Assembly: GCA_003134785.1 (NCBI GenBank)
Contig: PLCN01000020.1
Coordinates: forward strand, 62,001-126,000
Reading direction: 5' to 3'
Length of the DNA: 64,000 nucleotides
Source: Spartobacteria bacterium
GTDB lineage: Bacteria; Verrucomicrobiota; Verrucomicrobiia; Chthoniobacterales; UBA10450
Made by a program: the position numbers and the translations under genes. Numbering within the stretch: the stretch's first letter is position 1; the number at the start of each line of letters is the position of its first letter. This document shows positions 1 through 64,000 of this stretch, one piece after another. The notes under the pieces are model-generated. The model saw only the letters and a list, made by a program, of their open reading frames with translations, had not been told where the DNA came from and did no database searches.

Positions 1-403
1 TCATCAGAATGCCGAGAGAGGGAGGGCAATCGAGCAGGACGAAATCGAACGTCTCATCGGACCGAAGCGGGGCGAGCGTGGCGGTTAGACGCGTGAGGTG
101 ATTATCCATGCGTGCGATCTCAACTTCCGCGCCCGCAAGATCGAGATCGGCGGGGACGATGAACATGCGCGGCAGGCGCGTGGGCAGGATTTTTTCCGCG
201 ATCGAGATGCCTCCGAGGAGCGGCTCATACAGGCTCTCGCCTTCAAGTTCCTGCATGCCAAAGGAACTCGTCGCGTTTCCCTGCGGATCGAGATCGATGA
301 GCAGCACGCGCAATCCTTCTTCCGCGAGCGCGCAACCGAGATTCACGGCTGTGGTGGTTTTTCCGACGCCGCCTTTCTGGTTCGCGATCGCGATGATTTT
401 CAT
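1..403 (-). CDS. parA: ParA/Soj-family partition ATPase (3' end cut by window edge)
   Basis: Only the first 134 residues are in the window; the gene runs off the left edge. It encodes a deviant Walker ATPase of the ParA/Soj/MinD group, which segregates chromosomes or positions cargo on the nucleoid, normally with ParB. The deviant Walker A lysine loop QKGGVGKTTT is at residues 9-18, DLDPQGN at about 37-43 and the LLDCPPS motif near the cut end. The ATG at 403 was chosen because the family motif follows eight residues later. A second, near-identical start segment lies upstream at 571-591, separated by an inverted-repeat element. The upstream gene is LanB-like. ParB is not visible, so a chromosomal Soj or an orphan ParA are both possible. 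Confidence 0.93.
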   Translation of the reverse strand, partial: MKIIAIANQKGGVGKTTTAVNLGCALAEEGLRVLLIDLDPQGNATSSFGMQELEGESLYEPLLGGISIAEKILPTRLPRMFIVPADLDLAGAEVEIARMDNHLTRLTATLAPLRSDETFDFVLLDCPPSLGILM

Positions 404-413
404 CTTTGGGATC

Positions 414-561
414 GGGGAACGCGCGCGCCTCGCGTGTGGGCGATGGCGCCCCCGACATCGCGAACTTTGTCCCATTTGGAAGTGTGGTATCGCGGTCCAA
501 CCGAGAAAGTTCGTTTCGGCGAAGGCGCCGAAACCAGCACGCGAGGGCGCGTGCGCTCCCC
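414..561. repeat. Inverted-repeat element, family D copy 1 (non-autonomous, about 148 bp)
   Basis: The ends are imperfect inverted repeats: the left end GGGGAACGCGCGCGCC... pairs with the reverse complement of ...GCGCGTGCGCTCCCC. The inner segment with GTTTCGGCGAAGGCGCCGAAACCAGCACGCG recurs in similar form at 22399-22514. No transposase is encoded. It sits between two near-copies of the parA start segment. Confidence 0.8.
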
Positions 562-570
562 ATTTCGATT

Positions 571-591
571 TGCGATCGCGATGATCTTCAT
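571..591 (-). other. Displaced duplicate of the parA start segment
   Basis: On the minus strand this encodes MKIIAIAN, as does the true parA start at 383-403; about 20 bases match with one or two differences. Its ATG overlaps the stop of the LanB-like gene as ATGA, the usual geometry of coupled genes. After IAN the frame leaves the family sequence and enters the element. I infer that it is the ancestral start, split off when the element inserted. Confidence 0.6.
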
Positions 592-3023
592 GCGCGCGGA
601 ACGATCTGGGTGCGGAGTTCGAAGCTGCGGCGACCGTCGGCCTCGCGCCAAAGCAGATCATCGGGACTGGGCAACATTTCGCTGACTTCCAGCTCGCCCG
701 CTTTGGTCAACCAGCGATGGAAGATTTCGAGGAAGAGATAACTCTCGAGATCGATGAAGACTGGCTTGGTATCCTTATCGCGGCCTTCCGCTCCGCTCCG
801 GCGCAACGCTTGTTCGCTCGGGCGAATGTAGACGTAGCGCGGCCATCCCTTCTGCGCGCGCAGACGCTCGAGGGCGAGAACGAGATCGCGCGAAATGCCG
901 GTGAAATCTCCCGGGCCGAGCTCTTCGAACGTAACGGTCCACGAGCGGCGTTGGACAATGACTCGCCCGCAACGCAATCGCGGCATGTGGGGAGCGCGAC
1001 CGAAATGAAAGGGATGAAAGCCGAGCGGGATCACCCACGCGCGCGCAAACGAACCGAGATATTCGCGCGATCCGCGCGTTCGCAAACCGACGTCGCCGTT
1101 CTTGTCATCGACAAATACTTCGATTTCCGCCGGCGGAACAATTCTCCACCGCGGGTCGCCGCGTTGAGGCGCAACGAAACTCATCCGCTCCGGAATTGCA
1201 TCCAGCATGCGCACGGTGGTGGTAGCCGTGAAATCCGCCGCAAAAAAACCGAAATGAAAACTCGGGCATCCTTTCACGGTACTGGCGAGCGCGCGCCCAA
1301 GTTCCATTTTGTCCGGGCAGCTCCAGTAGAAGCCATGATGGAGCAGCGCGACCGGCGGATGAAGCTCCGCCAAAATCCAGCGATACTCACCGCGAGTGAC
1401 CGCTGCCACCGACCTGGCTTCGAGTTGCAGATCAGCCGATGGATAAGTGAATTCATCGAACTTCTCGTACTGAAAATTTTGGCGGATGAAGTGGCAATCA
1501 TCGGCGGTGAGTTCCCATTCCTCCGCGTCCGGCCGATCCCGCATGCGCTCGCGAAAGGCAGCCTTCACTTCCTGGAACGCCATATGCGCGAGACCAACCA
1601 TCGCAGGACCGTTCAAAGGCATTTTGAGCATGGCGCAATGGTGCAAGAAGGCCGGGAATGGAAGACCTCCATTTTGCAAAGGTGCTTTTTCAAGAAGCGC
1701 TCGCAATCCCGCCGCCACACGGCTCGCGACAAAGGCGTAATTATCGCGCCAGAGATCGATCCATGGTTCGGCTTCGGTGGTGACTTCGTTGATCAGATCT
1801 TCGCCGATCGAGAAATGGCATTCGCGAAAACATTCTTCTCCGATGGGATTGCTCGCCGAATAAAGAAAGCGGTCTGCGGTTTCGCGAGCCGTGCCGAGCT
1901 TCTGCAATTGCCGCCGCGCTTCATCCATGATGTCCGCGCGAGCAGCCGTCTCTTCCGCGTCGGCGAATTTGGACGGCAAGGCGGCGATCGGTTGAAGCAG
2001 CTCCAGCCAGCGGGCGCGAACAGGACCGTCCCGCCACCGCGAGATATCCGAGATGAGGACGTTGAACGCGTAGGGATCGAGCGCGGGAACTTCGACTTCC
2101 CAGCGGATAATGTTTCGCGCAGCGAGCTGTTCGAGCGCTGCGATGTCTTCCGCAAACGCGTAGGCCGGTGTCGCTCCATCACAGCGAAAGAGGATCGCAA
2201 TGGTTTTCGGATCGAGCGCCGTTGTCTCAGCCGTGTCGGAAAAAATAAAATGATTGCCCTCGATCCGGCCATTGGGATGCAGCCGCGGAGAAAGCTCAAC
2301 GCGGACATCCGGATCGGCGTTCAGCGCTGCGGCGACTCCATGCGCGGTCCAGCGTTCTAAGAAAACTTCCCGCCTCGCTATCCTGCCCTCCGGTGACAGC
2401 CGAATCCGCGGCGTGACTCCATCAATGGTCCCCCAGCCGCCGGGGCCAAATTCACTCAAGGTATCGTTTTTTGCGCAAACGCGTTGGAGGAATAGAAGCA
2501 GGTGCCGCTCACGCGCGCGCTCGCGTTTTTTCCGCACCGGCAAGACAAAGCTTTCGGAAGGAGGATGGGTCATCAGTTCGGCCAGCACTTCACGAACGCC
2601 CGCTCCACCGAAAACCAGATAAGGCGTCAAGACCTTCCGGGTTGATTTCAAAAGCGCCGCCCGCGCTAAATCGAGTTCGCGTTCCAACGCTCCCTGAAGT
2701 CGCGACTCTGTGGCCGCGACAGTGGATGCCGTCAGCGCATAATCAGCGATTTCTCGCGGCACTGGATCTTCGCCGAGCGCGGGAAGATGGCCTGCTCGAA
2801 CTGCCACTCGTAACGCGCGATATGTCTCAACCGGAAGTCCGTGATCGCGTCTCCGAAGCAACCGTTCCGCTCCCGATTTTGCTCGGGTAAACTCTTCGCG
2901 CCTAACGAGAAGTTCGCGCGCGGCGGCGGCGGTATCGCGCGTTCCGAGGGGATTTAAGGCATCGGAGGGCACACCGGCCATGCGAATCAAAAAGATCGGA
3001 GCGACACGGTAACTTCCAGACAC
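588..3023 (-). CDS. LanB-like dehydratase / PEARL-type peptide aminoacyl-tRNA ligase
   Basis: An 811-residue protein resembling the N-terminal (glutamylation) domain of class I lanthipeptide dehydratases. Visible family signs are a FGPGGWG segment near residue 190, where LanB has its PFGLF-like motif, and a C-terminal WPRYVYIR ... KPVFIDLES ... SEMLPSPDDLL pattern, typical of the end of that domain. It is shorter than full LanB (about 1000 residues) and I see no SpaB_C elimination domain after it. That leaves a split LanB or a PEARL, which adds an amino acid from charged tRNA to a peptide C-terminus. No LanC, transporter or obvious precursor peptide is near. Its stop overlaps the old parA start. 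Family confident, reaction uncertain. Confidence 0.8.
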   Translation of the reverse strand: MSGSYRVAPIFLIRMAGVPSDALNPLGTRDTAAAARELLVRREEFTRAKSGAERLLRRRDHGLPVETYRALRVAVRAGHLPALGEDPVPREIADYALTASTVAATESRLQGALERELDLARAALLKSTRKVLTPYLVFGGAGVREVLAELMTHPPSESFVLPVRKKRERARERHLLLFLQRVCAKNDTLSEFGPGGWGTIDGVTPRIRLSPEGRIARREVFLERWTAHGVAAALNADPDVRVELSPRLHPNGRIEGNHFIFSDTAETTALDPKTIAILFRCDGATPAYAFAEDIAALEQLAARNIIRWEVEVPALDPYAFNVLISDISRWRDGPVRARWLELLQPIAALPSKFADAEETAARADIMDEARRQLQKLGTARETADRFLYSASNPIGEECFRECHFSIGEDLINEVTTEAEPWIDLWRDNYAFVASRVAAGLRALLEKAPLQNGGLPFPAFLHHCAMLKMPLNGPAMVGLAHMAFQEVKAAFRERMRDRPDAEEWELTADDCHFIRQNFQYEKFDEFTYPSADLQLEARSVAAVTRGEYRWILAELHPPVALLHHGFYWSCPDKMELGRALASTVKGCPSFHFGFFAADFTATTTVRMLDAIPERMSFVAPQRGDPRWRIVPPAEIEVFVDDKNGDVGLRTRGSREYLGSFARAWVIPLGFHPFHFGRAPHMPRLRCGRVIVQRRSWTVTFEELGPGDFTGISRDLVLALERLRAQKGWPRYVYIRPSEQALRRSGAEGRDKDTKPVFIDLESYLFLEIFHRWLTKAGELEVSEMLPSPDDLLWREADGRRSFELRTQIVPRA

Positions 3024-3084
3024 TTGAACAACAGAACGGAAGCCGCTGGCAGTGACAAGAGAAAGTAGCGGGAGTCCCTTTCTT

Positions 3085-3175
3085 CTGCAGCAGCGGTCTA
3101 TGACCGCCGACGATCATTCCAGAAAATTCTCTTCGCACCCGCGATCCAGTGGGCGGTCATGGACCGCCGCTACAG
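3085..3175. repeat. Palindromic intergenic repeat, family A copy 1
   Basis: Left arm reads CTGCAGCAGCGGTCTATGAC and the right arm is its near reverse complement ending in CCGCCGCTACAG, with a variable centre. It lies between the receiver-kinase gene and the start of the LanB-like gene, both on the minus strand. Confidence 0.9.
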
Positions 3176-3191
3176 GAAGATCCACCACCGC

Positions 3192-4343
3192 CTAATTGTT
3201 CAGGAGCGGCAAACGGATCGTGAACGTCGTCCCAACCTGCGGCGTGCTGTCAACTTTGATCGAGCCGTTGTGATCTTCGACGACCTTTTTGGTGATGTAG
3301 AGACCAAGGCCGGTGCCGCTCTTGCCTTGTTTGGTCGTAAAGTACGGATCGAAAATCTTCGCGAGCTGTGCCTCCTCAATCCCGTACCCGGTATCTCCTA
3401 CCCGCACGTCGACGTAAAAATCCTTGCACGCACAACTGACGAGGACGGGCCCTTTCTTTTCCGCGGAGGCCTGGAGCGCGTTAATAATTACGTTCTGGAT
3501 CGCACGCATGATCTGCACGGAATCACCCAGGAGCGTGCAGGGATCATCACAGATGTCGCATTGCAGCTCGACGCCGCTTTGGACGGCCATCGGGCCGACG
3601 CCCTTGACCACTTCGCGGACAATCTGGGTAACGGAGATCGGCTTGTGCGGCGAAGCCTCGACGCTCCCATAACTCTGCCACATGGTGAGCAACTCGCGGC
3701 AGAGCCGAACGTTTTGCTCGATGATATTGAGTTCCTTGGCCGACGTCGGGTTCGTCGCGCCATTTTCTTTTTCGGATTGCTCGAGCTTCTTCGCCAGGAG
3801 CTGGACATAACCCCAGACGATCGTGAGCGGATTGCCGAGGTCGTGCACGAATTCCGCGGAGGCCTGGCCTAACGAGGCGAGCCGCTCTTTTTGCGCGAGC
3901 TCTTTCAGGAGGCGATTGTTCAATTCCTTGATCTCGCTGGCGGCGTTAACGCCGGTCCGCTGGCTCCGGGTGCGCTCGACGTTGCGCCCGATCACTTCCC
4001 GCATTTCGCGCGCATCGAACGGCTTGCTGATGTAATCGTTCGCGCCGAGGCGCAGAGCTTCCTTGGCCGTTTCGAGCGCGCCGAATCCGGTCAGCATGAT
4101 CACGGAAACGTATGGATCGATCTCGCGGATTCTGCGCAGGCCATCGATGCCGCTGGTGCCGGGCATGCGAATGTCGCTGACGACCGCGTCCGGCTTTTTC
4201 TCGCGCAGGATCTGCAAGCCCGCTTCGACATTTTCCGCAGTGTAAACCTGATAGTTCGGCTTCAAGAGCATCCGCAAACTCTCACGCGGACCCATTTCGT
4301 CATCGATGACGAGAACTTGAGGGAGTTCGGTGGCGATCGTCAT
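3192..4343 (-). CDS. Response-regulator/histidine-kinase fusion protein
   Basis: 383 residues, cytoplasmic, with no membrane segment. An N-terminal receiver (residues 9-125) carries the acidic pair DD at 14-15, phospho-acceptor D57 (SDIRMP) and K107 (SKPF). After a short coiled coil come a DHp helix with H167 in VHDLGNP and a C-terminal HATPase domain with a DTGYGI N/G1 box and a GTGLGL G2 box. A receiver feeding a kinase in one chain suggests input from another kinase followed by phosphorelay. Upstream is a 265 bp gap to the divergent ketosynthase-like gene. No DNA-binding output domain is present. Confidence 0.95.
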
Positions 4344-4465
4344 GATGATGGGGGCAGTGAAGCTAAGGCCGTGCCTTTGAGAGACTTTAATTTATGAAAT
4401 CGGGCCATCCGAGGTTGATTGCAACTGCGACCTGATGGTGAACTTTTTTCGTTGCCCTACAAGAA

Positions 4466-4499
4466 CATCTTGTGAATAACTCGGAAATCTGGTGAATAA
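4466..4499. promoter_or_regulatory. Tandem 14-bp direct repeat at 20-bp period (operator or DnaA-box-like)
   Basis: ATCTTGTGAATAAC and ATCTGGTGAATAAC start 20 bp apart, two helical turns, in an AT-richer divergent intergenic region. The reverse complement of the first core is TTATTCACA, which fits the DnaA-box consensus; the second, TTATTCACC, has one mismatch. A regulator site shared by the two divergent signalling genes is the more cautious reading. Confidence 0.4.
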
Positions 4500-4562
4500 C
4501 ATTATCACCAACCAGCCCCACAGCATAATGACTGCATTTAAATGTAATGTTTAGAATGCATT

Positions 4563-4579
4563 TACTCCAAGGTGGAGTA
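4563..4579. promoter_or_regulatory. Perfect 7-bp inverted repeat upstream of the ketosynthase-like gene
   Basis: TACTCCA-AGG-TGGAGTA is a perfect dyad 30 bp before the ATG at 4609. Just upstream TGCATTTA occurs twice (4533 and 4557). The dyad could be an operator or a small 5' hairpin in the mRNA. Confidence 0.4.
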
Positions 4580-4608
4580 TTTACTCATGGTCACTTTCCC
4601 CTGAGGTC

Positions 4609-5850
4609 ATGAACAAACGAAATCGAGTTGTCATTACCGGCATGGGAGTCCTGGCGCCCAATGGCATCGGACTCGACGCCTTCTGGGAATCGCTCCTCGC
4701 CGCCAAGAGCGGAATCGGTCCGATCACGCTTTTTGATGCCACCAATTTCAAGAGCCGGATCGCCGGCGAAGTGAAGGATTTCGATCCCTTCGATTATATC
4801 GAGGCTGATTTGAAACCGAAGCGCATGGCCCGCCACACGCAGTTCGCCTACGCGGCGGCCATGATGGCGCTGAAGGATGCAGGGCTGGAGTTTCAGGATT
4901 TGACATCGGACGGTCCGATTCCGGTCGTGATCGGCGTGAGCACCAGCGCTCTCGACGTGATTGAACGGGTGTTTCACGAGGTCAACGGGCCGGGACCTGA
5001 CCGCGTCAGCCCCACGGCGCTCGGTGCATCAAAACCACAAGCGGCTGCGAATGTAATTGCCGACAGGATCGGCGCATGCGCGCACGCCTCGACAGTTTCC
5101 TCGGCCTGTCCATCCGGGCTGGACGCAATTGCCATTGCCGCGGCAATAATTCGATCCGGAGAAGCGGACATGGCGATTGCCGGAGGCGCCGACGCTCCGA
5201 TCACACCTTTGGCCATGGCTAGTTTCATTGCATCCGGCCTCAGCTCGCGGCGAAACGCCGAGCCGGAAACAGCGAGCAGACCTTTTGACCTCTCGAGAGA
5301 TTCGGGCGTCATATCCGAGGGCGCCGGCATCCTCATCCTGGAAAACCTGGAACGCGCCGAAGCGAGAGGAGCGAAACCTTACATTGAAATAAGTGGATAC
5401 GGGACGCAGCGGGACTTGGATGTGCAAAAGCCAGCGTCCGGTTTGGAGTTTTCCATGCGCTTGGCGCTCGCGAACGCAGGATACGCTCCCGATGAAATCG
5501 ATTACATTTCCGCGTATGGTCCCGGCCATCCCTCGCTCGACGCGATCGAGGTGGACATCATCAAGCGTGTTTTCGGTCGGCGTGCTTATTTGCTCCCGGT
5601 GAGTTCCATCAAAGGCGTCACCGGCAATGCCCTGGCTGCCGGCGGACCCTTTCAGGTTATCGCCTGCGCCCTGGGCGTCCGCGACCAACTGCTTCCGCCG
5701 ACGGCGAATTACAAGGTCGCGGATCCCGCGTGTGATCTTGACTGCGTTCCGAATCGCACGCGCAGAGCTAAATTGAATTCCGCACTGGTGAACGTGCGTG
5801 GATTGGGGGGCAGTGCCAGCACGATGGTTCTAAACCGCATCGCTGCCTAA
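4609..5850 (+). CDS. FabF-type ketosynthase-like protein with replaced catalytic histidines
   Basis: 413 residues with the full thiolase-fold layout of beta-ketoacyl-ACP synthase II. Numbering matches E. coli FabF closely. The nucleophile is kept as C167 (SSACPSG) and K335 is kept (SSIKG), but both catalytic histidines are replaced: Y303 in SAYGPGH and N340 in GVTGNAL. The gating GFGG loop is GLGG. Cys-only KAS relatives usually cannot decarboxylate malonyl-ACP, so the protein may bind or transfer an acyl chain rather than elongate it. Its TAA is followed directly by the ATG of a sensor kinase at 5851, so it probably shares an mRNA with two kinases. A GAGG lies close before the ATG. Confidence 0.88.
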   Translation: MNKRNRVVITGMGVLAPNGIGLDAFWESLLAAKSGIGPITLFDATNFKSRIAGEVKDFDPFDYIEADLKPKRMARHTQFAYAAAMMALKDAGLEFQDLTSDGPIPVVIGVSTSALDVIERVFHEVNGPGPDRVSPTALGASKPQAAANVIADRIGACAHASTVSSACPSGLDAIAIAAAIIRSGEADMAIAGGADAPITPLAMASFIASGLSSRRNAEPETASRPFDLSRDSGVISEGAGILILENLERAEARGAKPYIEISGYGTQRDLDVQKPASGLEFSMRLALANAGYAPDEIDYISAYGPGHPSLDAIEVDIIKRVFGRRAYLLPVSSIKGVTGNALAAGGPFQVIACALGVRDQLLPPTANYKVADPACDLDCVPNRTRRAKLNSALVNVRGLGGSASTMVLNRIAA

Positions 5851-8376
5851 ATGAGTGGCGCCACAATTCCAACAATTGGAGCGATAGCGCTTCAGCTAAT
5901 GCTCGGACTGGCTGTCTTCCAGGCCAACCCAAAACGACGGCTCAATCAGTGCTTTTTGCTCTTGTCGTCGGTGATAGTGGCGTGGCTTGGCTCTCTTCAT
6001 TTCGCGTTCACGGCTACGAGCTCGACCATCGCAGAATTCGCGATAAGACAAGCGTCAGTCGCCGGCGCGCTGTATCTCGTGATGTTGAATCTCTTGCGTC
6101 GCTCAGTCCGGCAACGCGAGGAAAGTTGGCGTGATTTTCTGGGCCGTTCCCGCGCCTGGCTGGCTCTTACAATCGGAATCGTTGCACTCTGCCAGACAGA
6201 CTTCTTTCTCGAAGGGGCGCGGATTCCAAACCCTGTCGGGTCGGCCGCCCCCATCCCGTTGTATGGACATGGGGTTTTCCTCTACACGATCTTTTTTGTC
6301 GCAGCGATAATCGCGCTCATCATCGGTACTTGGCGCGACCTGCGAAGCACTTCAGGCGGGGAGCATGCGGAGCTGGCCTTCATTCTGATCGGCGGTCTTG
6401 CAGGGCTGACCGTCGCGTTGCTCCTTGCGTTCATCTTGGACGTTTTTCTCGGCCAATCGCACGCGATCTGGTTCGCGCCGTTTCGCGTTTTCTTTTTCAG
6501 CCTGGTGGTCGCCTACGGCATCGCGACCCGAAAGATCATGGAGGTGGGCTTGTTCTTCCGGCGCGCCATATCTTATGCGCTTCTCACCGCTTATCTGCTG
6601 GCCCTCTACGGATTGGTTTGGTGGCTGGTCTTCGCTGTTTTCGAGCCGCAACTGCCGAGCGGGGCGAAACCGCTTGCCCACGTCGTGGCCGCAATAGTGG
6701 TTGCGTTCGCCATGGCTCCCGCCCGTGGAGTTTCGCAGAGTCTAGCCGATAAACTATTTCTTGGTACCCGGCGGCTCGACTTTCGTTCGACCATGAATGA
6801 AGCCGCAGTCATCCTGAAATCTGTCACGACGTTGCAGGATCTGCTCCAGCGCTTTGCGAAAACTATCGCGGGTGCGGTGGCGACCGACACGGTATTCATC
6901 CTACTGCCGGATCATCACGGCTTTTCGCAGCAATACCCGCTGCCGAACTCCGAGGTCCCCGGTCCGGGGCTTGGGTTCAGCAAAGACGATGCGACAATCA
7001 AATACTTGGAAACGCATCCGGAACCACTCGTTTTAGACGAGTTACACCGAGTGCGGCAGACGCCGGAATTGGAAGCGATCGAAAAGCAAATGGCTTCTCT
7101 CCATGCCGCTGTGGCCATGGGCATTTTTGCCCGTGAGCATCTCGCCGGCGTTATGCTTCTTGGCCCGCGGCTCTCGGGGCGAATTTATGGCAGCGTCGAA
7201 CAGAATGCGCTCCAAGTCCTCTGCGGGCAACTCGCCATCGCGGTCGACAATGCACAGCTGTTCACCGAGGTTCAAAACGCGAAAATCTACAACGAGATTC
7301 TCCTCCAAAACCTCACCACCGGCGTGATTGCCGCCGACGCGAACGGGCGCATCACCGTCTTCAACAATGAGGCCGAACAGATCATTGGTGCGAAATCGCA
7401 GGACCTGCTGGATCGTCCCATTGACCAGCTCCCGGAATCGTTGCGCGAGCTGGTGCAGGAGACACTCCATGCCGCCGAGCGGCCGGAGAATCGCGAGCTG
7501 ATTCTGGAATCGGACGAAGGGAGCGTGGTGGTGCGTGCGAGCAGCTCAACCTTTCATGGGCAACAGGGCGAGCTGCTGGGCGTCCTCGTGGTTCTTACCG
7601 ATATGACCGCGCTCAAGCGGCTCGAATTGCAAATTCGGCGGAGTGATCGGCTGGCGAGTCTGGGCACTCTTTCCGCCGGAATGGCGCATGAAATCAAGAA
7701 CCCGCTCGTCTCGATCAAGACCTTCGCGCAGCTTCTGCCGGAGCGTTATCAAGACTCCGATTTCCGCGAAACGTTTTCGAATCTGATCGGTCACGAAATC
7801 GATCGAATCGATTCGCTGGTGAATCAGCTCCTGCGCTTTGCGCGCCCGGCCAAGCCGCTGCTCAAGCCGATGCATGTCCACGCGGTGCTGGAAAAATCGC
7901 TTCAGCTCGTCGGCCATCGTCTTTACCAGAAAGAAATCAAATTAACTCGTTCCTGGCAGGCCGATGTGGATACAATCCGAGCCGATGCGGACCAGCTTGA
8001 ACAGGTTTTCCTCAACTTTTTCCTCAATGCCATGGACGCGATGAAGCGCGACGGAGAAATGGTGGTTTCGACTGAGATTCGCCCCGCGGAGGAATGGGCC
8101 GCGGCTATCACCGGCACGAATGGAGATGCGCACGAAATTTTGCGCATCACGATTCGGGACAACGGCGAAGGCATTCGCAGCGAAGACATCCCCCATGTTT
8201 TCGATCCGTTTTTCACCACCAAGGATTACGGCACGGGACTCGGATTGTCGGTTGTGCACGGCATTATCCAGGAACACGAAGGACAGATCGAAGTGGAAAG
8301 CGAACTCACCAAAGGCACGGCGTTCCATATTTTGCTGCCGCTCGTTCGCTTCCGGGAGGAGGTCGTGGCCGCATGA
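5851..8376 (+). CDS. Membrane GAF-PAS sensor histidine kinase (PrsK-like)
   Basis: 841 residues. The first 300 residues hold roughly eight or nine hydrophobic segments, then a GAF-like domain (about 330-480), a PAS domain (about 490-590), a DHp helix with H613 in GMAHEIKNP and an HATPase domain with RDNGEGI and GTGLGLSVV boxes. The layout resembles the multi-pass PrsK kinases found with PEP-CTERM/exosortase systems, but I see no exosortase here. It starts immediately after the ketosynthase-like stop and ends in an ATGA overlap with the next kinase. The three genes therefore look translationally coupled. Confidence 0.93.
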   Translation: MSGATIPTIGAIALQLMLGLAVFQANPKRRLNQCFLLLSSVIVAWLGSLHFAFTATSSTIAEFAIRQASVAGALYLVMLNLLRRSVRQREESWRDFLGRSRAWLALTIGIVALCQTDFFLEGARIPNPVGSAAPIPLYGHGVFLYTIFFVAAIIALIIGTWRDLRSTSGGEHAELAFILIGGLAGLTVALLLAFILDVFLGQSHAIWFAPFRVFFFSLVVAYGIATRKIMEVGLFFRRAISYALLTAYLLALYGLVWWLVFAVFEPQLPSGAKPLAHVVAAIVVAFAMAPARGVSQSLADKLFLGTRRLDFRSTMNEAAVILKSVTTLQDLLQRFAKTIAGAVATDTVFILLPDHHGFSQQYPLPNSEVPGPGLGFSKDDATIKYLETHPEPLVLDELHRVRQTPELEAIEKQMASLHAAVAMGIFAREHLAGVMLLGPRLSGRIYGSVEQNALQVLCGQLAIAVDNAQLFTEVQNAKIYNEILLQNLTTGVIAADANGRITVFNNEAEQIIGAKSQDLLDRPIDQLPESLRELVQETLHAAERPENRELILESDEGSVVVRASSSTFHGQQGELLGVLVVLTDMTALKRLELQIRRSDRLASLGTLSAGMAHEIKNPLVSIKTFAQLLPERYQDSDFRETFSNLIGHEIDRIDSLVNQLLRFARPAKPLLKPMHVHAVLEKSLQLVGHRLYQKEIKLTRSWQADVDTIRADADQLEQVFLNFFLNAMDAMKRDGEMVVSTEIRPAEEWAAAITGTNGDAHEILRITIRDNGEGIRSEDIPHVFDPFFTTKDYGTGLGLSVVHGIIQEHEGQIEVESELTKGTAFHILLPLVRFREEVVAA

Positions 8377-10373
8377 GTCCTTCTTCTCCGCTTTGCATTC
8401 TCTACTCGCAGGACGCGGATTTTGTCCGTCGTATTAAAGCGTTCGTCGGCGCGCTCGCGGAAGTGCGGCATGTCAGCGCCGCCGATCGGCTGGACGCCGT
8501 GCTGCAACAGACCAGTCCCGCGCTTCTGCTGCTGGATTTGCGCGCGAAAGAAGCTCGGGATCTCCTCGACCAAATACAGGTTGGCTGGCCCGAGACCTTG
8601 ATCATCGCCTTGGGAACGCCGCGCTCCGAGCCGTTGCGTGAGGCCGAGCAATCGGGCATTTACGCCGCAGATGATTTGCAACTGGACCGGCGCCGACTCC
8701 AGGCCTTGGTGGCACGCGGTTTCGAACATCTGCGCGTGTTGCAGGAAAATCGAGAGCTGCGAGAGCAATCGAGCGCGCCGCTAATCCCGGAGCCGATGGG
8801 CCGCGTGCCGATGCCCGACCGGCGCGAGTCTTCCATGCCGCTGCTGCGTTTTCCGCGCGTCTTTCGCCGGTTCGACAACGTCGAAGCCCTGCTCGCTAAC
8901 GTGGTCGAAGGTGTCGCCGACGCCACCGGCGTGGGCCGTGTAGGAATTTTTTCCAAGATCAGACAAGGCGACCGGTACCGGCTTCGAGCCGGTCTGCGTT
9001 GCTTGCCGGAAACTTTCGACCTCGAATATGGCGAACGCGACGCATTGGTCCGGTGGTTCGAATTGCACGTCCATCTCATCTTCCGCGGCAATCTCACTCA
9101 GGCCGCCGATCACACCCAGCGCAGCCTGATGCGGCGCGCGCTCGATACCTTCGGCGCGGAAGTCATCGTGCCGCTCCACGCGCGGGGACGCATCATCGGT
9201 TGGCTTTTTTTCGGACACCGCGCCACCGGCCAGCGCTTCGATTACCACGATCTCGAAGGTCTGATGCTCCTCGCCGAACACGTCTCCACCGTGCTGGAGA
9301 ACGCGCTTCTCTACGAAGAAGTCGGGCTGCAAAAAACCTTGGCGGAAACTCTCTTGAAATCGATCCCGCCGGGCATCATCGCGACAGATGAAGAGGCGAT
9401 CATTCGTTGGTTCAATCCGACCGCTGAACACATTCTCGGGATCGAAGCGGCCGAGGCTCTGAACCAACCGATCGAGATGGCTGGCGGCCGCCTCGCCTCC
9501 TTTCTGCGCGAGACGCTCGATGCAAAGGGGAATCTTCCCTCTCAGCAATGGATCGATCCCAACACACGCCGATCGATTTCCGTCGAGACGCGGCGCTTGC
9601 TCGACCAAAAAACGCCGCTCGGCGCCGTGGCGGTCATCCACGATCTGACTGCGGCAGATACCCTGCGGCAAAAAGAAGATCTAGTCGATCGCGCTACCTT
9701 TTGGACCGATCTCGCCGCCAGCATGTCGCACGAAATTCGAAACCCGCTGGTGGCGATCAAAACCTTTGCGCAACTTTTGCCGGAACGATTCGACGACGCG
9801 GATTTCCGAAAAGATTTTAACGAGATCGTGGTGCAGGAAATCGATCGGCTCGACCAGATCATTACGCAGATTAACAACTTTGCGCACCCCACCGAGTTGG
9901 TGATGAAACCGATCGATCTGCGGGCGTCGGTTCGGAAGGCGATCGAGCTGGCGAGACAGCGGGTGCCCAAGAATGGAGCGGCCATCGATACAACGTTGCC
10001 TAACGACCTCCCAAAAGTGATGGGCGACGAGACCGCGCTGACGGAAGCCTTCGCCCATCTCGTGGCCAACGCGGCCGAAGCCACTTCCGGACGAAACAAA
10101 CCAAAGATCACCCTGGCGGCCAAACAAATTCGCGAAGGCGAGCATACGAGCAGCGTGATCGTGACCGTGCAGGACAACGGCAAGGGAATCTCCGCCGATT
10201 TGAAAGACAAAGTATTCTCCCCGTTTTGCACAACAAAAGCGCGTGGAATGGGCCTGGGTCTTCCGATTGTGAAACGAACGGTGTTCGATCACAACGGCCG
10301 CGTGGATATCGACTCGAATCCGCACGGCACTTCCGTGAGCGTGATGTTGCCGGCCAGTCCGAACGGGCATTGA
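8373..10373 (+). CDS. GAF-PAS sensor histidine kinase with N-terminal receiver-like domain
   Basis: 666 residues, soluble. The ATG at 8373 overlaps the previous stop (ATGA); a longer reading from 8094 is only frame shadow. The N-terminal 120 residues (LCILYSQDADF ... LLLDLRAKE) look like a degenerate receiver. A GAF-like domain follows at about 150-310, PAS at about 320-430, DHp with H453 in SMSHEIRNP, and an HATPase domain with QDNGKGI and GMGLGLPIV boxes. The stretch IKTFAQLLPERF is shared with the previous kinase, so the pair arose by duplication and kept the DHp surface. No response regulator with DNA-binding domain lies beside them. Confidence 0.93.
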   Translation: MSPSSPLCILYSQDADFVRRIKAFVGALAEVRHVSAADRLDAVLQQTSPALLLLDLRAKEARDLLDQIQVGWPETLIIALGTPRSEPLREAEQSGIYAADDLQLDRRRLQALVARGFEHLRVLQENRELREQSSAPLIPEPMGRVPMPDRRESSMPLLRFPRVFRRFDNVEALLANVVEGVADATGVGRVGIFSKIRQGDRYRLRAGLRCLPETFDLEYGERDALVRWFELHVHLIFRGNLTQAADHTQRSLMRRALDTFGAEVIVPLHARGRIIGWLFFGHRATGQRFDYHDLEGLMLLAEHVSTVLENALLYEEVGLQKTLAETLLKSIPPGIIATDEEAIIRWFNPTAEHILGIEAAEALNQPIEMAGGRLASFLRETLDAKGNLPSQQWIDPNTRRSISVETRRLLDQKTPLGAVAVIHDLTAADTLRQKEDLVDRATFWTDLAASMSHEIRNPLVAIKTFAQLLPERFDDADFRKDFNEIVVQEIDRLDQIITQINNFAHPTELVMKPIDLRASVRKAIELARQRVPKNGAAIDTTLPNDLPKVMGDETALTEAFAHLVANAAEATSGRNKPKITLAAKQIREGEHTSSVIVTVQDNGKGISADLKDKVFSPFCTTKARGMGLGLPIVKRTVFDHNGRVDIDSNPHGTSVSVMLPASPNGH

Positions 10374-10383
10374 GCCAATTTTG

Positions 10384-10464
10384 ATTTCGGATTTTGGATT
10401 TTGGATCTAAGCTCGCGTTCCGACTGGACTCGGAGTCCACAATCCAAAATCTAAAATCCAAAAT
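10384..10464. repeat. Hairpin of heptamer repeats (ATCCAAA/ATTTTGG family)
   Basis: Left arm GGATTTTGGATTTTGGAT pairs with right arm ATCCAAAATCTAAAATCC, with about two mismatches over 23 bp. Each arm is a degenerate tandem of 7-nt units. It lies immediately upstream of the aldolase ATG, so it may be in that mRNA's leader. Confidence 0.8.
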
Positions 10465-10467
10465 GGA

Positions 10468-11421
10468 ATGATTGTTACCACCGCTCAACTCTACAAGGTC
10501 GCCTACGGCACGTTCGCCGTCGGCGCTTATAACATTAATAACATGGAACAGCTCCTCGGGCTCTTCCGCGGCTGCGAGCTCAGCAAGGCGCCGTTTATCA
10601 TTCAGCTCTCGAAGGGCGCTCGCAAATACGCCGATAAGCGGATGCTCGAAGCGATGATTCGCACAGCGAAGGATATGTTTCCCGAGGCAATCTTTGCCGT
10701 GCACCTCGATCATGGGGACGAGGAAAGCTGTTACGATTGCATCGCGTCGGGTTTTTACAGCTCGGTCATGATCGACGCGAGCCATGAGTCGTTCGAAGAA
10801 AACATTGCGATCACAAAACGGGTCGTCGATCGCGCGCATGCGAAGGGCATCAGTGTGGAGGCCGAACTGGGGCAGCTCGGAGGTGTCGAGGAAGACATCA
10901 AAGTGGACGAAGGACACGTTTCACTGACGAATCCCAAGGAAGCGGTCGAGTTTGTTAAGCGCACGGGGTGCGACTCGCTCGCGGCGGCGATCGGCACGAG
11001 TCACGGCGCCTACAAATTCAAAGGCCAGCAAAGCCTTCACTTCGAAGTGATCGAAGAAATCAAGAAACTGATTCCAGGGATGCCGATCGTGATGCATGGA
11101 AGCTCGAGTGTTCCAGTGGAGGAAGTGCAGCGAATCAATGCAGCGGGCGGAAAGCTCGATCCCTCCGCCCGCGGCGTGAACGAGGAAGAATACCTCCCCG
11201 CCGCGAAACTCGGCGTAACCAAGGTGAACATCGACACGGACGGCCGCCTGGTCTGGACGCGCGTGCACCGGGAATATTTCCGCGATCATCCTGAGGAATT
11301 CGATTTCCGGCCGCCCGGAAAAATCTTCATGGAGGAATACGCCAAATTCATCGCGCACAAGAATGGTAAGCTGGGCTCAGCCGGACAGATCGATGCGGTG
11401 CGGGCGAGTTTAAATTCGTAG
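10468..11421 (+). CDS. fba: Class II fructose-bisphosphate aldolase
   Basis: 317 residues. It interconverts fructose 1,6-bisphosphate with glyceraldehyde 3-phosphate and dihydroxyacetone phosphate in glycolysis and gluconeogenesis, using Zn2+. The metal-site histidines are visible in AVHLDHGD, GTSHGAYKF and VMHGSSSVP, and the phosphate-binding VNIDTDGR segment is present. Length and motif order fit the FbaA/CbbA group. The ATG chosen follows a heptamer-repeat hairpin with no clear Shine-Dalgarno sequence, so translation may depend on that leader. It stands alone between signalling genes. Confidence 0.96.
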   Translation: MIVTTAQLYKVAYGTFAVGAYNINNMEQLLGLFRGCELSKAPFIIQLSKGARKYADKRMLEAMIRTAKDMFPEAIFAVHLDHGDEESCYDCIASGFYSSVMIDASHESFEENIAITKRVVDRAHAKGISVEAELGQLGGVEEDIKVDEGHVSLTNPKEAVEFVKRTGCDSLAAAIGTSHGAYKFKGQQSLHFEVIEEIKKLIPGMPIVMHGSSSVPVEEVQRINAAGGKLDPSARGVNEEEYLPAAKLGVTKVNIDTDGRLVWTRVHREYFRDHPEEFDFRPPGKIFMEEYAKFIAHKNGKLGSAGQIDAVRASLNS

Positions 11422-11711
11422 CTTTCGTCAGAAGCCGAATACAATGCGGTGTTGAGCGGTGCTTCGAGTGCGACCAGAGGCGACCCAAACTCTTGGGATA
11501 CTCTCAAACAGTCGCGGAGCAAACAGACGCATGACTTTTTCCCGACTGTAAATTTACTGGCGACTAATTTTTCGATGGCGCGTGTTGCCCCTTGAGAAGA
11601 AGCGGCAGATTGCGGGATCAGCGAAAAGTTTCTCAGAGAAAAGTATCCGGCGGAAAAGTTGGCAAGGTTAGTGCTTATACTGGCTATAATAATTATAACG
11701 ACCACCCGCCA
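11422..11711. other. 290-bp gap with a promoter-like sequence
   Basis: No coding frame is convincing here. A TATAAT hexamer at 11685-11690 with TTGGCA at 11659-11664 (spacing about 20, longer than ideal) precedes the response-regulator ATG at 11712. Confidence 0.35.
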
Positions 11712-12158
11712 ATGAAAATTCTCACCCGCGACGCCGCCGAATTCCTCCTCATCGATGATGACCCGGCCATCACGAAATTTCTCGTGACCTATCTGAAGCA
11801 AAAAGGCCATACCTGTGAATTCCTCACGGAGGGATTCCAAACTGCCGCCTGGCTCGAGCACAATAAATGTGACGTGGTCGTGGTCGATCTCAACATGCCG
11901 AAGGTGGACGGAATCTCATTGATCTCTTTCATCCGGGAGATGAGTCAAAATTTGCCGATCATTGTTTTCACCGGGGTCGGCTATGACGAAGAGCGGATGC
12001 ACGCCGCCTTGCGCGCAGGCGCCAACGGCTACGTCAGCAAAAATCTGCCGATCGAACAACTCTACTGCGTCCTTTCGCGCGTCCTTGCCACGTGTCAGCA
12101 GCGAGCACGCCGCGAAGCGCTCACGCGGCCGCCCCGCGTTTTGGCCGGGGCCGCCTAA
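11712..12158 (+). CDS. Single-domain response regulator
   Basis: 148 residues, almost entirely a CheY-like receiver. Acidic residues DDD are at 15-17, the phospho-acceptor is D59 (VVVDLNMP), Thr in VFTG is present and the lysine is in YVSKN rather than the usual KP. There is no output domain, so it probably acts by protein contact or in a phosphorelay with one of the orphan kinases nearby. The ATG was chosen over an upstream in-frame start because the receiver fold begins eleven residues in. The Arg/Ala-rich tail after the fold is of no known function. Confidence 0.9.
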   Translation: MKILTRDAAEFLLIDDDPAITKFLVTYLKQKGHTCEFLTEGFQTAAWLEHNKCDVVVVDLNMPKVDGISLISFIREMSQNLPIIVFTGVGYDEERMHAALRAGANGYVSKNLPIEQLYCVLSRVLATCQQRARREALTRPPRVLAGAA

Positions 12159-12170
12159 AACCGGCGAAAC

Positions 12171-12587
12171 TCACCGCGAAAACTTGCGCGGAGCGGCTTC
12201 GTCCAAAAGCCAGCGCAGCGCTTCCGCGGAAATGCATTCCGCACCGCACGCGCTGGCCGTCTCCTGTTCCAGGAAATCGCTCGTCGCCACCAACAGCTTG
12301 AACCGCGGCGCATACTTGCTCGCCAGCCGCTCGATGATGGAATCTGCCGCTTGTCCCTCGGCGGAATAAAAAATTTGGATCTCGTCCGGGTGCGAACTCA
12401 TGCTGACCGCCGGACCCTTGCCGTCAAAAACTACCGCCACGCTGACACCGCTCCAATCCTGATAATCCCGCAATTTCTTCACGAGCGCATCGCGGGCGAG
12501 CGAGGTGCGGCGGTTGTGCAGCGCGCGCAATTCCGGCCAGGCGAAAATCACGCTGTGGCCATCAACGATGAGATATTGCGCGCGCAC
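12171..12587 (-). CDS. YacP-like NYN-domain protein
   Basis: 138 residues of the NYN (YacP/Rae1) RNase-like family, PIN-fold nucleases acting on RNA, in some bacteria at the ribosome. The N-terminal YLIVDGHSV strand supplies the conserved Asp, followed by VVFDGKG and VATSDFLEQ segments bearing further acidic residues. The GTG at 12587 has a GGAGG about 6 nt upstream; longer frames to 12974 run through non-coding sequence. It is convergent with the response regulator and shares its strand with a small basic protein gene. Confidence 0.85.
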   Translation of the reverse strand: MRAQYLIVDGHSVIFAWPELRALHNRRTSLARDALVKKLRDYQDWSGVSVAVVFDGKGPAVSMSSHPDEIQIFYSAEGQAADSIIERLASKYAPRFKLLVATSDFLEQETASACGAECISAEALRWLLDEAAPRKFSR

Positions 12588-12652
12588 TCTGCGTCCTCCA
12601 AAAGATCTTTCGCAAAGTGGAAATCCTCCAGGAGCCAGAGGGCTGCGGCGGT

Positions 12653-12808
12653 TTAGGTCTCGGGTGCGGCGGCGGCCTGCTTCTTCGGTTTGGCTTTGGC
12701 CTTCGGTGTCTCTCGCCGAACGGGTGCAGCTTTCGCGGCGGCTTTCTTTCGATCCAGATAAGCGCTGCGGCGTTTGCGTTTGACTCTCACCCGGTGTTGC
12801 TGGCCCAT
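12653..12808 (-). CDS. Small Lys/Arg/Ala-rich basic protein
   Basis: 51 residues, starting MGQQHRVRVKRKRRSAY and continuing with Lys-Ala-Pro repeats. Composition resembles histone H1-like tails or ribosome-associated basic peptides, so nucleic-acid binding is a reasonable inference. It lies 65 bp upstream of the NYN gene on the same strand and may be co-transcribed with it. I do not recognise a named family; my impression is that similar short proteins occur in related genomes. Confidence 0.7.
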   Translation of the reverse strand: MGQQHRVRVKRKRRSAYLDRKKAAAKAAPVRRETPKAKAKPKKQAAAAPET

Positions 12809-12955
12809 ATCGCGTTCTATAGGATGGAAGGGTTGCCGGCGCAACGCGAAATAAGCCAGGCTTGCGCGGAAATTCCGCACGCGCACCGCGAATCGAGTTG
12901 CCATCCATGCGCCTATTTGGGTAGAAAGACGTGCGAGCAGTTGGATTCCCCTTCC

Positions 12956-13744
12956 ATGAACACGCCCAAAACACTGATCGGTGCTTCGGTTCTCCTGGTC
13001 GCGCTTTCCGCCGTGTTCGGCATTCTTAATAATAAGAAGACGCTCGGATTGCGCGCGGAAGCGATCCAGAGCGAGAGCGCGCGAAAGGTGGCGGAACAAA
13101 TGAGCGCCAGGCGGGAAAAGGATCTCAAAGCGCGCGAAGCTGCAAACGCCCAATCTGGTGATGCGCGAACGAAAACAGCAGGCGCGGAATCGGAGTTATT
13201 GAAAGCGCAGGCGGAAAGAAATGAGCTGCGAGCGAAATTACGCGCGAATGAAACCGAGATCGCCGATCTGCGAAAACGCATCGCGGAGGCCGAGAAGAAA
13301 CCGGCCGCCGAAGCCGCGACTTCGACTGCTTCGGCCGTCGAATTACAAACGCAACTCGATGACGCACGGAAACAGCTCGATGCCGCGGAGCGCGAAAAGG
13401 CATTTCTTGCCGACAAGATCAACGGCGCCAAGCAGCGATCCACTCGACAGATTGAAACCGAAAAGAAAAAACGACCCGCGGCCGGAGGAAATCCGGGGAT
13501 CCGCGGCACGGTCCTCGCAGTCAACCAAGCCTACAATTTTGTCGTGCTAAATCTCGGAGGCCGGCAGGGGGTCGAGCCCAACAGCGAGATGCTGGTTTTG
13601 CGCGGCGGCGAATTCATCGGGAAAATTCGAATTTCGTCAGTTGAACCAGCAACCGCCATCGGCGATATCATCACCAGCAGCTTGGCCCGAGGTGTCCAAG
13701 TGCAACCTGGAGATATTGTCGTGTATGCTGGCACTAATTCGTAG
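12956..13744 (+). CDS. Single-pass coiled-coil envelope protein
   Basis: 262 residues. An N-terminal signal-anchor (LIGASVLLVALSAVFGI) is followed by about 150 residues of Glu/Lys/Arg/Ala-rich coiled coil. A compact C-terminal domain of about 80 residues (GTVLAVNQAYNFVVLNLGG ... VQPGDIVVYA) looks like a small beta-barrel, reminiscent of FlgT/MreC C-terminal folds. The likely place is periplasmic, anchored in the inner membrane. Its end overlaps the next gene, a lipoprotein, by 20 nt. Function unknown. Confidence 0.85.
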   Translation: MNTPKTLIGASVLLVALSAVFGILNNKKTLGLRAEAIQSESARKVAEQMSARREKDLKAREAANAQSGDARTKTAGAESELLKAQAERNELRAKLRANETEIADLRKRIAEAEKKPAAEAATSTASAVELQTQLDDARKQLDAAEREKAFLADKINGAKQRSTRQIETEKKKRPAAGGNPGIRGTVLAVNQAYNFVVLNLGGRQGVEPNSEMLVLRGGEFIGKIRISSVEPATAIGDIITSSLARGVQVQPGDIVVYAGTNS

Positions 13745-13940
13745 TCGGACCCGTCTCGAAATCGCACGCGTGGCGCTCCTTGCTTGCCTCGCGGCATCGC
13801 TTGCTTCCTGTGCAACGAAAGACGCCCCACTCATCGCGGATCCCAACGCGACCCATAACGAAACCGCCCTCCCGTGGAATCAACAGCAGAAGTGGGAGAC
13901 GGAGGGCCAGGCGGCCGCGTTGACGCAGGGCCGGCGCTAA
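13725..13940 (+). CDS. Small putative lipoprotein
   Basis: 71 residues with a basic N-terminus, a hydrophobic core and the lipobox LASC, then a short polar tail (NETALPWNQQQKWETEGQ). The start overlaps the coiled-coil protein gene by 20 nt in another frame, suggesting coupled expression. Outer-membrane lipoprotein is the likely location. Family not recognised. Confidence 0.75.
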   Translation: MLALIRSRTRLEIARVALLACLAASLASCATKDAPLIADPNATHNETALPWNQQQKWETEGQAAALTQGRR

Positions 13941-13955
13941 GAAGCGAACATTCGC

Positions 13956-15335
<1,380 letters not shown>

Positions 15336-15358
15336 CAATCTTTTTGCGCAAGATCCTC

Positions 15359-15430
15359 CTGTAGCGGCGGTCTGTGACCGCCGAAAATCGAATATCGCCG
15401 GAACCCGGCGGTCATAGACCGCCGCTACAG
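15359..15430. repeat. Palindromic intergenic repeat, family A copy 2
   Basis: CTGTAGCGGCGGTCTGTGAC at the left and its reverse complement ending CCGCCGCTACAG at the right. It lies in the divergent glgC/glmS region and is open in the glgC frame, reading VAAVYDRR-like peptide. Confidence 0.9.
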
Positions 15431-15478
15431 GCCTGTCGGTTGCGCCGCTCACGCCTTAATGTCACGCTCCATCCCTAC

Positions 15479-17380
15479 ATGTGCGGCATTGTTGGATACG
15501 TCGGACGTTCGGAAGCAGCACCCATCCTGCTCGATGGTTTGCGCCGCCTCGAATATCGCGGCTACGATTCCGCCGGCGTCGCGATCGTTAATGGGGAGCA
15601 CGTCGAAACGCGCAAATGCGCCGGGCGAATCGCGGAACTCGGAAAGCTGATGGCGGAAAAGCCGCCCACCGGAACGTACGGCATCAGTCACACTCGCTGG
15701 GCCACGCATGGAAAGCCGACCGATCAAAATGCTCACCCGCATTTCGACGCCAGCGGAAAACTGGCGCTCGTCCATAACGGCGTCATCGAAAATTACCAGG
15801 CACTCAAGGACCAACTCCTTCAGGACGGCGATGACAACTTTACTTCCGAGACCGACACCGAAGTCCTCGCGCATCTGATCGGCAAGCTTTACGACACCTC
15901 GGTCGCTGAGGCCGCGAATGCCGGCTCGAACGGAAACGCTTCCGCTCAGTTGCCAAATAACAAGGGCCGACTCGTTGAGGCGGTTCGGACGGCGTTGCGC
16001 CAGGTCATCGGCACATATGGAATCGCGCTCGTCCATCGCGACATCCCGGACTTTCTCGTTGGTGCGCGGCGCGGCAGTCCGCTTGTGCTCGGCGTGGGCA
16101 AGGAGGAAAATTTTCTCGCGAGCGATGTCAGCGCCATCGTCGCCTACACGCGCGACGCTGTTTATCTAAACGACTTCGACGTCGTCGCGGTTGAGCGGGA
16201 CAAATTCGAGATCAGCTCCGTTGCCGGGCAGGCCGGCAATTACCAACTGAGCAAAGTCGAATTCACCGACGCCGATATCAAGAAAGGCGATTACCCGCAC
16301 TACATGCTCAAGGAAATCTTTGAGCAGGCCGATTCCGTGCGCGACGCCATGCGCGGGCGCCTCAGCCCGGAAGAATGCACCGCCAAACTCGGCGGGTTGA
16401 ACATGACGCCGGCGCAGTTGCGCGACGTGGGCCGCGTTGTTCTCACCGGCTGCGGGACGGCGCTCCACGCCGCGATGATCGGCGAGTATTCGATCGAGCA
16501 ACTCGCCCAGATTCCGACAGAGGTGGAATACGCCAGCGAATTTCGCCACCGCAACACGCCGATGACACGCGACACGCTCGTCTTCGCCATCAGCCAGAGT
16601 GGCGAGACGGCGGACACGCTCGGAGCGCTTCGTGAAAGCCGGCGCAAAGGCTATCGCACGCTCGGAATCTGCAACAACGTCGCGAGCACCATCGCGCGGG
16701 AAAGCGACGGCGGCGTTTACATGCATGCCGGGCCGGAGATTGGCGTGGCCGCGACGAAATCATTCACCTCGCAGGTCGCCATTCTCACCGCCATCGGGTT
16801 ACTCCTAGGTCGCATGCGCCATCTCTCGACTTCTGAAGGAACGCGCATCATCGAGGCGCTCGAGGCGTTGCCGAGTCAGATCGAAGACGTACTGAAGCTC
16901 AGCGATCAAATCAAAGCCATCGCCAAAAAGTACGCATCCGTAAACGGGATGCTCTTTTTCGGCCGCCAATTCAACTTCCCCGTCGCGCTCGAAGCCGCCC
17001 TGAAGATGAAAGAGATCACTTATCTCTTCGCCGAAGGCCATCCCAGCGCGGAGCTGAAGCACGGCATCATTGCACTCGTTAGGCCGGATCTTCCATCGGT
17101 TTTCATCGCGCCGGACGACGCCGTCTTTTCCAAGAACCTAAATAACATCGAACAGGTCCGGGCGCGCAAAGGTCCGGTGATAGCCATCACTTCCGGCACC
17201 GGCGCCGATCGTCTCGCGAAAATCGCGGACGACATCGTGTCCATTCCAATCGTGCCCGATTACGTCAGCCCGATCCTCACCGTCATCCCGCTCCAACTTC
17301 TCGCCTACCACCTGGCGGTGGAACTGGGCCGCGATGTCGACAAACCGCGCAACCTCGCGAAGAGCGTAACCGTTGAGTAG
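15479..17380 (+). CDS. glmS: Glutamine-fructose-6-phosphate aminotransferase (isomerizing)
   Basis: 633 residues. It makes glucosamine 6-phosphate for peptidoglycan and lipopolysaccharide. The N-terminal glutaminase begins M-CGIVGYVG, where the Cys after Met is the nucleophile; this fixes the start at 15479. RRLEYRGYDS and GISHTRWATHG follow. Two SIS isomerase domains fill the C-terminal half (GCGTALHAA, SQSGETADT, FFGRQFNFPVA) and the protein ends in the usual KSVTVE. I see no glmS ribozyme in the short leader, which is mostly repeat A2. Divergent from glgC. Confidence 0.97.
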   Translation: MCGIVGYVGRSEAAPILLDGLRRLEYRGYDSAGVAIVNGEHVETRKCAGRIAELGKLMAEKPPTGTYGISHTRWATHGKPTDQNAHPHFDASGKLALVHNGVIENYQALKDQLLQDGDDNFTSETDTEVLAHLIGKLYDTSVAEAANAGSNGNASAQLPNNKGRLVEAVRTALRQVIGTYGIALVHRDIPDFLVGARRGSPLVLGVGKEENFLASDVSAIVAYTRDAVYLNDFDVVAVERDKFEISSVAGQAGNYQLSKVEFTDADIKKGDYPHYMLKEIFEQADSVRDAMRGRLSPEECTAKLGGLNMTPAQLRDVGRVVLTGCGTALHAAMIGEYSIEQLAQIPTEVEYASEFRHRNTPMTRDTLVFAISQSGETADTLGALRESRRKGYRTLGICNNVASTIARESDGGVYMHAGPEIGVAATKSFTSQVAILTAIGLLLGRMRHLSTSEGTRIIEALEALPSQIEDVLKLSDQIKAIAKKYASVNGMLFFGRQFNFPVALEAALKMKEITYLFAEGHPSAELKHGIIALVRPDLPSVFIAPDDAVFSKNLNNIEQVRARKGPVIAITSGTGADRLAKIADDIVSIPIVPDYVSPILTVIPLQLLAYHLAVELGRDVDKPRNLAKSVTVE

Positions 17381-17484
17381 GCCGAGGCCGCGGGACCGGC
17401 GGCCTGCCCTTGGCCGTTGACACATTCCAGGGCAATCAATATCCTTGCGTCCTCCTCCCCTCAGGACGTTGATCGCGCCCCCCA

Positions 17485-19188
17485 GTGCAACTGAAAGAAG
17501 ATTACGTTCTCAAGCTCCTCGAAGATGCGGGGCTGGTCACCCGCTCGCAGATCGACAAGGCCCGATCGAAACTGAACGGGACGACGAATGTCGTCGATGT
17601 ACTCATCAAAGACGGCGTTGTCTCAGATGCGGATGTTTCGCGCAGTCTCGCCGCCCAAGCCCACATGGATTGGGTCGACCTTTCGACAAAGACCGTTGCT
17701 CCGGAGGTGATCAAACAAATTCGCGCGGAGGACGCGCGGCGATTCAAGGTCATTCCGGTCGGGTTCGGTGATTCCGGCTTGATCGTGGCGGTGAGCGATC
17801 CGCTCGATATCGACACGATCGACAGCTTGAGCTTCTTGTTGCAACGCGAGATCGAGCTGGTTTGCGCAAGTCCGGAAAAAATCCGGCAGGCCTTGATCAA
17901 ATATTATGGCACGGCCGACGAAGCCTCCGACGCCTTGCTCCAACAAATCGGACACGACGTCGATCTGGGCCTCGAGATCGTGGAAGGCGGCGACATCAGC
18001 GGGACCAATGAAGCCGACGCGCCGATCATTCGTATGGTTTCGATGCTCCTCATCGAAGCGCATCGGCTCGGCGCCAGCGACGTGCATCTCGAACCGCTCG
18101 ACAAAAAATTCCGCGTCCGCTTCCGGATCGACGGCGTTCTCCAGGAAATGCAGGCGCCGCCTAAACGATTGCAATCCGCGATCGTGAGCCGGCTGAAAAT
18201 CATGACCGGCTCGATGAGCATCGCGGAAAAGCGTTTGCCTCAGGACGGGCGCATTCAAGTGCGAATCGCGCGGAAGCCGATCGATCTGCGCGTTTCCACC
18301 ATCCCCACCAACCACGGCGAAAGCGTGGTCATGCGCGTCCTCGACAAATCCAGTCTGATGCTCGGTCTCCCCGAGCTTGGATTTTTCAGCGACGACCAGG
18401 AAGTGTTCGAACGTTTGCTCCGCCTGCCGGATGGCATTCTGCTCGTGACCGGCCCAACCGGTTCCGGCAAAACGAGCACTCTTTATTCGTGCCTCAATTT
18501 CATCAACAAACCCGATCGCAAGATTATCACCGTCGAAGAGCCGATCGAATACCAGATGAACGGCATCAATCAGGTGCAGGTGAATGCCGATGTCGGGATG
18601 ACTTTTCCGGTCGCGCTGCGTTCCATTTTGCGACAGGCGCCGAATATCATCATGATCGGCGAAATTCGTGATCTCGAGACGGCTGCGATCGCCACGAATG
18701 CTAGCCTGACCGGCCATCTCGTTTTCAGCACGCTGCACACGAACGACGCGCCGTCGGCCGTCGCGCGCCTGGTCGATATCGGCGTGCAGCCATTTCTAGT
18801 CGCATCCTCGGTGCGAGCGATCATGGCGCAACGACTCGTTAGGCGTCTGTGCTCGAACTGCAAACAGCCCGGCGAACTGAGCGAGACCGAGCTGCGCGCT
18901 TTGAATTTGGAGTCGTCGCAAATGAGGGAAGCGCAAGTCATGAAGCCGGCCGGCTGCGAGCAATGCCGCAACACCGGTTACAGGGGGCGAATGGGAATCT
19001 TCGAAATTTTCACCATCAACGACGACGTGCGCCACATGATCAACAATCGCCGCTCCACTCTTCTCCTGCGCCAGCGCGCCCGCGAACTCGGCATGCGCAC
19101 GTTACGCGAGGATGGCGTGCGCAAGGTATTCGGCGGTCTTACTTCAGCGGAGGAAGTGATCTCGATTACGCTGGGAGACGTGAATTAG
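17485..19188 (+). CDS. GspE/PilB-type secretion ATPase (first copy)
   Basis: 567 residues from a GTG start. It powers type II secretion or type IV pilus assembly from the cytoplasmic face. An N-terminal T2SSE_N domain (residues 1-150) precedes the ATPase core with Walker A GPTGSGKTS, an Asp box (EEPIEYQ), Walker B (IMIGEIRD) and a His box (STLHTND). A zinc-binding tetracysteine follows, with CSNC and CEQC spaced by about 36 residues. The next gene is a second ATPase of the same class, then GspF and a prepilin. Confidence 0.95.
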   Translation: MQLKEDYVLKLLEDAGLVTRSQIDKARSKLNGTTNVVDVLIKDGVVSDADVSRSLAAQAHMDWVDLSTKTVAPEVIKQIRAEDARRFKVIPVGFGDSGLIVAVSDPLDIDTIDSLSFLLQREIELVCASPEKIRQALIKYYGTADEASDALLQQIGHDVDLGLEIVEGGDISGTNEADAPIIRMVSMLLIEAHRLGASDVHLEPLDKKFRVRFRIDGVLQEMQAPPKRLQSAIVSRLKIMTGSMSIAEKRLPQDGRIQVRIARKPIDLRVSTIPTNHGESVVMRVLDKSSLMLGLPELGFFSDDQEVFERLLRLPDGILLVTGPTGSGKTSTLYSCLNFINKPDRKIITVEEPIEYQMNGINQVQVNADVGMTFPVALRSILRQAPNIIMIGEIRDLETAAIATNASLTGHLVFSTLHTNDAPSAVARLVDIGVQPFLVASSVRAIMAQRLVRRLCSNCKQPGELSETELRALNLESSQMREAQVMKPAGCEQCRNTGYRGRMGIFEIFTINDDVRHMINNRRSTLLLRQRARELGMRTLREDGVRKVFGGLTSAEEVISITLGDVN

Positions 19189-19214
19189 ATATGAGTGCGG
19201 CGGGATCAAGATCT

Positions 19215-19355
19215 GGGGAGCGCAGGCTGCCAGCCTGCAGTAGCCGGCAGCCTGCTGGCTACATTTGGCGACGCCTAAACAGATGCCGCGCCGCGCTTTG
19301 CGCAATTCGCCTCGGCAAGCTGCCGAGACGTGCAGGCTGGCAGCCTGCGCTCCCC
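19215..19355. repeat. MITE-like element with 25-bp perfect terminal inverted repeats, family C
   Basis: The termini are GGGGAGCGCAGGCTGCCAGC... at 19215-19239 and the exact reverse complement at 19331-19355. The interior is about 90 bp with a further AGCCTGCTGGCTA-like imperfect dyad. No gene inside. It separates the two ATPase genes. Confidence 0.88.
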
Positions 19356-19366
19356 AAGAAGAAAAA

Positions 19367-21055
19367 ATGAACGCGAAGCAAATCGCCGACCTCTTCGTCG
19401 AACAACGGGTGCTTCAGCCGTCGCAAGCGGACGACGTATTGCACGAGGCGAACCTCAACGGCAAAAACATCGAGCAGGCGCTAATCGATAGCGGGTTCGT
19501 AGATGAGCGCGGCTTTTACCAGGTCATCGCTGAAGCGCTCGGCACCGATTTCGTCGAGCTGAGCGAGAACGAAATCGCGCCCGAAATCTTGCGCCTGATT
19601 CCGGGCGGTCTCGCGCGGTTGCATCGCGCGCTGCCGCTCGCCGCGAGCGACAACAGCCTCAGGGTTGCGCTGGTCGATCCGCTCGACTTGCGGGCCGCCG
19701 AAGATTTGCGCTTCGCGCTGGGGAAAGACGTGCACGTCGTCGTCGCGCCGACAGAACAGGTCGAGGACCGAATTAAACGTTATTACGGCACGGACAGCTC
19801 GAGCATGGAGGACATCCTCAAGCAGCTCGGTGAAACCCGCGAGCTGCTGGCCCTGCGCGGGAAGGACGAAAGCGCGCTGGCGGCGGAGGCCGAAGCGAAC
19901 GCGACGCCGATCATTCGCTTTGTCGATCTGATCTTGTTTCAGGCGATCCAGGACCGCGCGAGCGACATCCACTTCGAGCCGTTCGAAGACGAATTCAAGA
20001 TTCGTTACCGCGTGGATGGAGCGCTTTACGAAATGGCGCCGCCGCCGCGCCATCTCGCGCTGCCCGTCATCTCGCGAGTCAAGGTCATGGCGAACATGAA
20101 CATCGCGGAACGCCGCCTTCCGCAGGATGGACGCATCCAGAAAAATATCGAAGGCCGCACGGTCGACCTGCGCGTGTCGACTTTGCCCACGCAATTTGGC
20201 GAAAGCGTCGTGCTCCGTGTTCTCGACCGTTCGACCGTGAACCTCGATCTCGCATCGATCGGGCTCCCTGATTACATCCACGATTACATCATCGAAGTCA
20301 TCCATCGCCCGAACGGCATTTTCATCGTCACCGGCCCGACCGGTTCTGGGAAAACGACGACGCTCTATTCGTGCCTGAGGAAGATCAACACGATCGATTC
20401 CAAGCTGCTCACGGCGGAGGAACCAGTCGAGTACGATCTCGAAGGAATTGTGCAGGTGCCGGTGAACGAAGCGATCGGCCTCACTTTCGCACGAGCGCTC
20501 CGCGCGTTTCTGCGGCAGGACCCGGACCGCATCATGGTGGGAGAAACGCGCGATCTCGAGACCGCGCAAATTTCCGTCCAGGCGTCGCTCACCGGGCATC
20601 TCGTCTTTACTACATTGCATACGAACGACGCGCCGGGCGCGATCACGCGCTTGATCGACATGGGCGTAGAACCCTTACTCATCTCGTCCACCCTCGAAGC
20701 GGTTCTCGGTCAGCGTTTGCTCCGCAGCATCTGCCCGCAATGCTGCACGACTTACCAGCCCAGCGAAACGCTGCTCGCTCAACTCGGCCTTACCCGCCGC
20801 GACATTGGCGAAAAGAATTTTTATTGCGGCAAAGGCTGCGAGGCGTGCAACCAAACTGGCTACAAAGGCCGCAAGGGCATCTACGAATTGATGAAGATCA
20901 CCGATCCGCTGCGTGAGTTGATCAACGAACGCGCGCCCACGGTGACCTTGAAAGAGAAAGCGGTCGAGCTCGGCATGGTCACGTTACGGCAGGACGGTTT
21001 GCGCAGCATTTTCGCGGGCGACACCACGATCGACGAAGTGCTGAAATATACGTGA
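19367..21055 (+). CDS. GspE/PilB-type secretion ATPase (second copy)
   Basis: 562 residues, same architecture as the preceding gene: N-terminal T2SSE_N region, Walker A GPTGSGKTT, Asp box (EEPVEYD), Walker B (MVGETRD), His box (TTLHTND) and a zinc tetracysteine (CPQC ... CEAC). The ATG at 19367 directly follows the family C element. In position and order it pairs with the GspF gene 24 bp downstream. Sequence differs enough from the first copy that the duplication is old; one may serve secretion and the other pilus assembly. Confidence 0.95.
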   Translation: MNAKQIADLFVEQRVLQPSQADDVLHEANLNGKNIEQALIDSGFVDERGFYQVIAEALGTDFVELSENEIAPEILRLIPGGLARLHRALPLAASDNSLRVALVDPLDLRAAEDLRFALGKDVHVVVAPTEQVEDRIKRYYGTDSSSMEDILKQLGETRELLALRGKDESALAAEAEANATPIIRFVDLILFQAIQDRASDIHFEPFEDEFKIRYRVDGALYEMAPPPRHLALPVISRVKVMANMNIAERRLPQDGRIQKNIEGRTVDLRVSTLPTQFGESVVLRVLDRSTVNLDLASIGLPDYIHDYIIEVIHRPNGIFIVTGPTGSGKTTTLYSCLRKINTIDSKLLTAEEPVEYDLEGIVQVPVNEAIGLTFARALRAFLRQDPDRIMVGETRDLETAQISVQASLTGHLVFTTLHTNDAPGAITRLIDMGVEPLLISSTLEAVLGQRLLRSICPQCCTTYQPSETLLAQLGLTRRDIGEKNFYCGKGCEACNQTGYKGRKGIYELMKITDPLRELINERAPTVTLKEKAVELGMVTLRQDGLRSIFAGDTTIDEVLKYT

Positions 21056-21079
21056 AACAATTGACGACCTAGCAAGACC

Positions 21080-22372
21080 ATGCCGCGTTACAACTACGTT
21101 GCCCTCGACTCTCGGGGTCAGGAATCCACCGGCCTGGTCGATGCGTCTTCGACGAACGAAGCGATCGGTCAGCTTCGGCAGGCGGGCTATTTTCCCACGA
21201 ATGTTTACGAAGAGGGAAAGACCGGCGGCACGGATGGAAAAGCGGCACTACGGGCGGCCAAACCTGCGCGCGCGGAACGGGCGGCAGGCGGTCGCAAGAA
21301 TATCGTCCTGTTCCAGCGGAAATCGGTTAAGACGAAAATACTCATGATTTTCACGCGGCAGCTCGCGACGCTGATTGACGCCGGGCTTCCTCTGCTCCGG
21401 TCACTCAACGTCCTCGCGAAACAGGAACGCGATTCCGTTCTCAAAAGCACGGTCAACAAACTGGCCGATTCCGTCCAAGGCGGCAGCACTTTTTCCGAGG
21501 GACTCGCGCAACATCCGCGTTTGTTCAACGATCTCTATGTCAACATGGTCCGCGCGGGCGAGCTGGGCGGCGTGCTCGAGGTGGTGTTGACTCGGCTCGC
21601 GGAATTCCAGGAGAAGGCGCAGAAGGTCAAAAACAAAGTCGTCGCCGCGATGGTCTATCCGGTCATCGTGCTCTTGCTCGCGATGGTGATCATGAGTTTT
21701 CTCATGATTTTTATCGTGCCGAAATTCCAAGCCATTTTCCGCGATATGTTGGGCGATAAACCGCTTCCCCCCATCACGATCTTCGTCATCGGGGTAAGCG
21801 ATTTCATGCAGAATCACTGGGCTGTTCTGCTCGGCGCGGTCGTCTTTATTCTCGCGGGTTACAAATTCGCCGCCCGGACCAGAGCGGGTCGCGCGATCTT
21901 GGATCGGATCAAGCTGCGCGCGCCGCTTTTCGGCGACTTGATCCGGAAGACTTCCATCTCTCGATTTTCGCGTACGCTCGGAACACTGGTCACGAGCGGG
22001 GTGCCGATTTTGCAGGCGCTCAATATCACGCGCGAGACCGCGGGCAACACCGTCATCGCGCGCGCCATCTCGCAAGTCCACGAAAGCGTGAAGGAAGGCG
22101 AATCGATCGTGCTGCCGCTGGAAGCGAGCGGCGCGTTTCCACCTATGGTGATCAGCATGATCGACGTGGGCGAAGAGACGGGACAACTGCCCGAGATGCT
22201 TTTGAAGATCGCGGAAGTTTATGACGACGAAGTCGACAACTCCGTGGCGGCGCTCACATCGCTGCTCGAGCCGATTATGATTGTCTTACTCGCGTTGATC
22301 GTCGGCACGATCGTGATCGCGCTTTTTATGCCGCTGATCGGCATCATCAGCGGGTTGCAGCAGCAGAGTTGA
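21080..22372 (+). CDS. gspF: GspF/PilC inner-membrane platform protein
   Basis: 430 residues. This is the polytopic inner-membrane platform that couples the GspE/PilB ATPase to pseudopilin extrusion. Two repeats of the T2SSF fold are visible, each with a conserved FTRQLATLIDAGLPLL-type or FSRTLGTLVTSGVPIL-type start and a hydrophobic hairpin. Three long membrane segments are seen near residues 195-215, 245-265 and 395-425. An N-terminal segment rich in charged residues fits the cytoplasmic domain. It lies between the ATPase pair and a prepilin. Confidence 0.96.
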   Translation: MPRYNYVALDSRGQESTGLVDASSTNEAIGQLRQAGYFPTNVYEEGKTGGTDGKAALRAAKPARAERAAGGRKNIVLFQRKSVKTKILMIFTRQLATLIDAGLPLLRSLNVLAKQERDSVLKSTVNKLADSVQGGSTFSEGLAQHPRLFNDLYVNMVRAGELGGVLEVVLTRLAEFQEKAQKVKNKVVAAMVYPVIVLLLAMVIMSFLMIFIVPKFQAIFRDMLGDKPLPPITIFVIGVSDFMQNHWAVLLGAVVFILAGYKFAARTRAGRAILDRIKLRAPLFGDLIRKTSISRFSRTLGTLVTSGVPILQALNITRETAGNTVIARAISQVHESVKEGESIVLPLEASGAFPPMVISMIDVGEETGQLPEMLLKIAEVYDDEVDNSVAALTSLLEPIMIVLLALIVGTIVIALFMPLIGIISGLQQQS

Positions 22373-22398
22373 AATTGTGCCGGTGATTGCAAAGGCCT

Positions 22399-22514
22399 GG
22401 GTAGCGCATGCGTCTCGCGTGTGGGCGACCCAAAAGGCTTTCGGGGTCGCCAACTTTTCGAAAGATCGTTTCGGCGAGACGCCGAAACCAACACGCGGGA
22501 TGCGTGCGCTACCC
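22399..22514. repeat. Inverted-repeat element, family D copy 2
   Basis: Ends GGGTAGCGCATGCGTCTCGC and the reverse complement of GGATGCGTGCGCTACCC match at about 20 of 23 positions. The interior GTTTCGGCGAGACGCCGAAACC matches copy 1 at 414-561. It is open in the prepilin frame and supplies that gene's leader region. Confidence 0.82.
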
Positions 22515-23057
22515 AGCGATCTTGGCGGACGCGCCTTCACAATCGTCGAACTGCTTATTGTCATCGTGATCATCCTCGTGCTGGCTGGTCTGATCCTTGC
22601 CACGTCCGGATACGTCCAGACCAAGGGCAGACGCTCGCGCGCGGAAGCTGAGATCGCGGCGATCTCAGCAGCGCTGGAGAATTACAAAGCGGATAATGGA
22701 ATTTATCCCTCAAGCACTGACACGAAGAACCTAGATCCCGCGACGGCGACACTAGGCAATTACAAGACCGCGAGCTCGTATCTTTACGCGACGCTTAGCG
22801 GAGATGAAGACGACGACTCAACTACCCCTACCGCTGCCAATGCTAAAAATTATTTTGGGGCAGCGCTGAAACCAAACATACTTGGGCCGAGTCCGCCAGG
22901 GCCGAACACTTATCTTAGAGATCCCTTTGGAAATAGTTACGGTTACTCGACCGCAAAAGCCGACAACCCTGAAGGTACGGTTGGCTACAATCCGACGTTC
23001 GACCTGTGGAGCACGGCGAATTCCACAAATCAACCTGAGTGGATCAAGAATTGGTGA
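22500..23057 (+). CDS. Type II secretion/type IV prepilin (GspG-like)
   Basis: 185 residues from the ATG at 22500; the frame is open back to a GTG at 22377. A short leader ends GGRA, then FTIVELLIVIVIILVLAGL, the classic N-methylation and hydrophobic spine of pseudopilins. Prepilin peptidase would cut before Phe. The YIP-like region ALENYKADNGIYPSS and the C-terminal DPFGNSYGYS loop fit a GspG major pseudopilin. The chosen ATG lies inside repeat element D2, so the leader is partly made of repeat. It follows GspF on the same strand. Confidence 0.9.
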   Translation: MRALPSDLGGRAFTIVELLIVIVIILVLAGLILATSGYVQTKGRRSRAEAEIAAISAALENYKADNGIYPSSTDTKNLDPATATLGNYKTASSYLYATLSGDEDDDSTTPTAANAKNYFGAALKPNILGPSPPGPNTYLRDPFGNSYGYSTAKADNPEGTVGYNPTFDLWSTANSTNQPEWIKNW

Positions 23058-23072
23058 GCGTAGGAAGCCCTC

Positions 23073-23147
23073 CTGTAGCGGCGGTCTATGACCGCCGATC
23101 GAGCGTCGCTTTGTCGCGCGTTCGGCGCTCATAGAGCGCCGCTACAG
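23073..23147. repeat. Palindromic intergenic repeat, family A copy 3
   Basis: CTGTAGCGGCGGTCTATGAC left arm and CTCATAGAGCGCCGCTACAG right arm, with compensating changes from GGTC to GCTC. It lies between the convergent prepilin and OmpA-like genes. Confidence 0.9.
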
Positions 23148-23163
23148 CCGAAATCGCTCGCGC

Positions 23164-24225
23164 TCAGCGCGCGTCCGTATGAACGACGATCACGACGCGG
23201 CGATTCGGGCGCTGCCGCTCGATCTCGATCTGTTCTTCGGGCGTGTTGCCCGCGGCCGGTCGCGGGGTCACGAGAAACTTCGTCGCGCCATACCCGTGCG
23301 TGATGATCTGCGCGGGATTGATCCCCATCACATCAACCAGATATTGCTTCACGTTGTCCGCGCGGCGCTGACTTAATTCCAAGTTGTAGTCCGCGCCGCC
23401 GAGCGAATCGGTATAACCTTCCACCGTGAATGTCGCCTTGGGATTGCGCTTGATCAGCGTGCCGAGCTTCTGCAACTGGCTGATCGCGCTCCCCTGCAAA
23501 TCGGCGCTGTCGTAATTGAAGAGCTGATCGTCCGGCATCCGTAATTTCGTGCCGGAACCGAGTGGACCTTTTTGCGAAAGCAAAGAATCCAAATCGCTGA
23601 AGCCGGGCGAGCGGCTGCGGTTGGGTCCCGCGCTGTCGCCGGGAAGTTTCGTGAAGGTGTTCGGCTTTTTGATCGTGGTGCTCGTGGCCAGCTCGGTCCC
23701 GGTCAGCGCCGGTTGTGGCCGGCCGGACGTCGCGGAATCGGTCAGGAGATTTTGCTCGCGTGTTGCGTTCGGGCTCTTGGAAAGAGTTTGCGCGGTGGTG
23801 GCCTCGATTTCACTCATAACCGAATTCGCGTTCTGATCGACCTGCGGTTTGTCCGGGAGCACATCACGCGTGTCGTCCGGCAGCGCGGTGCTTGCGTGGA
23901 CGTCCTGCAAAAGTTGATCGAACGATTTCTTCTCATCCGGGAGCTGCACCTCGGTTTTGTCGGCGTCAGGCTTCGCGGCGGGATTCAATTGATCCGTGCT
24001 CGCTTTGTCGAGCGGCTGCATGTCAACGCTCTTCACTTTGAAGGTGGGAGTCTGGACCCGCTCCTCCAGGAGACGCTTTTCCGGCATGAAATTCGTCCGG
24101 TAAAAATAACCGCAGAGCGCACCGTGCAGCGCCAGCGAAATCATCAGGCCAACCAGAAGCCAGTTTCGCTGCTTGCTACCTTCCAGGAGCGCCTCGTCGA
24201 AGTCTCCGAACTCGGTTGTTCTCAT
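23164..24225 (-). CDS. OmpA-family peptidoglycan-binding protein with N-terminal anchor
   Basis: 353 residues. One N-terminal membrane segment (WLLVGLMISLALHGALCGYF), a long low-complexity Asp/Lys/Pro/Ser-rich linker (about 60-240), then a C-terminal OmpA domain (about 245-350). The OmpA motif is intact: LGTLIKRNPKATFTVEGYTD, LSQRRADNVKQYL and the closing PNRRVVIVV. It should span from the inner membrane through the periplasm to peptidoglycan. The ATG at 24225 gives a short cytoplasmic tail; an in-frame start at 24291 is possible. The layout also recalls TonB/MotB-like linkers. Confidence 0.9.
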   Translation of the reverse strand: MRTTEFGDFDEALLEGSKQRNWLLVGLMISLALHGALCGYFYRTNFMPEKRLLEERVQTPTFKVKSVDMQPLDKASTDQLNPAAKPDADKTEVQLPDEKKSFDQLLQDVHASTALPDDTRDVLPDKPQVDQNANSVMSEIEATTAQTLSKSPNATREQNLLTDSATSGRPQPALTGTELATSTTIKKPNTFTKLPGDSAGPNRSRSPGFSDLDSLLSQKGPLGSGTKLRMPDDQLFNYDSADLQGSAISQLQKLGTLIKRNPKATFTVEGYTDSLGGADYNLELSQRRADNVKQYLVDVMGINPAQIITHGYGATKFLVTPRPAAGNTPEEQIEIERQRPNRRVVIVVHTDAR

Positions 24226-24356
24226 TTGCCTAGGGAAACAGACCGGCAGCGCAAGGCCGTTGTCAAACGGGTGCCGTGACCCCGTTGGCACACCAACACA
24301 TTTTCAAACCAAGAATGTCGACCGAGCGCGATGAGATCTCTGGCGAGCCAGGATCG

Positions 24357-25112
24357 CTAGGATCCGCCCGAGCGCGTGCGGCCAATAAAAATTTGCACGG
24401 CTTTTCGGATCTCATCCGCAACGCGAGCCTCGGGCGAAACAAACTTCGGGGTAAACCACGGGAACAAGCCGATCAGATCGTGCGTGACCAAAATCTGTCC
24501 GTCGCAGTGTTCGCCCGAGCCGATCCCAATCGTCGGAATGGTCAACGCGTTCGTGATCTGCCGCGCCGCCTCTGGGTTCACGATCTCGAGCACGACCGCG
24601 AACACGCCCGCCTTCTCCACCGCCTGCCCGTCACGCACGAGCGCCCCGGCTTCGGTTTGCGTGCGGCCTTTAACTTTGTAGCCGCCTTCCTCGCGGACAC
24701 TTTGCGGGAGCATTCCAATGTGGCCCATCACGGCGATACCTTCGGCCACGATCGCTTCGATTTGAGGAACGTGACTTACCCCGCCTTCCAGTTTCACCGC
24801 TTGCGCGCCGGCGTCGATGAGAGCGCGGGCCGTCGCGACGGCTTGCGCTGGATCGTCGTAGGTGTGGATCGGAAGATCGGCGACCAGCAAGGCGCGTTTC
24901 ACCGCGCGCGCCACGGCCTTCGTGTGATGAACCATTTCGGCGAGCGTGACCCGCGTGGTGTCTTCGTAGCCAAGCACCACCATGCCTAACGAGTCGCCCA
25001 CCAGAATGATATCGATCCCGCTTTCATCGAGCAATCGAGCGGTGGGATAATCGTAGGCGGTCAGCGATGTGATTCGCTCGCCCCGCAATTTCTTGTCGCG
25101 AAAATCCCGCAT
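24357..25112 (-). CDS. panB: 3-methyl-2-oxobutanoate hydroxymethyltransferase
   Basis: 251 residues. It makes ketopantoate for coenzyme A synthesis. Family features are LTAYDYPTARL near the N-terminus, VGDSLGMV with the metal-binding Asp, EGGV and MGHIGMLPQSV, and IGIGSGEHCDGQILV. ATG 25112 was chosen; a few extra residues from a GTG would overlap folK. It is the last gene of a minus-strand run dapA-dapB-folK-panB, with folK immediately upstream. Confidence 0.96.
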   Translation of the reverse strand: MRDFRDKKLRGERITSLTAYDYPTARLLDESGIDIILVGDSLGMVVLGYEDTTRVTLAEMVHHTKAVARAVKRALLVADLPIHTYDDPAQAVATARALIDAGAQAVKLEGGVSHVPQIEAIVAEGIAVMGHIGMLPQSVREEGGYKVKGRTQTEAGALVRDGQAVEKAGVFAVVLEIVNPEAARQITNALTIPTIGIGSGEHCDGQILVTHDLIGLFPWFTPKFVSPEARVADEIRKAVQIFIGRTRSGGS

Positions 25113-25123
25113 CGGCCTCGACC

Positions 25124-25624
25124 TTACCACTCCACTGCCGCCCGCACCACTGCGCCTGTGACAGTGAGTTGGAGCAGCAACGCACCGACCGATTCGGTCT
25201 GTTTTGGAAGAACCAAATCCGGAGCGATGTCCGCGAGCGGCCGGAGCACGAATTCGCGCTCGGTGATGCGAGGGTGAGGCAACTGCAACTCCGCGCTCTC
25301 GATTTCCAATGTGCCGAAATACAGCAAATCGAGATCGAGCGTGCGGGAAACATTTCGCGCGTGTGCCGTGGCGCGGCCGAGCAGCTTTTCGATTGCGGCC
25401 AGCTCGCGCAATAAATCCCGCGCCTCGCCCGCGTATTCGAATTCGATCGCGGCATTCAGGAATTTGGCCGCGCCCCTTTCGCAGCCAACCGGCTCCGTTT
25501 CGTAGATAGTTGATGCGCGCATGGGCGGAAGCACACCACTCAGTGCCGCGATATCCTTCCGCGCGTTGCGCAAATTCGCCAGCCTTTCGCCGAGATTGGA
25601 ACCGAGCGCCACGCCGGCTCTCAT
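25124..25624 (-). CDS. folK: 2-amino-4-hydroxy-6-hydroxymethyldihydropteridine pyrophosphokinase
   Basis: 166 residues. It transfers pyrophosphate to the pterin in folate synthesis. The N-terminal ALGSNLGER and the RTLDLDLLYFG catalytic loop with paired Asp for Mg2+ are clear, followed by LPHPRITEREFVLRPL. The start overlaps the dapB stop as ATGA, so the pair is translationally coupled. It sits in the dapA-dapB-folK-panB run. Confidence 0.96.
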   Translation of the reverse strand: MRAGVALGSNLGERLANLRNARKDIAALSGVLPPMRASTIYETEPVGCERGAAKFLNAAIEFEYAGEARDLLRELAAIEKLLGRATAHARNVSRTLDLDLLYFGTLEIESAELQLPHPRITEREFVLRPLADIAPDLVLPKQTESVGALLLQLTVTGAVVRAAVEW

Positions 25625-26373
25625 TTGTCCGCGGTCAGACCGAGTACGTCTTCCATACTGTAAAGGCCGGGTGCACGTCCGACGATCCATCGCGCGGCGC
25701 GCAACGCGCCTGCGGCAAATGTTTCGCGGCTGGACGCTTTGTGCGCGAGCTCGAGGCGTTCGCCGCGACCGGCAAAAGTCATTGTATGATCCCCCACGAC
25801 ATCGCCGCCGCGAATCGAGTGAACGCCAATCTCGGCATCCGGTCGCTCGCCGATCAAGCCCTCGCGGCCGTGCGCGACGTTTTTGGTGTAATCGAGTTTC
25901 CGCACTTCACACAGGATCTCCGCCAATTTCTTCGCGGTGCCGCTGGGCGCGTCCTTCTTCAGCCGATGGTGCACTTCCACGATTTCGAGATCGAAATCTT
26001 GGCCCAACATCTCCGCAGCTTTTCGCGTCAGCCAGAAGAGCGCGTTCACGCCCACGCTGAAATTCGGCGACAAAACAATCGCCAGCGATTTCGATGTTTT
26101 CTCCAGCAACGCGCGTTCTTCGTTGGAATGGCCGGTGGTGCCGGTCACCAATGGCTTGCCGGCTCCGATACATGCATGGCAGACCCCATCGGTCGCGCTG
26201 GGGTGACTGAAATCGACGACCACATCGCATGCGCCGATTTCTTTCGTCAGATCATCGCCTTGCTCGAGGCCCGCGGTAATAACAGCGTCCGCTGTCTCAG
26301 CTGCGGCGGCGATCGCCTGTCCCATGCGACCCTTCGCTCCGACGAGGAGAACGCGCACCGGTTTCATGTTCAC
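25621..26373 (-). CDS. dapB: 4-hydroxy-tetrahydrodipicolinate reductase
   Basis: 250 residues. It reduces hydroxytetrahydrodipicolinate in lysine/diaminopimelate synthesis. The Rossmann start VGAKGRMGQAI, GTTGHSNEE and the catalytic KDAPSGTA loop with HH upstream are seen. A GTG at 26373 overlaps the dapA stop and has GAGGG six bases before it; ATG 26367 is the alternative. It lies between dapA and folK. Confidence 0.96.
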   Translation of the reverse strand: MNMKPVRVLLVGAKGRMGQAIAAAAETADAVITAGLEQGDDLTKEIGACDVVVDFSHPSATDGVCHACIGAGKPLVTGTTGHSNEERALLEKTSKSLAIVLSPNFSVGVNALFWLTRKAAEMLGQDFDLEIVEVHHRLKKDAPSGTAKKLAEILCEVRKLDYTKNVAHGREGLIGERPDAEIGVHSIRGGDVVGDHTMTFAGRGERLELAHKASSRETFAAGALRAARWIVGRAPGLYSMEDVLGLTADK

Positions 26374-27248
26374 CCAATTCCCTCAAAGGCGTCGAGGGTT
26401 GTGCGTAGGCGCGCGGCATTCGCCTCAGACATTTCGCAAAGCGGCAGCCGGCATTCCGCCGACATGGCGCCGCGCCAGGCCAGCGCGGTTTTCGCGGGGA
26501 CCGGATTTGGCTCGATGAACAAATCCTTAAAAATCGGCAGCATTTTCAGGTGCATCTCACGTGCGCTTTTCACATCGCCCGCTCGGAACGCCTGCACCAG
26601 CGCACAAACTTCCGCGGGGAAAAGATTCGAAGCGACGCTGACCACGCCGACCGCGCCGACCGCCAGGAACGGCAGGGTCAGAGAGTCATCACCGCTCAAA
26701 ATGGTAAACGCATCCGGCAACCGCGCGCGCAGGTCGCTGACACGATCGACGCTGCCGCTTGCTTCCTTGATTGAAACAATGTTGCGGCAGCCCACTGCGA
26801 GCCGCTCCACGGTTTCCGGCCCGATGTCCACCGCACAGCGTCCGGGAATATTATAGAGCATCAGCGGCCTTGAGGTCGCCTGCGCGATCGCGCGGAAATG
26901 CCGGAACAAACCTTCCTGGCTCGGCTTGTTGTAGTAGGGCGCCACGACCAGCATTGCATCGACGCCCAATTTTTCCGCCGCCTCAGTCGCCGCAATCGCC
27001 GCGGCTGTGGAATTCGAGCCCGTTCCGGCAAGGACCTGGCAGCGGCCTTTCGCGATTTCCACGGTGGTGCGGATCACCTGCTCCTTCTCGTCGTGCGAAA
27101 GGGTCGGTGATTCTCCGGTGGTTCCGACCGAGACGAGGCCCGTAATTCCGGCGGCGATCTGTTCCTCAATTAATTTTTCGAGAGCAGGCAGATCCAATTC
27201 GCCGTTCTCAAACGGCGTGACCAACGCGGTATATGTTCCTCGAAACAT
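26370..27248 (-). CDS. dapA: 4-hydroxy-tetrahydrodipicolinate synthase
   Basis: 292 residues, a TIM barrel condensing pyruvate and aspartate semialdehyde. Substrate loop GTTGESPTL is at about 43-51, Tyr in LYNIPGR and the Schiff-base Lys in VSIKEASG at about 160. It is the first gene of the dapA-dapB-folK-panB run; the 5' side is taken by repeat A4, so any promoter lies in or beyond that repeat. Confidence 0.97.
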   Translation of the reverse strand: MFRGTYTALVTPFENGELDLPALEKLIEEQIAAGITGLVSVGTTGESPTLSHDEKEQVIRTTVEIAKGRCQVLAGTGSNSTAAAIAATEAAEKLGVDAMLVVAPYYNKPSQEGLFRHFRAIAQATSRPLMLYNIPGRCAVDIGPETVERLAVGCRNIVSIKEASGSVDRVSDLRARLPDAFTILSGDDSLTLPFLAVGAVGVVSVASNLFPAEVCALVQAFRAGDVKSAREMHLKMLPIFKDLFIEPNPVPAKTALAWRGAMSAECRLPLCEMSEANAARLRTTLDAFEGIG

Positions 27249-27251
27249 CTT

Positions 27252-27327
27252 CTGTAGCGGCGGTCTATGACCGCCGGGCCTTTTCCTGGCTGGGATTTCG
27301 AGCGACGGTCATAGACCGCCGCTATAG
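27252..27327. repeat. Palindromic intergenic repeat, family A copy 4
   Basis: CTGTAGCGGCGGTCTATGAC left arm and CGGTCATAGACCGCCGCTAT right arm, between dapF and dapA on the minus strand. A single base change (CTATAG for CTACAG) marks the right end. Confidence 0.9.
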
Positions 27328-27337
27328 TTGAAGTTGC

Positions 27338-28141
27338 TCAAAGCTCGATCGTTCCTTCGAAAACAAAATCGGCCGGACCCGTCAGCGTGACGTTTTGAAA
27401 CTTATCGCCGACCTTATCGAAGCCCACTTTCAACTCGTTCCCGCCGCGCACGAGCACTCCGATCGGGCCATCGACCCGTTCGGTCGCCGCGAAAACGAGT
27501 GCGCTGGCGACAACGCCGGTGCCGCAAGCGAGAGTCTCGTTCTCGACCCCGCGCTCATAGGTGCGGATGGAAATTTGCCGGTCGCCCCTTCGCTTCAGAA
27601 AATTTGCGTTGGCGCCTTGCGGCGAAAACAGTTCGTGATGCCGAATGGCCGAGCCGGTGCCGCGCACATCGACCTTCTCGAGATCGTCGACGGGAATCAC
27701 TACATGCGGTACACCTGTGTTTACAAAATGTCCGTCGAGGACTTGGTCGCCTACCGGAATCTTGATCCCAAGCCGCAGGTCTTTCGGTTCGCTCATTTGC
27801 AAACAGACCAGCTCACCCTGAAGATCAGCGCCGATCACACCGGCCGGCGTCTCAAACGAAAGCTTTTCCACCGGACCGGCGACGTGGCTCGCGTAGCGCG
27901 CAAAACAACGGGCTCCATTTCCGCACATCTCCGCTTCGCCGCCGTCCGCATTATAATAACGCATGCGAAAGTTCGCACCGTTCGTCGGGCGCTCGAGTAC
28001 CAGCACTCCATCCGCGCCGACGCCGCGATGGCGATCGCAAATCTTCGAGATTTGCTCCGACGCCAATTGCAAATCGCCCGCGCGATTGTCGATCATAACA
28101 AAATCGTTTCCCGCGCCATTCATCTTCGTGAAACGCAGCAT
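27338..28141 (-). CDS. dapF: Diaminopimelate epimerase
   Basis: 267 residues. It interconverts LL- and meso-diaminopimelate by a two-cysteine mechanism. The first Cys is in EMCGNGARC and the second in LACGTGV, both intact. The N-terminus FTKMNGAGNDFV is typical and fixes the ATG at 28141, though in-frame ATGs lie upstream. It is separated from dapA by a family A repeat and is divergent from a secreted-protein gene. Confidence 0.97.
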   Translation of the reverse strand: MLRFTKMNGAGNDFVMIDNRAGDLQLASEQISKICDRHRGVGADGVLVLERPTNGANFRMRYYNADGGEAEMCGNGARCFARYASHVAGPVEKLSFETPAGVIGADLQGELVCLQMSEPKDLRLGIKIPVGDQVLDGHFVNTGVPHVVIPVDDLEKVDVRGTGSAIRHHELFSPQGANANFLKRRGDRQISIRTYERGVENETLACGTGVVASALVFAATERVDGPIGVLVRGGNELKVGFDKVGDKFQNVTLTGPADFVFEGTIEL

Positions 28142-28215
28142 GCGCAGCTTATACCGCATTCTCCCGGCAAAGCCAAACCCGGCTGAGTTGCCGCGGAAGC
28201 TTTCGAGTTCTATTG

Positions 28216-29001
28216 GTGTCGCCGGTCTTGAATACGAAGCTTGCAAGAACAGTTCTAGCTTTGGCGCTCCTTTTCAGCGCCCAGAAAACAATCTTCGCCC
28301 AGATCGCTCCGGGCAGATTCAACGACGTCATCCTCGAACAGATTCGGCAGATGCCACAGGGCGGACGCTACTCCGCCTCGCGTGTGGCGACGATCCGATT
28401 GCAATCGGCGGCGCATTTCGAATCCGGAAAATTTTTTGTCCTGCCCGACGAAGCCTCTCCGAGTTATTGCTCCGGCGCGACCTACCTCGTCTTCATGAAA
28501 ACGATCGAGGCTTTGCGCGCGCGGGGCGCTCTTCACCTCGATTACGCCACGCTCGAAAGCCTCATGATTCGCGGTCAGCGCGATGGCGAAGGCATTTGGG
28601 GCCGCTGGAACGCCAATGGTCCAGGCACGGCGCGCCTCTTTCACGAAATGGATCTCGGACAAAACTTCGATGATTTCGCCGAGGCGCAGCCGGGCGATTT
28701 CATGAAAATTTTCTGGTCGCCCGAAGTGGGCCGCAGCGAGCATGGCCACTCCGTCATTTACCTGGGTATGGAAAAGAAACTTGGGCTCGATTACGTCCGT
28801 TTCTGGTCGAGCAATATCCCGACGGGTTATGGCGAAAAGAGCGTGCCGCGGGCCAAGATCGTTCACGCAATTTTTTCGCGACTCGATTCGCCGGCAAACT
28901 TATCGCGCGCGCAGAACGCGCCCGCGGTGGACAAATATCTCGCGAGTTTGCTCGGCGCTCGCTCGAGTTACGAAGAAGCCAGAGCGAAATGCGGGATGTA
29001 A
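28216..29001 (+). CDS. Secreted Cys/His protein, possibly NlpC/P60-like
   Basis: About 261 residues, with signal peptide TVLALALLFSAQKTIFAQ. A Cys in PSYCSGATYLVF and a His in RSEHGHSVIYLG occur in the order and spacing of papain-like NlpC/P60 cell-wall peptidases. The family is not otherwise obvious. The start is GTG 28216 or TTG 28213; neither has a strong ribosome site. Divergent from dapF, upstream of a LysE-type exporter. Role unknown; periplasmic hydrolase is an inference. Confidence 0.75.
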   Translation: MSPVLNTKLARTVLALALLFSAQKTIFAQIAPGRFNDVILEQIRQMPQGGRYSASRVATIRLQSAAHFESGKFFVLPDEASPSYCSGATYLVFMKTIEALRARGALHLDYATLESLMIRGQRDGEGIWGRWNANGPGTARLFHEMDLGQNFDDFAEAQPGDFMKIFWSPEVGRSEHGHSVIYLGMEKKLGLDYVRFWSSNIPTGYGEKSVPRAKIVHAIFSRLDSPANLSRAQNAPAVDKYLASLLGARSSYEEARAKCGM

Positions 29002-29038
29002 TCGCATTTGCCGGCGGCAGGCCGATGCCAGCCGCGAG

Positions 29039-29722
29039 ATGATTTTGGCGATCGCGAGCGCGACTCTGATAAATGGATTTGTTCTCGGCTGGTCGGTTGC
29101 GTGGCCACCGGGACCCGTGAACGCGGAGATGCTGCGGCGCAGTGTCATGCCGTGTAGGCAAGGCGGTGGATTCTGGCCGGCGTGGCAGCTTGGACTCGGA
29201 GCGTGCACCGGAGATTTCCTGTGGGCGCTGGCGGTCATGACTGGCGCCGGTGCGGTTCTCAATACGCCTCGCGTTCGGCAGATCCTCGCGGACGTCAGTT
29301 TTGCGCTTCTTCTTTTCCTTGCCAGCATGTTTGCCTTGGGCGCATGGCGGGCCGCGCATTCGTTGCGAAAGGCAAAGAGGGCGGATGACGATGATCTTCC
29401 AAAAAATGGAAGTCGAAAAACGAGCCGCGGCAGCTACCTGCTTGGGTTTACGATGGCTTTGACCAGCCCGTGGAACCTTGGCTTTTGGCTCGCGGTTATC
29501 GGCGGCCAACAAAGTGTGACGCACGATTCCAGTATCGGAAATTCTCTCGCATTCGCCGGAGCCGTGGTTCTGGGCGCCGTCGCCTGGACTCTGGTTTTTT
29601 CGGTCGCGATCAGGCAAGGCGGAAGATTTTTCGCGCGACCGACCTGGCAGGCTGCGACTCAGGCGATCACGTCACTCTTGATGCTCTTCTTCGCGGCGAA
29701 ATTGCTTTTGACGCTGCGCTGA
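29039..29722 (+). CDS. LysE/RhtB-family exporter
   Basis: 227 residues with about six membrane segments. The N-terminal WPPGPVNAEMLRRS motif is the hallmark of the LysE translocator family, which exports amino acids and similar small molecules. A charged loop (about 110-130) lies in the cytoplasm. The substrate cannot be told from sequence. It follows the secreted Cys/His protein by 37 bp and is convergent with trpA. Confidence 0.9.
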   Translation: MILAIASATLINGFVLGWSVAWPPGPVNAEMLRRSVMPCRQGGGFWPAWQLGLGACTGDFLWALAVMTGAGAVLNTPRVRQILADVSFALLLFLASMFALGAWRAAHSLRKAKRADDDDLPKNGSRKTSRGSYLLGFTMALTSPWNLGFWLAVIGGQQSVTHDSSIGNSLAFAGAVVLGAVAWTLVFSVAIRQGGRFFARPTWQAATQAITSLLMLFFAAKLLLTLR

Positions 29723-29744
29723 TTCTTCAAAGGAGCCACTCCAT

Positions 29745-30536
29745 TCAAGATACTTTCGTTGCGGCGACGAGCGGTTGGACAAATTGGCGGATTCTTTCCG
29801 GCATGTCGGGGCCAGCGCTCATCTCTTGAATTTTTTGCACGATCGCGCTTCCGACGACAATCGCGTCCGCGAACTGCGCAACTTCGCGCGCTTGTTCCGC
29901 ATTCGAGATTCCGAAGCCAACGGCGATCGGCAATTTCGTGCACTGACGAATTTGCGCGACGCGTTCGCCGACCGATGAAGCCACGCCGCTTTGCACGCCG
30001 GTGACGCCTTCCCGCGAGACATAGTAAATAAAGCCGGCCGCGCGAGCGCAGATTTTTTCGATGCGGTCCGGCGGCGTGGTGGGGGCGATCAATCGGATGT
30101 GCAAGAGTCCATCGCTTTGCACCTCGAGATCTTCTTCGGGTGGAAGATCGAGAAGCAAAAGTCCATCGACCCCGGCATCGCTCGCCTCGCGGTCAAAGCG
30201 TTCGAAACCGAATTGGAAGATCGGATTCATATAAGTGTAGAGGACAATCGGGATCTGCGAGCGGCCGCGGATTTGCCGGACGCAATCGAGCACGCCTTGG
30301 ACCGTAGCGCCGGCTTCCAACGCGCGCTGGGCGGCGAGCTGGTTGACGAGGCCGTCGGCTAGTGGATCGGAAAACGGGACGCCGAGTTCGAGGATATCGG
30401 TGCCAGCGCTTTCGAGGGCGAGTGCGAGATGGACGGTTCTTGGCAAATCGGGGTCCCCGGCAGCGATGAAGGCGATGAAGGCCTTTTCGTTGCGCGAGCG
30501 CAGGACGGCGAAACACTCATTGATTCGATTTTGCAT
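29745..30536 (-). CDS. trpA: Tryptophan synthase alpha subunit
   Basis: 263 residues, TIM barrel splitting indole-3-glycerol phosphate. Catalytic Glu in LELGVPFSDPLADG (about residue 49) and Asp in the same segment are present, along with the VSREGVTG loop and GFGISNAEQ phosphate site. No trpB is adjacent, so the trp genes are scattered. It is divergent from queE across a 7-nt repeat tract. Confidence 0.97.
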   Translation of the reverse strand: MQNRINECFAVLRSRNEKAFIAFIAAGDPDLPRTVHLALALESAGTDILELGVPFSDPLADGLVNQLAAQRALEAGATVQGVLDCVRQIRGRSQIPIVLYTYMNPIFQFGFERFDREASDAGVDGLLLLDLPPEEDLEVQSDGLLHIRLIAPTTPPDRIEKICARAAGFIYYVSREGVTGVQSGVASSVGERVAQIRQCTKLPIAVGFGISNAEQAREVAQFADAIVVGSAIVQKIQEMSAGPDMPERIRQFVQPLVAATKVS

Positions 30537-30597
30537 TTGGACGGCTTACATTCTTCAGGCGAACTGAGGGATTCTCGTCGCCTCTGGCGCGACGGAA

Positions 30598-30624
30598 ACG
30601 TCCAGTGTCCAACGTCCAACGTCC
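30598..30624. repeat. Heptamer repeat tract (GTCCAAC)
   Basis: ACGTCCAGTGTCCAACGTCC then AACGTCCAA, a 7-nt tandem of about four units directly before the queE ATG. It has only one arm of the hairpin design seen elsewhere. Confidence 0.6.
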
Positions 30625-30625
30625 A

Positions 30626-31288
30626 ATGAAAGAGCCGGCCGAAAAGGCACTGACGATTAACGAGATCTATCACTCGATCCAGGGAGAGAGCACCTGGGCG
30701 GGAGAGCCCTGCGTGTTTGTGCGGCTCACCTTTTGCGATCTGCGCTGCACGTATTGCGATACGGAATACGCGTTTTACGAGGGGAAAAAACAGACGCTGG
30801 CCGAAATCGCGGCGACGGTCGCAGCGTTTCAATGCCCGCTGGTTGAGATCACTGGAGGCGAGCCGCTCTTGCAGAAAAATGTGCTGCCGCTCATGACGAT
30901 GCTCGCGGATGCGGATCACACCGTTTTGCTCGAAACGAGCGGAGCGCACGATATCTCGACGGTCGATCCGCGCGTGCATCGGATCATGGATTTAAAAACG
31001 CCGGGAAGCGGCGAATGCGAGCGCAATCTTTTCTCGAACATCGAGCACCTCACTCAGCGCGATGAGGTGAAGTTCGTGATCGGTTCGCGCGGAGATTACG
31101 AGTGGTCGCGGGAACAGGTGAAACACCACGCGCTGCCGCAACGTTGCCGCGCGGTTTTATTTTCGCCAATCTTTGGCCGGATTGATCCGCGTGAAATCGT
31201 GGAGTGGATCCTCGCGGATCGGCTGCCGGTTCGCTTTCAATTGCAGATGCACAAGTTCATCTGGAGGCCGACAAAGCGCGGAGTGTAG
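30626..31288 (+). CDS. queE: 7-carboxy-7-deazaguanine synthase
   Basis: 220 residues, a radical SAM enzyme of the queuosine/7-deazapurine pathway that contracts carboxytetrahydropterin. The cluster motif CDLRCTYC (CxxxCxxC) and the SAM GGEP box (EITGGEPLL) are seen, with the N-terminal IYHSIQGEST motif. queD lies about 200 bp downstream across an E-family repeat. queC and queF are not visible. Confidence 0.95.
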   Translation: MKEPAEKALTINEIYHSIQGESTWAGEPCVFVRLTFCDLRCTYCDTEYAFYEGKKQTLAEIAATVAAFQCPLVEITGGEPLLQKNVLPLMTMLADADHTVLLETSGAHDISTVDPRVHRIMDLKTPGSGECERNLFSNIEHLTQRDEVKFVIGSRGDYEWSREQVKHHALPQRCRAVLFSPIFGRIDPREIVEWILADRLPVRFQLQMHKFIWRPTKRGV

Positions 31289-31293
31289 GAGCG

Positions 31294-31460
31294 CTGTCAT
31301 CCCGAGCCGCGCAGACGGCGAGGGACCTCGCAATAGCTCAAAGACCACACTAGCTAAGTCGACAGTTTCGATGGTTGCGGCTTCGTGGATCGCGAAAGCG
31401 ACTAGTGTGCCTCTTCCTGCGACTGGGAGGTCCCTCCCCGTGCGCGGCTCGGGATGACAG
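31294..31460. repeat. Inverted-repeat element, family E copy 1
   Basis: The ends are CTGTCATCCCGAGCCGCGC at 31294-31312 and its exact reverse complement at 31442-31460. GAGGGACCTC near the left has GAGGTCCCTC near the right. It occupies the queE-queD gap. Confidence 0.88.
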
Positions 31461-31490
31461 CTAGATAGAGCAATGCGACTTTGCGGCGCA

Positions 31491-31853
31491 ATGCGAGTTC
31501 GTCTGACCAAAGACTTCACCTTTGAGGCGGCGCAGACGCTGCCGAATGCGCCCGAGGGTCACAAATGCCGGCGGATGCACGGGCACAGTTTCAAAGTCGA
31601 AATTTCCGTGGAAGGCGACGTCGATCCGGCGACCGGCTGGTTTTACGATCACGCCGAGATTGGCGCGGCGATGAAACCGCTCGTGCAGCAACTCGACCAC
31701 GGTTATCTCAACGAAATCCCCGGGCTCGACAATCCGACAATCGAAAACATGGCCGCGTGGTTCTGGCAGAACCTTCAGCCGCTTTGTCCCGGCCTTTGCG
31801 AGATCGTAGTGCACGAAACGCCGACTGCCCGCTGCGTCTATCGCGGGGGATAA
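31491..31853 (+). CDS. queD: 6-carboxytetrahydropterin synthase
   Basis: 120 residues of the PTPS/QueD fold. The catalytic Cys and zinc histidines are in GHKCRRMHGHSF, with Asp/His further on in QLDHGYLN and Glu in ETPTARC. It makes the queE substrate. ATG 31491 is preferred; ATG 31473 adds six residues. Upstream is repeat E1 and beyond it queE. Confidence 0.94.
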   Translation: MRVRLTKDFTFEAAQTLPNAPEGHKCRRMHGHSFKVEISVEGDVDPATGWFYDHAEIGAAMKPLVQQLDHGYLNEIPGLDNPTIENMAAWFWQNLQPLCPGLCEIVVHETPTARCVYRGG

Positions 31854-31860
31854 CACTTTT

Positions 31861-31930
31861 CTGTAGCGGCGGTCTATGACCGCCGAACGCGCAAGGTGAA
31901 ACTATCGGCGGTCATAGACCGCCGCTACAG
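31861..31930. repeat. Palindromic intergenic repeat, family A copy 5
   Basis: A perfect-arm copy: CTGTAGCGGCGGTCTATGAC left and its reverse complement at right. Between the convergent queD and amidotransferase genes. Confidence 0.92.
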
Positions 31931-32009
31931 GACTAATTCTTCGGCGCACGCACCCGTGCCGGTCTCAAGGGCGGACCAGATTGGAGCAGCGCAGCCAAAA
32001 ACTCTCCCC

Positions 32010-32042
32010 CAACGACTTAGCGACTTAGTGATCTAGCGAATG
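32010..32042. repeat. Octamer repeat tract (TAGCGACT family)
   Basis: Consecutive 8-nt units TAGCGACT, TAGTGATC, TAGCGAAT. One arm only. It overlaps the last codons and stop of the amidotransferase gene. Confidence 0.7.
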
Positions 32043-32672
32043 ATTGGCCGAGTTGAGGCGTGAAACGAAGTCGGCGAAGAGCGGGGCGTAACTTTCATCG
32101 CGCTCGGGATGATATTGGACGGCTAGGGCGAAAGGATAATTGCGGAGGCGCATCTGTTCGATGATGTCGTCGGTCTTGCACCAGGCTTCGACTTCGAGCC
32201 CTTCGCCTAAACGATCGATGGCTTGATGGTGCGAGCTATTCACTTTGTCGAGCCGGTGTGTTGCGGTGCTCAATGTGCGCAGAGGCTGGACGTTGTGGTC
32301 GCGCATTTCCGGAGCGCCATGACCCGGGATGTCGAGGTGAAGCGTTCCGCCGAGCGCGACGTTGAAAAGCTGCATCCCTTTACAGATGGCAAAAATTGGC
32401 AGGCGGCGTTCGAGCGCGGCTTGGGTCGCAGCAAATTCCCAGCGATCGCGTTTCGGATCCACATCCTGGTCGAGGATCGAGGGATCGGGCACCGGCTGTT
32501 TCAAAAATTCCGGCGCGATATCGGGGCCGCCGCTCAGAAGCAGGCCATCCATCTTTGCCATCGGCACGTCTTCATTCATCGCGTTCCAGAGCCGGACCTC
32601 GGGATGCTTCGCAAAAGCGCGCCGAAACCATTTGTCGTCTTTGGGGCGAATCCAGGTAGCCACGCTGAGCAT
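32025..32672 (-). CDS. Class I glutamine amidotransferase-like hydrolase (peptidase C26, PuuD-like)
   Basis: 215 residues. The nucleophile Cys is in FAICKGMQ, and the His-Glu pair in VQYHPER; SGGPDIAP is the oxyanion strand. This is the gamma-glutamyl-GABA hydrolase group that cuts gamma-glutamyl amides. The last residues NHSLDH and the stop are encoded by an octamer repeat tract. Convergent with queD across repeat A5. Substrate unproven. Confidence 0.88.
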   Translation of the reverse strand: MLSVATWIRPKDDKWFRRAFAKHPEVRLWNAMNEDVPMAKMDGLLLSGGPDIAPEFLKQPVPDPSILDQDVDPKRDRWEFAATQAALERRLPIFAICKGMQLFNVALGGTLHLDIPGHGAPEMRDHNVQPLRTLSTATHRLDKVNSSHHQAIDRLGEGLEVEAWCKTDDIIEQMRLRNYPFALAVQYHPERDESYAPLFADFVSRLNSANHSLDH

Positions 32673-32762
32673 GGCGGACTTTGCGACCCTTCGACGGCGT
32701 TGTAAATAGCCGTAGCACAGGCGTATCGCCTTGTGGTACGCAGCCGCGTTACGATACGTGTG

Positions 32763-34511
32763 TCAAAGCCCGAGCAGTTCGCGGACGTATTTCGCCGGAG
32801 GACTTCCGAACGAGAGAACGCTGTCGTTGTATTTCTTCAGGTCGAACGAAGCGCCGGCTTTGGCTTTGGCGCGTTCCCGCATCTCTAGATGTTCCGTCGC
32901 GCCGATAAAGTAGGTGGACAACTGCGTCGAGCTGAGCCGGGCGCGTTTCCATTTCGCCACTGCTTCGCCTTCCTGCTGAAAACCCTCTTTCATCATCAAG
33001 TCGAGCGCTTCCTGTTCGCTCATGTTGGCGGTATGGATGCTTTGATCGAGGATCGCATTGCAGATCACGCGCAAGCGCATCTTCAACTGCTGCATCCTGA
33101 CCTCCGGGCCGCCGTAGCCGGCTTCCGCCATCATTTGCTCGGTGTAGACCGCCCAGCCTTCGACGAATGTGCCGCTTTGAAAAATCGCGCGGACGAGCGT
33201 TGGAGCGCGGAATTCATTCGAGTGCGCGAGTTGCAGGTAATGGCCGGGCATCGCTTCGTGAACGGTAAGGTCGCGCACCATGAAGTTGTTATATTCGCGG
33301 TAGAAAGATTCCTTCCGCTGCGGCGTCCAATCCTTCGGTGTCGGCTCGCAAGCGAAAAACGTTTCGCCGTTTTTCTCGAGCGGGCCAGGTGAATCGCAGT
33401 ACGCGATCCCCTGCCCTCGCTTGAACTCCGGCATTACGATCACCTTCAATGGCTTGTCTGGCACCGTAACGAGATTTTTCTTCCGTACGAAATCGGTCGC
33501 TTCCACGACCACTTTTTGAGCGAGGTCCACGATCGTGTTGTCGTCGGGATGCTGCTCGGCCAGTTTATCGAGCACGGCGGTCGTGACCTTCTTCTTATCG
33601 CTCAGCGTCGCCTGGTCCGCGTTCGGAAAATATTTTTTGTAAAGCGGCAACGCGGTTTCGTAGATGGCCGTTTGCGTGGCGACCAAGTCCGCCTTCGCCC
33701 GCTTCATGAGTTCTTCCACCGACAAATCGGAGGCGAGCGCGAAGCGAAGTTTCTTCCGGAACTTGTCCATCCCGAGCCGGAAATCGCCGTCGGAACGCGG
33801 CAGCAAATCGGTTTGCAGCCACTTCTTATATTCTTCGAGAGCGACTGCCGTCTTCTCCTGAAGGGGAGCGAGTTCTTTTTTCATTTGCGGCGCGCGATCG
33901 AGCAACGGATTGAGACCTTCGCGGACAAAGCCGACCGCGCCCTGCATCTGATCGATCGCCGTCTCGGTATGAACTTTCGGCGAATGTTTCAGATTCGCCT
34001 TCGCCTGTGCGATGACGGCGGGAATTGCCTCCATCCGCTTACGCAGATTCGGGATGCGTTTTTCGGGCGTATCGAATTCGCGCGCGACGAGCAGGTAGAG
34101 GCTGTTCGCCAGACTCTGGTTGTAGACCAGCGGGTTCCAATCTTCATCCTTCAACTCCTCGAGATCGAAAATCTCGTAGTCGACGTTGTCCTTGAGGATG
34201 CGCAGATCGACGCTGTTCCCCGCGCTCAGCTTCGCGTCCGGCCCAAAACCATTCAGCTTTTCTCGAAACGCCTTCGCGTCCGCGAGTTCCTTCGTGCGCG
34301 CCTCCGCGGAGTAATCGGTGAGCCGGTCATCGAAGCGATGATCGCCCAGCTCCGTCGCCTGCTCCGGGTGCGTCCGGAGCGTTTGCTCGATGTAATCGTT
34401 CGCGAGTTTCTGAAAATGGTCGTCGTCGGGCGTGCCGAACGCGATGCTGGCGACAATCAAACCCGCCGTGAGAATTGCGAGCCTGGTTCCAAAAGTGGCG
34501 GTGATAATCAT
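32763..34511 (-). CDS. Secreted DUF885-family protein (putative metallopeptidase)
   Basis: 582 residues with a signal peptide (TRLAILTAGLIVASIAFG). DUF885 proteins carry an HExxH-like site; here it is HEAMPGHYLQ (strictly HExxxxH) near residue 420. FVEGWAVYTEQMM and the C-terminal YFIGATEHLEM segment are family-typical. The likely location is periplasm or outside. ATG 34511 was chosen because the signal peptide begins there. Downstream gene is none on this strand; upstream is a peptide transporter, consistent with peptide use. Confidence 0.87.
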   Translation of the reverse strand: MIITATFGTRLAILTAGLIVASIAFGTPDDDHFQKLANDYIEQTLRTHPEQATELGDHRFDDRLTDYSAEARTKELADAKAFREKLNGFGPDAKLSAGNSVDLRILKDNVDYEIFDLEELKDEDWNPLVYNQSLANSLYLLVAREFDTPEKRIPNLRKRMEAIPAVIAQAKANLKHSPKVHTETAIDQMQGAVGFVREGLNPLLDRAPQMKKELAPLQEKTAVALEEYKKWLQTDLLPRSDGDFRLGMDKFRKKLRFALASDLSVEELMKRAKADLVATQTAIYETALPLYKKYFPNADQATLSDKKKVTTAVLDKLAEQHPDDNTIVDLAQKVVVEATDFVRKKNLVTVPDKPLKVIVMPEFKRGQGIAYCDSPGPLEKNGETFFACEPTPKDWTPQRKESFYREYNNFMVRDLTVHEAMPGHYLQLAHSNEFRAPTLVRAIFQSGTFVEGWAVYTEQMMAEAGYGGPEVRMQQLKMRLRVICNAILDQSIHTANMSEQEALDLMMKEGFQQEGEAVAKWKRARLSSTQLSTYFIGATEHLEMRERAKAKAGASFDLKKYNDSVLSFGSPPAKYVRELLGL

Positions 34512-34563
34512 AGTGTAATCTTGCTTGGGCTGGCGGGAAGCGCCGGCGTTGACCGAGAGAAAG

Positions 34564-36033
34564 CTAGACCTCAGGCTGCGCGGCCAAAGCCGCCTCGGGC
34601 TGATCCTGGAGATAAGTTCTACCTTTGTAAAAAGGAGTGACGATGGCAAACAAGACCCCCGTGCCGAGCATCACCCAGACAAAAAACATGAAATAACTCG
34701 TGCCCTGCAATTTCACGGTGCCGTCTGGATTTTGAATGACGAAATTGACGACTGCGGTGAATACATTTCCGAGCGAGATTGCGATCGTGTAAGTGCACAT
34801 GACGAGGGATTTCAGTTTCACCGGCGCCTGAGTGTAGGAAAATTCCAGGTGAGTCGGTGAGACAAGAACCTCGCCGGCAGTCAAAATCACAAAAGCCCAG
34901 ACCTGCCAGATGATGTTCGGTTTCAGACCGCCATCGAGCCGAGTCTGAATCATGGCCACGATGAAAAACGCTCCCGCGGTCACGAACAATCCGGCGCCAA
35001 TTCTGCGGAGCGGCGTCAGGTTTATCACCCGGCCCACCAGCGGATAGACCAGGTAGGAAAAAAGGGGGAGCATGATCAGGATGAAAATGGGATTGACCGT
35101 CTGGATCTGGGACGAAAGCCATTCGGTCCCGAGAAAATGGCGATCCATCGATTCGGCTTGCACGATCCAGGAAGAAAAATTCTGCTGCCAGAGCGACCAG
35201 AAAATCATCACGAAGGGCACCGGGATGAGAAGGTTGCCGAGAATTTTTAGCGTGTGGCGGTTAAAAATCTCGCGCATGTAGTTCTTGAAACCGGTCGGCG
35301 GGATGTGGACAAATTTCTTTCGACCCAGCCAGAAAACAACGGTGGCGATAGCCATCAACACGCCAGGCAAGCCGAAGGCGATGTCTGGGCTGTGGAGGCG
35401 CGGGCTCTCGAGGAAGCTGACGACGGAGGGCGACACGTGGTCCGAAAGCCAGGGGGAAGCCTTGTAGGGCTCGAGCAGCCACGGAATCAGGAGCGTGGAA
35501 AAAGCCGAGCCGATGTTAATCGAGAAATAAAACCAATTGAAGACGCGGGTCAGCAAATGCTTGTTCGAGTGGCCGAATTGATCGCCGACGTTGGTCGACA
35601 CGCACGGCTTGATGCCGCCGGCGCCTAACGCGATTAAGAGAAGCCCAATCGCAAGGATGTAACGCGGCTCAAGCATGTGAGCCACGGGCGAGCCGATCAA
35701 GGCGAGCGCGGCGTGTCCGCCGCAATATACAATGGAGAGCGCCATGACCACCTTGAACTTCCCGAAGACCGCGTCCGCCAGAACGGCGCCGACCAGCGGA
35801 AGAAAATAGAGCGCGGAAACAAACGTGTGGTACCACGCCTCGGCGTTGGCCGGCTGCATGGTGCTCATGCTCCCCATTTTGTCCGTCAGATACTTCGTCA
35901 TGAAGATCGTCAGGATTGAGTTCATCCCGTAATACGAGAAGCGCTCGGCTGCTTCGTTCCCGATGATGTAGGGAACGCCGGGCGGCATGCCGGTGATATT
36001 GGGAGGCGACGTGATGTACTCGGATTTAGCCAT
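34564..36033 (-). CDS. POT/PTR-family proton-dependent oligopeptide transporter
   Basis: 489 residues with about 12-14 membrane segments. The POT motif AAERFSYYGM near residue 30 and GAVLADAVFGKF near 75 are intact, with the ExxER-like entry segment. It imports di- and tripeptides with protons. It begins 17 bp after a small lipoprotein gene and precedes the DUF885 gene. Confidence 0.95.
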   Translation of the reverse strand: MAKSEYITSPPNITGMPPGVPYIIGNEAAERFSYYGMNSILTIFMTKYLTDKMGSMSTMQPANAEAWYHTFVSALYFLPLVGAVLADAVFGKFKVVMALSIVYCGGHAALALIGSPVAHMLEPRYILAIGLLLIALGAGGIKPCVSTNVGDQFGHSNKHLLTRVFNWFYFSINIGSAFSTLLIPWLLEPYKASPWLSDHVSPSVVSFLESPRLHSPDIAFGLPGVLMAIATVVFWLGRKKFVHIPPTGFKNYMREIFNRHTLKILGNLLIPVPFVMIFWSLWQQNFSSWIVQAESMDRHFLGTEWLSSQIQTVNPIFILIMLPLFSYLVYPLVGRVINLTPLRRIGAGLFVTAGAFFIVAMIQTRLDGGLKPNIIWQVWAFVILTAGEVLVSPTHLEFSYTQAPVKLKSLVMCTYTIAISLGNVFTAVVNFVIQNPDGTVKLQGTSYFMFFVWVMLGTGVLFAIVTPFYKGRTYLQDQPEAALAAQPEV

Positions 36034-36050
36034 GCGTCGCTCCCGTCTGC

Positions 36051-36260
36051 TTAGGGCTTTGGTTTATCCGGGAAAAAGTCAGCCGGGCTGGAGCGAACCG
36101 AGGGAGACGGAGCGGTCTGAGGCTCTGTGCCGTGGGCCTCGTCGCTCTTCGTTTGCTGCTCGGCTGGCAACTCTCCAACACGATGACGCTCGCAGGAACA
36201 GCAGAAGATAAGCAAACCGGCTGCCAGCGTGAGACCGGCTCTGCGCAGAAGAAGTCGCAT
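36051..36260 (-). CDS. Small putative lipoprotein
   Basis: 69 residues: basic start, hydrophobic LTLAAGLLIF and lipobox FCCSC, then a polar Pro/Ser/Glu-rich tail. It stops 17 bp before the POT transporter start, so they may be one transcript. Family unknown. Confidence 0.7.
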   Translation of the reverse strand: MRLLLRRAGLTLAAGLLIFCCSCERHRVGELPAEQQTKSDEAHGTEPQTAPSPSVRSSPADFFPDKPKP

Positions 36261-36608
36261 AACGCGTCGGAGAGTAAGCGCCGTTGCTCGGGGCGCGCAA
36301 GGAGGAAAGCGCGGGGAGAAGAGAAACCCTAACGTCTAACACCTAGCACCCAACGCCTAACTTCAGAGGCTTCCCGTTTCGGGCGTTTGCTTCTCTTGCG
36401 GGGATCTGTCCTCTGCATTAGGCGTCAGGCGTCAGGCGTCAGGCGTCAGGCGTTTGGCGTTTGGCGTTAGACGTTTTGGCGTTAGGCGTTTCTGCTCCGG
36501 TCCACGAACACTTGCTAGAATCGCGTCACCGAAGAAAACTGCGTTTGGTCCAAGCTCCCTCTCGGAATGAAATTGAAAGGGCCCTCCGTCGCATTACTGT
36601 GAGCCGCA
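36261..36608. other. 348-bp gap with no gene, mainly heptamer repeats
   Basis: No coding frame is supported between the small lipoprotein and ftsK. Apart from the heptamer arms listed separately, I see an upstream region with a CGTTT-rich stretch but no clear promoter box. Confidence 0.6.
36326..36489. repeat. Hairpin of heptamer repeats (CCTAACG / TTAGGCG)
   Basis: Left arm 36326-36361 is a run of CCTAACG-like 7-nt units. Right arm 36415-36489 is about ten units of TTAGGCG, TCAGGCG and TTTGGCG, with four identical TCAGGCG in a row. The arms are reverse complements in type. Lies upstream of ftsK. Confidence 0.85.
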
Positions 36609-39044
36609 GTGGCTCGCACTACCAAAAACACGGCGTGGAATGAGGTCTTCGCGCTCCTTCTGCTCGGCGTCGGCACGTTGCTTTTCCTCGCGCTGATTTC
36701 CTACGCGCCGAAAGATTTGCCGTCGTGGGTTCCCTTCAGCCACGTCTCTCCGCCGAACCGCCCGGCGCAAAATTTCATCGGCCCCTTCGGAACCATTATC
36801 GCTGGCCTTTCGTACTTTATGATCGGCGCTGCCTCTTACCTGCTGGCTGTGGTCCTGCTGGGATTCGGTAGCGCGAAGTTGTTCAACACTAGATTGCGCG
36901 TGCTGCCGCGCCTTAGCTGGATCGCGCTCTTCATTGTTTCGGGCGCTTGTTTGCTGCAATTGCAAACGCAATATCTTCAGAGCTGGCGCGCGGCACTTTA
37001 CATCCAGGGACCAGGGGGCTGGATCGGCTACGCTCTGGGCAAGAAACTTCTACAAACCTGGATGGGTGGCGTTGGCTCTGTAATTCTTCTGACCGGCGTC
37101 TACGTGAGCAGCCTTATTCTGATGACGGGCCTGCGCCCAATTCACATCGTCCGCCAGGCGGTCGCCAGCCTGCGCAGTTGGATCCAAAAACTGAGCGAGT
37201 GGCAACACAATCGACGCCTGCGGAAGGCTGATTGGAAGACGCGGCTCGAGATGGAAAGGAAGGGAAAGGAACGAGAGCAACGACAGGTTGAGAAGCAGCT
37301 CAAGAAATTGGGCGTGCCCGTCCCTGACACGGCAACAGCATCCGTTCTGGCGGAAGAATTGGTGAACCGGCCGAAGCGGAAAGTGGTCGATACCACCGCG
37401 CTGCCGGAGGAACCGGCCCGGAAGAAGCCGTCCCTGGCGGAACTGCGCGGCACCGAAAAGAAAGCCACGTCGCTCACTGGCCTAACGAGTCAGACTTGGG
37501 ACGCCGAGAATTATGTCCTGCCCGGTTTCGATTTGCTTGACGCTCACGACACCGAGGGCCGCACCGCGGCCGATCCCGCGGAACTCGAGCAGATCCAGCA
37601 GATCCTGATCGAAACGCTGGCGCAGTTTGGAATTGCAGTCGCCGCGGGTGATATCACAAAAGGGCCGACGATTACGCGTTACGAAGTTTATCCGGCCAAA
37701 GGCGTGCGGGTGGACAAGATCGTTGCGCTCGAGCGCGACCTGGCGCGCGCAACGAGTGCGGAACGAATTAATATCCTCGCGCCGATTCCCGGCAAAGACA
37801 CCGTCGGCATCGAACTGGCTAACACGCGGAAAGTAAAAGTAACGCTGCGCGAGTTGCTCCAATCGCAGGACTGGGAAGAGGCGAAAACAAAATCGAAACT
37901 CCCTCTCGCCCTGGGCAAGGATGTCTACGGAAAAACGATCATCGCCGATCTCGCCCAGATGCCGCATCTGCTGGTGGCCGGAACGACCGGCAGCGGCAAG
38001 AGCGTCTGCATCAATGCGCTGGTTGCCAGCATGATCTTCCGGTTCACGCCGGAAGAGCTGCGCTTCATTATGATCGATCCGAAGGTGGTCGAGATGCAGG
38101 TTTACAATTCCTTGCCGCACCTGGTCATCCCGGTTGTGACGGATCCGAAGAAGGTGCTCCTGGCCTTGCGCTGGGTGATCGACGAGATGGAGAAGCGTTA
38201 CAAAATTTTCGCGCAAGCCGGCGTGCGCAATATCACCAGTTTCAATGGACGCCCTCCGAAAAAGACGCAGAAGGAATTGGACGAATTGGAAAGCGCGACA
38301 TCACGGGACCAAGGACGCGACAGAGCGCGTCCCTCCACCGACCAGGAGATCAAGGTACCGCGTGAAGACGAACTCGTGATTCCGGATCGAATGCCTTACA
38401 TCGTCATCATTATCGACGAGCTGGCGGACTTGATGCAAACCGCGCCGGCGGACGTCGAGAGTGCGATTGCGCGCATCACGCAGATGGCGCGAGCGGCGGG
38501 CATTCATCTCATTGTCGCGACGCAAACGCCGCGGGCAGACGTCATCACGGGCGTGATCAAGGCAAACATTCCGAGCCGGATCGCATTTCAAGTCGCGTCG
38601 AAAATCGACAGCCGCGTCATCCTCGATGAGAACGGCGCGGACCGCTTGTTAGGCCAGGGCGACATGCTGTATCTGCCGCCGAGCACATCGCGACTCATTC
38701 GCGCGCAAGGCGTGCTCGTGACCGACGAAGAAATTCATCGGCTGGTCGAGTTCGTTTCCGCCCAAAGTCCGCCGGCATTCGATCTGGCGATGCAGGACAA
38801 ACTTCAATTATCGAGCGCGCCCATGGAAGAAGTGACCGACGAAGATGAGGAGCTGGTCGAGAAGTGTCTCGAAATTATCCGGCAGGAAAAACGCGCCTCG
38901 ACTTCGCTCTTGCAACGGCGGCTCCGGTTGGGCTACACACGCGCGGCGCGGATCGTTGATATTCTGGAACAGCGCGGCATATTGGGGCCCGGCGAAGGCG
39001 CGAAGCCGCGCGAGATTCTCGTCGACCTCGACGCCACGGTGTAA
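36609..39044 (+). CDS. ftsK: FtsK/SpoIIIE DNA translocase
   Basis: 811 residues, GTG start. It pumps chromosomal DNA at the division septum. Four or so N-terminal membrane segments (to about 180), a charged coiled linker, then a RecA-like motor with Walker A GTTGSGKS at 458-465 and Walker B IIIDELADL. The C-terminal gamma winged helix (LLQRRLRLGYTRAARIVD) would read polar KOPS-like sequences. It is shorter than E. coli FtsK because the linker is short. The rodZ-like and rimO genes follow. Confidence 0.96.
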   Translation: MARTTKNTAWNEVFALLLLGVGTLLFLALISYAPKDLPSWVPFSHVSPPNRPAQNFIGPFGTIIAGLSYFMIGAASYLLAVVLLGFGSAKLFNTRLRVLPRLSWIALFIVSGACLLQLQTQYLQSWRAALYIQGPGGWIGYALGKKLLQTWMGGVGSVILLTGVYVSSLILMTGLRPIHIVRQAVASLRSWIQKLSEWQHNRRLRKADWKTRLEMERKGKEREQRQVEKQLKKLGVPVPDTATASVLAEELVNRPKRKVVDTTALPEEPARKKPSLAELRGTEKKATSLTGLTSQTWDAENYVLPGFDLLDAHDTEGRTAADPAELEQIQQILIETLAQFGIAVAAGDITKGPTITRYEVYPAKGVRVDKIVALERDLARATSAERINILAPIPGKDTVGIELANTRKVKVTLRELLQSQDWEEAKTKSKLPLALGKDVYGKTIIADLAQMPHLLVAGTTGSGKSVCINALVASMIFRFTPEELRFIMIDPKVVEMQVYNSLPHLVIPVVTDPKKVLLALRWVIDEMEKRYKIFAQAGVRNITSFNGRPPKKTQKELDELESATSRDQGRDRARPSTDQEIKVPREDELVIPDRMPYIVIIIDELADLMQTAPADVESAIARITQMARAAGIHLIVATQTPRADVITGVIKANIPSRIAFQVASKIDSRVILDENGADRLLGQGDMLYLPPSTSRLIRAQGVLVTDEEIHRLVEFVSAQSPPAFDLAMQDKLQLSSAPMEEVTDEDEELVEKCLEIIRQEKRASTSLLQRRLRLGYTRAARIVDILEQRGILGPGEGAKPREILVDLDATV

Positions 39045-39065
39045 CCGGGCGACGCACGAATTTCC

Positions 39066-39830
39066 ATGGAAGGTCTCGGTAAAATATTACAGGAAGCACG
39101 CATCGCGCGGAACCTCACGCTCGAGGAAGCCGGTCGCATGACTAAAATCCGCCCGGGCCGCCTCGAGGAAATCGAGAACGAGGATTTTTCGCAGTTCGCC
39201 AGCCTCGCCTACGCCAAAGGATTCCTCCTGATCTACGGAAGGTTTCTCGACGTGGATGTGACTCCGTACCTGGAGGCCTTCGAGACGTCCGAGCATGTGA
39301 CGGTGGATGGCTACGCCTATCTTCAGGATAACCCAGCGCCGGTGCCGAGCCGGCCCGTCGTGATTCGAAGGCAGAGCGGCGGTCGCGGGTCGCTTCTTCC
39401 GTTTGCGATCGGAGTCGTCGTGTTGGTGGGCGGATTTATGATCATGAAAGCGATTCTCGATGTGCAACGCGTCAAACCCGCCAAGACGCCGGCGAAAGGA
39501 ACTTCCCTGGCCACGGCCACTCCGTCGACGGAGAAAATCGTCGCGCCTCACGCGTTGCCGGTGGAGAACTCGAACAGTCCGGCGCCGCAGCAATCGATCG
39601 CGCCGACGCCCGAACCATCTGTCGCGGTAAGTAGTCCCTCGCCAATTCCAGCCCCATTCGCCAGCCCGTCTGAACCTGAAGTGCGCCGAGCGGAACCAGT
39701 GAATCCGAAGGATGCGCCAAAAACCAAGCCGACTGTTTCGCCCACTCCGCGGAAGCCTGCTCGAAGTCCGAGTCCACGTCCGAGTCTGAGCCCACGACCA
39801 AGTCCGAGCCCTCGTTTCAGTCCGAGGTAA
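39066..39830 (+). CDS. RodZ-like HTH membrane protein
   Basis: 254 residues. N-terminal HTH_25/Xre-type helix-turn-helix (residues 5-75: LQEARIARNLTLEEAG), a single membrane segment (LLPFAIGVVVLVGGFMIM), then a periplasmic Pro/Ser/Thr-rich tail ending in tandem RPSPSPR-type repeats. RodZ ties MreB to the membrane and sets cell shape; the usual DUF4115 domain is absent. It lies 21 bp after ftsK and just before rimO. Confidence 0.85.
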   Translation: MEGLGKILQEARIARNLTLEEAGRMTKIRPGRLEEIENEDFSQFASLAYAKGFLLIYGRFLDVDVTPYLEAFETSEHVTVDGYAYLQDNPAPVPSRPVVIRRQSGGRGSLLPFAIGVVVLVGGFMIMKAILDVQRVKPAKTPAKGTSLATATPSTEKIVAPHALPVENSNSPAPQQSIAPTPEPSVAVSSPSPIPAPFASPSEPEVRRAEPVNPKDAPKTKPTVSPTPRKPARSPSPRPSLSPRPSPSPRFSPR

Positions 39831-39838
39831 CACATCTC

Positions 39839-41311
39839 GTGAAATCAGATTCACCGGGGATTGAGCGGTCTTCTGTAGCGGCGGTCTATGACCGCCGTCG
39901 GGTCGGTGCACTCCAAGATCAATCGGCCGGCGGTCATAGACCGCCGCTACAGAAAACAGAGAAGCCGAAGGTCGGAATGATTAGCCTGGGCTGCGCGAAA
40001 AATTTGGTAGATGCCGAGATTATGCTTGGCAGCGTCTTGCAGCACGGCATGGAAATCACTTCCGCGGCCGAGGAAGCGGACGTGCTCGTCGTCAACACGT
40101 GCGCGTTCATCGATTCGGCCAAGGAAGAATCGATCGACGCGATCCTGCAGGCGCACCAACAGCGCGGCCTCGGAAAAAAGCCGGGGCAAAAGTTGATCGT
40201 CAGCGGATGCATGTCGCAGCGATTCTCGCGCGAGCTGCGCGAATCGCTGCCCGAAGTAGACGCGTTCGTTGGATTGGACCAGGTGAGCGATCTGGGAGCG
40301 ATCGTTCAACGCGTTTTGACCGAGAAGAACGACGCCGGCTTGAGCTTTGTCACCGATCGTCCGACTTACATTCCAGATTACGACACGCCACGGTTTCGAT
40401 TGACGCCATCGCACAGTGCCTACTTGAAGATCGCGGAAGGGTGCAATCATCCGTGCAGCTTTTGCGTGATCCCGCAAATGCGCGGGCGGCATCGCAGCCG
40501 TTCGCCCGGATCGGTCCTGTCCGAAATTCGCGCGCTCGTGGCCGAAGGCGTGAAAGAGATCAACTTGATCAGCCAGGACACGACTTATTACGGCATGGAT
40601 TTGTGGACGGCGAAGGCGGGTCCGCGGCAGCCGGTCGACTCTTCGCGCGGGCCGACGCTCGCCGCTTTGCTGCGCGAGATCCAGAAGATCGAGGGCGATT
40701 TTTGGGTGCGGTTGCTCTACACCCACCCGGCGCATTGGAGCGCGGAATTGATCGAGACGATCGCGCAATGCGACAAGGTCGCGCGATACATCGACATGCC
40801 CTTGCAGCACATCGATGAGTCGATGCTCGGGCGGATGCGGCGCGAAACGAGCCGCAGCCACATCGAAGAATTAATCGGCGCTCTCCGCTCGGGAATTCCG
40901 GGAATCGCTTTGCGCACGACATTCATTGTCGGGTTTCCGGGTGAAACCGAGGACGCGTTCGAATCGTTGCTGGAGTTCATGGAGCGAACGCGCTTCGAGC
41001 GGCTTGGAGTCTTCAAATATTCGCAAGAGGAAGGCTCGCGCGCCGCCAAGATGCCGGAGCAACTTCCGACGAAAATAAAAAACGAGCGCTACCGCCGCGC
41101 GATGATCGTGCAACAGCGAATCGCCCGCGAGATGGCAGCGGAAAAAGTGGGACGCGAATTGCGCTTGCTCGTGGATCAACCGCTCGTCGCCCGCACCGAA
41201 GCCGACGCGCCAGAAGTGGATGCGCGCGTCATTCTCTCCGAGCCCGCCACGGTCGGCGAATTCATCCGGCGGCCTATCACGGGCAGTCGCGGTTACGATT
41301 TGCTCGCGTGA
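39839..41311 (+). CDS. rimO: Ribosomal protein S12 methylthiotransferase
   Basis: 490 residues from GTG 39839 or 444 from ATG 39977. It adds a methylthio group to Asp of ribosomal protein S12. UPF0004 cysteines are in SLGCAKN, NTCAF and SGCMSQ; the radical SAM cluster is CNHPCSFC; a TRAM domain ends the protein. GTG 39839 has GAGG 11 bases upstream; between it and the family motif KPKVGMISLGC the frame reads straight through family A repeat A6. If ATG 39977 is used, the first beta strand KPKVG is lost. Follows the RodZ-like gene by 8 bp. Confidence 0.95.
   Translation: MKSDSPGIERSSVAAVYDRRRVGALQDQSAGGHRPPLQKTEKPKVGMISLGCAKNLVDAEIMLGSVLQHGMEITSAAEEADVLVVNTCAFIDSAKEESIDAILQAHQQRGLGKKPGQKLIVSGCMSQRFSRELRESLPEVDAFVGLDQVSDLGAIVQRVLTEKNDAGLSFVTDRPTYIPDYDTPRFRLTPSHSAYLKIAEGCNHPCSFCVIPQMRGRHRSRSPGSVLSEIRALVAEGVKEINLISQDTTYYGMDLWTAKAGPRQPVDSSRGPTLAALLREIQKIEGDFWVRLLYTHPAHWSAELIETIAQCDKVARYIDMPLQHIDESMLGRMRRETSRSHIEELIGALRSGIPGIALRTTFIVGFPGETEDAFESLLEFMERTRFERLGVFKYSQEEGSRAAKMPEQLPTKIKNERYRRAMIVQQRIAREMAAEKVGRELRLLVDQPLVARTEADAPEVDARVILSEPATVGEFIRRPITGSRGYDLLA
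39873..39952. repeat. Palindromic repeat, family A copy 6, inside the rimO frame
   Basis: CTGTAGCGGCGGTCTATGAC left and CGGTCATAGACCGCCGCTAC right. It is open in the rimO frame, coding about 27 residues (VAAVYDRR ... GGHRPPLQ). No other start codon lies between it and the conserved RimO N-terminus. Confidence 0.92.
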
Positions 41312-41328
41312 CGCGCGTGATGCCGCTG

Positions 41329-41416
41329 CTGTAGCCGCTTCGCTATGCGAAGCGCCTTGGGCGCCTCGTCTTTATCGGCGCATGCTCCCACGCTTCGCAC
41401 AGCGAAGCGGCTACAG
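41329..41416. repeat. Palindromic intergenic repeat, family B copy 1
   Basis: CTGTAGCCGCTTCGCTATGC left arm and CGCACAGCGAAGCGGCTACA right arm. Same CTGTAG...CTACAG termini as family A but with a GCTTCGC body. Between rimO and the tail-anchored protein gene. Confidence 0.88.
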
Positions 41417-41545
41417 GTGGGGCGAACGAGGCGACAGCGTTGAAAAAAAATCCCGGCCAAAGCCCAAAATTGCGGCCTGCCGATAAGTTAGCGAGTGACA
41501 AAAAAACAAATTTCAGCGATTTTTCTCTGCGCAACGTGATCCGTC

Positions 41546-42160
41546 ATGGCAGAATCGAAGAAGGAAACTGTTCGCATCGCACTCCCCCCGAGGCCTGAAA
41601 CAACGCTCGACCCAAAGAGCGACGGCGCCAAGGAGGACACGGCCAGAATCCTTCTGCCCTCGCGAACACCAGCCATTCCGCCGCGGCGACTTCCACCGAC
41701 GATCAATCAAACGGTGACACCAGTTGGCATCGAGCCGGCAGCCGAATCGCTTGTAATCCCGTTGCCTCGTCCACCCGTCCAACCGCCCTCTTCCAGCGCA
41801 TCGCCATCATTGAAGCCGCTGCCAAAACCAGGGGCACCAGATCCGCTTTCGAGCGCGACCGAGGTGGCTGCTCCCGAGAATTTCGGCGAAGCTTCGGTTC
41901 GACCCGCTCCGGAAAAAGAAACCGCGCGCATCACCAGTTTCCTGAAACCCGTGGGGCCACCCAGGCCGGCGGGAAATATGACGAAGACCCAGCCGTTCAT
42001 CATGCGGCCCGCGGCCGTCATGCCCACTTCGCCCGTCGTCGTGGCTACATCCAACGCGGCCGATGCGTTCGATTCCACTCCGAGATGGCTTTGCTGGGGT
42101 TTGCTCGGCCTTTCCGCTCTCATTTTTTTCATTCAAATTTGGAATTACGCCGTATCTTAA
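41546..42160 (+). CDS. Pro-rich tail-anchored membrane protein
   Basis: 204 residues, highly Pro/Ser/Ala-rich and disordered, with one C-terminal membrane segment (WLCWGLLGLSALIFFIQIW) and a few residues after it, so tail-anchored with the rest in the cytoplasm. A short motif recurs: KKETVRIALP (residues 5-14), KEDTARILLP (29-38) and EKETARITSF (about 122-131). Spaced motifs suggest a binding surface or phosphorylation sites. It ends 4 bp before trxA. No named family. Confidence 0.8.
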   Translation: MAESKKETVRIALPPRPETTLDPKSDGAKEDTARILLPSRTPAIPPRRLPPTINQTVTPVGIEPAAESLVIPLPRPPVQPPSSSASPSLKPLPKPGAPDPLSSATEVAAPENFGEASVRPAPEKETARITSFLKPVGPPRPAGNMTKTQPFIMRPAAVMPTSPVVVATSNAADAFDSTPRWLCWGLLGLSALIFFIQIWNYAVS

Positions 42161-42164
42161 ACTC

Positions 42165-42503
42165 ATGGAAAACTCGACCGCTGCTCCGACCATCACGCTG
42201 GACGAATCGAATTTTGAAAAGGAAGTGACGCAAAGCGATCAGACCGTCCTGGTCGATTTCTGGGCGCCGTGGTGCGGGCCGTGCAAAATGATTGCGCCGC
42301 TCCTGGACGAGATCGCCACGGAAAAAGCGGGCTCGGTGAAAGTCGCGAAAGTCAACGTGGACGACAACCAGAGCCTCTCGGTGAAATACAACGTGCGCGC
42401 GATTCCCGCGTTGCTCTTTTTCAAGAACGGCCAGCTGCGCGATCAGGTCGTCGGCATGACGACGAGGAAAGATTTGCTCGGCCGGCTCGACGCGCTGGCG
42501 TGA
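42165..42503 (+). CDS. trxA: Thioredoxin
   Basis: 112 residues with the classical WCGPC active site at about residues 35-39, the preceding VDFWAPW strand and the cis-Pro loop RAIPALLFF. It is a cytoplasmic disulfide reductase. ATG 42165 lies 4 bp after the tail-anchored protein gene. A tRNA-Arg gene on the other strand follows. Confidence 0.97.
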   Translation: MENSTAAPTITLDESNFEKEVTQSDQTVLVDFWAPWCGPCKMIAPLLDEIATEKAGSVKVAKVNVDDNQSLSVKYNVRAIPALLFFKNGQLRDQVVGMTTRKDLLGRLDALA

Positions 42504-42533
42504 GGATTGTGGCCCGGGCTTCTAGCCCGTGAA

Positions 42534-42553
42534 TCATCGGCAAGATGCCGATG
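42534..42553 (+). terminator. Hairpin downstream of trxA
   Basis: CATCGGCAAGATGCCGATG folds with a 7-bp stem and 5-nt loop about 30 bp after the trxA stop. There is no T-tract, so it may only stabilise the 3' end. Confidence 0.35.
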
Positions 42554-42560
42554 CATAGAT

Positions 42561-42634
42561 TGCGCCCGGCGCGGCTCGAACGCGCAACCTACAGCTTCGG
42601 AGGCTGTCACTCTATCCAGTTGAGCTACGGGCGC
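42561..42634 (-). tRNA. tRNA-Arg (anticodon CCG)
   Basis: A 74-nt cloverleaf on the minus strand: acceptor GCGCCCG pairs with CGGGCGC, D arm GCTC...GAGT, anticodon arm ACAGC-CTCCGAA-GCTGT with anticodon CCG, and T arm GCGCG-TTCGAGC-CGCGC. It reads CGG codons. The discriminator is A and no CCA is encoded. Between convergent trxA and upstream of rplS. Confidence 0.95.
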
Positions 42635-42688
42635 TGCTCGGACGGATTATAGTTGGCACCCCTCAAAGCACAACCGTCGCCCCTCCTG

Positions 42689-42735
42689 CTCCTGCTCCTA
42701 ATCCAGAACGATGCCGCGCGGATTAGGAGCAGGAG
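42689..42735. repeat. Hairpin of hexamer repeats (CTCCTG) upstream of rplS
   Basis: CTCCTGCTCCTAATCC at 42689-42704 and its exact reverse complement at 42720-42735, loop 15 nt. Another CTCCTG unit precedes the left arm. About 80 bp before the rplS ATG, so possibly in its leader. Confidence 0.8.
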
Positions 42736-42814
42736 GAGTGGCCATCTTTCCTTTTGCATTTCGCTCTCCTCCGACTGAAGATAAACGCCCGCCGAGCGGG
42801 AAAAAAGGAGCCGT

Positions 42815-43162
42815 ATGAGCAGCATTATCGACGCAATCGAAAAGGAACAACTGAAGACCGACGTGACCAAGTTCAAGGTCGGCGACGGCGTTCGCGTGCA
42901 TACGCGCGTGGTCGAAGGCGACAAGGAACGGATCCAAATTTTTGCCGGCATTGTCATCGGCCGCAAGGGCCGCGGGTTGAACGAAACTTTCACGGTGCGG
43001 CGGATCTCGTACGGCGAAGGCGTCGAGCGCGTGTTTCCGCTTCATTCGCCGCGCATCGCGAAGGTGGAGATCGAGAAGCAAGGCCGAGCGCGCCGCGCCA
43101 AGCTGAATTATTTGCGCGATCGTAAAGGCAAGGAAGCGACAGCGGTCAGAGAGCAGAATTAA
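42815..43162 (+). CDS. rplS: 50S ribosomal protein L19
   Basis: 115 residues, a 50S protein at the subunit interface. The [23 protein letters not shown] segment, [10 protein letters not shown] and [13 protein letters not shown] are all typical. The ATG at 42815 has AAAGGAG about 6 bases upstream. The usual rpsP-rimM-trmD partners are not next to it. A hexamer hairpin lies in its leader region. Confidence 0.97.
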
Positions 43163-43163
43163 T

Positions 43164-43241
43164 TAGCGACTGAACGACCTGGCGAATTAGCGATTGCAAA
43201 GGGGACATTCGCTCATTCATTAAATCCCGGGTCGCTAAATG
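43164..43241. repeat. Hairpin of octamer repeats between rplS and rnhB
   Basis: Left arm units TAGCGACT, GAACGACC, TGGCGAAT, TAGCGATT; right arm reads CATTCGCTCATTCATT...GTCGCTAAATG, which is the reverse-complement type. The right arm ends on the rnhB ATG. Confidence 0.75.
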
Positions 43242-43949
43242 TACCGTCGTTGTGGTTTCCGGCATGAACGCAGATTACGCGCTCTCGGTGTCTCCACGAT
43301 CGCCGGCATTGATGAAGCGGGGCGCGGCGCGCTGGCCGGACCGGTCGTCGCGGCGGCTGTAGTCCTGCCGAAAAAATTCAAGCACCGGCGGCTGAACGAT
43401 TCCAAGCAGTTGCTGCCGGAACGTCGCGAAGAAATTTACCAGGAACTGATTGCGAACGAATTGATCTCGTGGGCGATCGGAATCGTCGATTCGATCGAGA
43501 TTGATGCGATCAACATCCTCCGCGCCACTCACAAGGCAATGCGCGCCGCCATTGAAGCGCTGGGATCGCGTCCCGATCACGTGCTGATCGATGGCCTCCC
43601 GGTTTTTCCTTTTCCGCTCCCACAGACGGCGATTATCGATGGCGATTGCTACAGCCTCAGCATTGCCGCGGCGAGCGTGATCGCGAAGGTCACGCGCGAC
43701 ACGATTATGCGCGACTTCTGCGCGCGCTTTCCCGAATATTGCTTCAGCCAGCACAAAGGCTACGGCACGGAGCTGCACCTGATTAAATTGCATGAACACG
43801 GGCCTTGTCCGATTCATCGCCGATCTTTCGAACCGGTGGCGCAGCCACTTTTCGGCTTTGCCTTCCCAGCATCTTCGGCTTGGGGCGCGCGGGGAGAAAC
43901 TGGCGTGCCGGTTTCTGCGGAGGAGCGGTTACAAAATCCTGTATCGTAA
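43239..43949 (+). CDS. rnhB: Ribonuclease HII
   Basis: 236 residues. It cuts RNA in RNA-DNA hybrids. The catalytic acidic residues are in GIDEAGRGALAGP and in IDGDCYSLSIAAASVIAK with VTRD. The family usually ends near HRRSFEPV; about 35 extra residues follow because the frame stays open inside the next gene. The resulting 158-bp overlap with yraN is read in two frames. The ATG sits at the end of an octamer repeat. Confidence 0.94.
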   Translation: MYRRCGFRHERRLRALGVSTIAGIDEAGRGALAGPVVAAAVVLPKKFKHRRLNDSKQLLPERREEIYQELIANELISWAIGIVDSIEIDAINILRATHKAMRAAIEALGSRPDHVLIDGLPVFPFPLPQTAIIDGDCYSLSIAAASVIAKVTRDTIMRDFCARFPEYCFSQHKGYGTELHLIKLHEHGPCPIHRRSFEPVAQPLFGFAFPASSAWGARGETGVPVSAEERLQNPVS

Positions 43950-44244
43950 TTTCCGCGGACGGACCGGCGGAGAAATCGACATCGTCGGCCGCGATCACGA
44001 CACGCTCGTTTTTGTCGAAGTGAAAACACGAACGCGCGAAGATTTCGGCCGGCCTTTCGATGCGGTCGATCGCAACAAACAAAAACGAATTTCTCGCGGC
44101 GGTTTGGCCTGGCTGCGGCTCCTCGGCGATCCGGACATCCTCTTTCGCTTCGATGTCGTGGAGGTGATTATCGCGAAGGGCGCGGAACCGCGCTTCGAAT
44201 TACTGCGCAATGCGTTCTCGCTGTCCGAGCCGTATATCTACTGA
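43792..44244 (+). CDS. YraN/UPF0102 family nuclease-like protein
   Basis: 150 residues. The restriction-endonuclease-like fold motif GGEIDIVGRDHDTLVFVEVKTR is intact, and LGARGEKLACRFLRRSGYKIL starts the domain. The exact role is unknown; it is often next to rnhB. ATG 43792 lies inside rnhB; a TTG at 43858 would shorten the overlap. Confidence 0.9.
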   Translation: MNTGLVRFIADLSNRWRSHFSALPSQHLRLGARGEKLACRFLRRSGYKILYRNFRGRTGGEIDIVGRDHDTLVFVEVKTRTREDFGRPFDAVDRNKQKRISRGGLAWLRLLGDPDILFRFDVVEVIIAKGAEPRFELLRNAFSLSEPYIY

Positions 44245-44245
44245 C

Positions 44246-45553
44246 ATGATGCTCTCCAATTCTCGTTCTGTCGGTCGGCTTCTTTTGGTGTTCGGTGTTT
44301 GTTGGATCCTCCCAATCGTTTCCGCGGAGAATGCCGCGAAATCGTTGACCGGCAAGACTGCAGTTACCGGTGATTGGACTCAGGATGCGCCCGGCGTCCG
44401 GCACAAAATCACCGTGGAAGATCTGCCGCCGCCTTACGCGACCAAGTCGGTGGACAACGGGCCGCGTGTGGTGCGCCCTCCTTCCGACGCGCAGCCTCAT
44501 GTGCCGGCTGATTTCAAGATCGAAGAATACGCCAGCGGCTTCGTTTATCCGCGCTTCCTCCTGACCGCGCCGAATGGCGATGTCTTCGTCACCGAAAGCA
44601 GGACGAATACGATCAAGGTCCTGCGCGACAGCGATGGCGATGGAAAACCCGACGTGACCGAAACCTTCGCCGATCACGGCATGAACGATCCGTTCGGCAT
44701 CGCGTTCTATCCGCCGGGGCCGGAGCCACAGTTTCTTTACGTCGCGAACACCAATGGTGTCGTTAGGTTTCCTTATCGGAACGGCGACACCAAGGCGCGT
44801 GGCCCGGCGGAAAAACTCAGTGCCGAACTTTCCGGCGGCGGGCATTGGACGCGCGACCTGGTTTTTTCTCCCGACGGCAAAAAGATGTACGTCTCCATCG
44901 GTTCGTATTCGAACGTTTCGGACACGGCCATGGAAGCGGATCGCGCGCGCATTTTTGAATTCAATCCCGATGGCACCGGGCAGAAAGTTTTCGCATGGGG
45001 AATCCGCAATGCCGTCGGGATCGCGTTCCGTCCTGGCACTAATGAACTCTGGATGAGCACGAACGAACGCGACGAGCTGGGCGAGGATCTCGTCCCGGAT
45101 TACATCAGCCACGTGGAACCGGGCGGGTTCTATGGCTGGCCCTGGTTTTACCTGGGAAATCATCAGGACCCACGGCACAATGGGAAACACCCGGAGTTCG
45201 CGAGCAGAGTTCTCGTGCCGGATGTGCTGGTGCAAAGTCACTCGGCCACCCTGAATCTCTGCTTCTACGATGGCGCGCAGTTTCCCGCTGAATACAAGGG
45301 CGACATCTTCGCTGCTTTCCATGGTTCCTGGAATCGGGAGCGGCGCACGGGTTACAAGATCGTCCGCGTGCCTCTTGACAAATCGACCGGCAAAGCGCGC
45401 GGCGATTACGAAGATTTCGTGACCGGTTTTGTTACTCCCGAAGGAAATGTGTGGGGCCGGCCGGTCGGTATCACTGTCGCAAAAGATGGTAGCCTTCTCT
45501 TTAGCGAGGATGGAAATAAAACTATCTGGCGGGTGAGCTACACCAGAAAGTAA
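44246..45553 (+). CDS. Secreted six-bladed beta-propeller sugar dehydrogenase-like protein
   Basis: 435 residues with a signal peptide (LLLVFGVCWILPIVSA). The body is of the soluble PQQ-dependent glucose/sorbosone dehydrogenase group: DGDVFVTESRTN, FGIAFYPPG, VFSPDGKKMYVSIGS and GIRNAVGIAFRPGTNELWMSTNERDELG. The first 50 residues after the signal are an extra Pro-rich lead. The enzyme would act in the periplasm on an aldose. It starts 2 bp after yraN. PQQ use is inferred from family. Confidence 0.88.
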   Translation: MMLSNSRSVGRLLLVFGVCWILPIVSAENAAKSLTGKTAVTGDWTQDAPGVRHKITVEDLPPPYATKSVDNGPRVVRPPSDAQPHVPADFKIEEYASGFVYPRFLLTAPNGDVFVTESRTNTIKVLRDSDGDGKPDVTETFADHGMNDPFGIAFYPPGPEPQFLYVANTNGVVRFPYRNGDTKARGPAEKLSAELSGGGHWTRDLVFSPDGKKMYVSIGSYSNVSDTAMEADRARIFEFNPDGTGQKVFAWGIRNAVGIAFRPGTNELWMSTNERDELGEDLVPDYISHVEPGGFYGWPWFYLGNHQDPRHNGKHPEFASRVLVPDVLVQSHSATLNLCFYDGAQFPAEYKGDIFAAFHGSWNRERRTGYKIVRVPLDKSTGKARGDYEDFVTGFVTPEGNVWGRPVGITVAKDGSLLFSEDGNKTIWRVSYTRK

Positions 45554-45568
45554 TTAAAAATTAAACGC

Positions 45569-45694
45569 GTGTCATCCCGAGCCGCGCAGACGGCGAGGGA
45601 CCTCCCATCTACTGTTGAATCACGCTTGGGATGACAAGACGTTTCCAACTGCGAGTGCGAGGTCCCTCCGCGTCTGCGCGCGTCGGGATGACAC
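45569..45694. repeat. Inverted-repeat element, family E copy 2
   Basis: GTGTCATCCCGAGCCGCGCA left end and CGTCTGCGCGCGTCGGGATG right end match as inverted repeats with about two mismatches. A second GGGATGACA lies in the interior, so this may be a composite of two ends. Between convergent genes. Confidence 0.85.
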
Positions 45695-45726
45695 ACTTCT
45701 TTGGCCATGCCACGCGTTGTGCGACG

Positions 45727-46473
45727 TCACACGAGCAATTCGTAGGAAAGAATACTGAGACAATAGATCGACGCCGTCTCAACCCGGAGCACCACCGGCC
45801 CGAGTGTAATCGGCCGGCAGCCCTGGCTCCGCGCCAGCGAAAGCTCCGCCGGCGTGAAATCACCTTCGGGTCCGACCAGCATCAACACGTTGCCCGGCCG
45901 CTCGCTATTTCCGGCCGAATACTCCGCTAGAATTTTCTTGAGATGCATCGCATCGGATTGAAGCGATCCGATCAGCTGCAGATCAAATCGCCGATGCTCC
46001 TGAAAAAATTGCGCGAGCGTTTGCGGTGTGCGCACCCGCGGCAGCCAATTCTGTCCGCATTGCTTCGCCGCTTCGATCGCAACGGTTTGCCACTTGGCCT
46101 GCTTCGAGGTGGCGCTTTCCTCATCCAGGCGCACGACCGTCCGGTCGGAAAGAAGCGGAGCGATCTCCGCCGCGCCGATCTCGACCGCTTTTTGCACGAT
46201 CAGATCCATGTTCTTCCCTTTGGGAATCGCCTGGCCGAGCGTGATCTGGCAGCGCAACGGCGGCGTTTGCGCTTCGTGCAATCTGCGCAGACGGATCGCG
46301 GTAGCTTCACTGGAAACGATTTCGGCCGTGATCTCGCGGCCACAGCCATTAAACAGAACAACTTTGTCGCCGGTCTCCATGCGCAAGACGTGGCCGGCAT
46401 GATGCGCTTCCGACCCGCTCAGCAACGGCGCGTCGGGATTCCACTCGTTAGGCGGGATGTAGAACCGGTGCAT
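45727..46473 (-). CDS. rsmE: 16S rRNA m3U1498 methyltransferase
   Basis: 248 residues of the SPOUT class. N-terminal MHRFYIP (start at 46473) with the SEAHHAGHVLRM segment, then LVGPEGDFTPAELSLA and LGPVVLRVETA, the knotted SAM site. It methylates U1498 of 16S rRNA. It is the last gene of the STAS-phosphatase-grpE-dnaJ run. The ATG is set by the MHRF family start. Confidence 0.95.
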   Translation of the reverse strand: MHRFYIPPNEWNPDAPLLSGSEAHHAGHVLRMETGDKVVLFNGCGREITAEIVSSEATAIRLRRLHEAQTPPLRCQITLGQAIPKGKNMDLIVQKAVEIGAAEIAPLLSDRTVVRLDEESATSKQAKWQTVAIEAAKQCGQNWLPRVRTPQTLAQFFQEHRRFDLQLIGSLQSDAMHLKKILAEYSAGNSERPGNVLMLVGPEGDFTPAELSLARSQGCRPITLGPVVLRVETASIYCLSILSYELLV

Positions 46474-46520
46474 CAGCAATAAGGGTTCGGAGTTTCCTTT
46501 GTCGCCAACAAGGAAGCCGA

Positions 46521-47663
46521 TCAGCGAAAAAATTCTTTCGCGCGATCGAAAAAGCTTTTGTGCAGCGGCGTGTTTTCGTCGCCGCAAAGCTTGGAAAATT
46601 CTTCGAGCTTCTGGCGCTGCTCGGCGTTCAGCCGCGTCGGCACTTCGACCAAAAGCCGTGCCAGCAGATCGCCACGGTCGCGCGCGTTTACGTTAACAAT
46701 GCCCTTGCCGCGCAACTTGAAAACCTGACCGCTTTGCGTTCCCGCCGGCACTTTGAGAGTCGCTTTGCCTTCGAGAGTCGGCACTGCGATTTCGCCCCCG
46801 AGCGCAGCTACGGTAAAGGAAATCGGAACTTCGCAATAAAGATTGTCCTCTTCGCGCTGGAAAATTTCGTGCTCCTTGATGTGAATGACGACGTAGAGAT
46901 CGCCGGGCGGTCCTCCGCGAATCCCGGCCTCGCCGTTGGCCGTCGAGCGAAGACGTGAGCCGTCGGAAATTCCGGCGGGAATTTTAAGCTTGATGCGGCT
47001 GGTGTTCTCGACTCGGCCTTCGCCATCGCAAACGCGGCATGGTTTCTCCATGATCTGCCCGACCCCGCGGCACCGCGGACACGTTTGCGAGACCTGGAAA
47101 AATCCGCGCGAGCTAATAACCTGGCCGCGGCCGCCGCAGGTGGGACAATTGATGGTGCGCGAGCCAGGCTCGGCGCCCTTGCCCTGGCACTTGCTGCAGG
47201 TGTCGAGCTTGCGGACTTCGATTTCCTTGTCCACGCCGAAAGCCGCTTCTTCGAGCGTGATCTGCATGTCGTAACGCAGATCGGACCCGCGCTGGCGTCC
47301 TTCACGGTCGGTGGTCGCGCCTCCGCCGAAAAACGTTTCGAAAATTCCACCGGCGCCGCCGCCGCCGCCGAACACTTCCCGGAAAATATCGAACGGATCG
47401 TGAAACCCTCCGCCACGGCCAGCCGTGCCTTGAGCGAAAGCGGCATGGCCAAAACGATCGTAGGCCGCGCGCTTATCCGCATCCATGAGCACGTCATACG
47501 CTTCGCCGAGCTCTTTGAATTTCTCTTCGGCATGCGGGTCATCCGGATTTTTGTCCGGATGAAACTTAACCGCAAGTTTGCGATAGGCGCGCTTCACCTC
47601 TTCTTCCGACGCCTCTCGGGCCACGGCCAGGACTTCGTAGTAATCGCGTTTCTTCGTCGCCAT
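46521..47663 (-). CDS. dnaJ: Chaperone protein DnaJ
   Basis: 380 residues. J domain with HPD at about residues 36-38, Gly/Phe-rich linker ([13 protein letters not shown]), four CxxCxGxG-type zinc motifs ([32 protein letters not shown]) and two substrate-binding beta domains. Co-chaperone of DnaK. Upstream is grpE with a hexamer-repeat hairpin between. Confidence 0.97.
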
Positions 47664-47699
47664 TTGCTAGATCCCGAACACTCTTGGGGATTGAGACAG

Positions 47700-47775
47700 A
47701 ATCGTGCTCGTGCTCGAACTCAAGCTCGAATGGGCCGCTTTGCGGACTAAAGAAAGATCGAGCACGAGCACGATT
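47700..47775. repeat. Hairpin of hexamer repeats (GTGCTC) between grpE and dnaJ
   Basis: AATCGTGCTCGTGCTCGA at 47700-47717 and the exact reverse complement at 47758-47775, loop about 40 nt. The arms are GTGCTC hexamers. If transcribed it forms an 18-bp stem in the grpE-dnaJ mRNA. Confidence 0.88.
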
Positions 47776-47784
47776 ACGAGTGGA

Positions 47785-48339
47785 TTACTTCGCGGGGCCG
47801 CTTGAGACCACGACACTCGAGGGACGAAGGAGCCGATCCTTCATGCGGTAGCCGCGGCGGGTCTGCCGGATTACCACGCCTTCAGGAAATTCCTCGCTTG
47901 GTTCGTGCGCAATCGCTTCATGCAGGTTCGGGTCAAACTTTTGACCGGTCGCATCGATGGGCTGAAGACCTTGGTCGGTCAAAAAATCCATTAACTGTTT
48001 CAAGACCATGCTCATGCCGGAAAACACCGGCGATTGCTCGCCTTCGCTCCGAGCGGCCTCGAGGCCGAGATCGAAATTATCCACGATCGGAATAAGGCGC
48101 TCCAAGAGCGTGCTGTTCGCATACTTGATCGCTTCTTCCTTCTCACGCGCGGACCGCTTTTTGTAATTCTCGAAATCCGCCTGGCTCCGCAAAGCAAGAT
48201 CGCGGAAACGATCCAGGTCCGCCTGCAAATCTCCGGGGTTATCTTCTTCCGTTGCATCCGCCTTCACTGCCGGGGTTTCCGGAGTGGGCGAGCGCTTGTC
48301 CTCCTCGGCGGGCGATTCAGTAACAGGGATTCTTCTCAT
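47785..48339 (-). CDS. grpE: Nucleotide exchange factor GrpE
   Basis: 184 residues. Acidic disordered start, long coiled coil (LRSQADFENYKKRSAREKEE) and beta-wing ending in VVIRQTRRGYRMKDRLLRPSSV. It releases ADP from DnaK. ATG 48339 overlaps the stop of the phosphatase gene as ATGA. dnaJ is 120 bp downstream across a hairpin; dnaK and hrcA are not in view. Confidence 0.96.
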   Translation of the reverse strand: MRRIPVTESPAEEDKRSPTPETPAVKADATEEDNPGDLQADLDRFRDLALRSQADFENYKKRSAREKEEAIKYANSTLLERLIPIVDNFDLGLEAARSEGEQSPVFSGMSMVLKQLMDFLTDQGLQPIDATGQKFDPNLHEAIAHEPSEEFPEGVVIRQTRRGYRMKDRLLRPSSVVVSSGPAK

Positions 48340-49772
48340 GTTTTGCGAATGGCGATCAAAGTGATGTCGTCGTTTTGCGGCTGCGATCCCACGAAGTTCC
48401 GCAGCTCGTCGATGATCCGGGCAATTATGGCCGGAGCACCGCTGGCCGCACTGGCACGAACGCATTCGATCATGCGGTCAAAACCAAATTCGTCTCCGTT
48501 TGCGTCGAGCGCCTCAGTTACTCCATCGGTGTAGAGGAGCAGGCAATCGTCCTTTTCAAGGGTGAGAACGAAGTCGCTCGTTATCCTATCGAACACGCTT
48601 CCGCTGTCAATTCCCACCACCATGCCCGGCGGCTTGAGCGGCGTGATCGTCTGGGTGCGGTGCTCGTAATGAAGCGGCGCGTCGTGCCCCGCTCGGCAGA
48701 GCGTCACCGTCTTCCGCACATAATCGAGAACCACGTAAGCCATGCTGATGAACATGTCCTCCTTGATGTCGGGATAGAGCTGCCGGTTTACCTTTTGCAA
48801 CACATCCGCCGGCGAAGGATTTCCCGCCGCCTGACTGCGCAAAACGCTGCGGCAGATCGCCATGATGATCGAGGCGGGCACGCCCTTTCCGGAGACGTCG
48901 GCAATCGCCACGCCGAGACGATCGTCATCCACTTTGATGTAATCGAAATAATCGCCGCTGACATGGCGCGCGGGAATATTGAGGCCGCTGATCTCGAAGC
49001 CCTCGACCACCGGCGCTTCGCTGGGGAGCAGGATGCGCTGGATATCGCGCGCGATCTCGAGGTCGTGATCGAGGCGTTTCTTCTCGTTCGCTTCCGAATA
49101 AATGATGGCGTTGTAAAGCGCGAAAGCCGATTGCTCGGCGATCGATTTGAACACGACGAAATCGCTCGGGCTAAAGGGCACGTTTCCGACGCCATTGCCG
49201 AGCGCGAGAACGCCCATGTTTTGTTTTCCGTAAAGCAGCGGCGTGACCATGACCGACGTCGCGCCGAGAGAAGTGCCGCGCAAGTTCGCCAACTCCGGCG
49301 CGCCCGCGAGGTCGGTGAGCAACACAGGCTCGCGCGTTTGCCAGACGCGGCCGACGAGGCCTTCGCCGGGCGGTATGGTATGCAGGCGCAAATAGGTCTC
49401 CAGGGCTGTCCCCGTGCTGGCGGCCTGCTGCAAAATATGCGGCGGCACTTCCACGAACGGCGGCGAACCCTTCGAGATATAGGCGGGCGCCAGCTTTCCC
49501 CCGGCGCGTTCCATCATGTAAAGCGCGCCGCCTTGCGCGTCGAGAATCCGAGCCGCGCCTTCCACGATCAACCGGTGCAGGTCCGCCGCTCTGATCGTTT
49601 CCGTGAACGCCTCGCCCAGCCCGTGCAAAAAATCGAAGACGAGCGTTTCCTCGATCTGGATTTCTTCCTTCGAGCGTTCGAGCTGGCGAACCCGAACGCG
49701 CTGTTGCCACCAGGTGAAAATCCAGCCCGCGACACACGCGATCAACAGCCCGGAGAGAATGATAGGCCACAT
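48336..49772 (-). CDS. RsbU-type PP2C phosphatase with membrane anchor and GAF domain
   Basis: 478 residues. One N-terminal membrane segment (IILSGLLIACVAGWIF), a GAF domain (about 50-215), a short helix, then a SpoIIE/PP2C phosphatase (about 240-478) with metal-site SGDYFDYIK, ADVSGKG and DDCLLLYTDGVTEA motifs. Such enzymes dephosphorylate an STAS antagonist and thereby release a sigma factor. An STAS gene is directly upstream and grpE overlaps downstream, so the phosphatase may sense stress and act on the heat-shock genes' own operon. Confidence 0.93.
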   Translation of the reverse strand: MWPIILSGLLIACVAGWIFTWWQQRVRVRQLERSKEEIQIEETLVFDFLHGLGEAFTETIRAADLHRLIVEGAARILDAQGGALYMMERAGGKLAPAYISKGSPPFVEVPPHILQQAASTGTALETYLRLHTIPPGEGLVGRVWQTREPVLLTDLAGAPELANLRGTSLGATSVMVTPLLYGKQNMGVLALGNGVGNVPFSPSDFVVFKSIAEQSAFALYNAIIYSEANEKKRLDHDLEIARDIQRILLPSEAPVVEGFEISGLNIPARHVSGDYFDYIKVDDDRLGVAIADVSGKGVPASIIMAICRSVLRSQAAGNPSPADVLQKVNRQLYPDIKEDMFISMAYVVLDYVRKTVTLCRAGHDAPLHYEHRTQTITPLKPPGMVVGIDSGSVFDRITSDFVLTLEKDDCLLLYTDGVTEALDANGDEFGFDRMIECVRASAASGAPAIIARIIDELRNFVGSQPQNDDITLIAIRKT

Positions 49773-49787
49773 GCGCCGCGGGCTGGA

Positions 49788-50303
49788 TTACTTCGACGCC
49801 GTCTCTTGATGGAGATCTTGTTTTAGATAATCGAGAACATCCTTGAACTTCGAGAAATTCTGCGGCGCCGCATCGCACAAGGCCTGGTGCGCATCAAGCA
49901 TCTCCCGGGATGTCTGCTGCTTCTTTTCCTCAGCCGATTCCACGGCCTTTTCGCGTTGCAACAGCTCGCACTGGGGCGCGGCCGTTCCGTTCGATTGGAT
50001 GCTGAAGATCTGGTCGAGGCCGAGACCGGTCAGAAGATTGCGACTGCGCTCGCCGCAATGGATTACATGCAGATGTCCGTGCCCGAGTTCCTTCAAACGA
50101 AGAGCTACGCCTGCCATCGTCCCCATGAAGGTGGAGTCCATCATGGCGCAATTCTCCAGATCGACCACGAATTCGCGATAGCCACGATTGACCATTTCGC
50201 GGGTGAATTCTTTGAGATTGCCGCTGTTGAGAAAGCTGCCCCTGCCTTCCACTTTGACCCAAACGCGGTCGCCGTTTACTCCGACTTGAATTGAAGACTC
50301 CAC
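49788..50303 (-). CDS. STAS-domain anti-sigma factor antagonist (RsbV-like)
   Basis: About 171 residues. STAS fold with the phospho-Ser region MMDSTFMGTMAG, preceded by FVVDLENC. A C-terminal extension of about 60 residues with a Glu/Lys/Gln-rich helix is unusual for simple RsbV. GTG 50303 is preferred because upstream sequence to ATG 50411 looks non-coding. It lies 15 bp before the phosphatase that would act on it. No RsbW kinase is in the window. Confidence 0.88.
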   Translation of the reverse strand: MESSIQVGVNGDRVWVKVEGRGSFLNSGNLKEFTREMVNRGYREFVVDLENCAMMDSTFMGTMAGVALRLKELGHGHLHVIHCGERSRNLLTGLGLDQIFSIQSNGTAAPQCELLQREKAVESAEEKKQQTSREMLDAHQALCDAAPQNFSKFKDVLDYLKQDLHQETASK

Positions 50304-50435
50304 AACTGCCTGGGAAAATATAAGATCACGCCCCCTAGTGTCAAACCTGCTGATTGGGTTAGCAGCTTCCAAGCCGGGCGGAAATGGAGGGGCTGACGAC
50401 GCAGGAAGCATCGCCCTGACGGGCCGGCGCTGAGC

Positions 50436-50978
50436 TTATTCCCAGAGGTAGGAAAGGTTTTGCGCCACGATCCGCCCGTTCTCGACGAGCAGGCAGCGCC
50501 AGGCGATGACGCGGCCGTCGTTGAAATAATCATCACCGAGGATGGCGAACTCGGTTTTGGTATTCCCCTTCACGTTCGTGTAGGAAATCTCGCGCGCCTG
50601 GACAAAGGAGCGGAGCTTCTCCTGGCGATACTCCAGTCGCACAGTCACATTCGCCGGCCGCTTTACGCGCCAGAAGAAATCGAAATAATTCCCATAGCGC
50701 TGGCGCCTATCGGCCTCCGTAATCGCGCCATACATTCGGTAACCGCGTTCGAAATTAATGGACGCTTCGGCGATGCCCGGGTTGGTGGAAGTGAACATGT
50801 TCTGACGGGTCTTTAGGGGAGCGGGGTCCAGCAAGAAAAGCTTGGTTTTTCTGAACTGAAAATCACTGCTCAGAGCCAGCGGCAAGGGCGTCACTTTGGA
50901 TAACACCTTGGGAGCTTCTGCGGCCAGAAGGTTGCCGACCGAAGCCGTCGCTAGAAGAAATAGCATCACCAATTTCAT
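50436..50978 (-). CDS. Secreted protein of unknown function
   Basis: 180 residues with signal peptide (LVMLFLLATASVGNLLAA). The rest is beta-rich with aromatic Tyr/Phe segments (YGNYFDFFWRVK, LGDDYFNDGRVIAW). The last strand YLWE is hydrophobic. Longer frames to 51458 run through the divergent region and were rejected. Family not recognised. It is divergent from the exonuclease-ligase gene across repeat B2. Confidence 0.78.
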   Translation of the reverse strand: MKLVMLFLLATASVGNLLAAEAPKVLSKVTPLPLALSSDFQFRKTKLFLLDPAPLKTRQNMFTSTNPGIAEASINFERGYRMYGAITEADRRQRYGNYFDFFWRVKRPANVTVRLEYRQEKLRSFVQAREISYTNVKGNTKTEFAILGDDYFNDGRVIAWRCLLVENGRIVAQNLSYLWE

Positions 50979-51046
50979 CGGAGTGATGGAAAAGGAATCG
51001 CAACCCGGTGTCAATGCAACCGCGAGCTGCGGACACGCGCGCTCTT

Positions 51047-51124
51047 CTGTAGCCGCCGCCCTATTGGCGGCGCAAGAGAAGGCGACGTCCTCCCACGGCG
51101 CTTCGCAGAGCGAAGCCGCTACAG
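51047..51124. repeat. Palindromic intergenic repeat, family B copy 2
   Basis: CTGTAGCCGCCGCCCTATTG left and AGAGCGAAGCCGCTACAG right. The left arm has diverged more than in copy 1. It fills the divergent region before the exonuclease-ligase GTG. Confidence 0.75.
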
Positions 51125-51179
51125 GGCTATAGAATGGAATGCCGGTTTCGCCCGCGGCGTTTCGCAGGTAAAATTTTCC

Positions 51180-53897
51180 GTGATCGAAGTTCGTTACGAC
51201 CGCGGTGTCTACCTGTCTAACGAGGATATCTGGCTGGACCCATGGGACCGGAAGCCGTTTGCGTTTGTCTCTCATGCCCACAGCGATCACATCGCGCCGC
51301 ATGACGAGATCATCGTCTCGGAGCGCACCGCGCGGCTGATGCAGGCGCGTTTGCCCGGGAAACGGAACGAGCATGTAGTGGCGTTCGGCGAGCGCACGAC
51401 CATTCGCGGTCTCGACCTGATGCTCTTGCCCGCGGGTCACATCTTCGGTTCGGCGCAATTCTTCCTCGAGACGAAAAGCGGATCACTGCTCTACACCGGC
51501 GATTTTAAATTGCGGCCCGGACGATCCGCCGAACCGGCAGAGTGGCGGCAGGCGGACACGCTGATCATGGAAACGACATATGGCTTGCCCCGTTATCGTT
51601 TGCCGCCCACCGACGAAGTCATCGGGCAGATTGTAGCCTTTTGCCGCGACGCGCTCGAGTCTGGCGCTGTCCCCGTGCTGCTGGGCTATTCGTTAGGCAA
51701 GGCACAGGAAATCCTTTGCTCGCTCGCCGGCGCCGGCCTCAAACCGATGCTGCATGGGTCGGTCCATCGCATGACGCGGATCTACGAGCAGTTTGGACAA
51801 TCGTTTTGCGAATACGAACGCTACAACGCGAATGAGGTCGCGGGCAAAGTTCTCATCTGTCCGCCGAACGCGAATCGTTCGCGCATGCTCGAAAAAATCC
51901 GGGACAAACGCGTGGCCGTGATCAGCGGCTGGGCGGTCGAGCCGAATGCGATCTACCGCTACCAGGTCGACGCCGCTTTTCCGCTTTCCGATCACGCCGA
52001 TTATGACGATCTTTTGCGCTACGTTGAACTGGTGCGGCCGCGGCGGGTCCTCACGCTGCACGGATTCGCCGCGGAGTTTGCGCGCGATCTGCGCGACCGC
52101 GGAATCGAAGCGTGGGCCCTAAGCGATCAGAACCAACTCGAATTGACGCTCGGCACTTTCCGTGCGCCCCCCGTCGCCGTGTCGAACCGACAATCGTCCG
52201 CAGTCGCTTCGGAGTTTTGTGATTTCGCGAACGTGGGTGAGGCGATCGCGGCCACGTCAGCCAAGCTCGAAAAAATCCGGCTGCTCGCGGAATACCTGCG
52301 AAGCCTTGATCCGGCGAAACTCTCCATCGCGGCGATTTATTTCACCGGAAAACCGTTTCCGCAAAATGATCTGCGAACGCTTCAGGCTGGCTGGGCCGTG
52401 ATTCATCGGGCGCTGATTGGTGCCGCAAAGCTGAGCGAGGCGGAGTTTCGCCGCATCGCCAGCTCGCACGGTGACGCGGGCAAGACCGCGTTGGCAGCGC
52501 TCGAGAATCGCACCGCGTCGGAACCATTCGCGCTGAGTGAATCTCGAACATTCTTCGAGTCACTCCACAAAGCTCGGGGTCCCCTGGCGAAGACTGAACT
52601 TCTTCAAGCGCGTCTCGCCAAGATATCGGCGCGTGAAGGCCAATATGTGATCAAGATTTTGACGGGCGATCTGCGGATCGGTTTGCGCGAAGGGCTCGTG
52701 GAAGAAGCGATCGCTTCGGCGTTCGATGCTCCGCTCGATGACGTGAAGGAAGCAAACATGCTTCTCGGTGACATCGGTGAAACAGCCGTGCTCGCCTTTA
52801 AAGGCGAACTGCAACGCGCGGAACTTTCCCTGTTCCGCCCGATCAAATGCATGCTGGCGAGTCCGGAGCCGACGGCGGAAGCGATCTGGGCGCGGTTCGC
52901 AAAAAAGCCGGCGAATCATGAAAGCGCTGTACCGGTTGCGACAGTTTACGTCGAAGACAAATTCGACGGCATTCGCGCGCAGCTTCATCGCGGCGCGGGA
53001 CGCGTGGAAATATTTTCACGGGATCTGGGCCGCATGACCGATCAGTTCAGCGAGCTGGCTGACCAGGCGGAAAAGTTCAACGACGAGCTGATTCTCGACG
53101 GCGAGATCATTGCGTTCGAACACGGCAAGAAGCTCACGTTCTTCGATCTGCAAAAGCGGCTCGGCCGAAAAAATGAAGGAGCCGATTTGTTTGCTACAGC
53201 ATCAGCAGATGTGCCGGTCGTTTTCGTCGCGTTCGATTTGCTTTGGAAGAATGGGCAATCGTTCTTGCGGAAGCCGCTGCGGGAACGGCGAGAATCTTTG
53301 CGGGGCCTCGACCTGCCGCCACAATTTCAACTCGCGGAGATTTATCCGGCGCTTTCGGCGGAGGAGATTGAGGAATCATTTCGGCTTTCACGCCGGCGCC
53401 TGAATGAAGGACTGATGGTGAAAGATCCTGAAAGCCTTTATTCTCCGGGTCGGCGCGGAATGTTCTGGTTCAAACTCAAGAAAGAACTGGCGACACTCGA
53501 CGTGGTGGTGGTCGCGGCAGAGCTGGGCCACGGCAAGCGCAATCACGTCTTGAGCGATTACACCTTCGCGTTGCGCGACGAAACGACCGGCCAGTTGGCG
53601 ACAATCGGAAAGGCCTACAGTGGTTTGACGGACGTCGAAATCGCCGAGCTGACCGAGCATTTCAAGAAACAGACAATCAAGAACCGCGGTCGGTATCGCG
53701 AAGTGAAACCGGACATCATCCTAGAGATCGCATTCGATTCGGTCCAGCCCAGCACGCGACATGAGAGCGGGTTGGCTCTGCGCTTTCCCCGCATCAAAGC
53801 GATTCGGCGCGACAAGGGCGTGGATGCGATCGACACACTGGCTTACGCGCGCACGCTGGTGAAGCGACCCGAGCCGACGGCCGAGCTACCGCGCTAA
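51180..53897 (+). CDS. Metallo-beta-lactamase exonuclease fused to ATP-dependent DNA ligase
   Basis: 905 residues, GTG start. Residues 1-330 are an MBL-fold/beta-CASP ligase-associated exonuclease with zinc motif SHAHSDH (H32, H34, D36, H37) and VISGWAVEP. From about 350 on it is an LigB/LigC-type ATP-dependent ligase: nucleotidyltransferase Lys K594 in EDKFDGIRA, LDGEIIAF, and a C-terminal OB fold with ELGHGKRN. In most bacteria the two are separate genes beside lhr and pdeM; here neither neighbour is present. A role in DNA repair is inferred. Confidence 0.92.
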   Translation: MIEVRYDRGVYLSNEDIWLDPWDRKPFAFVSHAHSDHIAPHDEIIVSERTARLMQARLPGKRNEHVVAFGERTTIRGLDLMLLPAGHIFGSAQFFLETKSGSLLYTGDFKLRPGRSAEPAEWRQADTLIMETTYGLPRYRLPPTDEVIGQIVAFCRDALESGAVPVLLGYSLGKAQEILCSLAGAGLKPMLHGSVHRMTRIYEQFGQSFCEYERYNANEVAGKVLICPPNANRSRMLEKIRDKRVAVISGWAVEPNAIYRYQVDAAFPLSDHADYDDLLRYVELVRPRRVLTLHGFAAEFARDLRDRGIEAWALSDQNQLELTLGTFRAPPVAVSNRQSSAVASEFCDFANVGEAIAATSAKLEKIRLLAEYLRSLDPAKLSIAAIYFTGKPFPQNDLRTLQAGWAVIHRALIGAAKLSEAEFRRIASSHGDAGKTALAALENRTASEPFALSESRTFFESLHKARGPLAKTELLQARLAKISAREGQYVIKILTGDLRIGLREGLVEEAIASAFDAPLDDVKEANMLLGDIGETAVLAFKGELQRAELSLFRPIKCMLASPEPTAEAIWARFAKKPANHESAVPVATVYVEDKFDGIRAQLHRGAGRVEIFSRDLGRMTDQFSELADQAEKFNDELILDGEIIAFEHGKKLTFFDLQKRLGRKNEGADLFATASADVPVVFVAFDLLWKNGQSFLRKPLRERRESLRGLDLPPQFQLAEIYPALSAEEIEESFRLSRRRLNEGLMVKDPESLYSPGRRGMFWFKLKKELATLDVVVVAAELGHGKRNHVLSDYTFALRDETTGQLATIGKAYSGLTDVEIAELTEHFKKQTIKNRGRYREVKPDIILEIAFDSVQPSTRHESGLALRFPRIKAIRRDKGVDAIDTLAYARTLVKRPEPTAELPR

Positions 53898-53913
53898 ACT
53901 TGCAGCCGCCCTG

Positions 53914-55722
53914 TTACGGCGCCGGCGATGGAGTTGGCGTCGGCTTCTCGCCTTCGACTTCGCCCGGGCGTCTGGGTTTTCGGTCGTTAGGTTTCGGATT
54001 GGGTGCGGCAGGAGATGGACTCGTTGTGGCCGGAACGTCGGTCGTAGGTGGTATTGCCGGAGGCGGCGGAGTGCTGCGAGGAACAAGAGGCGGTCTCGTC
54101 GGTTTGACTGCGGGATCAGACGGTCCAGCAGTAGCGCTCGGGCGTGGCGATGCCGGAGGGTGAAACCGCCGGAGTTGAGCGGCGCGATCGGGCGTGACGG
54201 AAGGGGTGCTAACCGAGGGCGTCATTGGAGCTGCGACGCTGGCCTGGGGCAAAGCCGGTGTCGCCAGCGCCGGCGTGACGGCAGGCGATGGTCGTGGCGA
54301 ACGAGTAGTCACAGGTCTGCGCGGAGTGACGGACGGGGAAACCGTTGCCGTGGATAGCGTGGGACTAGGTGCCGCAGTCGGTCGCACGGTTTGCAATGGT
54401 GTGGAAGTTGAAATGGGCGCCGCAGTCAGTCGCGCGGTTTGCGATGGCGCGGGAGTGGACGCCGGAGCTCGGGTCATTCGCGCGGTTGGCGAAGGTGTCG
54501 CAGATGATGATGATGATGTAGTGACCGCGACGGAAGCCACCGGCGTCGAACTCACGGTTACGCTTGTCGGTCTCACGAATCTCTTCGAAGGCGCATCTGG
54601 CGGAGGCGTCACTTCTGCTTTCATCTTTGTCCGCGCGCGTTCGGAGGCTGCGCGATCCGTTTCCGCAGTCCAGGTCTTCTCGACCGTGGCCTCGGTTAAA
54701 GTCTCTTTTACTCTTTGCGGCCGATCGATCCCCGGCACCCTGGTAATGACGGGCGCGGACATTTCGAGAATCTCGCCCCGCACGATTGGCTTCGAGGTGT
54801 CGCCGGTCATTTCGACCTGGCGCTGGAGGCGATAACGTTCAATCGGCTGCTTACTCCGCGAGCGCATTTCCTCGTAGTTCGGTCCCTGATTTACGACGGT
54901 CGTATTGCTGTAAGTAATGTTGGTCACATTCGTCGTATCGATCACGATCGTGACGTTGCGTTCTACCGGCACGATCGAAGTCTGAACGTGCTGCGCTCCA
55001 AATTCATTGCCCGGAACGAAGGCATATTGGTCGGGGCCGATGTCATAATAGTTGTCCGCCCAATTGTGGATGCCGTGTTTGCGATCGAAGCGTGCTTCGG
55101 GCGGCAGCGGCGCCCAGCCGACATAATCCTTGCTCGTTCTCCACGAAACCCAGGCTGGCGCCCATTCCTCGCCGGGCACCCAAACCCAGCCGACGCGACG
55201 CAATCGGACCCATCGCCCGTAGTGATAAGTGGCCCAGCCGAAAGGCTCTTCGGAAACCCACGTCCAACCGGCGTCCGTATAAACCCAGTGACCGTCAGTG
55301 TACGGCCTCCAGTCGCGCGATTCCGCCTCGCGCGGTTGCCAGACGTAACCGTAATCCGAAGTCTCGCGCCACTCGCCGTAAGGTTCGAGCGTACGATAAA
55401 AGGTCCCATACGCAGCCGTCGAACGCGGTTCGGGAGTTTCCGCAATGTTCGTATTGTCGCTCCAGACCGTTTCGCTCTTCAGCGGCGTCGATTCGGGAAC
55501 TGTTGTCGCAGCGGCAGCTTCCTTGTCCGCCACTGCTTTTTCACGGGCCGCGAGATCCGCCTGCTGTTGCGCGAGACGCCGCTGTTCCTGCGTTTGATGT
55601 TCGGCGGCAAGACGCTCTTGCACCTGCTTCTCGACTTCCGCTTTTTTCTCTTCCTCGGACAGTTGCTTCTGGCAGGAAACAAGAACCGCGAGCGCGGCGA
55701 CGATGGTGCAAAACTTTTTCAT
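53914..55722 (-). CDS. Large DUF6600-like lipoprotein with Pro/Ser/Thr-rich tail
   Basis: 602 residues. Lipobox LVSC follows a short signal; next is a Glu/Gln/Lys coiled coil (about 25-75), then a Trp/Tyr-rich domain with repeats such as YGYVWQPRE, GHWVYTDAGWTWVSEEP and YGRWVRLRRVGWVWVPG. The last 250 residues are Pro/Ser/Thr/Ala with TP and SPT units, likely extended and cell-wall-spanning. ATG 55722 is followed at once by the signal. Function unknown; surface structural protein is plausible. Confidence 0.85.
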   Translation of the reverse strand: MKKFCTIVAALAVLVSCQKQLSEEEKKAEVEKQVQERLAAEHQTQEQRRLAQQQADLAAREKAVADKEAAAATTVPESTPLKSETVWSDNTNIAETPEPRSTAAYGTFYRTLEPYGEWRETSDYGYVWQPREAESRDWRPYTDGHWVYTDAGWTWVSEEPFGWATYHYGRWVRLRRVGWVWVPGEEWAPAWVSWRTSKDYVGWAPLPPEARFDRKHGIHNWADNYYDIGPDQYAFVPGNEFGAQHVQTSIVPVERNVTIVIDTTNVTNITYSNTTVVNQGPNYEEMRSRSKQPIERYRLQRQVEMTGDTSKPIVRGEILEMSAPVITRVPGIDRPQRVKETLTEATVEKTWTAETDRAASERARTKMKAEVTPPPDAPSKRFVRPTSVTVSSTPVASVAVTTSSSSSATPSPTARMTRAPASTPAPSQTARLTAAPISTSTPLQTVRPTAAPSPTLSTATVSPSVTPRRPVTTRSPRPSPAVTPALATPALPQASVAAPMTPSVSTPSVTPDRAAQLRRFHPPASPRPSATAGPSDPAVKPTRPPLVPRSTPPPPAIPPTTDVPATTSPSPAAPNPKPNDRKPRRPGEVEGEKPTPTPSPAP

Positions 55723-55801
55723 TGTGTGGTTAGACCGGGGTGGTTGTTGGTTATTCGATTGAAACAGCGGCACAGGCCGCATGCGCGATCGTCGAAATCG
55801 A

Positions 55802-56035
55802 TCAACGCCCGGCAGAAGGAGCCGCAGTGGGCGTGACAATTGATGCCGGGGTGATAATCACCTCTTCGATCTTATTGCGCCGAGCCTTCTGGATATTCGC
55901 GTATATCGCAACCAGCGCGAGCCCGATGAGGATCACAATCATCAGCCTCACGCCGGTTCGTGGGGCGCGAGATAAATCCGCGCCACTTTTCTGTTCCGTC
56001 GAGGGTTCCACTCCCCATCGTCCGCTGCCAGGCAC
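55802..56035 (-). CDS. Small single-pass membrane protein
   Basis: 77 residues with one membrane segment (LMIVILIGLALVAIYANIQ) at about 31-49 and a short Pro/Thr tail. Family unknown. It starts 15 bp after plsC and the start itself is uncertain. Confidence 0.55.
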   Translation of the reverse strand: MPGSGRWGVEPSTEQKSGADLSRAPRTGVRLMIVILIGLALVAIYANIQKARRNKIEEVIITPASIVTPTAAPSAGR

Positions 56036-56050
56036 TTCGGCGCAAGACAG

Positions 56051-56665
56051 TCATTCGATTGAAAGCGCCGCGATCGCGTCCATCACACGCCGGCTCAAGC
56101 GTTGGTACAGATCTTTTCCCGGCGGTTGGAGATCGGCGGCGGTAAAATAAATTGGTTCCCCGACGACGACAGTGATGGGATGAAAGAGCGCCGGTTTGCC
56201 TCCTCGCGGCCAGGCCGCGCGCGCGCCGATGATCCGCATCGGGACGACGGGCGCAAGCGTTTTTGCGATGACAAATCCCAATCCCGGCAATGCGGGCCGC
56301 AAATGGCCGTCGAGAGTGCGTTCGCCTTCGGGAAAAACCAGAGTCCCCTCGCCTGCTCTCAAGATCCGGATCAGCGCCTTCAAAGCGCTGCGATCGTTCC
56401 CTTCCTGATCGACGGGAATCACATTCAGTTTCGGCAAGAGCCAGCCGAAGAACGGCCCTTCCAAAAGATTCTTGCGCGCGAGAAAAAAAATCGCGCGATC
56501 CGCGACGCTGCCGACAAGCGGTGGATCGAGATAGCTCTCGTGGTTCGACGCCATAATCACGGGTCCGCGATTGATCATGCGTTCGCGATGGAGCACGCGG
56601 AGCCGGAAAAAAATCCGGCCGGCCAATTTGATCAGGTGGTAGCAGAACCAGTAGTAAGGATTCAA
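56051..56665 (-). CDS. plsC: 1-acyl-sn-glycerol-3-phosphate acyltransferase
   Basis: 204 residues. The HX4D motif is NHESYLD (about residues 41-47) and FPEGERT is at about 110. It makes phosphatidic acid from lysophosphatidate in the membrane. It lies downstream of cmk and aroA, an order I associate with PVC-type genomes. An octamer repeat hairpin separates it from cmk. Confidence 0.93.
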   Translation of the reverse strand: MNPYYWFCYHLIKLAGRIFFRLRVLHRERMINRGPVIMASNHESYLDPPLVGSVADRAIFFLARKNLLEGPFFGWLLPKLNVIPVDQEGNDRSALKALIRILRAGEGTLVFPEGERTLDGHLRPALPGLGFVIAKTLAPVVPMRIIGARAAWPRGGKPALFHPITVVVGEPIYFTAADLQPPGKDLYQRLSRRVMDAIAALSIE

Positions 56666-56669
56666 GATA

Positions 56670-56750
56670 CTTAGCGAATTAACGACTTGGTGAATTAACG
56701 ATTACGCGATCTTCCAATCGTTCATTCGCTCAGTCGCCAGTTCGTTAATT
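56670..56750. repeat. Hairpin of octamer repeats between cmk and plsC
   Basis: Left arm TAGCGAAT, TAACGACT, TGGTGAAT, TAACGATT; right arm 56716-56750 reads the reverse-complement type AATCGTTC, ATTCGCTC, AGTCGCCA, GTTCGTTA. The cmk stop codon lies in the right arm. Confidence 0.8.
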
Positions 56751-57404
56751 GAATTTCATCCCTTTCATTTTCAAGCGACCGATGATTTCGCCCACGACGC
56801 CTTCGATGGTCAGGTTGGAACTGTCGATGACGTGTGCGTCTTCGGCGATAATCAGCGGAGAAGCGCGACGTGAGGAATCGGCACGATCGCGCGCGGCAAT
56901 CTGATCGCGCTGGTCCTGCGCAATTCGCCGGCGCAAGCGCACGTCCGGGGAGGCGTCGATGTAGAACTTGTAGGGAGTTTCGGGGAAAACGACGGAGCCA
57001 ATATCGCGCCCTTCCATAACGACGTCACGATCGTTCGCGTAAGCGCGCATTTTCGCGACGAGGATTTCGCGCACGCGCGGCTCGCTGCTGACGAGGGAAA
57101 CTTCCTCGTTCACGCGATCGTCTCGCAGATGTTCGGCGGGATCGACCTCATCGATCAAAATGCGCGAGCCATCCTTATCGAGATCGCAATCAATGCGCGA
57201 GGTTTCGAGCAACCGCGCGATGGCGGCGCCGTCGGTGGGAGAAATGCCACGTTCCAAAACGTGCCAGGTCACAGCGCGATACATCGCACCGGAATTCACG
57301 TAGTCGTAACCGATCTGCCGCGCGAGTTCCCGCGCGACGCTGCTCTTGCCGGACGCGGCCGGACCGTCAATGGCCACGACTCGATGCGCAACGGGAAGAC
57401 TCAC
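56745..57404 (-). CDS. cmk: Cytidylate kinase
   Basis: 219 residues. It phosphorylates CMP and dCMP. Walker A GPAASGKSS is near residue 13, NSGAMYRA and MEGRDIGSVVFP follow. GTG 57404 has GGAGG eight bases before it. It sits 50 bp after aroA and before plsC. Confidence 0.94.
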   Translation of the reverse strand: MSLPVAHRVVAIDGPAASGKSSVARELARQIGYDYVNSGAMYRAVTWHVLERGISPTDGAAIARLLETSRIDCDLDKDGSRILIDEVDPAEHLRDDRVNEEVSLVSSEPRVREILVAKMRAYANDRDVVMEGRDIGSVVFPETPYKFYIDASPDVRLRRRIAQDQRDQIAARDRADSSRRASPLIIAEDAHVIDSSNLTIEGVVGEIIGRLKMKGMKFN

Positions 57405-57453
57405 CAGCCGGACCTCCCCAGCCTCGTGACGCAAGCGGCCGGCTTGCGCGTCT

Positions 57454-58809
57454 TCATTCTTCTTCTTCGGTTCGGGTCGGCGAAAGCGAACTGATGACTG
57501 GAGTCGTTAGGCGCGTTCGCTTCGAATTGACGAATTCATCGAGCGCCTTTTCGAAGCCCGGATACGATTCGCGCACGCACTCCACGTCCTGCACAATGGT
57601 TTCGCCATCGGCAAACATCCCGGCAATGGCGAAGGCCATGGCGATGCGATGATCGCCAAAGCTCGCAACCCGCGCGCCCCGCAAAGCAGCCCGGCCCTGG
57701 ATCTCCAGGCCATCGCTCTGCTCGGTGACCTGCGCGCCCATCGCCCGCAAATTGTGCGCGATCGCGGCGATGCGATCGGTCTCCTTTACGCGCAACTCCT
57801 GCGCCTGCCGAATAATGGTGGTGCCGTTCGCGAGAGCGGCTGCAACGGCGAGGATCGGTAACTCATCGATGAGCTGGGGTATTTCCTTTCCTTGAATGAC
57901 GGTGCCCTTGAGCGGCGCGCCCGTCACTTCCACGATTCCGCGCGGCTCGATTTGATCGACTTCCTCGACGGCCTCGCGCACTTGCGCTCCCATGCGAACG
58001 AGCACGCCGAGCAGCGCGGTGCGCGTGTCGTTCAAGCCGACGTTGCGCACGAGCAAATGGCCGCCGGGTTGCGCCCCCGCCGCGACCAGCCAGAAGGCCG
58101 CCGATGAAATATCGCCCGGGATTTGGAAATCGCGCGATTCGGGCACTTGATCGCCGAAGATGCTGATGCCGCCATCCTCTTCGTGAACGGTGCGCACCAA
58201 AAAATAATTCAGCATCAACTCGGTGTGGTTCCGGCTGACGGCCGGCTCGCGCACGGTTGTTTTTCCCTTGGCGAAAAGGCCGGCCAAGAGCAGCGCGCTT
58301 TTTATCTGCGCACTGGCGATGGTCAAATCGTGGCGAGTGCCCTTGAGTTTTACGCCATGGATTTTTATGGGCGCGGTTTCGTTCGGTCCGTCGGCCACGA
58401 TGTTCGCACCCATTTTGCGCAGCGGAGAAATGACGCGGTCCATCGGACGGCCGGAGAGCGTGGCGCCACCGACCAGGCGGCTGTCGAAACTTTGCCCGGC
58501 GAGAAGTCCCGCGAGCAAACGCATGGTGGTGGCGGAATTTCCACAATCGATTTCGCCGGCCGGCGCGGTGAGCAAACGTTTCTTTCCATGCACGACAAGC
58601 ATGTCGGGCTCCGGGTGCTCGATCTTGATCCCGAGCGCGCGAAGAGCCTGGACGGTGTGGAGGCAATCTTCGCTCGGGAGAAATCCGCGCAACACACAGA
58701 CGCCATTCGAAAGCGCACCGATGATGACGGCGCGATGCGAGATGCTCTTATCGCCCGGCACCGCAATTTCCGCCTCGATGCGCGGCGCCCGTTTAATGCG
58801 AAATTCCAT
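57454..58809 (-). CDS. aroA: 3-phosphoshikimate 1-carboxyvinyltransferase (EPSP synthase), class II-like
   Basis: 451 residues. It joins shikimate 3-phosphate and PEP in aromatic synthesis. GDKSISHR is at 19-26, and CGNSATTMRLLAG at 89-101; A93 occupies the place of E. coli G96. RPMDRVISPLRKMG, and QELRVKETDRI with catalytic Glu, are intact. The acidic tail TRTEEEE is unusual. First gene of the aroA-cmk-plsC run. Confidence 0.95.
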   Translation of the reverse strand: MEFRIKRAPRIEAEIAVPGDKSISHRAVIIGALSNGVCVLRGFLPSEDCLHTVQALRALGIKIEHPEPDMLVVHGKKRLLTAPAGEIDCGNSATTMRLLAGLLAGQSFDSRLVGGATLSGRPMDRVISPLRKMGANIVADGPNETAPIKIHGVKLKGTRHDLTIASAQIKSALLLAGLFAKGKTTVREPAVSRNHTELMLNYFLVRTVHEEDGGISIFGDQVPESRDFQIPGDISSAAFWLVAAGAQPGGHLLVRNVGLNDTRTALLGVLVRMGAQVREAVEEVDQIEPRGIVEVTGAPLKGTVIQGKEIPQLIDELPILAVAAALANGTTIIRQAQELRVKETDRIAAIAHNLRAMGAQVTEQSDGLEIQGRAALRGARVASFGDHRIAMAFAIAGMFADGETIVQDVECVRESYPGFEKALDEFVNSKRTRLTTPVISSLSPTRTEEEE

Positions 58810-58967
58810 GCGACTCTATTAGATCGGTTTGGCTCAAGCCCGTTCGCTCCCGGAAGAACGCGGGACGGTCAGCATCGGGAAATTCGACGCGCTTGTCCAG
58901 TGCCGCCGACGTTCGCTCATTCTCAGGGAGCGAACGAATTCCCAATGCCCCGTAACCCTGGGCGCGC

Positions 58968-59369
58968 CTATGGCACGAGAAAGATCTTGTTCGTGTAGGG
59001 ATCTTTGACTTCGGTGCCCGGCGGAAATCCGCGGACATCTACGTAGCCTTGATTGGGTGCGTACGGACTGGTGACAAAGCCGGGTTTGTTCGGAACAGGA
59101 ATTCCGTACGGGATGTCGCCTTTGGTCGGCTTCACCACCGCCGCAGTCGCGGCCGGCGTGGAGGGCGGCGGCTCCACCGGAGCGGTTTCAGGCGGCCCTG
59201 GCGGCGCATTATTGGGATCGTATGGCTGGGGTTGGGGCGGATATTGACTCTGCGGCCCTGGGGGATACTTCGAATTGCGATGGCGCGTCGGACGCACCGG
59301 CGGTTCGTCCTCGCACGATGAGAGGAAGACCAGGGCACCGAAAAGGGCGAGCGTGATCGGAAGTTTCAT
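58968..59369 (-). CDS. Pro-rich lipoprotein
   Basis: 133 residues. Lipobox LSSC follows the signal; then a Pro/Gln/Tyr-rich spacer and a C-terminal stretch ending [12 protein letters not shown]. Family unknown. It is divergent from the receiver-phosphatase gene and 160 bp upstream of aroA. Confidence 0.78.
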
Positions 59370-59550
59370 AAGTTGGGATTGGACGAGAGCCTATCCGTTG
59401 TAATTCATAGTTCGCTGGCTGACAATCGTTAAATAGCCGGAGAAACGGCCGGCTATTTGTTGGATGCGTCGCTCTCCCCGGACCTCGACACAATTCCGTC
59501 GACGAAAAATACAGTTTCGCAGACCACTGTTTGCGAATCACAAATTAAAG

Positions 59551-60717
59551 ATGGGCAAGAAACCGACCGAGCGAATTTTGGTAGCCGATGATGACACGAC
59601 CAGCCGGAAGCTGCTCGTGCGCATCCTTTCGGGAGCCGGTTATTCTTGCACGCAAGTGCCGGATGGAATCCAGGCGCTCGCGTCCCTGCACGCCGATCGG
59701 CCATCGCTTTTGCTTTTGGATTTCGACATGCCTGAGATGGATGGCGCGGAGGTGTTGAAACAATTGCGCCAGGATCCGGACGCGGCGATCGCGCAACTGC
59801 CGACGATCATGCTAACGGGACACGGCGGCGAAGAAAGCGAAGTCTTATGTCTGGAAGCTGGCGCGGACGATTTCGTAACCAAGCCGATCAATCAAGCGGT
59901 GCTGCGCGCGCGGATCGAGACACAACTGCGCCTTCGCTCGATGCGCAGCCAATTGCAGCAGCAAAATGACGAACTCGAAGCGTGGCGGCGAAATCTTGAG
60001 CGCGACCTCGCGGCCGCGCGACTGACGCAACAATCTCTCATTCCGCAAAAGCCGCCTGTGATGCCGGGATGGGACGTCGCAGCGTGTTATCGACCCGTGA
60101 TCCAAGTCGGCGGCGACATCTACGGCTGGCTGCGCATGGCCGACGGCAGAACTTTATTCTGGATCGTGGACGCGACGGGACATGGCGCGTCCGCCGCGCT
60201 TCTCACCACGCTGGCCAAACTTCTTTTTCATCACGGCGCCGTGGAGCACAACGAGCCGGCCGAAATCATGGAGGCGGTGAACAACGATTTCCGGAGTATT
60301 TTCGGCGCCCGCTCGTTTATGACGGCGATGTGTGTGGCGCTCGATCCGGCGACTGGCCGCGCGAGCGTAGTGGGCGCGGGACATCCGCCGTTGCTCGTCG
60401 CGCGGAACACCGGAGGCACCGAATCGATTCGCTCATCGGCGCCGCCACTCGGATTGCTCGAGCGCTCGGAGTTCGTTGAAGCGCACATCGACCTGGAACC
60501 GGGCGACGCATTTTTTCTTTATACCGACGGTCTCTACGGCGCCGGGCACGACGGAAATCCACGGCTCTCGTCGGAGCGGCTCGCGGAAATGTTGCACCCT
60601 ATGGCCGAGAACGCCCAGGCGTTGGTCAGCCGCGTGGTCGATCAAGCGATGATGAACGATGGCGGCAAGCCTCCTCCGGACGACGTGGCGGCGATCGCCG
60701 TCCGCCGCGAAAATTGA
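59551..60717 (+). CDS. Response regulator with PP2C (SpoIIE/RsbU) phosphatase output
   Basis: 388 residues. Receiver domain 8-125 with acidic DDD at 13-15, D57 (LLLDFDMP) and K in VTKPI; a coiled linker (about 130-165); then a PP2C domain with VGGDIYGWLR, VDATGHGASAALL and DAFFLYTDGLYGA. A receiver controlling a Ser phosphatase is a bridge from two-component input to partner-switching. Stands alone. Possible target: the STAS protein at 49788-50303. Confidence 0.94.
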   Translation: MGKKPTERILVADDDTTSRKLLVRILSGAGYSCTQVPDGIQALASLHADRPSLLLLDFDMPEMDGAEVLKQLRQDPDAAIAQLPTIMLTGHGGEESEVLCLEAGADDFVTKPINQAVLRARIETQLRLRSMRSQLQQQNDELEAWRRNLERDLAAARLTQQSLIPQKPPVMPGWDVAACYRPVIQVGGDIYGWLRMADGRTLFWIVDATGHGASAALLTTLAKLLFHHGAVEHNEPAEIMEAVNNDFRSIFGARSFMTAMCVALDPATGRASVVGAGHPPLLVARNTGGTESIRSSAPPLGLLERSEFVEAHIDLEPGDAFFLYTDGLYGAGHDGNPRLSSERLAEMLHPMAENAQALVSRVVDQAMMNDGGKPPPDDVAAIAVRREN

Positions 60718-60788
60718 CCGGAGAAAATCTTTTCGATTTCCCTAAAATTAGTATTGCCCTCCCACGAGTGAAGGATTAATCAGCCTCT

Positions 60789-61070
60789 ATGCCGAAACCC
60801 AAAAAACCTGCTTCCAAACGTAAACCGAACGCCGCCTTCATGAGACCGGTGCAGCCCGACGACAAACTTTCCGCGATCGTCGGCTCCAAACCGCTTCCCC
60901 GTTCCGAGCTCACCAAAAAACTCTGGGACTACATCAAGAAGAACGGCTGCCAGGATAAGAAAAAACGGACCATGATCAATGCGGACGATTCGCTCAAGCC
61001 AGTGTTCAACGGCAAGAGCCAGGTCAGCATGTTCGAGATGACCAAGCTCGTCTCCGGCCACATCAAATAA
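60789..61070 (+). CDS. SWIB/MDM2-domain small protein
   Basis: 93 residues. A basic Pro/Lys/Arg-rich N-terminus (about 20 residues) precedes a SWIB domain with SELTKKLWDYIKKNGCQDKK. Such domains are typical of eukaryotic SWI/SNF complexes and of Chlamydia and other PVC bacteria, where they are thought to bind DNA-associated proteins. The hairpin at 61092-61116 follows. Confidence 0.9.
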   Translation: MPKPKKPASKRKPNAAFMRPVQPDDKLSAIVGSKPLPRSELTKKLWDYIKKNGCQDKKKRTMINADDSLKPVFNGKSQVSMFEMTKLVSGHIK

Positions 61071-61091
61071 GAAATCTTTCCTTCGGTTTTT

Positions 61092-61116
61092 TAGCCCGGC
61101 GTACCCCGCCGGGCTA
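61092..61116. terminator. 10-bp hairpin after the SWIB gene
   Basis: TAGCCCGGCG-TACCC-CGCCGGGCTA is a perfect stem. The T-tract (TTTTTT) is before it on the plus strand, so it is not a canonical rho-independent terminator; it may be a repeat or an mRNA 3' stabiliser. Confidence 0.45.
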
Positions 61117-61206
61117 GCTTTGTACGCTGATCACTCGCCCGCGAGCCTGGGAGACGCCGGTGCGGTCTGCTTCTTGCGAACCAGCGGATTCCGGGGAAGT
61201 TGGCGC

Positions 61207-61689
61207 GTGAAGGAAATCAATCTGCGTTTGCTGCTCGCGGCCACCATAGCTGCTACGCTCGCGGTTGGTTGCCATCCAAAGACGAACGCGGAAAAAGCCA
61301 CGGCTGATAAATTCGAATGGCTGACGGATTACAAACAAGCGCAGCAGGAAGCCAACGCCCAGAACAAACCCCTTCTGATTGAATTCACCGGTTCCGACTG
61401 GTGCCCTCCCTGCATTCTCATGAAGAAGGAAGTTTTCACTTCCCCCGAATTTCAAAGCTACGCGGCGAAGAACTTCATCTTGCTGGAAGTGGATTTCCCC
61501 CGCGGGAAAGAACAGCCACGTGAACTCGCGGCGCAGAACATGGAGCTGGCGCAAAAATTCGCCGTCGAAGGTTTTCCCTGCATCGTCCTGCTCGGCAGCG
61601 ATGGATCAAAGCTGGCGGAGCGCGTGGGCTACAATAGCGGTAGCCCCGTGGTCTTCATCGCGTGGCTGGAGAAGATGCGGAAAGGCTGA
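61207..61689 (+). CDS. Thioredoxin-fold lipoprotein
   Basis: 160 residues. GTG 61207 has GGGGAAG eight bases upstream. Lipobox LAVGC follows the signal. The redox site is WCPPC at about residues 65-69, followed by a thioredoxin-like core and the cis-Pro loop EGFPCIVLL, which has an extra Cys. It would work in the periplasm, in disulfide reduction or cytochrome maturation. Confidence 0.87.
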   Translation: MKEINLRLLLAATIAATLAVGCHPKTNAEKATADKFEWLTDYKQAQQEANAQNKPLLIEFTGSDWCPPCILMKKEVFTSPEFQSYAAKNFILLEVDFPRGKEQPRELAAQNMELAQKFAVEGFPCIVLLGSDGSKLAERVGYNSGSPVVFIAWLEKMRKG

Positions 61690-61698
61690 GCCGTTCCG

Positions 61699-63591
61699 TT
61701 AATTCGAATTGGCCCCTTCGAACGTGCGCTGAAGGGCATCCGCCAGTTCCGAGCGCGTGAATGGCTTCGGCAGCGCTCCGCGAAATCCGTAGGCCAGGAA
61801 TTCAGACAAGGCCGCTTCGTCAGAATAGCCGCTGCAAATAATCGCGTTCACCCTCGGATCCATTGAGCGCAAACGCTCGATCGTCGCCACGCCGCCCATC
61901 CCGCCGCGCACAGTCGCGTCCAGAATCACCGCCTGAAAATTTTCTCCGCGGCGCAATGCGCGCTCGTAAATGCGCACAGCCTCGAGCCCATCCGGCACTG
62001 CGGTCACTTCGTAACCAAGCGTTCCGAGAAGTTGCGAAGTGAGTTCTCGAATCGCCGCTTCGTCGTCCATCACCAACACGCGCTGATGATTGAAATGGAA
62101 AGCGCGTTGCGGCACTCGCGTTTCTGCAGCCGCCAGCTTGCGGTCGCTGGCCCGCAGGTAAAACGCAAACGTGGAGCCTTCCGGCGATGCGCTTTCCAGC
62201 AGCAGCATGCCGCCATGTTTTTTCACGATCGAGTAGCTGATCGCCAGCCCGAGCCCTGTTCCGGTCGGCTTGGTGGTGAAGTAAGGATCGAAAATTTTCG
62301 CCCGCAATTCCTCGGGTATTCCAGCGCCGCAGTCGGTGATGGTGATCTTGACGTAAGGCCCCGCGGGCAGGATCGCGTCGGCTTCTTCCTCGAGCACCAC
62401 ATTGCGCGCGCGAACGCGGACGGTGCCGCCGCCCGACATAGCTTCCCGCGCATTGAGCATCAACGCATTCACCACTTGCTCGATCTGTCCGGCGTCCACT
62501 TCCGCTTTCCAAAGATCGACTGCGAGATCGAAGTCCGCGCGCAGGTTCGATCCGTAGAGGGAGAACTCAGCCGAGTGTTCGAGCAATTCTCCGATCGAGA
62601 CGACTTTCTTGAGCGGCGTGCCACCCTTCGAAAAAGTGAGGAGCTGACCGGAAAGATGCGCCGCATGTTGCGCGGCCTGTCCTGCTTTCGAGAGAAAACC
62701 AAGAAGACTCCCGGATTCCGCCGGAGCTTCGATTTGAGCCAGGCCGATGTTTCCAGAAATCACGGTGAGGATGTTATTCAAATCGTGCGCGATGCCGCCG
62801 GCGAGAGTGCCGAGCGATTCGAGCTTGCTCGTGGTCAGGCGTTCGGATTCGCTTTTTTTCCGTTCGCTAATCTCTCGGAAGAAAACGGAGACGCCGCCAT
62901 TGGTCCGGTAAGCGTGCACTTCATGCCAAACTTTTCCGCTGGGATCACTTGCCTCGAATTCTATCGGGGCCGCCTCCGCCATGACCTTTCGATAATTGGC
63001 TTCGTAGACGGAACCGACCAATTCAGGAAATTTTTCCCAAAGCACGCCGCCGAGCAAATCATCGCGCGAGCGCGCGAGCATCGCCTCCGCCTTAGCGTTC
63101 AAGTAAGTCAATTTCCATTCGGAATCGACGGTGAAATAGCCATCCGTCGTGTTCTCGAGAATGTTCGCCATCGTGTGCGCGGATTCCAGCAAGGCTGCAC
63201 GTGCGTGGTTGCGCTCCGACAGCTCGCGAATCTGCCGCTCCGCCACGGAAAGCCGCACATTGAGCAATTCGAGATCGAGAGGTTTGGTCAGGTAATCATT
63301 CGCTCCCGCTTCGAGCGCCTGCTCGAGGTCCGCGGTATCGGCCCGCGCGGTCACGAGAACGATAAACATTGCGTCGCCGTTTGGTTGCGCGCGTAATTGG
63401 CGGCAGAGATCGACGCCGCTTTTTCCCGGCAGCATCCAATCGAGAATCAAAAAAGGGAAATTCTCCGACGCGAGCGCCGCTTCGGCCTCTTCCGCGCTGC
63501 CGACACCGAGTACCTCGTGTCCACGCCGCTCGATAAGCCGCTTCAGATTTTTGCGACTCCCCGGGTGATCCTCTACAAGCAAAATTTTCAT
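61699..63591 (-). CDS. Hybrid sensor kinase: REC-PAS-HisKA-HATPase-REC
   Basis: 630 residues, soluble. N-terminal receiver with D51 (LILDWMLP) and K in LTKPL, PAS (about 140-245), DHp with H269 in GGIAHDLNN, HATPase with TDCGAGI and GTGLGLAIS, and a C-terminal receiver with the acceptor Asp in AVILDATVRGG near 560. Two receivers on one kinase suggest multi-step phosphorelay. No ribosome site is visible before the ATG; a CTCCTT lies there instead. Divergent from a secreted-protein gene. Confidence 0.95.
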   Translation of the reverse strand: MKILLVEDHPGSRKNLKRLIERRGHEVLGVGSAEEAEAALASENFPFLILDWMLPGKSGVDLCRQLRAQPNGDAMFIVLVTARADTADLEQALEAGANDYLTKPLDLELLNVRLSVAERQIRELSERNHARAALLESAHTMANILENTTDGYFTVDSEWKLTYLNAKAEAMLARSRDDLLGGVLWEKFPELVGSVYEANYRKVMAEAAPIEFEASDPSGKVWHEVHAYRTNGGVSVFFREISERKKSESERLTTSKLESLGTLAGGIAHDLNNILTVISGNIGLAQIEAPAESGSLLGFLSKAGQAAQHAAHLSGQLLTFSKGGTPLKKVVSIGELLEHSAEFSLYGSNLRADFDLAVDLWKAEVDAGQIEQVVNALMLNAREAMSGGGTVRVRARNVVLEEEADAILPAGPYVKITITDCGAGIPEELRAKIFDPYFTTKPTGTGLGLAISYSIVKKHGGMLLLESASPEGSTFAFYLRASDRKLAAAETRVPQRAFHFNHQRVLVMDDEAAIRELTSQLLGTLGYEVTAVPDGLEAVRIYERALRRGENFQAVILDATVRGGMGGVATIERLRSMDPRVNAIICSGYSDEAALSEFLAYGFRGALPKPFTRSELADALQRTFEGANSN

Positions 63592-63851
63592 TTAAAGGAG
63601 AAGCAATATCGCACGCATCGAGAGTTTTTCGAACCACCGACGCGCGTTAATCCGCCTACGCGGAATGTGTGTAATCCCCTTCCTTTCGTGAGCAGGATGA
63701 TTGCCACAACACGGTCTTGTAGCCGGAAATTACTGCCGTGAACGCCGCTTCGGCAGAATAATCGAGAGAGAGTTCCCGGGGCGGGCAACTTGCGTTGCAA
63801 GTCGCCTCTGCTACATACACCGGAAGTTTTCCCGATCCGACTTGCCATCCA
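63592..63851. other. 260-bp divergent intergenic region
   Basis: No gene. A hairpin CAACTTGCGTTGCAAGT-type dyad occurs near 63786-63804. No strong promoter boxes are seen by eye. Confidence 0.4.
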
Positions 63852-64000
63852 ATGTTTGCCCGACGGTTGCTCGCTCTTGCTTCATCCAGTTTCCTCGCTC
63901 TTCAAGCGGTTTCAGGGCAAAATGTTCCTCCTGCGCAGCCGGTCGAAAAGAGCACGGCCACGCCGGCCCCGGTGCGCGCGGCTATCGCAGCCCCCACTTC
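63852..64000 (+). CDS. Start of a secreted protein (cut by window edge)
   Basis: Only 49 codons lie in the window. It begins MFARRLLALASSSFLALQAV, a signal peptide, then a Pro/Ala/Thr-rich segment. The rest is outside, so the family cannot be told. Confidence 0.6.
   Translation, partial: MFARRLLALASSSFLALQAVSGQNVPPAQPVEKSTATPAPVRAAIAAPT

Follow-up and report, generated by a model that had tools for sequence, protein, structure and literature searches.

The locus reported here is related to a described four-gene repair cluster composed of lhr-core, pdeM (MPE), exo and ligB, which corresponds to the protein families TIGR04120-04123 (PMC10140301). The pairing of Lhr with PdeM is already known, since 276 of 319 genomes were reported to have MPE close to bLhr (PMC8301817). 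According to PMC10140301, neither the damage that the pathway repairs nor the role of its nuclease module has been established. Fusions of the nuclease to LigB have been described as well: the same paper presents 13 such proteins from Antarctic Dry Valley metagenomes, and credits a further one, OTER_RS15935 of Opitutus terrae, to Ejaz and Shuman (2018). As reported there, the ligase half of a fused Dry Valley protein seals nicks in vitro, and its nuclease half is insoluble.

The gene studied here, from a soil-dwelling Spartobacteria bacterium, lies at positions 51180-53897 (plus strand) of the window, i.e. of the whole stretch of 64,000 nucleotides that was analysed. It starts with GTG and encodes, in one open frame, a protein of 905 amino acids in which a nuclease is N-terminal to a three-domain LigB-type ligase. 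Judging from the published descriptions, the O. terrae and Dry Valley proteins likewise begin with a metallo-nuclease of RMMBL type, followed in the same chain by a DNA_ligase_A_N/M/C ligase, and this kind of fusion is therefore already published (PMC10140301). The Dry Valley fusion genes with examined context are located away from lhr and the phosphoesterase gene, like the window gene, whereas the O. terrae fusion is in the lhr/phosphoesterase configuration (PMC10140301).

The window genome (G000; 4.39 Mb, 97% complete) shares homologues of all four proteins with the four-gene cluster, with scores below the curated cut-offs, but differs in that nuclease and ligase are one chain and that the genes are in three unlinked places. 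The fusion is on contig C24, an Lhr-Core homologue of 919 residues on contig C17 (match at 124732-127311), and a PdeM homologue of 275 residues on contig C11 (match at 172537-173124). For Lhr, TIGR04121 scored 650.7 bits (curated cut-off 850) and NF010338 scored higher, 740.7 (cut-off 849), with WH_Lhr and DEAD_assoc above the Pfam gathering score; PdeM scored 135.3 bits (cut-off 150). A sequence-only reading of the window had stated that neither lhr nor pdeM is adjacent to the fusion; this is correct but incomplete, as both occur elsewhere in the genome, and their absence from it is ruled out by the homologues on C17 and C11.

That exonuclease and ligase form one chain with all catalytic motifs present, as the same reading proposed, was borne out by domain matches to both halves and by a check of the individual residues. 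The N-terminal MBL/beta-CASP nuclease spans residues ~1-326 (51180-52157, plus strand), as judged from matches to TIGR04122 and RMMBL and, for a profile compared with PDB, to CPSF-73, aCPSF1, SNM1A and Apollo. It carries D20, H32/H34/D36/H37, H87, D108, E131, D271, H272 and H294. A variable linker, defined by alignment of the fused proteins, follows at residues ~327-345 (52158-52214, plus strand); measured over window residues 323-345, its length is 20-53 residues across 29 fused proteins. The C-terminal ATP-dependent ligase occupies residues 346-895 (52215-53864, plus strand) by Pfam, TIGR04120 and the solved chain 3gde, which is the best structural match for this half (E 2.2e-77). It carries K594, D596, G597, R599, R614, E642, E743, K765 and K767, of which K594-F-D-G597 (52959-52970, plus strand) forms the nucleotidyl motif that we take to be the one labelled KxDG.

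Pfam matches above the gathering score were RMMBL (268-312), DNA_ligase_A_N (346-512), DNA_ligase_A_M (586-767) and DNA_ligase_A_C (788-879), so that the three DNA_ligase_A domains and the catalytic lysine of a LigB-type ATP-dependent DNA ligase are all in place. The NCBIfam scores were lower than the curated ones for both halves. TIGR04122 (ligase-associated exonuclease) gave 238.8 bits over residues 7-315 against a cut-off of 325, which two nuclease-alone relatives also missed (198.3 and 216.8 bits), and TIGR04120 (cisplatin damage response ligase) gave 309.6 bits over residues 348-893 against a cut-off of 400, being slightly outscored by NF006701 and NF002868, both also below cut-off. An AlphaFold model based on the fusion alignment was poor (mean pLDDT 54.6, pTM 0.35). 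Of the 25 loci inspected, 21 start with GTG and four with ATG, and the first two residues, M1-I2, are invariant in 15 of 15 aligned fusions.

LigD, the ligase of non-homologous end joining (NHEJ), likewise combines an end-processing domain with an ATP ligase in one chain. Its end-processing domain is different from the window nuclease and presumably unrelated to it, and no LigD phosphoesterase or polymerase domain was matched in the fusion among the Pfam and NCBIfam matches listed. The window genome encodes a separate LigD-like ligase (L071:5761-7482, with no polymerase-domain match) and two Ku genes (C16:18317-19075 and C15:40925-41677), and NHEJ therefore seems to be provided separately. A further ATP ligase of 343 residues is encoded at L072:4882-5913.

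A genome scan gave 57 related loci in other Verrucomicrobia assemblies, some of which contribute two contigs; the titles are Chthoniobacterales, Spartobacteria, Udaeobacter or Verrucomicrobia. The whole fusion, from residue 1 to at least residue 886, is in one frame in 46 of them. Among the 11 incomplete loci, six carry a flag for truncation at a contig end, L043 and L059 are fragments at or near a contig end, and L034, L041 and L051 show a frame change. These three frame changes are what could be said in favour of an assembly or sequencing artefact as the source of the fusion, an explanation that is hardly credible considering the 46 complete loci, the gene order kept in several dozen of them, and the full-length fusions seen in five other families of the window organism's class. 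The sequence-only reading had named a frameshift or assembly join as what would undo its claim; such an event is ruled out by the 46 one-frame loci, mostly in the same neighbourhood. Confinement of the fusion to the window genome is likewise ruled out, by the 57 related loci and by the phylum survey described below.

Neighbouring genes were searched in 67 loci, i.e. the 57 above, the stretches of two relatives (apparently the records L056 and L038) and eight more distant fusions. Neighbours were STAS-like in 50 loci, plsC-like in 50, cmk-like in 47, grpE-like in 45, aroA-like in 45 and dnaJ-like in 42, and none of these six was found with any of the eight distant fusions; an rsbU-like gene (56 of 67) and the divergent gene (53 of 67) were also frequent, these counts including weak or antisense matches. 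All neighbour names except DUF6600 are a reading of the sequences by eye. The divergent gene (50436-51458, minus strand) is a hypothetical gene outside the system, with no Pfam match, whose listed frame overlaps the start of the fusion, so that its true start is probably further in. On the other side, also outside the system, a convergent gene (53914-55839, minus strand) matches Pfam DUF6600; it was found in 23 of the 67 loci (contig ends truncate some of these loci), and its protein has, by eye, a long Pro/Thr/Ser-rich tail. From about 45.7 to 59.4 kb of the window, the fusion is the sole plus-strand gene amid minus-strand neighbours, and it is therefore probably transcribed alone. Upstream alignments of 25 loci were inspected by eye for a shared regulatory motif; apart from the start region and a TGTCAAT block, which may belong to the divergent gene, nothing conserved was seen.

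The domain-architecture check in other Verrucomicrobiota proposed by the sequence-only reading was run on 288 genomes of the phylum; a few candidates were scored per genome, the architectures were sorted by frame, and the counts are those among the matches listed. In 29 genomes, the nuclease is joined to all or part of the ligase; the fusion of G085 spans two contig ends, and those of G223 and G215 have decayed ligases. In 21 other genomes, among the matches listed, the nuclease stands alone and ends where the linker would begin, and in G128 only a nuclease fragment of 104 residues was found; no match to the ligase half at E<=0.001 was present in these 22 genomes. Divergent nucleases of a separate type (~29-35% identity) occur in 14 genomes, 12 of them with a separate ligase, again among the matches listed. 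One of these genomes, G023, has two copies (L124:3559-4611 and L157:1983-3140). Residue 177 (window 51708-51710) marks the two branches cleanly: all 50 of the fused or alone nucleases have Glu there, and all 15 of the separate type have Arg.

No relatives were confirmed in viral contigs. A plasmid search returned 595 records, of which 59 cover 80% or more of the query, and the three inspected have two separate genes. On the Phyllobacterium (L158:3938-6607) and Sinorhizobium (L159:3968-6595) plasmids, 6 and 3 bases, respectively, lie between the nuclease gene and the ligase gene; in Haladaptatus (L160), the ligase gene comes first. In the two Alphaproteobacteria, the gene pairs have the same order and frame as the halves of the fusion, and their spacing is a short step from it.

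The two halves differ in how well they are kept. The metal-site and motif A-C residues of the nuclease are intact in 65 of 65 proteins; of the 29 fused proteins, 27 retain the ligase residues as far as D686 (G085, among the 27, being readable only to the contig end). Beyond D686, R838 is variable, and R871 is replaced by Cys in one protein. In G223, the catalytic K594 is replaced by Leu, R614 by Ala, E642 by Thr and K765 by Ser, and the frame stops before the OB domain; Pfam DNA_ligase_A_M is still detected, and the nuclease motif set is kept. In G215, only the N-terminal stretch of the ligase is left, as a sub-threshold DNA_ligase_A_N match, next to an intact nuclease. The presence of Lhr and PdeM in G215 despite its broken ligase counts against a simple order of loss.

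In family f9, a DUF3108 gene follows the slot of the nuclease or fusion, and a methylpurine-DNA glycosylase gene (PF02245) is nearby. Both accompany the fusion in all five loci that also have lhr and pdeM (G010, G018, G088, G099 and G143) and in three of the five fusion-only genomes (G045, G091 and G223), the stretches of G260 and G085 having neither. At the 12 nuclease-only loci of the family, DUF3108 is always present and the glycosylase is found within the stretch examined in nine; neither gene was found at the 10 nuclease-alone or fragment loci outside f9. This shared flank makes it seem that the cluster shrank where it stands. Over the family, the DUF3108 gene occurs in 20 genomes and the glycosylase in 17 (e.g. 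L112:3997-5538 and L142:1428-2947); the adjacency possibly reflects a link to alkylation repair, either functional or merely positional.

In a maximum-likelihood tree of the 65 nucleases, the 15 of the separate type (two from G023) split from the 50 fused or alone with support 100/100. Some nuclease-alone sequences fall within fused groups, G140 beside G085 and G260 (100/99) and G268 beside G277 (98/85), and the starred branches of the tree force at least four architecture changes. The AU test rejects one clade of the 21 alone sequences (p-AU 1.15e-6), and with it the idea that they are one separate lineage; it also rejects one clade of the 29 fused sequences (p-AU 4.31e-6). The halves therefore part company more than once. 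In the ligase tree, the 28 fused ligases are on one side of a 100/100 branch and the 12 separate ones on the other, which fits a single fusion but is not proof of it. One fusion followed by several losses of the ligase would be the simplest history on these trees, others being possible, and most architecture changes would then be ligase losses. It should be noted that in both trees the G223 row is long and compositionally unusual, and that the nuclease-alone groups f6 (six rows) and f14 (two rows) branch deep; their ancestors may never have been fused.

The search for the partners covered 77 selected genomes, of which 29 have the fusion, 22 the nuclease alone or a fragment of it, 14 the separate type and 12 none of these, using TIGR04121 at E<=1e-60 for Lhr and TIGR04123 at E<=1e-15 for PdeM, thresholds below the curated cut-offs. 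Among the fused genomes, both partners are present in 21 and both absent in eight. The nuclease-alone and fragment genomes have no PdeM (0/22) and a single Lhr (G271, 249 bits over 11-434 of 804); separate-type genomes have Lhr in five and PdeM in four of 14, and the last group has no PdeM (0/12) and one Lhr (G008, 462 bits). No PdeM was found in G047, whose contig ends 67 bases past the lhr match. Because only about half of the matches pass the curated cut-offs (14 of 28 genomes for Lhr, 13 of 25 for PdeM), and because the same thresholds give matches in control genomes (Lhr 6/14, PdeM 4/14), these proteins are homologues rather than certified equivalogs.

Over the 288 genomes, PdeM occurs in 25, each of them one of the 41 that have both nuclease and ligase genes (Fisher p 1.5e-25, a value that ignores kinship and counts G215 despite its broken ligase). 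When independent pairs on the tree were compared, PdeM and Lhr changed together in four of four pairs (p 0.125, not significant), and for ligase and PdeM about three of five pairs went the same way and about two showed no difference (sign test, p 0.25); with four and five pairs, such tests are too small ever to reach 0.05. Both partners accompany the fusion in 21 genomes: fusion, lhr and pdeM are together (within ~4 kb) in seven; in five, lhr and pdeM are next to each other and the fusion is at another place; and in nine, including the window genome, the three are on different contigs.

Our preferred reading, which we consider fairly probable, is that of a DNA-repair fusion in which a nuclease trimming 5'-phosphate ends is tethered to a nick-sealing ligase and is aided by the unlinked Lhr-Core and PdeM. 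A beta-CASP metallo-nuclease and a LigB-type ligase, encoded by separate adjacent genes in other bacteria, are here joined by a short linker. The nuclease half would bind a 5'-phosphorylated end and remove nucleotides (5' ends that are damaged or displaced), and the ligase tethered to it would seal the resulting nick in the same repair event, with assistance from the Lhr-Core helicase and PdeM; the nuclease would also have a job independent of the ligase. In favour of this reading are the domain matches over both halves, the conserved active-site residues, the co-occurrence with PdeM and Lhr, the grouping of the fused ligases, the closely spaced gene pairs of the two Alphaproteobacteria and the nick sealing by a Dry Valley ligase half; against it weigh the nuclease-alone genomes, the decayed ligases, the scores below the curated cut-offs and the lack of significance of co-change on the tree. 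The specificity is suggested by the 5'-phosphate pocket of Apollo, formed by Y182, K186, T257, S258, S274 and D275 (PMC8450094). By spacing and pattern, the equivalents here are Y170, K174, S/T249, G250, S270 and D271, all kept except that of S258; those of Y170, S270 and D271 are found in 65 of 65 nucleases, and that of K174 in 64. This pattern favours action on 5'-phosphorylated ends, which would also be what the ligase needs. The window nuclease thus shares with SNM1A, Apollo and Artemis the MBL/beta-CASP family, the S-D-H motif and the pocket pattern, but its motif C residue is His (as in 65 of 65 nucleases) where those enzymes have Val. As reported, most beta-CASP subfamilies have His at this position (PMC4678830), and Val marks the SNM1 DNA nucleases (PMC4678830, PMC7458816). 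The His, as in CPSF-73, could mean that the substrate is RNA or a 5' end that contains it, and that the fusion rids nicks of ribonucleotides or stubs of RNA before it seals them, and a 19-row profile favours aCPSF1 (98 bits) and CPSF-73 (96) over SNM1A (79) and Apollo (72). This is nevertheless unlikely: replacement of Val by His in SNM1A was reported to leave the preference between DNA and RNA unchanged (PMC4678830), the window sequence alone scores 51.7 bits with SNM1A, on par with the RNA enzymes (52.5 and 47.3), and the longest match, with single sequence and profile alike, is to Apollo. Moreover, the S-D-H motif and K174 are Apollo-like, unlike CPSF-73 (S-A-H and R), and NCBIfam names the family for DNA damage response. 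A ribonuclease-like nuclease half, making the fusion a one-chain enzyme of ribonucleotide excision and ligation whose nuclease-only relatives use another ligase, is an improbable variant of the same idea.

A trimming nuclease and a tethered ligase need not be functionally inseparable. Obligate channelling, in which each trimmed end is passed straight to the ligase, would agree with the finding that 27 of the 29 fused proteins have kept the ligase residues, with a linker of just 20-53 residues and with the 46 complete loci out of 57. It is hard to reconcile with the 21 genomes that have the nuclease alone, with the pseudo-ligase of G223 and the truncated ligase of G215, both next to an intact nuclease, and with the rejection of both one-clade constraints (p-AU 1.2e-6 and 4.3e-6, rounded), and we regard it as unlikely. 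From the nuclease-alone genomes and the two decayed ligases it follows that sealing in cis is unnecessary for retention of the nuclease. The physical partnership claimed by the sequence-only reading is thus real, this being a genuine fusion of both enzymes of the ligase cluster, while its further claim, that the fusion would channel trimming to sealing, is not supported as stated. Channelling may take place where both halves are intact. As far as can be judged from the genomes compared, the attached ligase appears dispensable and repeatedly lost, which suggests that the nuclease is the part that evolution keeps, and it is the likely core of the system.

What is new is the pattern across 288 genomes of the phylum, i.e. 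the co-occurrence of PdeM, the paired presence of Lhr and PdeM, the nuclease-alone genes and the decaying ligases. No literature on nuclease-only relatives or on ligase decay was noticed among the matches listed, which is weak evidence of its absence. The phylum offers natural variants with the fusion, Lhr and PdeM, with the fusion but neither partner, with a dead or truncated ligase, and with the nuclease only. These variants suggest an order of dispensability, in which the nuclease is kept longest and Lhr and PdeM are present or absent as a pair, and they name the component to be assayed first. They also call for caution, as a gene fusion need not imply obligate coupling.
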